DNA from: Lysobacteraceae bacterium
GTDB lineage: Bacteria; Pseudomonadota; Gammaproteobacteria; Xanthomonadales; Xanthomonadaceae
Direction of reading: 5' to 3'
Assembly: GCA_017990865.1 (NCBI GenBank)
Contig: JAGNNB010000020.1
Span: 1-16,636, forward strand
DNA length: 16,636 nucleotides
Positions 1 through 16,636 of this stretch are shown piece after piece. The stretch's first letter is position 1, and each line of letters begins with the position of its first letter. The notes under the pieces are model-generated. The model was given only the letters and a program-made list of their open reading frames with translations. It was not told where the DNA came from and searched no databases. The translations under genes were made by a program, and so were the position numbers.

Positions 1-19
1 TGTCGCTTCGCCCCCCACC

Positions 20-1279
20 GTGACTACATCCTCCGCACCGACCGCCGCCGGCCGACGCGCCGCGCTCGCGTTCATCTTCATCACCATCCTGATCGACGTG
101 CTGGCGTTCGGCGTGATCATTCCGGTGCTGCCGCATTTGGTGGAAGACTTCGTCGGCGGCGATACCTCCGCTGCGGCGTACTGGACCGGCATCTTCAGTT
201 TCGCCTTCGCCGTGGTGCAGTTTTTCAGCGCACCGGTGCAAGGCGCCTTGTCCGACCGTTTCGGCCGGCGCCCTGTGATCCTGATCTCGTGCCTCGGTTT
301 GGGCCTGGATTTCGTGTTCATGGCGCTGGCGCCGAACCTGGCATGGCTGTTCGTCGGCCGCATCCTGTCGGCCATTACCTCGGCCAGCTTCACCACCGCG
401 AACGCTTACATCGCCGACATCACCGCGCCGCAAGACCGCGCGAAAAGCTACGGCATGCTCGGCGCCGCCTTCGGTTTGGGCTTCATCCTCGGGCCTCTGC
501 TCGGCGGCGTGCTCGGCGATGTCGATCAGCGCCTGCCGTTCTGGTGTTCGGCGGCATTGGCGCTGCTGAATTTCCTGTACGGCCTGTTCGTGTTGCCCGA
601 ATCGTTGCCGAAGGAACGCCGCTCGGCCACCTTCGATTGGTCGCACGCCAAACCGATGGGCGGCGTCAAACTGTTGCGCAATTACCCGCAAATCTGGGGC
701 TTGGTGGCGGTGGTGTTCATCGCCAACTTCGCGCATTACGTGTATCCCAGCACCTTCGTGCTGTACGCCGACGCCAGCTTCGGTTGGAAAGAGAAACAGG
801 CCGGTTACGTGCTGGCCGTGGTCGGCGTGTTCAGCGTGATCGTCAACGCGATCCTGGTCGGTAAATTGGTCAAAGCGATGGGCGAACGCCGCGCCGTGCT
901 GTTCGGCTTGAGCTGCGGCGTGATCGGCTTCGTGATCTACGGCTTCGCCGGACAAGGTTGGGTGTTCATGCTCGGTCTGCCGATCAGCGCGCTGTGGGCG
1001 ATCGCCGCGCCCGCGTGCCAAGCGCTGATCACGCAGCAAGTGGAACCGCAGATGCAGGGCCGCATCCAAGGCGCGATGAGCAGTTTGATTTCGCTCGCGG
1101 GCATCGTCGCGCCGCTGCTCTTCGCCAGTTCCTTCGGCTATTTCATAGGCCCGCACGCGCCGATGCATCTGCCCGGCATCGCGTTCCTGATCGCAGCGGC
1201 GCTGTTGGCGAGCGCGGTGCTTGTGGCGTGGCGTTACGCGCGACCGGGGCCGATCGTCGAACACGTCATCGTTCGATAA
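20..1279 (+). CDS. MFS efflux transporter, TCR/Tet (TetA-like) family
   Basis: This encodes a 419-aa inner-membrane drug/H+ antiporter of the major facilitator superfamily, with length and about 12 hydrophobic segments typical of TetA-like pumps. The first helix carries DVLAFGVIIPVLP (residues 26-38), the signature of the Tet branch. MFS motif A is seen as GALSDRFGRRP (75-85), and an antiporter motif C-like stretch GFILGPLLGG lies at 154-163. The family exports small hydrophobic or cationic compounds in exchange for protons; the substrate cannot be read from sequence, and tetracycline resistance should not be assumed. The start used is GTG at 20, which gives a short N-terminal tail before helix 1. 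It lies at the window edge, so an upstream start or operon partner cannot be excluded. The gene converges on rmuC, with REP hairpins between the two. Confidence 0.9.
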   Translation: MTTSSAPTAAGRRAALAFIFITILIDVLAFGVIIPVLPHLVEDFVGGDTSAAAYWTGIFSFAFAVVQFFSAPVQGALSDRFGRRPVILISCLGLGLDFVFMALAPNLAWLFVGRILSAITSASFTTANAYIADITAPQDRAKSYGMLGAAFGLGFILGPLLGGVLGDVDQRLPFWCSAALALLNFLYGLFVLPESLPKERRSATFDWSHAKPMGGVKLLRNYPQIWGLVAVVFIANFAHYVYPSTFVLYADASFGWKEKQAGYVLAVVGVFSVIVNAILVGKLVKAMGERRAVLFGLSCGVIGFVIYGFAGQGWVFMLGLPISALWAIAAPACQALITQQVEPQMQGRIQGAMSSLISLAGIVAPLLFASSFGYFIGPHAPMHLPGIAFLIAAALLASAVLVAWRYARPGPIVEHVIVR

Positions 1280-1299
1280 CGAACCCCGAAAAACGATCC

Positions 1300-1322
1300 G
1301 TAGAGCGGAGCGAAGCTCCGCT
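1300..1322 (+). repeat. GTAG-headed REP hairpin, copy 1
   Basis: This 23-nt element begins GTAG followed by a perfect 8-bp palindrome AGCGGAGC-GAA-GCTCCGCT. The GTAG head plus imperfect palindrome is the hallmark of REP elements mobilised by RAYT transposases, such as the SMAG repeats of Stenotrophomonas. It lies 20 nt after the MFS stop codon. Confidence 0.85.
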
Positions 1323-1341
1323 GAATCCCGAATTTTCCCAT

Positions 1342-1364
1342 GTAGAGCGGAGCGAAGCTCCGCT
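1342..1364 (+). repeat. GTAG-headed REP hairpin, copy 2
   Basis: This is an exact 23-nt copy of the element at 1300-1322 in the same orientation, separated from it by 19 nt. Together with the inverted copy at 1388-1410 it forms a head-to-tail and inverted REP cluster. Confidence 0.85.
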
Positions 1365-1387
1365 GTGGCGTTTACCGGTACCGCTTC

Positions 1388-1410
1388 AGCGGAGCTTCGC
1401 TCCGCTCTAC
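1388..1410 (-). repeat. GTAG-headed REP hairpin, copy 3 (inverted)
   Basis: This is the exact reverse complement of the two preceding copies, ending in CTAC. Copies 2 and 3 can pair along their full 23 nt around a 23-nt loop, so RNA from either convergent gene could form a long stem here. It ends 22 nt from the rmuC stop. A role as bidirectional transcript end or 3' stabiliser is inferred. Confidence 0.85.
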
Positions 1411-1432
1411 AGAGGCTCGTGGAATTCGAGCT

Positions 1433-2809
1433 TCAGGCGTCTTCGTCCGACTCGTCCGCCGCCGCATCGCCCAGCAGCTTTTGCGCGTCGAGCATCGGCA
1501 GCGATTCCACGTCGCGCAATTTGCGCGTCAACACGCGGCTGCGTCGGCTGGTTTCTTCGATCTTGCCGCTGGCTTCGTCCAACTTCTTCTTCACCGCGTC
1601 CAGCGCGTCGCCGAACTTACCGAACTCGCTCTTCACCGCGCCGAGCGTGCGCCACACTTCGCTGGAACGCTCCTGGATCGCGAGCGTGCGGAAACCCATC
1701 TGGAAACTGGTCATCAGCGCCAGCAAGGTCGTCGGCCCGGCCACCGCGATGCGTTGATCGCGCTGCAGCGCTTCCACCAGACCCGGGCGACGCAATACCT
1801 CCGCGTATAAACCTTCGGTCGGCAGGAACAGAATCGCGAATTCGGTGGTGTGCGGCGGCGCGACGTAATTCTCGCGGATCTCCTTCGCCTGTTTGCGCAC
1901 TTGTCGTTCCAGCGCGTCGCCCGCGAGGCGCGCGGAGTCCACATCGCCGCGCTCCTGCGCATCGAGCAGACGTTCGTAATCTTCGCGCGGGAATTTGGCG
2001 TCGATCGGCAGCCACACCGGGCCTTCGCCGTCGTTGCCGGGGAATTTCACCGCGAATTCCACGAAGCCCTTCGAGCCCGGCACGGTCTTGACGTTGGCCG
2101 CGTACTGATCCGGCGCGAACACCTGTTCCAGCAGCGCCGCCAACTGCACTTCGCCGAACACGCCGCGGCTTTTCACGTTGGTCAGCACGCGTTGCAGGCC
2201 GCCGACATCCGCGGCCAGTTTGTTCATGTCGCCCAGGCCTTGATGCACCTGCGCCAACATCTGCGCGACGTTGCCGAAGCTCTCGGTCAAGCGCGTTTCG
2301 AGCGTCGTCTTCAACTTCTCGTCGACGGTCTCGCGCATGCGTTCGAGTTTCTCTTCGTTGCTGCGCTGCAGGTCGGCGAGTTTCTGCTCCAACGTCGCGC
2401 GCAGTTCGCCCAGGCGCTGCTCGTTGCGATCGGTCAATTCGCGCAATTGCACGCCGAGGCCGTCGGCGAATTGCTGTTGCCGCGTCGCCGATTCCGTGCG
2501 GGCCTTGTGCGCGTCGTCGTTGAGCGCGATGCGCAGTTCGTCCAGGCGCGAATCGGTGCGCGCGGTCAGATCGTCCAGGCTGCGCCCGAAGGCTTCGATC
2601 CGCTGACTCTGGCCGATCGCGAGACTGTCGAGCTGCGCGCGCAGCTCGCCGCGCCCGGCGCGTTGTTCCTCGCGCAGCGCGGCTTCGACGCGGTCGCGCA
2701 GGCGCTCCAACGCGGTGTCGGGTTTGCGCAGCAACAATAGAATCAGCAGCACCAGCGCGACCGCGACGGCGATCAAAAGCAATAAGAGGAGAAGGTATGT
2801 GTCGTTCAT
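1433..2809 (-). CDS. rmuC: DNA recombination protein RmuC
   Basis: This encodes a 458-aa RmuC, a membrane-anchored protein that limits inversion and recombination at short inverted repeats and has a nuclease-like fold. Residues 4-27 form one hydrophobic anchor. Residues about 30-200 are rich in Glu, Arg, Gln and Leu and look like a long coiled coil. The conserved RmuC domain follows, with GVFGEVQL (216-223) and IDAKFP (269-274), the latter resembling a PD-(D/E)XK active-site strand. The length is close to that of E. coli RmuC. The ATG at 2809 gives a protein starting directly with the anchor. The gene appears monocistronic. Its 3' end faces the REP cluster, and its 5' side borders the AT-rich Shedu insert. 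The last ~15 residues are acidic (ADESDEDA). Confidence 0.95.
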   Translation of the reverse strand: MNDTYLLLLLLLIAVAVALVLLILLLLRKPDTALERLRDRVEAALREEQRAGRGELRAQLDSLAIGQSQRIEAFGRSLDDLTARTDSRLDELRIALNDDAHKARTESATRQQQFADGLGVQLRELTDRNEQRLGELRATLEQKLADLQRSNEEKLERMRETVDEKLKTTLETRLTESFGNVAQMLAQVHQGLGDMNKLAADVGGLQRVLTNVKSRGVFGEVQLAALLEQVFAPDQYAANVKTVPGSKGFVEFAVKFPGNDGEGPVWLPIDAKFPREDYERLLDAQERGDVDSARLAGDALERQVRKQAKEIRENYVAPPHTTEFAILFLPTEGLYAEVLRRPGLVEALQRDQRIAVAGPTTLLALMTSFQMGFRTLAIQERSSEVWRTLGAVKSEFGKFGDALDAVKKKLDEASGKIEETSRRSRVLTRKLRDVESLPMLDAQKLLGDAAADESDEDA

Positions 2810-2847
2810 AGGTTCTAGTCTAGCGGAGCCCCCTTCGTCTCAAAAAG

Positions 2848-2856
2848 TGTGATAAT
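2848..2856 (+). promoter_or_regulatory. Possible extended -10 promoter for the Shedu insert
   Basis: The sequence TGTGATAAT has the TGn extension plus a 5/6 match to TATAAT. No good -35 is present 17 nt upstream, which is usual for extended -10 promoters. A transcript would start near 2863, about 60 nt before the first gene. Inferred only. Confidence 0.4.
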
Positions 2857-2922
2857 CCTTGCACCCCCAGCACCCCGCCGCCGGGGATATTCTGGTTTCG
2901 ATTGTTATGCCATGGAGGCAGT

Positions 2923-3252
2923 ATGTCTTTAGATATTCTTCAATCTGCTATTAAAAACCTTCAACCGATTGAATTTGAATATAACAAATCTGGCAAGACA
3001 CCGGGGAAGCGGATTGGAAATCCCCATGCTGTTTTCATTATTAAGCGCAAGGATGGCAGCGACTCTACCAAGGTTCATATTGTTCAAACCGATGGGGTTA
3101 GCGACAGTGGACAAGAATTTCCAAGCTTTAGGATGTTCGATATCGAAGAGCTTAGCGATATCAAGCTACTGAATAATTCAATGAAATTTAAACCATCTGA
3201 AAAATATAACTCTCAATGGGAAGGTTACGCTTTTGTAATCTGCAAAATCTAA
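2923..3252 (+). CDS. Small WYL-like domain protein next to SduA
   Basis: This encodes a 109-aa protein that I do not recognise as a named gene. The pattern AIKNLQPIEFEY (9-20), R30, NPHAVFI (33-39), HIVQTDGVSDSG (52-63), FRMFDIEEL (69-77) and a following I-x-L-L resembles the core of WYL-type ligand-binding domains (Y...R...PH...Q..G.S.SG...FR...I). That match is by eye. The ATG at 2923 is preceded by GGAGG at 2914-2918 with a 4-nt spacer, which decides this start over an in-frame TTG at 2902. It ends 7 nt before sduA, so the two genes are very probably cotranscribed. Base composition is AT-rich like sduA and unlike the flanks. It has no helix-turn-helix, so it could sense a ligand or bind the nuclease rather than repress transcription. 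Regulation of Shedu is inference. Confidence 0.75.
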   Translation: MSLDILQSAIKNLQPIEFEYNKSGKTPGKRIGNPHAVFIIKRKDGSDSTKVHIVQTDGVSDSGQEFPSFRMFDIEELSDIKLLNNSMKFKPSEKYNSQWEGYAFVICKI

Positions 3253-3259
3253 GCCCATC

Positions 3260-4258
3260 ATGAGCATTGATCATAAATTCGAGATCGATGGCGACCCAAG
3301 GTACAAGCTTGTCTTTAATTTTTCCGGAGCAGACTCGGAAATCGGGAACCCAGCACTTTTCAAAGGTGCTTTTTATGCGTACGACAAAAATAACGGAACG
3401 CCAGCATTTACTTGCAACATAGAACTAAAGGATATTTTTAGGCTCTATGATCATTTAAGCGCATATAGTTTTATACGCAAAAAAAGACCTCCGTCAAACG
3501 AAAAATTTTTAGAGGTCACAACTAGCCCAGACCAGCTTATCCAAATGATGGAATATTTCAGCAATGATGCTGTCGTTAATTCAATCAAACATATTGTAAC
3601 AAATAGACTTTCTAGCAGTGATATAAACACGATTTTAGGAAGAAAAGAAGCATTAAAAATCTTTGAAGAAATGCTCTATGGAAAGAAAAGTTACCAGGAA
3701 AAGACTTGGCAATCTTTTTTTGAGAGGAACGAATGGATTTTTGGTTATGGATTGAAGTACAGATATCTTCGCATTTTGCAAAGGGAGTCTAGGGTTGGGA
3801 AAGGCGGTATTGATGGGAAAGGCGACGTTGTTGTTGATTTTTTATTGGGTGACTCTCGTTTTACTAAATTAATTGAGTTAAAAAAACCTGACACAAAACT
3901 ATTCAAATCAAGAAAAAATAGATCAGACTCTTGGAGTATTTCTAGCGATCTTACCGATTCTGTAAGTCAAATCCTCGCCCAAAAGGCAAATTGGGAAATC
4001 GAGAGCAATAAAACCCAATACTCCACTACTGGCAAAAGGATAGTTGAAGCATCTCATGACGTGGAATGTATTTTGGTCGTTGGTTTACTAAGTGCAGTAG
4101 ACGGAAGCGATCTTGAAAAATCGATCAAGTTGAAAACGATAGAGCTTTTTCGTCGAAACTTAAGGAATATCGAAATAATTACCTACGACGAATTACTAGA
4201 ACGCGCAAAATTTATTGTTAATTTGCCCGATAGCCAGATTGCGGAAAGTGAAGATTGA
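3260..4258 (+). CDS. sduA: Shedu anti-phage nuclease SduA (DUF4263)
   Basis: This encodes a 332-aa protein with a C-terminal Shedu/DUF4263 domain. Known members are single-gene anti-phage effectors with a PD-(D/E)XK nuclease fold. The domain begins at KTWQSFFERNEWIFGYG (148-164). It then shows the catalytic pattern D193 ... IELKKP with E206 and K208, a following helix with SVSQILAQK including Q237, a hydrophobic strand CILVVGL (270-276), and the closing IITYDELLERAKFIV (306-320). Residues 1-140 form a different, probably sensory domain without recognised motifs; variable N-terminal domains are usual in this family. All expected catalytic residues are present, so the gene looks intact. It starts at ATG 3260, 7 nt after the WYL-like gene, with a poor ribosome site, suggesting translational coupling. 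AT-rich composition and many AGA and AAA codons against GC-rich flanks indicate horizontal acquisition. Confidence 0.92.
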   Translation: MSIDHKFEIDGDPRYKLVFNFSGADSEIGNPALFKGAFYAYDKNNGTPAFTCNIELKDIFRLYDHLSAYSFIRKKRPPSNEKFLEVTTSPDQLIQMMEYFSNDAVVNSIKHIVTNRLSSSDINTILGRKEALKIFEEMLYGKKSYQEKTWQSFFERNEWIFGYGLKYRYLRILQRESRVGKGGIDGKGDVVVDFLLGDSRFTKLIELKKPDTKLFKSRKNRSDSWSISSDLTDSVSQILAQKANWEIESNKTQYSTTGKRIVEASHDVECILVVGLLSAVDGSDLEKSIKLKTIELFRRNLRNIEIITYDELLERAKFIVNLPDSQIAESED

Positions 4259-4389
4259 TGAGAGTTCTCGATCAAAGTTATAGGCCTACAGTTTTGCCGG
4301 ATAGATACCTGAAACGGCGCTTATGGGCAAAAAATAGATTGTGGGAACACCATCTACAAACAAAAAAGTTTCTTCTCGATGACAGTTGA
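4258..4389 (+). CDS. Possible small protein (43 aa) touching the sduA stop
   Basis: An ATG at 4258 shares one base with the sduA stop codon (TGATG), a classic termination-reinitiation arrangement. The reading frame runs 43 codons to TGA at 4387-4389. The product starts MRVLDQSYRPTVLP and is basic overall, with RYLKRRLW in the middle and acidic residues at the end. A purine-rich stretch GGAAAGTGAAG lies upstream inside sduA. I recognise no family. It could be a genuine small Shedu partner, the degenerate remnant of a longer gene, or a chance ORF in AT-rich DNA. Confidence 0.3.
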   Translation: MRVLDQSYRPTVLPDRYLKRRLWAKNRLWEHHLQTKKFLLDDS

Positions 4390-4420
4390 CATTAATTTGT
4401 CACCATTTCGACATTAGACT
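4386..4420 (+). promoter_or_regulatory. Possible promoter/operator upstream of the WHEF-motif gene
   Basis: TTGACA at 4386-4391 is a perfect -35 hexamer. TGACA (4387-4391) and TGTCA (4398-4402) form an inverted repeat with a 6-nt AT spacer. No convincing -10 sits 16-18 nt downstream; the nearest TA-rich hexamer is TAGACT at 4415. This is also where AT-rich DNA changes to GC-rich DNA. Confidence 0.3.
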
Positions 4421-4456
4421 TGGCGCACTTCAAAGCCAATCGGAGCGTGCGCACCT

Positions 4457-5152
4457 ATGAGGCCCATCGAAGTTGTCCCGTTCGCCATCGTGTTCTCCAT
4501 GATCGCCCTCGTCGCATGGAGAGTCCGCCAGAAAATCGTACGGATGCGGCATGTGCGCGAAGCAGCGCTACCGCCCGGCCTCTTCGACAAACTGCGCCGC
4601 CGGCGCCCGGACATCGATCCGAAGCAGTTCCCCTTGCTCGAACGCGCGCTGCGCGACTTTTTCGCGGCGTATCTGCGCAGCGGCTACAAACCGGTGTCGA
4701 TGCCTTCGCAAGCCGCCGACGAGTTGTGGCACGAATTCATCCTCTACACCCGCCACTATCAAGCCTTCTGCGACAAGGCCTTCGGTCGCTTCCTGCATCA
4801 CACGCCCGCGGTGGTCTTGTCGAAAGCCTACGACCGCAACGTCGGCCTGCGCCGGGTGTGGTGGCACACCTGCAAACTCGAAGGCATCGACCCGCGCAAG
4901 GCGAGCCGCCTGCCGCTGCTGTTCGCGCTGGACACGCAACTCGCGCTGGCCGACGGTTTCCATTACGCGCTGGATTGCGGCGGCATCCGCGACCGCACCG
5001 ACGGCGGCGGCGGTTCGCAATGCGCCGCCGACATGAGCGACAGCTCCTTCGACGGCACCACCGACGGGTTGGGCGATGGCGATGGCGGCGGTGGAGACGG
5101 CGGCGATGGCGGTGGCGATAGCGGCTGCGGCGGGGGCTGCGGCGGAGACTAA
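4457..5152 (+). CDS. Membrane-anchored protein with WHEF/FLHH core and Gly/Cys-rich tail
   Basis: This encodes a 231-aa protein of unknown function. Residues 7-22 form one membrane helix at the N-terminus, followed by a basic stretch. The core contains SMPSQAADELWHEFILYT (81-98), Y101, FC (104-105) and FGRFLHH (109-115). This resembles the conserved core of glycine-rich-domain proteins (GRDP/DUF1399 type), with the invariant MPS, D..WH, Y..FC and G..L.H residues. A second block, RLPLLFALD (151-159), precedes the tail. From about residue 182 to the end it is low-complexity Gly/Asp, finishing with GCGGGCGG. The His and Cys residues make metal binding possible, but that is inference. The gene resumes GC-rich composition after the Shedu insert. 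It ends 10 nt before the stop of the convergent secreted-protein gene. The ribosome site before ATG 4457 is weak. Confidence 0.8.
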   Translation: MRPIEVVPFAIVFSMIALVAWRVRQKIVRMRHVREAALPPGLFDKLRRRRPDIDPKQFPLLERALRDFFAAYLRSGYKPVSMPSQAADELWHEFILYTRHYQAFCDKAFGRFLHHTPAVVLSKAYDRNVGLRRVWWHTCKLEGIDPRKASRLPLLFALDTQLALADGFHYALDCGGIRDRTDGGGGSQCAADMSDSSFDGTTDGLGDGDGGGGDGGDGGGDSGCGGGCGGD

Positions 5153-5162
5153 GCGCACGCCC

Positions 5163-5603
5163 TCAGTCGCGCGCTTGCCGATAGCAACCCTCGCCTGCGG
5201 TGCCGATCAAGCAGATCCATTCGTTATCGGCGACGAAACGGATCGCCTCGCCCGAGCGCGTGAGGATCAGCGCCTCCCAGATGGCGTCTCTGTTTCCGCC
5301 GAGCGGCGGCATCAGCGATGCGGCGGCCGATCGCGGTTGCAGCGTGCGCGTGCTGTCGAGCATGCGTCGGATATTGCCAAGATCGATCTCCGGCGGCGCG
5401 CTGGTGATCGCGCGGGTCAGGACGATGCGTTCGATCTGATCGACGCGCAGCACGTCGGGCACCGTTTTTCCGACCCAGGGATTGCCGTCCGCACGATGTC
5501 GCTTCGCGAGATCGACATCCTGCGCGAAGGCCATCGCGGACAGCAGCAGCATCGACATCGTCATCCCCCAGCACAGCGAAGTGCGCTTGCGGATCGCTCT
5601 CAC
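5163..5603 (-). CDS. Small secreted protein of unknown function, coupled to rlmI
   Basis: This encodes a 146-aa predicted periplasmic protein. A GTG start at 5603 gives a complete signal peptide: basic RAIRKR, a hydrophobic core, and cleavage after AFA at residue 27. Starting at the internal ATG for MTMSM would lose the basic n-region. The GTG lies 2 nt after the rlmI stop, indicating one operon with translational coupling. The mature part contains VLRVDQIERIVLTR and IDLGNIRRML, and ends EWICLIGTAGEGCYRQARD. Two cysteines (C131, C140) near the end could form a disulfide. I recognise no family. The partnership with rlmI may only reflect operon position. Confidence 0.75.
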   Translation of the reverse strand: MRAIRKRTSLCWGMTMSMLLLSAMAFAQDVDLAKRHRADGNPWVGKTVPDVLRVDQIERIVLTRAITSAPPEIDLGNIRRMLDSTRTLQPRSAAASLMPPLGGNRDAIWEALILTRSGEAIRFVADNEWICLIGTAGEGCYRQARD

Positions 5604-5605
5604 GC

Positions 5606-6814
5606 TCAATCCACCATGCGGCAGAACACCGCTTTCAGATACCGGCTTTCCTGCACATCGGTGAGCCACGGGTGATCGGCGCCGGCGCCGGCCACTTTCA
5701 GCACCTGCACGGTGCGGCCGGCGTAGAACGCGGCGCGGCGCAGCATGTCGAGGAATTGTTCCTCGCTCACCAAACCGGTGCAGGAGAAGGTCGCGAATAA
5801 ACCGCCGGGCTTCACCACGCCCATCGCCAGTTTGTTCATGTCGAGATATTTTTTCAGCGCCGGAATCACCTGCTCGCGATCGCGGGTCATTTTCGCCGGG
5901 TCGAGAATCACCACATCGAAACGCTCGCCGTTGTTCGCCGCATCGCGCAGCCACGGAAAAATATCTGCCTGCACGAAACGCAGACGCGCGCCGTTTTCGA
6001 ACGGCATATTGAGCTTCGCGTTGGCTTTTGCGATCTCGATCACCGCTTCGTCGATATCGATGCCGACCACTTCGCTCGCGCCGCGCGCCGCGGCGTAGAC
6101 GCCGAAACCGCCGGTGTTGCAGCACAAATCCAGCACGCGCTTGCCGGCGCACTGCTGCGACAGCCATTGCCGGTTTTCGCGCTGGTCGGCGAAGAAGCCG
6201 GTCTTGTGCGCGCCGGCCGGATCGGCTCGGAATTTGATGCCGTATTCGGTGATGGTCGCGGGCGCGGCCGGTTCGGTGCCTCTGAAGTCGAAACTTTCCT
6301 GCTTCTGCACATGCTCGTCGGCGAACGCATGGAAGCGACAACCCGGGAACTGCTCGCGCAAAGCCGCGTAGATCCACTCGCGATAACGGAACATGCCGGC
6401 GCTGAAATATTCGACGACGACCAGATCGCCGTAACGATCCACCACCAAACCGCTGAGCCCGTCGCCCTCGCTGTGAACCACGCGCCAGGCGTCGCTGACC
6501 TCGTCCAATTTCAACGTTTCGCGGCGCAAACGCACCGCTTCGCCGATCTTCGCGGCGAACCACGCTTGATCGACCGGCACGTCGGGGTCGCGTTCCAACA
6601 GTCGGATCGCGATCCGCGAATGGCCGTTGTAGAACCCGCGACCGGTCCACACGCCGTCGTTGCCGATCACTTCGACAAGACTGCCGGGTTTGGGTTTTTG
6701 CGCCGGTTTTTCGACGAGTTTCTGGAAAATCCAAGGGTGCCGGGAGGTCCAGGCGTTCTTGAGATGGACGGTGGGCAACGGGGTTTGGGGTGCGTTCGGC
6801 AACGGTGCGTTCAT
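5606..6814 (-). CDS. rlmI: 23S rRNA m5C1962 methyltransferase RlmI family
   Basis: This encodes a 402-aa SAM-dependent methyltransferase of the RlmI (COG1092) family, which methylates C1962 of 23S rRNA in E. coli. An N-terminal PUA-like segment (HLKNAWTSRHPWIF, residues 17-30, to about 70) precedes the linker HKTGFFADQRENR (203-215). The Rossmann domain has motif I VLDLCCNTGGFGV (227-239), motif II GIDIDE (251-256), ILDPAK (303-308) and the putative catalytic cysteine in FSCTG (C345). Length matches E. coli RlmI (about 396 aa). The family usually has DPPK/DPPR at motif IV; here it is DPAK. ATG 6814 is chosen because the PUA core begins soon after; upstream in-frame codons read through the divergent riboswitch region. 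A TACAAT lies only 6 nt upstream of the ATG on this strand, so a very short leader is possible. Confidence 0.92.
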   Translation of the reverse strand: MNAPLPNAPQTPLPTVHLKNAWTSRHPWIFQKLVEKPAQKPKPGSLVEVIGNDGVWTGRGFYNGHSRIAIRLLERDPDVPVDQAWFAAKIGEAVRLRRETLKLDEVSDAWRVVHSEGDGLSGLVVDRYGDLVVVEYFSAGMFRYREWIYAALREQFPGCRFHAFADEHVQKQESFDFRGTEPAAPATITEYGIKFRADPAGAHKTGFFADQRENRQWLSQQCAGKRVLDLCCNTGGFGVYAAARGASEVVGIDIDEAVIEIAKANAKLNMPFENGARLRFVQADIFPWLRDAANNGERFDVVILDPAKMTRDREQVIPALKKYLDMNKLAMGVVKPGGLFATFSCTGLVSEEQFLDMLRRAAFYAGRTVQVLKVAGAGADHPWLTDVQESRYLKAVFCRMVD

Positions 6815-6832
6815 TTTCGCATTGTATCGGGG

Positions 6833-6861
6833 TTGACCTGCCCGGGCCTTTCCCGAACAAT
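6833..6861 (+). promoter_or_regulatory. Sigma-70-like promoter for the alx/terC leader
   Basis: TTGACC (6833-6838) and AACAAT (6856-6861) are separated by 17 nt. They match the -35 at 5 of 6 and the -10 at 4 of 6 positions. Transcription would start near 6868, right at the 5' side of the riboswitch P1 stem, which fits the aptamer position. Confidence 0.55.
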
Positions 6862-6863
6862 CC

Positions 6864-6980
6864 GCGGCGAAGGGGAGTAGCTCCCGAACGCTGCGGTCGT
6901 CAATACGAGTAGGCATCGCCCGCTCCGGCCGCACGGCAACCCGACCGACAGGTCGCGGTTGCGAGCGAGACCTTCGCCGC
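6864..6980 (+). ncRNA. yybP-ykoY family manganese riboswitch aptamer
   Basis: This leader has the features of the Mn2+-sensing yybP-ykoY RNA. P1 is a perfect 10-bp stem, GCGGCGAAGG (6864-6873) with CCTTCGCCGC (6971-6980). The conserved GGGGAGTAGC follows at the 5' side (6872-6881), an internal GTCGTCAATACGAG (6896-6909) matches the other conserved loop region, and GCGAGACC (6965-6972) closes the element. The gene downstream is a TerC/Alx family membrane protein, a standard partner of this riboswitch. The element was recognised by eye from sequence and base pairing; no covariance search was possible. It should raise alx expression when Mn2+ is high. Confidence 0.88.
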
Positions 6981-6990
6981 ATGGCGAAGG
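6971..6990 (+). promoter_or_regulatory. Alternative hairpin competing with riboswitch P1
   Basis: CCTTCGCC (6971-6978) can pair with GGCGAAGG (6983-6990) around a GCAT loop. The same CCTTCGCC is the 3' strand of P1, because GGCGAAGG occurs twice (6866-6873 and 6983-6990). The two 8-bp pairings exclude each other, as expected of a switching element. A third option pairs GAAGG (6986-6990) with CCTTC (6997-7001). Confidence 0.6.
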
Positions 6991-7044
6991 TCCGTCCCTT
7001 CTCGAAGCGCACGCTGTCCAAGCGCCCGCTCCGAGCCGAACGCG

Positions 7045-7072
7045 ACGCCCAGCCCTGCGGTTGGGCGTTTTT
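7045..7072 (+). terminator. Intrinsic terminator in the alx leader
   Basis: A 10-bp stem ACGCCCAGCC / GGTTGGGCGT (7045-7054 with 7059-7068, one G-U pair) with a 4-nt CTGC loop runs directly into TTTTT (7068-7072). It ends 23 nt before the alx ATG, so it can only serve as an attenuator in the leader. It is the probable expression platform of the Mn2+ riboswitch. I could not identify the anti-terminator strand with certainty. Confidence 0.8.
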
Positions 7073-7095
7073 CGTTTCGGCATTCGGGAGCCATC

Positions 7096-8055
7096 ATGCA
7101 AACCATCGGAAGTCCGTTGTTGTGGGGCGCGTTCGGCGCGCTCGTCGTCGTCGCGCTGTTGGTCGATCTGGTGCTGATGCGCCACGGCGGGCCGCATAAA
7201 GTCACGTTCAAGGAAGCGCTGTTCTGGAGCATCGGCTGGGTCGCGCTGGCGCTGGCGTTCAACGTCGGGCTGTGGTGGTACGCGGTCGGCGCATTCGGCG
7301 AAGTGGCCGGCAATCGCATCGGTCTGGAATTCCTCACCGGCTATCTGGTCGAGAAATCGCTGGCGGTGGACAACATCTTCGTGTTCCTGATGCTGTTCAC
7401 CTACTTCGCGGTGCCGGAAGAGCAGCGGCAGAAAGTGCTGGTGATCGGCGTACTCGGCGCCATTGTCTTGCGCGCGATCATGATTTTCGCCGGCGCGTTT
7501 TTGTTGGCGAAATTCCACTGGATTCTGTATGTCTTCGGCCTGTTTCTGGTGCTGACCGGCATCAAGATGCTGATCGCCGCCGGCAAGGCGCCGGACCTGG
7601 AGAAGAATCCGATCCTCAAGTGGATGCGCCGCCATCTGCCGTTGACCTCGGACTATCACGGCACCGCGTTGAGCGTACGCAAGGACGGCAAACGCTGGTA
7701 CACGCCGCTGTTCGCGGTGGTGGTGCTGATCGGCGTGACCGATCTGATTTTCGCGGTCGATTCGATTCCGGCGATCTTCGCCATCACGGCCGACCCGTTC
7801 ATCGTGCTCACATCGAACGTGTTCGCGGTGTTGGGCCTGCGCGCGATGTTCTTCCTGCTCGCGGGCATGGCCGATCGCTTTCATTTGCTGCCCTACGGTT
7901 TGGCGGCGGTGTTGATCTTCATCGGCGCGAAGATGCTGCTGATCGACGTCTACAAGATTCCGATCCTGTGGTCGTTGGGCGTGGTGGCGGCGACGATCGC
8001 CGCGACGGTGGCGCTGAGTCTGCTGCGGCCGGCGAAACCTGCGCACGGGGCCTGA
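7096..8055 (+). CDS. alx: TerC/Alx family membrane protein, probable Mn2+ exporter
   Basis: This encodes a 319-aa inner-membrane protein of the TerC family, about the same size as E. coli Alx (321 aa). Eight or so hydrophobic segments are visible. Two conserved acidic intramembrane motifs, EKSLAVDNIFVF (86-97) and FAVDSIPAIFAIT (219-231), carry E86, D92 and D222 and probably form the metal path. Family members controlled by the yybP-ykoY riboswitch are linked to manganese export; alkaline induction of Alx is known in E. coli. GGGAG (7086-7090), 5 nt before ATG 7096, is a good ribosome site. The leader holds the riboswitch and a terminator. The gene is divergent from rlmI. The tellurite-resistance name of the family should not be taken as the function here. 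Confidence 0.93.
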   Translation: MQTIGSPLLWGAFGALVVVALLVDLVLMRHGGPHKVTFKEALFWSIGWVALALAFNVGLWWYAVGAFGEVAGNRIGLEFLTGYLVEKSLAVDNIFVFLMLFTYFAVPEEQRQKVLVIGVLGAIVLRAIMIFAGAFLLAKFHWILYVFGLFLVLTGIKMLIAAGKAPDLEKNPILKWMRRHLPLTSDYHGTALSVRKDGKRWYTPLFAVVVLIGVTDLIFAVDSIPAIFAITADPFIVLTSNVFAVLGLRAMFFLLAGMADRFHLLPYGLAAVLIFIGAKMLLIDVYKIPILWSLGVVAATIAATVALSLLRPAKPAHGA

Positions 8056-8059
8056 GGCG

Positions 8060-8257
8060 ATGGCCGCCGCGTGTTCGGCCGTCGCGACGTTTTTCCGATC
8101 GCATGCATCGATCCTGCTCTTCCTGATGTTCGCCGCTGCGTTCGTCGCAGTGCTGATCGGTTGCTCGAACAGCCCGGGCAAACGCCGCAGCGCGACGGTG
8201 GTGGACGGCATGGATCTGCTGTCGGGATTGCTCGAACTCTTGACTCTGTTCTTTTGA
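8060..8257 (+). CDS. Doubtful small membrane or lipoprotein ORF (65 aa)
   Basis: An ATG 4 nt after the alx stop opens a 65-codon frame. The product has one strong hydrophobic segment, ILLFLMFAAAFVAVLIG (18-34), followed by C35. The sequence LIGC fits a lipobox with serine at +2, so a small lipoprotein is possible. A second hydrophobic stretch, LLSGLLELLTLFF, forms the C-terminus. No clear ribosome site is seen beyond the context GAGGCG. I recognise no family. Against it: high-GC DNA readily produces such frames by chance. For it: its position directly after alx and the absence of any other gene between 8056 and 8363. Confidence 0.4.
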   Translation: MAAACSAVATFFRSHASILLFLMFAAAFVAVLIGCSNSPGKRRSATVVDGMDLLSGLLELLTLFF

Positions 8258-8272
8258 ACGGTGGCCCGATCC

Positions 8273-8298
8273 GTCGGCGCGGAACGCTCCGTGCCGAC
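8273..8298 (+). terminator. Terminator-like hairpin between alx region and rhomboid gene
   Basis: GTCGGCGCGG (8273-8282) pairs with CCGTGCCGAC (8289-8298) over 10 bp, including one G-U pair, around a 6-nt loop. The stretch after it, CTCCTTTCTC, is pyrimidine-rich but lacks a true T-run, so termination may be weak or Rho-assisted. It lies 16 nt after the small ORF. Confidence 0.4.
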
Positions 8299-8363
8299 CT
8301 CCTTTCTCGCGAAGCGCACCCGAAGCCCTTGATCCGCCGCCCTTCCGGCTCCACTGACCTGTG

Positions 8364-9179
8364 ATGCGATTGCACACGCCCGAGGACGTTCCCGATACCC
8401 CCGACCAGCGCACGTCGGACCGGCGTCGGTTCCTGCTCGCGCTGAACGCGAGTCTGGCGTTCGTCTTGTTGTTGGCGGCGATCTTTTTTCTGCAGCAGGG
8501 CGAAGACGTGCGGCCCTTCGCGGTGGCGGCGCGGCAAGTGCCGGGCTTGCTCGGGCTGCTGACCGCGCCGCTGCTGCACGGCTCGTTCGAACATTTGGCG
8601 GCCAACGCCGGCGCGTTGCTGATGCTCGGCACCCTCGCCGGCACGGTGTATCCGCGGGCCACGGTCGCATCGCTGCCGCTGCTGTGGCTGGGCTCGGGTC
8701 TGGGCGCCTGGGGTCTCGGCGAGCCGGGCAGTTTCCATCTGGGCGCCAGTGGCGTGACCCACGGCCTGATGTTCCTGATCTTCGTGTTGGGTCTGCTGCG
8801 CCGCGACCGGCCGTCGATCGCCGCGGCGATGATCGCGTTCTTCCTGTACGGCGGCATGCTGCTGACGATTTTGCCGCAGGAGCCGGGCGTGTCCTGGCAA
8901 TCGCACTTGGGCGGTGCGATCGGCGGCGTGCTCGCCGCGTATTGGCTGCAAAGCCGCGACCCGCTGCCGCCGCGCAAACGCTATAGCTGGGACGACGAAG
9001 ACGAGACTTCGCCCGTTTTCGACGAATTGGAAATGCCCAAACCCGACGATGTGCCGGTGTTGTGGCACCGTCCGGAGCCGTCGGCGGACGAGGAACGCGG
9101 GCGCGTGCTGCCCTTCCGTCGTCCCGGCGCTGCCGAAGACGGGGGTTCCCAAACGCGCCCACCGGGCGACGCGGGTTAA
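8364..9179 (+). CDS. Rhomboid family intramembrane serine protease
   Basis: This encodes a 271-aa membrane protein (GTG at 8361 would add one residue). After a polar N-terminus come about six helices with rhomboid landmarks. [18 protein letters not shown] (72-89) matches the H-x4-H-x3-N pattern. [11 protein letters not shown] (125-135) holds the GxSG catalytic serine S129. [10 protein letters not shown] (179-188) holds the catalytic histidine H181. The Ser-His dyad is therefore intact and protease activity is expected, with substrate unknown. The C-terminal ~75 residues are hydrophilic and acidic (SWDDEDETS) with many prolines; this cytoplasmic or periplasmic tail is longer than in minimal rhomboids. 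No good ribosome site is visible. A hairpin with a T-run follows the stop. Confidence 0.88.
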
Positions 9180-9195
9180 GGGTTGTCGTTTTTTG

Positions 9196-9215
9196 CGCGC
9201 TTCCTGCGCGTTTTT
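9196..9215 (+). terminator. Intrinsic terminator after the rhomboid gene
   Basis: CGCGC (9196-9200) and GCGCG (9206-9210) form a short, fully GC stem with loop TTCCT, followed directly by TTTTT (9211-9215). It starts 17 nt after the rhomboid stop codon and separates that gene from ycgL. Confidence 0.55.
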
Positions 9216-9316
9216 CGCGTCGCCAGCGTGCTGCGCGCAAACGACCTCGTACGGGCCGCGCTGGCCCCGAAGCGTGCTTTCGCGCACAATTCGCGCACTT
9301 ATCCCCCACGCCCCGC

Positions 9317-9586
9317 ATGCACGCCTACGTCTATAAGAGCCAGCGGAAGGCCGACACGTTCGTTTACCTCGCCGCGCGCGACGACTTCGCCTGCGTGCCG
9401 CCGGCGCTGCTCGCGCACCTGGGCGCTTTGCGCTTCGTCCTGGACGTGGCCCTGACCCCGGAACGCAAGCTGGCGCAGGCCGACCCGGCCGTGGTGCGCA
9501 CGAATTTGGCGAGCCGCGGGTTTTACGTACAAACGCCGGCGACCGCACTCGATCCGATGACCGAGGATTGGGGCACCGATGGTTGA
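9317..9586 (+). CDS. ycgL: YcgL domain protein
   Basis: This encodes an 89-aa protein of the YcgL family, similar in length to the E. coli protein (about 90-108 aa depending on start). The diagnostic pattern is visible: [22 protein letters not shown] (3-24, Y-x-S-x-K-x-D-x-T-Y), [10 protein letters not shown] (27-36), the [14 protein letters not shown] block (50-63) and GFYVQTP (67-73). The molecular function is unsettled. ATG 9317 begins the conserved first strand. No strong ribosome site is visible. The 3' end overlaps the start of the ankyrin gene by 8 nt, so the two are cotranscribed and probably translationally coupled. Confidence 0.93.
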
Positions 9587-12500
9587 TCCGTCGCGCATGG
9601 ACGACGATCTCCTGTCGGGCAGCGCTGTCGGCGCCTCATCGGGCGGCGTCGCATCCGACTCGGCCGCGGACCTCGCCAATGATGCCGGTGCGCCGACGTC
9701 GACGCTGAACACCGCCAGCCCCCGGGCGCGCGCCTGGCCCTGGTTTCTGGGCGGCGGCGCGATCGCCTTGTCGGCGGGATTCGGGCCGGCGTTCGCGGCG
9801 TTCGCGGCCGTGTTGGCGCAGCCGGTGCTGGCCTTGGGCGTACGCGCGTGGCACGGCGAGCGCGTGCAATGGAAACGTCTCGACACGCGCGCGCTTCTCG
9901 AACTGACCTTGCTGTGGGCGTTGGCGTTCGCGGTCTGCGCGGCATTGGTCGCATGGCCGCTGAGCGCGCTGTCGCAGAGCCGCAGCTTGGGATCGGCTCT
10001 GGCCCTGAGCGCCGTCGTCGGCGGTTTGACGCTCGGTTTCTGGCGTTTATGGCCGCTGTGGCGTGGCATGGAACGCGAACCCGGACGGATCGCCGCGCAT
10101 TGGCCCGCGCTGGCCGACACCGACACCCGCGCCTGGATCGGTTTGGGCGCTGCGCTGCTGCTGATGACGCCGGTGTCGATGGCGCTGATGCTGGCGTGGC
10201 CCGGCCTGATCGACGGCGCCGCGCGCTGGTGGTGGGCGGGCGCCGCTGCGGCGATCTGGCCGCTGGCGCATCTGGGCCTGCAGCGCTTGCCCGCGCCGGA
10301 ACGCTACAGCGCCGATGCGCTGCTGGACGAAGCCTCTGCGGAATCGGCCGAGGACGCGGTGGTCGCGGCCGAGGACGAGGATTTCGACACCGCGCTCTAC
10401 GACGCCGCCCGCAACGGCCGGGTCGAACGCGCCCTGGCCCTGCTCGATGCCGGCGCCGACCCGCACGCGCTGCCGCCGGCCGATGCGCGCGATCAACGCG
10501 ATCTGGCGATGCTGGCCGCAGTGCTGCCGGATCTGCGCTTGCTGCGCGGCTTGATCGGCCGCGGCGTGGATCTCAACGCCGGTCACGGCGGCATGACCGC
10601 GCTGATCGCCGCCACCCGCGATAGTTGGCACGGCCGCCCGGATGCGGTGATGACTCTGCTGACCAACGGCGCCGACCCGCGTTTGGCCGATCACGACGGC
10701 AATACGCCGCTCCACCACGCCGCGCGCAGTTCCGACCCCGGCGTGGCCGCGCTGCTGCGCGATGCCGGCGCGGAGATCGACGTGCTCAACCGCGAAGGCG
10801 CGTCGCCGTTGGCGGTGGCCTGCATCGCCGGCAATTGGCGGCTCGCCCGGTTTTTGCTGGAACGCGGCGCCAAGCCCGAACCCGTCGGCGGCGTGCCGAC
10901 CCTGCACGCGGCGGCCGGCGGCGATGAAGACGACCCCGCGGGCGTGCAACTACTGCTCAAACACAAGGCGAAAGCCGACGCGCGCGACCCGCGCGGGCGC
11001 AGCGCGCTGCACGAAGCGGCGTACGCCGGACACGTCGAAATCGTCGGCATTCTGCTCGGCGCCGGCGCCGACGTGCAGGCGCGCGATCACGACCAACGCA
11101 CGCCGTTTCTCGAAGCCGCCCGCGGCGCGCAGATCGGCGCGGCGCGCACGCTGGCCGAGGCGCGTGCGGATGCGCAAGCGGTCGATGCCCACGGCCGTAA
11201 TGCGCTGATGTTGGCCTGCCTCGCCGATGCGCCCTCGCCGGCCTTGATTCGCGGTTTGCTTGATCTCGGCGTCGACCCCGAACGCGCCGACGACGACGGC
11301 CGTCGCGCGGCGGATGTGGCCGCGGCCGCAGGCCGTTGGGCGCTGGTGGCGGCGATCGATCCGGCCTCGCAATTGCCGGCCAGCCTGCGCAACGACGACA
11401 CCGTCGACGACGACGCTCCGCTGCCCGACCGGCCGCCGTTCGAACTGCTGCGCGAAGCCTTGGAGCGCGGCGATCCGGCCGCCGCCGCGCAATGGCGCGC
11501 CTTGGTGCCGAACGAAGCGCTGACGGCGCTGTTCGACGACAACGGCCACCCCGCCGGCGAGGCGCGGATCGATTGGCTGCTGCGACACGGCGCCGACCCC
11601 GACGCGCGCGAAGCGCAGGCCGATACCGTGCTGTTCGGCTGGCTGGCGCAAGGCCCGGCTGCGGCCGGCGCGGTCTCCGTCCTGCTGCGGCACGGTGTCT
11701 CGCCCGCCGGTGCCGGCGGACTGGCGCGTTTCCTCGCCGCCTGCGCCGCCGCCGACCGCGCGGATCTCAGCCTGGAACGGCTGGCGCTGGATATGTTGGA
11801 CCGCGGCGCCGACCCGTTCGCACCCTCGCGAAACGGCGACCCGCCGCTGCCGCTCGCGGTGCGCCTGGGCTGGAACCGTTTGATCGCCCGCCTGCTCGAC
11901 ATCGGCATCGCTCTGGACGCGCGCGACCAGCACGGCATGACCGCGCTGCATCTGGCCGCCGCGCTGCGCCGCGAGACGGTGCTGAAGCAATTGATCCTGC
12001 ACGGCGCCTCGCCGGACGTGCGCGCCGCCGACGGACAAACCCCACTGGGCGTCGCGCTCGCCAGCGGCCGGCGCGATTTGGCCGATTGGCTGGACTGGCG
12101 CCAGTGGCCGCTGCCGAAACGTCCGCTGCGGGCGAGCGACTTGCCGCAGGCGGCGATGGTCGGGGACGCCGATGCGGTGCGCCGTCTGCTCGATCTGGGC
12201 TTGGCCATCGACACCACCGACGCGCAAGGCTGCAGCGCGCTGCTTCGCGCGGCCGGCGGCGGTCATCGCGCTGTGGTCGAACTGCTGCTGACGCGTGGCG
12301 CCGATCCGAAACTCGCCGCGCGCACTGGCGCCACGCCGCTGTCGGCGGCGGTGAGCATGCGTCAACTCGCCATCGTCGATCGCCTGCTCGGCGCGGGCGC
12401 GCTGCTGGAACAACGCCTGCCCGGCGACGTGACCGTGTTGATGCTGGCCGCCGCGCTGGGCCTGCCCGATGTCTGCGCGCGTTTGCTCGCCGCTGGCGCG

Positions 12501-12995
12501 AACATCAACGCCGCCGACGCCCAAGGCCTCACGCCGCTGCACTGCGCCGGCCTGTACGGCTTCACCTCGCGCGATCGTCCGCGTTTGCTCGCGCTGCTCG
12601 ACGCTCTGCTGCTGGCCGGCGCCGATCCCGACGCCACCGCCGCGGGCGGCGTCACGCCGCTGCTGCTGTTGCTGGGCGCGCGCGCCGAACCCGGCACCGC
12701 GTGCGACGAAGACGTGGTGCTGGCCGGCGCGCATCGGTTGTTGGACGAAGGCGCGAACATGCAGGTGCGCGACCCCCGCGGCTTCGGCCCGCTGCATCTC
12801 GCCGCGTTGCACGGACTCCTGCGCGTCGCCAAGGATTTACTGCGCGGCGGCGCCGCGCCCGAACCGCGCGACAACCTCAACCGCACCCCGCGCGAAATCG
12901 CGGTGATGCGCGGCTTCGTCGATGTCGCCGCGGAATTCGCACCGCGCCCGACCGATCTATCGATGGCGCGGTTTTTGAGGGATCGGGAGACGTGA
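9579..12995 (+). CDS. Large membrane protein with about 20 ankyrin repeats
   Basis: This encodes an 1138-aa protein. A polar, Ser/Asp-rich N-terminus (1-50) is followed by hydrophobic segments at about 53-90, 107-130, 138-160, 186-209 and 216-235, giving five or six membrane helices. From about 268 to the end the chain consists of ankyrin repeats with the usual TPLHxAA...LL..GAD.. pattern. Clear units include [58 protein letters not shown] and [13 protein letters not shown] count roughly 20, some degenerate. A 60-residue stretch near 590-650 interrupts the array with a Pro/Asp-rich linker. Ankyrin arrays bind proteins; membrane anchoring suggests a scaffold at the inner membrane, with partners unknown. 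ATG 9579 overlaps the ycgL end by 8 nt (GAGGATTGGGG upstream); ATG 9597 is an alternative. Confidence 0.9.
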
Positions 12996-13111
12996 CGCGT
13001 AACGCCCCTGGCGTGACGGCCGCATGAGCGTTCTGCGCGATTTCGAATGAGGCGTCGCGGCGCGATTCGAAGTCACGGTTGGAAGTCACTGTTCGCAATC
13101 GCGATTCCGAA

Positions 13112-14914
13112 TCACGATTCGCGAGACTCCGGCGCCTCCTCCGCGCCCACATCCGCATCCGCCTCGAACAACTGTTCCAACTCGCCGCGCGCCTTGCGCG
13201 CGCTGGCGAGCAGCGCGTCGTCATCGTCGTAGATCAAGTGTTGTTCCAGCAGCAATTCTTCGTCGTGCTCGCGGAAGCGGCGCACGCGTTCGGCGGCGGT
13301 ATCGGGCGGAACGCCCAGGGCAATCAGTACGTCTCGGCCCATTTCCAGGCCGGAGGCGAAAGTCTCGCGCGTGACCTTCGCGCCGAGGTCCATCGATTGC
13401 CAGGCGTGTCGGCGATCGTGCGCGCGCGCGAACACCGGCAGGTCCGGATACATCCGTCGCACCACACGGGTCACGCGCAGATTCGCTTCTATGCCGTCGA
13501 TGGCGTTGATGAAGAGTTTGGCGCTGCCCGCACCGGCGGCGCGCAGCAGGTCCGGGCGCGAGGCGTCGCCGAAATACACTTTGTTGCCGAAGCGGCGCAT
13601 GAAATCCAGATGCTGCGCATCGGTTTCCAAGGCGATGAACGGGATTTTCTGCGCGACGAGCAGGCGCGCGACGATCTGTCCGAATCGTCCGAAACCGGCG
13701 AGGATGACTTGCGGTTGATGGTCGGGAATGGCGTCGAATTCGCGCGGCGCGGCTTTTTCCGGGTATGCGCGCAACACGCGGGCGATCGCGATCATCGACA
13801 GCGGCGTCAACGCCATCGACAGGCCGACGATCGCGACGAGGCGATTCTGCAGCGCAGTCTCTATCAAGCCGGCTTTCACCGCTTCGGCCAACACCACGAA
13901 CGCGAATTCGCCGCCGAGCGCCAACACCACGCCCAGTTGCAACGCCTCGCGCCAGCTCATCCGCGCCGGTCGCAAGGCGATGGCGAACAGCACCACCGAT
14001 TTGGTCGCGAGCAACGCGACCGTGCCGAGTACGATCGGCAGCGGCTCGGCGACGATCAACGGCAAATCGATGCTCATGCCCACGGCCATGAAGAACAGAC
14101 CGAGCAGCAGACCCTTGAACGGTTCGATCTGCGATTCGATCTCGTGGCGGAATTCCGAATCCGCCAACAGCACGCCGGCCAGGAACGCGCCCAAGCCCAT
14201 GCTCAAGCCGGCCAGCGACATCACCCACGCGGCGCCGAGCACCGCGAACAAGGCGCTGGCGGTGAGCATTTCCGGTACGCCGATGCGCGCCGCGATGCGG
14301 AACAATTGCCGCAACAGATAGCGACCGCCGATCACCACCACCACGATCGCGGCCACGGCTTTAAGAATGCCGCCCGTCCCGGCGCGGCCGTGATCCGCCG
14401 CGACGCCGAGCAGCGGAATCACCGCGATCAGAGGAATCGCCGCCACGTCCTGGAACAGCAGAATCGCGAACGCGTTGCGCCCGTGCGGTGTGTTCAACGT
14501 TTTGCGTTCGGACAGCAGTTGCAGACTGACCGCGGTGGACGACAGCGCCAACGCCAGTCCGACCACCAGCGCCGCTTTCCAACTCTGTCCCCAGGCCAAA
14601 CCGATCGCGCCGAGCGCCAGGCCCGACAGCGCGACCTGCAGACCGCCCAGACCGAACACCGGCTTGCGCATCACCCACAACCGCGACGGCGACAGTTCCA
14701 GGCCGATGACGAACAACATCATCACCACGCCTATTTCGCTGGCGGTCAACACCGGCGCGGCGTTCTCGATCACCTTCAGCCCAAACGGCCCCAGCGCCAC
14801 GCCCGCCGCCAGATACCCCAATACCGCGCCCAAGCCGAAGCGCTTGAACAGCGGCACCGCGATCACCGCCGCGAGCAGAAACACCAGACCGAGTTGTAAA
14901 CCTTCGCCGTGCAT
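13112..14914 (-). CDS. KefB/KefC-type K+/H+ antiporter (CPA2 family)
   Basis: This encodes a 600-aa protein, almost exactly the length of E. coli KefB (601 aa). Residues 6-380 form a CPA2 antiporter domain with about 12 helices, including LLFQDVAAIPL (152-162) with the ion-path aspartate D156. The regulatory loop IESQIEPFKGLLLGLFF (259-275) closely resembles KefB and KefC. The cytoplasmic RCK/TrkA-N domain begins QVILAGFGRFGQ (402-413), a GxGxxG-type nucleotide-binding turn, and extends to about 540. An acidic tail ends the protein. The family releases K+ during electrophile stress under glutathione control. No kefF or kefG ancillary gene is nearby, and KefB versus KefC cannot be decided here. 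AGGAGG (14925-14920), 5 nt before ATG 14914, fixes the start. The gene is divergent from the secreted-protein gene and convergent with the ankyrin gene. Confidence 0.92.
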   Translation of the reverse strand: MHGEGLQLGLVFLLAAVIAVPLFKRFGLGAVLGYLAAGVALGPFGLKVIENAAPVLTASEIGVVMMLFVIGLELSPSRLWVMRKPVFGLGGLQVALSGLALGAIGLAWGQSWKAALVVGLALALSSTAVSLQLLSERKTLNTPHGRNAFAILLFQDVAAIPLIAVIPLLGVAADHGRAGTGGILKAVAAIVVVVIGGRYLLRQLFRIAARIGVPEMLTASALFAVLGAAWVMSLAGLSMGLGAFLAGVLLADSEFRHEIESQIEPFKGLLLGLFFMAVGMSIDLPLIVAEPLPIVLGTVALLATKSVVLFAIALRPARMSWREALQLGVVLALGGEFAFVVLAEAVKAGLIETALQNRLVAIVGLSMALTPLSMIAIARVLRAYPEKAAPREFDAIPDHQPQVILAGFGRFGQIVARLLVAQKIPFIALETDAQHLDFMRRFGNKVYFGDASRPDLLRAAGAGSAKLFINAIDGIEANLRVTRVVRRMYPDLPVFARAHDRRHAWQSMDLGAKVTRETFASGLEMGRDVLIALGVPPDTAAERVRRFREHDEELLLEQHLIYDDDDALLASARKARGELEQLFEADADVGAEEAPESRES

Positions 14915-14938
14915 GCGCCCCTCCTGCCGACACTGTAC

Positions 14939-14960
14939 CGCGAGCCGGGGCGGGCTCGCG
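14939..14960. promoter_or_regulatory. 8-bp inverted repeat in the kef/secreted-protein divergent region
   Basis: CGCGAGCC (14939-14946) and GGCTCGCG (14953-14960) form a perfect inverted repeat around a GGGGCG spacer. It lies 24 nt upstream of the antiporter start. It could be an operator or a 5'-leader hairpin; sequence alone does not decide. Confidence 0.35.
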
Positions 14961-15043
14961 TCGGGAGAGACGAAACACTGCGGTCGTCGCATGCGCGCAA
15001 TCGTCATCATCGCCCCACGGCCCGTTTCGCACGCCGAGCCCGT

Positions 15044-15049
15044 TATGCT
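15044..15049 (+). promoter_or_regulatory. Possible -10 element before the 285-aa secreted protein
   Basis: TATGCT, preceded by CGT, sits 33 nt upstream of the ATG at 15083. The same TATGCT hexamer sits 30 nt upstream of the next gene (16063-16068). No clear -35 accompanies it. Confidence 0.3.
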
Positions 15050-15082
15050 CTCCGTAACTTCCGGCTTCGAAGGGGATCTGCG

Positions 15083-15940
15083 ATGACCGCTTTACGTTTC
15101 GCGCAAGCGTTGACGCTGTGCGCGCTGTTCGCCGCCGCGCAGGTCGCGGCCGAAGATCGCGGCAGCGGTTATTTCCGCAAGGGCGCGCAACGGCTGGATC
15201 TGCGTTATGCGGTGGCCGTGCGCGAAGAACCCACGGCGAACGCCGCCGACGATCGCGTTCTGATTTTTTTGAGCGATCGGCCGCTGGATGCGGACGCCAT
15301 GGCCGCGGCTTTCGACCCGCAGGAGGTCGTGCTGCGCGATCGCGATGCCGAACGCAGCGGCGGTTACGTGCGCGTCTGCGTCACGACGGATGGGCAGGAA
15401 TGCGGCCTGTACTATGATCGCGATGCGCCCAGCGATTCGCTCAACTCCTCCGGCTACGGCACGCTGACGCTGAACGCGCGCACAGCGCAGCGCATCGCCG
15501 GACGCTGGACGTTGAGCGAACCGGAAGAGTTTTTCGGCGAAACCTACGAATTCGATCTGGATTTCGATGTCGCGATCCGCGCCGCGCCCGGACGCGCGCT
15601 GCCCACGGACGGCGGCGAGGCCGGCGCCGCGTATCGCGCTTACGCCGCGGCGGTCGCGACGGGCGATCTGCCCGTATTGCGGCGATTTCTCGGCGAAAAC
15701 GCCGACTGGCGACTACCGCAGGACGACGCCGACCGCGCGAAGGAGACGCTCAAATCGCTGCGCGACGAGCAACCGCTGAAACCCGAGATCCTGCGCGGCC
15801 GCATCGACGGCGACGAAGCGGTGCTGTGGGTGCGCGGCACGGACCGCGACGACATCGCGCGCGAGGGGCGCGTGCGGATGCGGCGCGCGAGCGGTGTGTG
15901 GACGCTCGCCGAACAATCGCTGCAGGACGCGGAGGACTGA
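15083..15940 (+). CDS. Secreted protein of unknown function (285 aa)
   Basis: This encodes a predicted periplasmic protein. The N-terminus MTALRFAQALTLCALFAAAQVAA (1-23) is a signal peptide with cleavage probably after VAA. GAAGGGGA at 15069-15076 is a good ribosome site, 6 nt before ATG 15083, and decides this start. The mature N-terminal part (about 30-170) is predicted beta-rich by its alternating pattern (LDLRYAVAVREE, DDRVLIFLSDRPLD, YEFDLDFDVAIRAAP). It holds two cysteines, C99 and C107, that may pair. The C-terminal part (about 180-280) has AAYRAYAAAVATGDLPVLRRFLG and then a strand-rich segment ending VWTLAEQSLQ, reminiscent of SnoaL/NTF2-like accessory domains. That resemblance is only by eye. 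I cannot name a family. It is divergent from the kef-type gene. Confidence 0.75.
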   Translation: MTALRFAQALTLCALFAAAQVAAEDRGSGYFRKGAQRLDLRYAVAVREEPTANAADDRVLIFLSDRPLDADAMAAAFDPQEVVLRDRDAERSGGYVRVCVTTDGQECGLYYDRDAPSDSLNSSGYGTLTLNARTAQRIAGRWTLSEPEEFFGETYEFDLDFDVAIRAAPGRALPTDGGEAGAAYRAYAAAVATGDLPVLRRFLGENADWRLPQDDADRAKETLKSLRDEQPLKPEILRGRIDGDEAVLWVRGTDRDDIAREGRVRMRRASGVWTLAEQSLQDAED

Positions 15941-16062
15941 GCGCTGCCGCAGGATACATGGCCGCGAGGGAAGCGACATCATAAAGACTTTGGCCGGCTC
16001 TCTTTCCCGTCGCAATCGCGCAGATCGAACGCCGGGATGCCGACAAGCAGCAGGACTCCCCT

Positions 16063-16068
16063 TATGCT
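16063..16068 (+). promoter_or_regulatory. Possible -10 element before the TonB-like gene
   Basis: TATGCT, 30 nt upstream of ATG 16099, repeats the hexamer and spacing seen before the 15083 gene. No clear -35 was found. The rest of the 158-nt gap (15941-16098) shows no gene. Confidence 0.3.
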
Positions 16069-16098
16069 ATGCCGGTTCGAACTCCGAAGAGATCATCG

Positions 16099-16636
16099 AT
16101 GCGCGACCATCGCCCGCTCCGTCCGCTCGCGGCCATGCTAAGCCTAATCTCGATCATGATTCTCTCCATCGCCGCCGCTAACGCCGGCAAGAGCGAGGTC
16201 GAGATGCAGCGTCACGTCGAATCCAGTTTGTTGGTACGCGGCACGATCGATATCACCGCCGATGGCGATGTTGTGGGCTACGCGCTGGATACGTCGGACA
16301 AGATACCGCCTGGGATTGCGGATATGGTCGCGCGCTTGGCGCCGCAGTGGCGCTTCGAACCCATCCCGCTGCCGAACAACGCCATCGGCAGGACCGACAT
16401 GCACCTGTTATTCGTCGCCAGCACTTTGGAGAGCGGCGACTACCGCGTCGAATTGCGCAACGTGAGCTTCAGTACGGACAGACCGCCTCAAGAACGACTC
16501 ACGATCGCACGCCGAGGTCGGCCGGTGGAATACCCTCCCGATTTGAATGCAATGGCTGTCGGCGGCACGGTGTACGTCGAAGTGCAAGTAGGACGCGACG
16601 GCAAGGTCATCAATCTCGGCGTCAGCAAAGTAAACC
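16099..16636 (+). CDS. TonB C-terminal-domain protein, partial at right edge
   Basis: At least 179 residues are visible and the frame is still open at the window end. An N-terminal hydrophobic segment (10-28, LAAMLSLISIMILSIAAANA) is a signal peptide or anchor. An N-terminal domain has GTIDITADGDVVGYALD (48-64) and QWRFEPIPLP (83-92). A second domain begins RPVEYPPDLNAMAVGGTVYVEVQVGRDGKVINLGV. This is the opening of a TonB_C-type fold (P-x-YP ... G-x-V-x-V-x-V-x2-DGKV). No Pro-rich periplasmic linker of classical TonB is present, so a role in energising outer-membrane receptors is uncertain; such two-domain proteins are usually annotated as TonB family proteins. The ribosome site before ATG 16099 is weak (GAAGAG). 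Confidence 0.75.
   Translation, partial: MRDHRPLRPLAAMLSLISIMILSIAAANAGKSEVEMQRHVESSLLVRGTIDITADGDVVGYALDTSDKIPPGIADMVARLAPQWRFEPIPLPNNAIGRTDMHLLFVASTLESGDYRVELRNVSFSTDRPPQERLTIARRGRPVEYPPDLNAMAVGGTVYVEVQVGRDGKVINLGVSKVN

What the first reader, a model, noticed from the sequence alone, without database searches (positions are those of the whole stretch)
2840..4410. AT-rich Shedu defence insert between rmuC and a core-like gene
The composition changes abruptly from GC-rich to AT-rich at about 2840 and back at about 4410. The insert contains an intact SduA (PD-(D/E)XK residues D193, E206, K208) and small companions, but no integrase or transposase. It looks like a compact defence cassette dropped into a core locus, possibly a recurrent defence insertion site next to rmuC.
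Basis: partly seen in the sequence, partly recalled or inferred. Interest (0 to 1): 0.75.

Follow-up and report, generated by a model that had tools for sequence, protein, structure and literature searches.

The report
Shedu nuclease with WYL partner
Beside the DNA-recombination gene rmuC this bacterium carries an inserted two-gene cassette that encodes a nuclease of the Shedu phage-defence family and, just in front of it, a small protein with a predicted WYL fold that sits next to this type of Shedu in every such cassette examined; the small protein likely senses single-stranded DNA and would switch the nuclease on.

Summary
An AT-rich insert (about 2842-4369; 33-46% GC, against 60-75% around it) lies between rmuC and the gene at 4457. 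Two same-genus genomes have the empty site. SduA (3260-4258) is intact and clearly Shedu (PADLOC E 4.5e-128, Pfam E 3.6e-27; D193, E206 and K208 invariant in 44 of 44 aligned sequences).

The 'small companion' is one real gene, 2923-3252 (109 aa): a stand-alone WYL domain without HTH by predicted fold, nearest to the WYL regulators BrxR, DriD, PafBC and CapW. It lies 1-7 bp upstream of this SduA subtype in 9 of 9 loci (7 distinct pairs: E. coli, Pantoea, Serratia, Vibrio and others) and in 0 of 16 loci of other SduA types. The two proteins diverge together (r 0.87). E. coli RefSeq calls it 'hypothetical protein'; PADLOC treats Shedu as SduA alone. So this is a two-gene Shedu variant, probably a nuclease with a separate ssDNA-sensing subunit. 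In E. coli and Pantoea the pair is cargo of P4-like satellites.

A recurrent defence hotspot at rmuC is not supported in 27 relatives. The sensor mechanism is inferred, and the main Shedu classification paper could not be read here.

The parts
2842..4369 (.). Foreign AT-rich segment carrying the two-gene cassette
   Evidence: Composition; empty sites G006 and G007; flanking 8-bp imperfect direct repeats
2834..2841 (+). Left copy of imperfect direct repeat, TTCGTCTC
   Evidence: GTCGTCTC at the matching place in the empty sites
4370..4377 (+). Right copy of imperfect direct repeat, TTCTTCTC
2923..3252 (+). Companion: stand-alone WYL-domain protein (predicted fold), 109 aa, no HTH; GGAGG ribosome-binding-like site at 2914-2918
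   Evidence: Most homologues start at the same Met; 39 of 42 aligned members hit PF13280 at E<=1, best 1.1e-5; AlphaFold pLDDT 95.0; nearest folds all WYL proteins
3260..4258 (+). SduA (Shedu nuclease), 332 aa; PD-(D/E)XK residues D193, E206, K208
   Evidence: PADLOC PDLC00382 E 4.5e-128; PF14082 E 3.6e-27; 8ti8 E 2.5e-20; A2 alignment
3253..3259 (+). 7-bp gap between companion stop and SduA start; 1-3 bp in the other pairs
   Evidence: Sequence
2782..2833 (-). Diverged rmuC first codons and promoter stretch (TAGACT, 7 nt before the ATG), different from both sister genomes
1433..2809 (-). rmuC, left flank of the insertion
   Evidence: PF02646 E 3.6e-70; orthologues in relatives
4457..5152 (+). 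Right flank: WHEF-motif protein with a glycine-rich tail, lineage-specific
   Evidence: no Pfam match

Best explanation
A two-gene cassette inserted beside rmuC encodes an intact Shedu (SduA) nuclease and, 7 bp upstream, a 109-residue protein with a predicted stand-alone WYL fold that is likely its sensor subunit, predicted to bind single-stranded DNA and to switch the nuclease on during phage infection. Shown here: both frames are open, the nuclease residues are conserved, the companion's confident model is a WYL barrel without an HTH, the two genes are adjacent in every locus of this SduA subtype examined, they diverge together, and the insertion has empty counterparts in sister genomes. Inferred: the near-zero spacing implies coupled translation and a protein complex; the WYL barrel would recognise single-stranded DNA made by phage injection or replication, as DriD and CapW bind it; SduA would then cut near the DNA end, as E. 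coli Shedu does. In other words, the sensing job that other Shedu proteins do with a fused N-terminal domain is here shared with a separate small protein. The pair travels as cargo (P4-like satellites in E. coli and Pantoea) and likely reached this genome by an event that left only the cassette.
Against: No interaction, ligand or activity was tested. By eye the companion lacks the W-Y-L tripeptide (KVHIVQ in its place), and its own Pfam score is below the curated cut-off (16.8 against 21.8 bits); the best PDB sequence match, BrxR, is only E 0.013. It lacks the WCX domain that accompanies the WYL domain in CapW (PMC9122588 passages), so ssDNA binding may not carry over. SduA here keeps its own N-terminal part of about 115 residues, which could itself be the sensor. 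The SduA model is weak (pLDDT 68.7, 168-199 below 50). Nine loci are only 7 distinct pairs, and all but the window and L077 were fetched through SduA (or, for E. coli, the whole Pantoea pair). Weak companion-like matches without SduA exist in four genomes (25-40 bits).
Confidence: 0.5

Rival explanations
1. The WYL companion is an inhibitor or safety catch: it binds SduA and keeps the nuclease silent until a nucleic-acid ligand releases it, like an antitoxin.
For: It is the first gene of a tightly spaced pair, the usual antitoxin order (recalled); review PMC12904381 (passages) reports toxicity when Shedu is expressed in foreign hosts and suspects unidentified specificity factors.
Against: WYL1 of the Cas13d system boosts its nuclease (PMC6547453 abstract); single-protein Shedu systems manage without such a partner.
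Confidence: 0.22
2. The companion only tunes expression, as BrxR and CapW do for BREX and CBASS, and SduA defends alone.
For: The nearest folds are the transcription factors BrxR, CapW, DriD and PafBC; defence loci often carry WYL regulators (PMC9122588 passages).
Against: No HTH or other DNA-reading domain was found: the protein is one helix, a five-stranded barrel and a short tail.
Confidence: 0.1
3. The pair serves mobile elements in competition with one another (satellite against phage or plasmid), and in this chromosome it is a stranded cargo rather than a selected host defence.
For: The pair ends a P4-like satellite gene set in 3 E. coli genomes, two of them seen next to tRNA-Thr, and lies between Ogr/Delta and integrase genes in Pantoea.
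Against: No satellite gene was found in the window; an intact active site suggests upkeep or recent arrival. It differs from the best explanation in beneficiary, not in mechanism.
Confidence: 0.13
4. The 109-aa ORF is a passenger with no link to SduA.
For: Weak single-sequence Pfam score.
Against: Conserved adjacency in Pantoea, Serratia, E. coli, Vibrio, the window's lineage and a virus contig; co-divergence; spacing of 1-7 bp.
Confidence: 0.05

Closest known systems
Bacillus cereus Shedu SduA (PDB 8ti8, 8ti9)
   Same: Same nuclease domain (E 2.5e-20; Foldseek E 8.8e-9); E206 of the window protein aligns with the Glu that is Ala in 8ti9
   Different: 8ti8 is 382 aa, and only window residues 73-322 align to it; I know of no companion (recalled, not searched)
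E. coli SduA (PDB 8ps5) that senses DNA ends
   Same: Shedu nuclease family; structural match E 1.5e-5
   Different: Works with an N-terminal clamp that binds DNA ends and is described without a partner in review PMC12904381 (passages)
Vibrio cholerae VcSduA (PMC12137116)
   Same: DUF4263 nuclease with anti-phage activity shown
   Different: Fused N-terminal GHKL ATPase; one gene (passages)
WYL regulators BrxR, CapW, DriD, PafBC
   Different: They are transcription regulators with further domains (titles; CapW passages); the companion has the WYL unit alone
RspWYL1, accessory of Cas13d (PMC6547453)
   Same: A WYL protein in a defence locus that boosts its nuclease
   Different: Three domains (ribbon-helix-helix, WYL, dimerisation domain); binds ssRNA; partner is an RNase (abstract)

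Membership tests
Shedu (SduA) nuclease family | DUF4263 / SduA_C domain (PF14082) over the curated cut-off | tested here: met
   95.9 bits against cut-off 27; PADLOC SduA 425 bits over residues 1-321
Shedu (SduA) nuclease family | PD-(D/E)XK active-site residues intact | tested here: met
   D193, E206, K208 invariant in 44 of 44 aligned sequences
Shedu (SduA) nuclease family | Anti-phage activity | not testable with these tools
   Needs plating tests
Shedu types I and II as described in review PMC12409362 | Single-protein system | tested here: not met
   A conserved second gene is adjacent in 9 of 9 loci of this SduA subtype; whether SduA also works alone is untested
WYL domain family | PF13280 match over the curated cut-off | tested here: inconclusive
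   Window protein 16.8 bits, cut-off 21.8; 39 of 42 aligned members match at E<=1, best 1.1e-5
WYL domain family | WYL (Sm-like) barrel fold | tested here: met
   AlphaFold pLDDT 95.0; top rows of Foldseek and VIA-align are WYL proteins, with Sm/Hfq lower
WYL transcription factors (BrxR, CapW, DriD) | N-terminal HTH domain | tested here: not met
   No HTH family among the Pfam matches of the window protein or of 42 aligned members; no room for one in the 109-aa model
Cas13d accessory WYL1 | Ribbon-helix-helix and C-terminal dimerisation domains | tested here: not met
   109-aa protein modelled as a single barrel; the definition is taken from the abstract of PMC6547453
P4-like satellite | Integrase, DUF927-type primase and Ogr/Delta genes around the cargo (gene set recalled) | tested here: not met
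   Present around the pair in E. coli L164-L166 and Pantoea L053; none among nine main ORFs of the window
Defence hotspot at rmuC | Different defence genes at the same site in several relatives | tested here: not met
   27 relatives, first 0.66-1.5 kb 5' of rmuC: no AT-rich insert beside a GC-rich rmuC; of 129 ORFs only methyltransferase-type PADLOC matches (7 mad2, one of them also MTase_II)

The most novel reading that the evidence does not exclude
This is a split Shedu: an obligate two-protein immune nuclease in which a free-standing, HTH-less WYL barrel acts as the ssDNA sensor that licenses SduA in trans, so WYL domains would be direct on-switches of a DNA-cutting effector and not only transcription-factor sensors.
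Probability: 0.42. Interest if true: 0.72.

Novelty: new variant of a known kind. Interest (0 to 1): 0.55.

Why it matters
Shedu is catalogued as a single-gene system (PADLOC paper PMC8565338, passages; types I and II in review PMC12409362). If one SduA subtype that is found in several genera needs a WYL partner, clones and screens that carry SduA only may look inactive or toxic. A minimal WYL protein of 109 residues beside a nuclease would also make an open question directly testable: what WYL domains sense, and whether they can act on an effector without transcription. The pair is compact (about 1.34 kb) and occurs in complete E. coli genomes (3 of 5,426), so the test is easy in laboratory strains.

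Tried and rejected
Hotspot idea: not supported. A first scan took 37 non-overlapping ORFs of 27 relatives chosen by length, which in GC-rich DNA can pick wrong frames; the repeat took all 129 ORFs of 120 aa or more, so shorter ORFs and anything beyond 1.5 kb were missed. PADLOC's mad2 matches 7 of these 129 (best E 1e-27), Type II methyltransferase one (E 4.8e-4). I named two of the mad2 ORFs: both are nearest to the rRNA methyltransferase RlmI (257 and 262 bits, under NCBI's cut-off of 712), so I read them as housekeeping genes; the other five are unnamed.

Other occupant at the site: in G009 the interval is 3,427 bp; its first 1.5 kb are GC-rich (0.58-0.64), one ORF resembles an ECF sigma factor by eye, and the three ORFs tested match nothing in PADLOC.

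Mobile-element ends: no shared word of 8 or more bases, direct or inverted, between 2771-2930 and 4241-4420; the repeat finder gave five short pairs that I take as chance. The 8-bp repeat with one mismatch at the junctions was seen by eye (printed) and is suggestive only. The crude scan found 0 sigma-70-like sites (3.7 expected) and 4 terminator-like sites (1.6 expected) in 2700-4500; I draw nothing from it.

Plasmids and phages: distant SduA on 106 plasmids, no companion match on plasmids or phages, no SduA in the phage records, none in viral contigs with the single query; with alignment A2 one contig, the one already found.

Weak companion matches in G139, G368, G1232 and G1375 (25-40 bits) were not counted as companions: frames of 100-179 residues with no SduA match in the stretches held. 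They could be read as distant companions without SduA.

Co-divergence test: of the 15 contig-length matches I used 11; left out were the window itself, two with an ambiguous length (3462) and one whose companion is a fragment.

SduA structure: the model is poor, so nothing about its N-terminal part is claimed from it.

Prior art: searches 'Shedu' (49 papers, 40 listed), 'Shedu'+'WYL' (5 papers, 4 listed), 'Shedu'/'sensor domains'/'DUF4263' (9 papers), 'SduA' (23 papers, 20 listed), a WYL-nuclease query (23 papers, 10 listed), 'DUF4263' (5 papers) and 'P4-like'+'satellite'+'Shedu' (3 papers). I opened passages of the four listed and of PMC12904381, PMC12137116, PMC9519451 and PMC10121019; none of those passages names a WYL partner of SduA. 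PMC12839542 says that fused N-terminal sensory modules form the basis of Shedu. The main classification paper (Gu et al. 2025, PMC11805627) is not held, so it may already describe this pair. PD-T4-8 (PMC9519451) has a DUF4263 domain; WYL does not occur in that main text.

Full report
Observation. The window has an abrupt AT-rich segment: GC is 0.345-0.435 in the 400-bp windows within 2801-4400 and 0.60 or more in windows wholly outside it. Of 59 genomes searched (the own one and 58 relatives), 48 have an rmuC match; 28 of these, own included, are plain orthologues at 49% identity or more. Two same-genus genomes, G006 and G007 (rmuC 98% and 96% identical), have rmuC and the 4457 gene about 120 bp apart, an empty site. 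Homology of the window to both stops at 2781 and resumes at 4371, with 62 bp of the empty site unaligned. G002 and G004 also have short intervals (151 and 163 bp).

Junctions. The stretch 2782-2833 differs from both sister genomes, yet keeps an rmuC-like start (M-x-D-T and a leucine run) and a TAGACT box 7 nt before the ATG, where most relatives have TACACT 6 nt before it. I read it as a diverged rmuC start and promoter, perhaps carried in with the cassette; that is an inference. The cassette is framed by TTCGTCTC (2834-2841) and TTCTTCTC (4370-4377), one mismatch, against a single GTCGTCTC in the empty sites. This resembles a short target duplication or microhomology and is not strong evidence for either. 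No longer shared words exist between the ends.

SduA. The 332-aa protein matches PADLOC SduA over residues 1-321 (E 4.5e-128), Pfam SduA_C (95.9 bits, cut-off 27) and the B. cereus Shedu structures (E 2.5e-20; Foldseek 8.8e-9 on a weak model). No NCBIfam model matches it. D193, E206 and K208 are invariant in 44 of 44 aligned sequences. The search gave 1,520 homologues, of which 120 were listed.

Pairing. I scanned 30 loci in six frames with profiles of both families. SduA was found in 25. The 9 with the full-length subtype of the window (window, Pantoea L053, Serratia L054, Vibrio L055, virus contig L077, E. coli L164-L166 with one shared allele, L168) all have the companion directly upstream. 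The 16 others do not; 15 of these have longer frames (382-470 residues) and one (L172) a frame of 337. The gap between the genes is 7 bp in the window and 1-3 bp in the others. A further 20 loci from 17 genomes of the class added no other pair: the profile of this subtype matched 10 of them, only the own genome over its full length, and the companion profile matched the own genome alone. In the same 369 genomes, a strong companion match occurs in one genome and SduA in 17. Other samples: 295 genomes searched with the Pantoea SduA gave 7 matches, two of this subtype (L053's own genome and G601), both paired; 394 and 397 genomes searched with the companion profile gave one strong match, the Vibrio used as centre, and two weak ones. 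So the pair is rare per genome but constant in form. L077 was found through the companion, not through SduA, and has SduA 2 bp downstream. Co-divergence supports joint inheritance (r 0.87, p 0.0024 on 7 pairs; shared ancestry alone also produces this). Contig-length coincidences suggest further pairs (15 of 120 against a control mean of 1.35).

Context elsewhere. In 3 of 5,426 E. coli genomes the pair is on the chromosome, at the end of what I read as a P4-like satellite, with integrase, phage capsid, Icd-like, DUF927 and ogr/Delta genes. Two of the three stretches show tRNA-Thr beside the integrase; the third begins inside the integrase and is rearranged around an insertion sequence. In Pantoea the pair lies between DUF927 primase plus Ogr/Delta and an integrase. 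RefSeq names the E. coli companion 'hypothetical protein'.

Mechanism. E. coli Shedu senses DNA ends and cuts near them (review PMC12904381, passages), and type I Shedu proteins carry diverse N-terminal regulatory domains (PMC12409362, section read). WYL proteins include ssDNA-binding regulators (PMC12409362 passages; DriD and CapW complexes with ssDNA). The simplest model is that this SduA subtype has moved part of its sensing into a separate WYL subunit made by coupled translation. Activation against inhibition cannot be told apart from sequence; I favour activation, on the WYL1-Cas13d precedent (PMC6547453, abstract).

Hotspot. 27 relatives with examined rmuC flanks (0.66-1.5 kb) show no AT-rich insert beside a GC-rich rmuC. 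Of 129 ORFs of 120 aa or more there, 7 match PADLOC's mad2 methyltransferase-type model and one of these also MTase_II, and no other defence model is matched; the two that I named are RlmI-like rRNA methyltransferases. Defence genes further away would have been missed.

Verdict. A true insertion with a true Shedu, and a conserved WYL partner that the databases and passages I could search do not link to SduA: a new variant of a known kind.

Noticed in passing
window 2782-2830 and rmuC 5' regions of L003-L021: Most relatives share a TACACT-6 nt-ATG element before rmuC, the -10-like box so close to the start that leaderless transcription is likely; the window has TAGACT at 7 nt.
   Followed up: partly
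window 4457-5152; G001:C30, G008:C71: The WHEF-motif protein with a glycine-rich tail has no Pfam match and occurs as neighbouring paralogues in two same-genus genomes.
   Followed up: no
L086:3849-4325 (IMG/VR contig) and similar loci L078-L156: 79 of the 80 virus contigs kept with the companion profile match it only distantly (23-33% identity); in L086 a 158-aa WYL-like ORF sits in a run of co-directional ORFs that looks like a phage structural region. Only L077, L078, L081 and L086 were inspected.
   Followed up: partly
G009:C148:4211-7639 (L072): The same rmuC interval holds 3.4 kb of other, GC-rich sequence, with one ORF that looks like an ECF sigma factor by eye.
   Followed up: partly
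window 9579-12995: 1138-aa ankyrin-repeat protein with ten Ank_2 stretches, in a segment of about 70-75% GC.
   Followed up: no
window 20-1279: MFS efflux protein related to the Tet(A)/Tet(B)/Tet(C) group but well below NCBI's curated cut-off (312.9 against 475 bits).
   Followed up: no
L029 (G040): A relative of the same order whose rmuC and nearest 5' flank are themselves AT-rich (0.44-0.48), an outlier among the orthologues.
   Followed up: no
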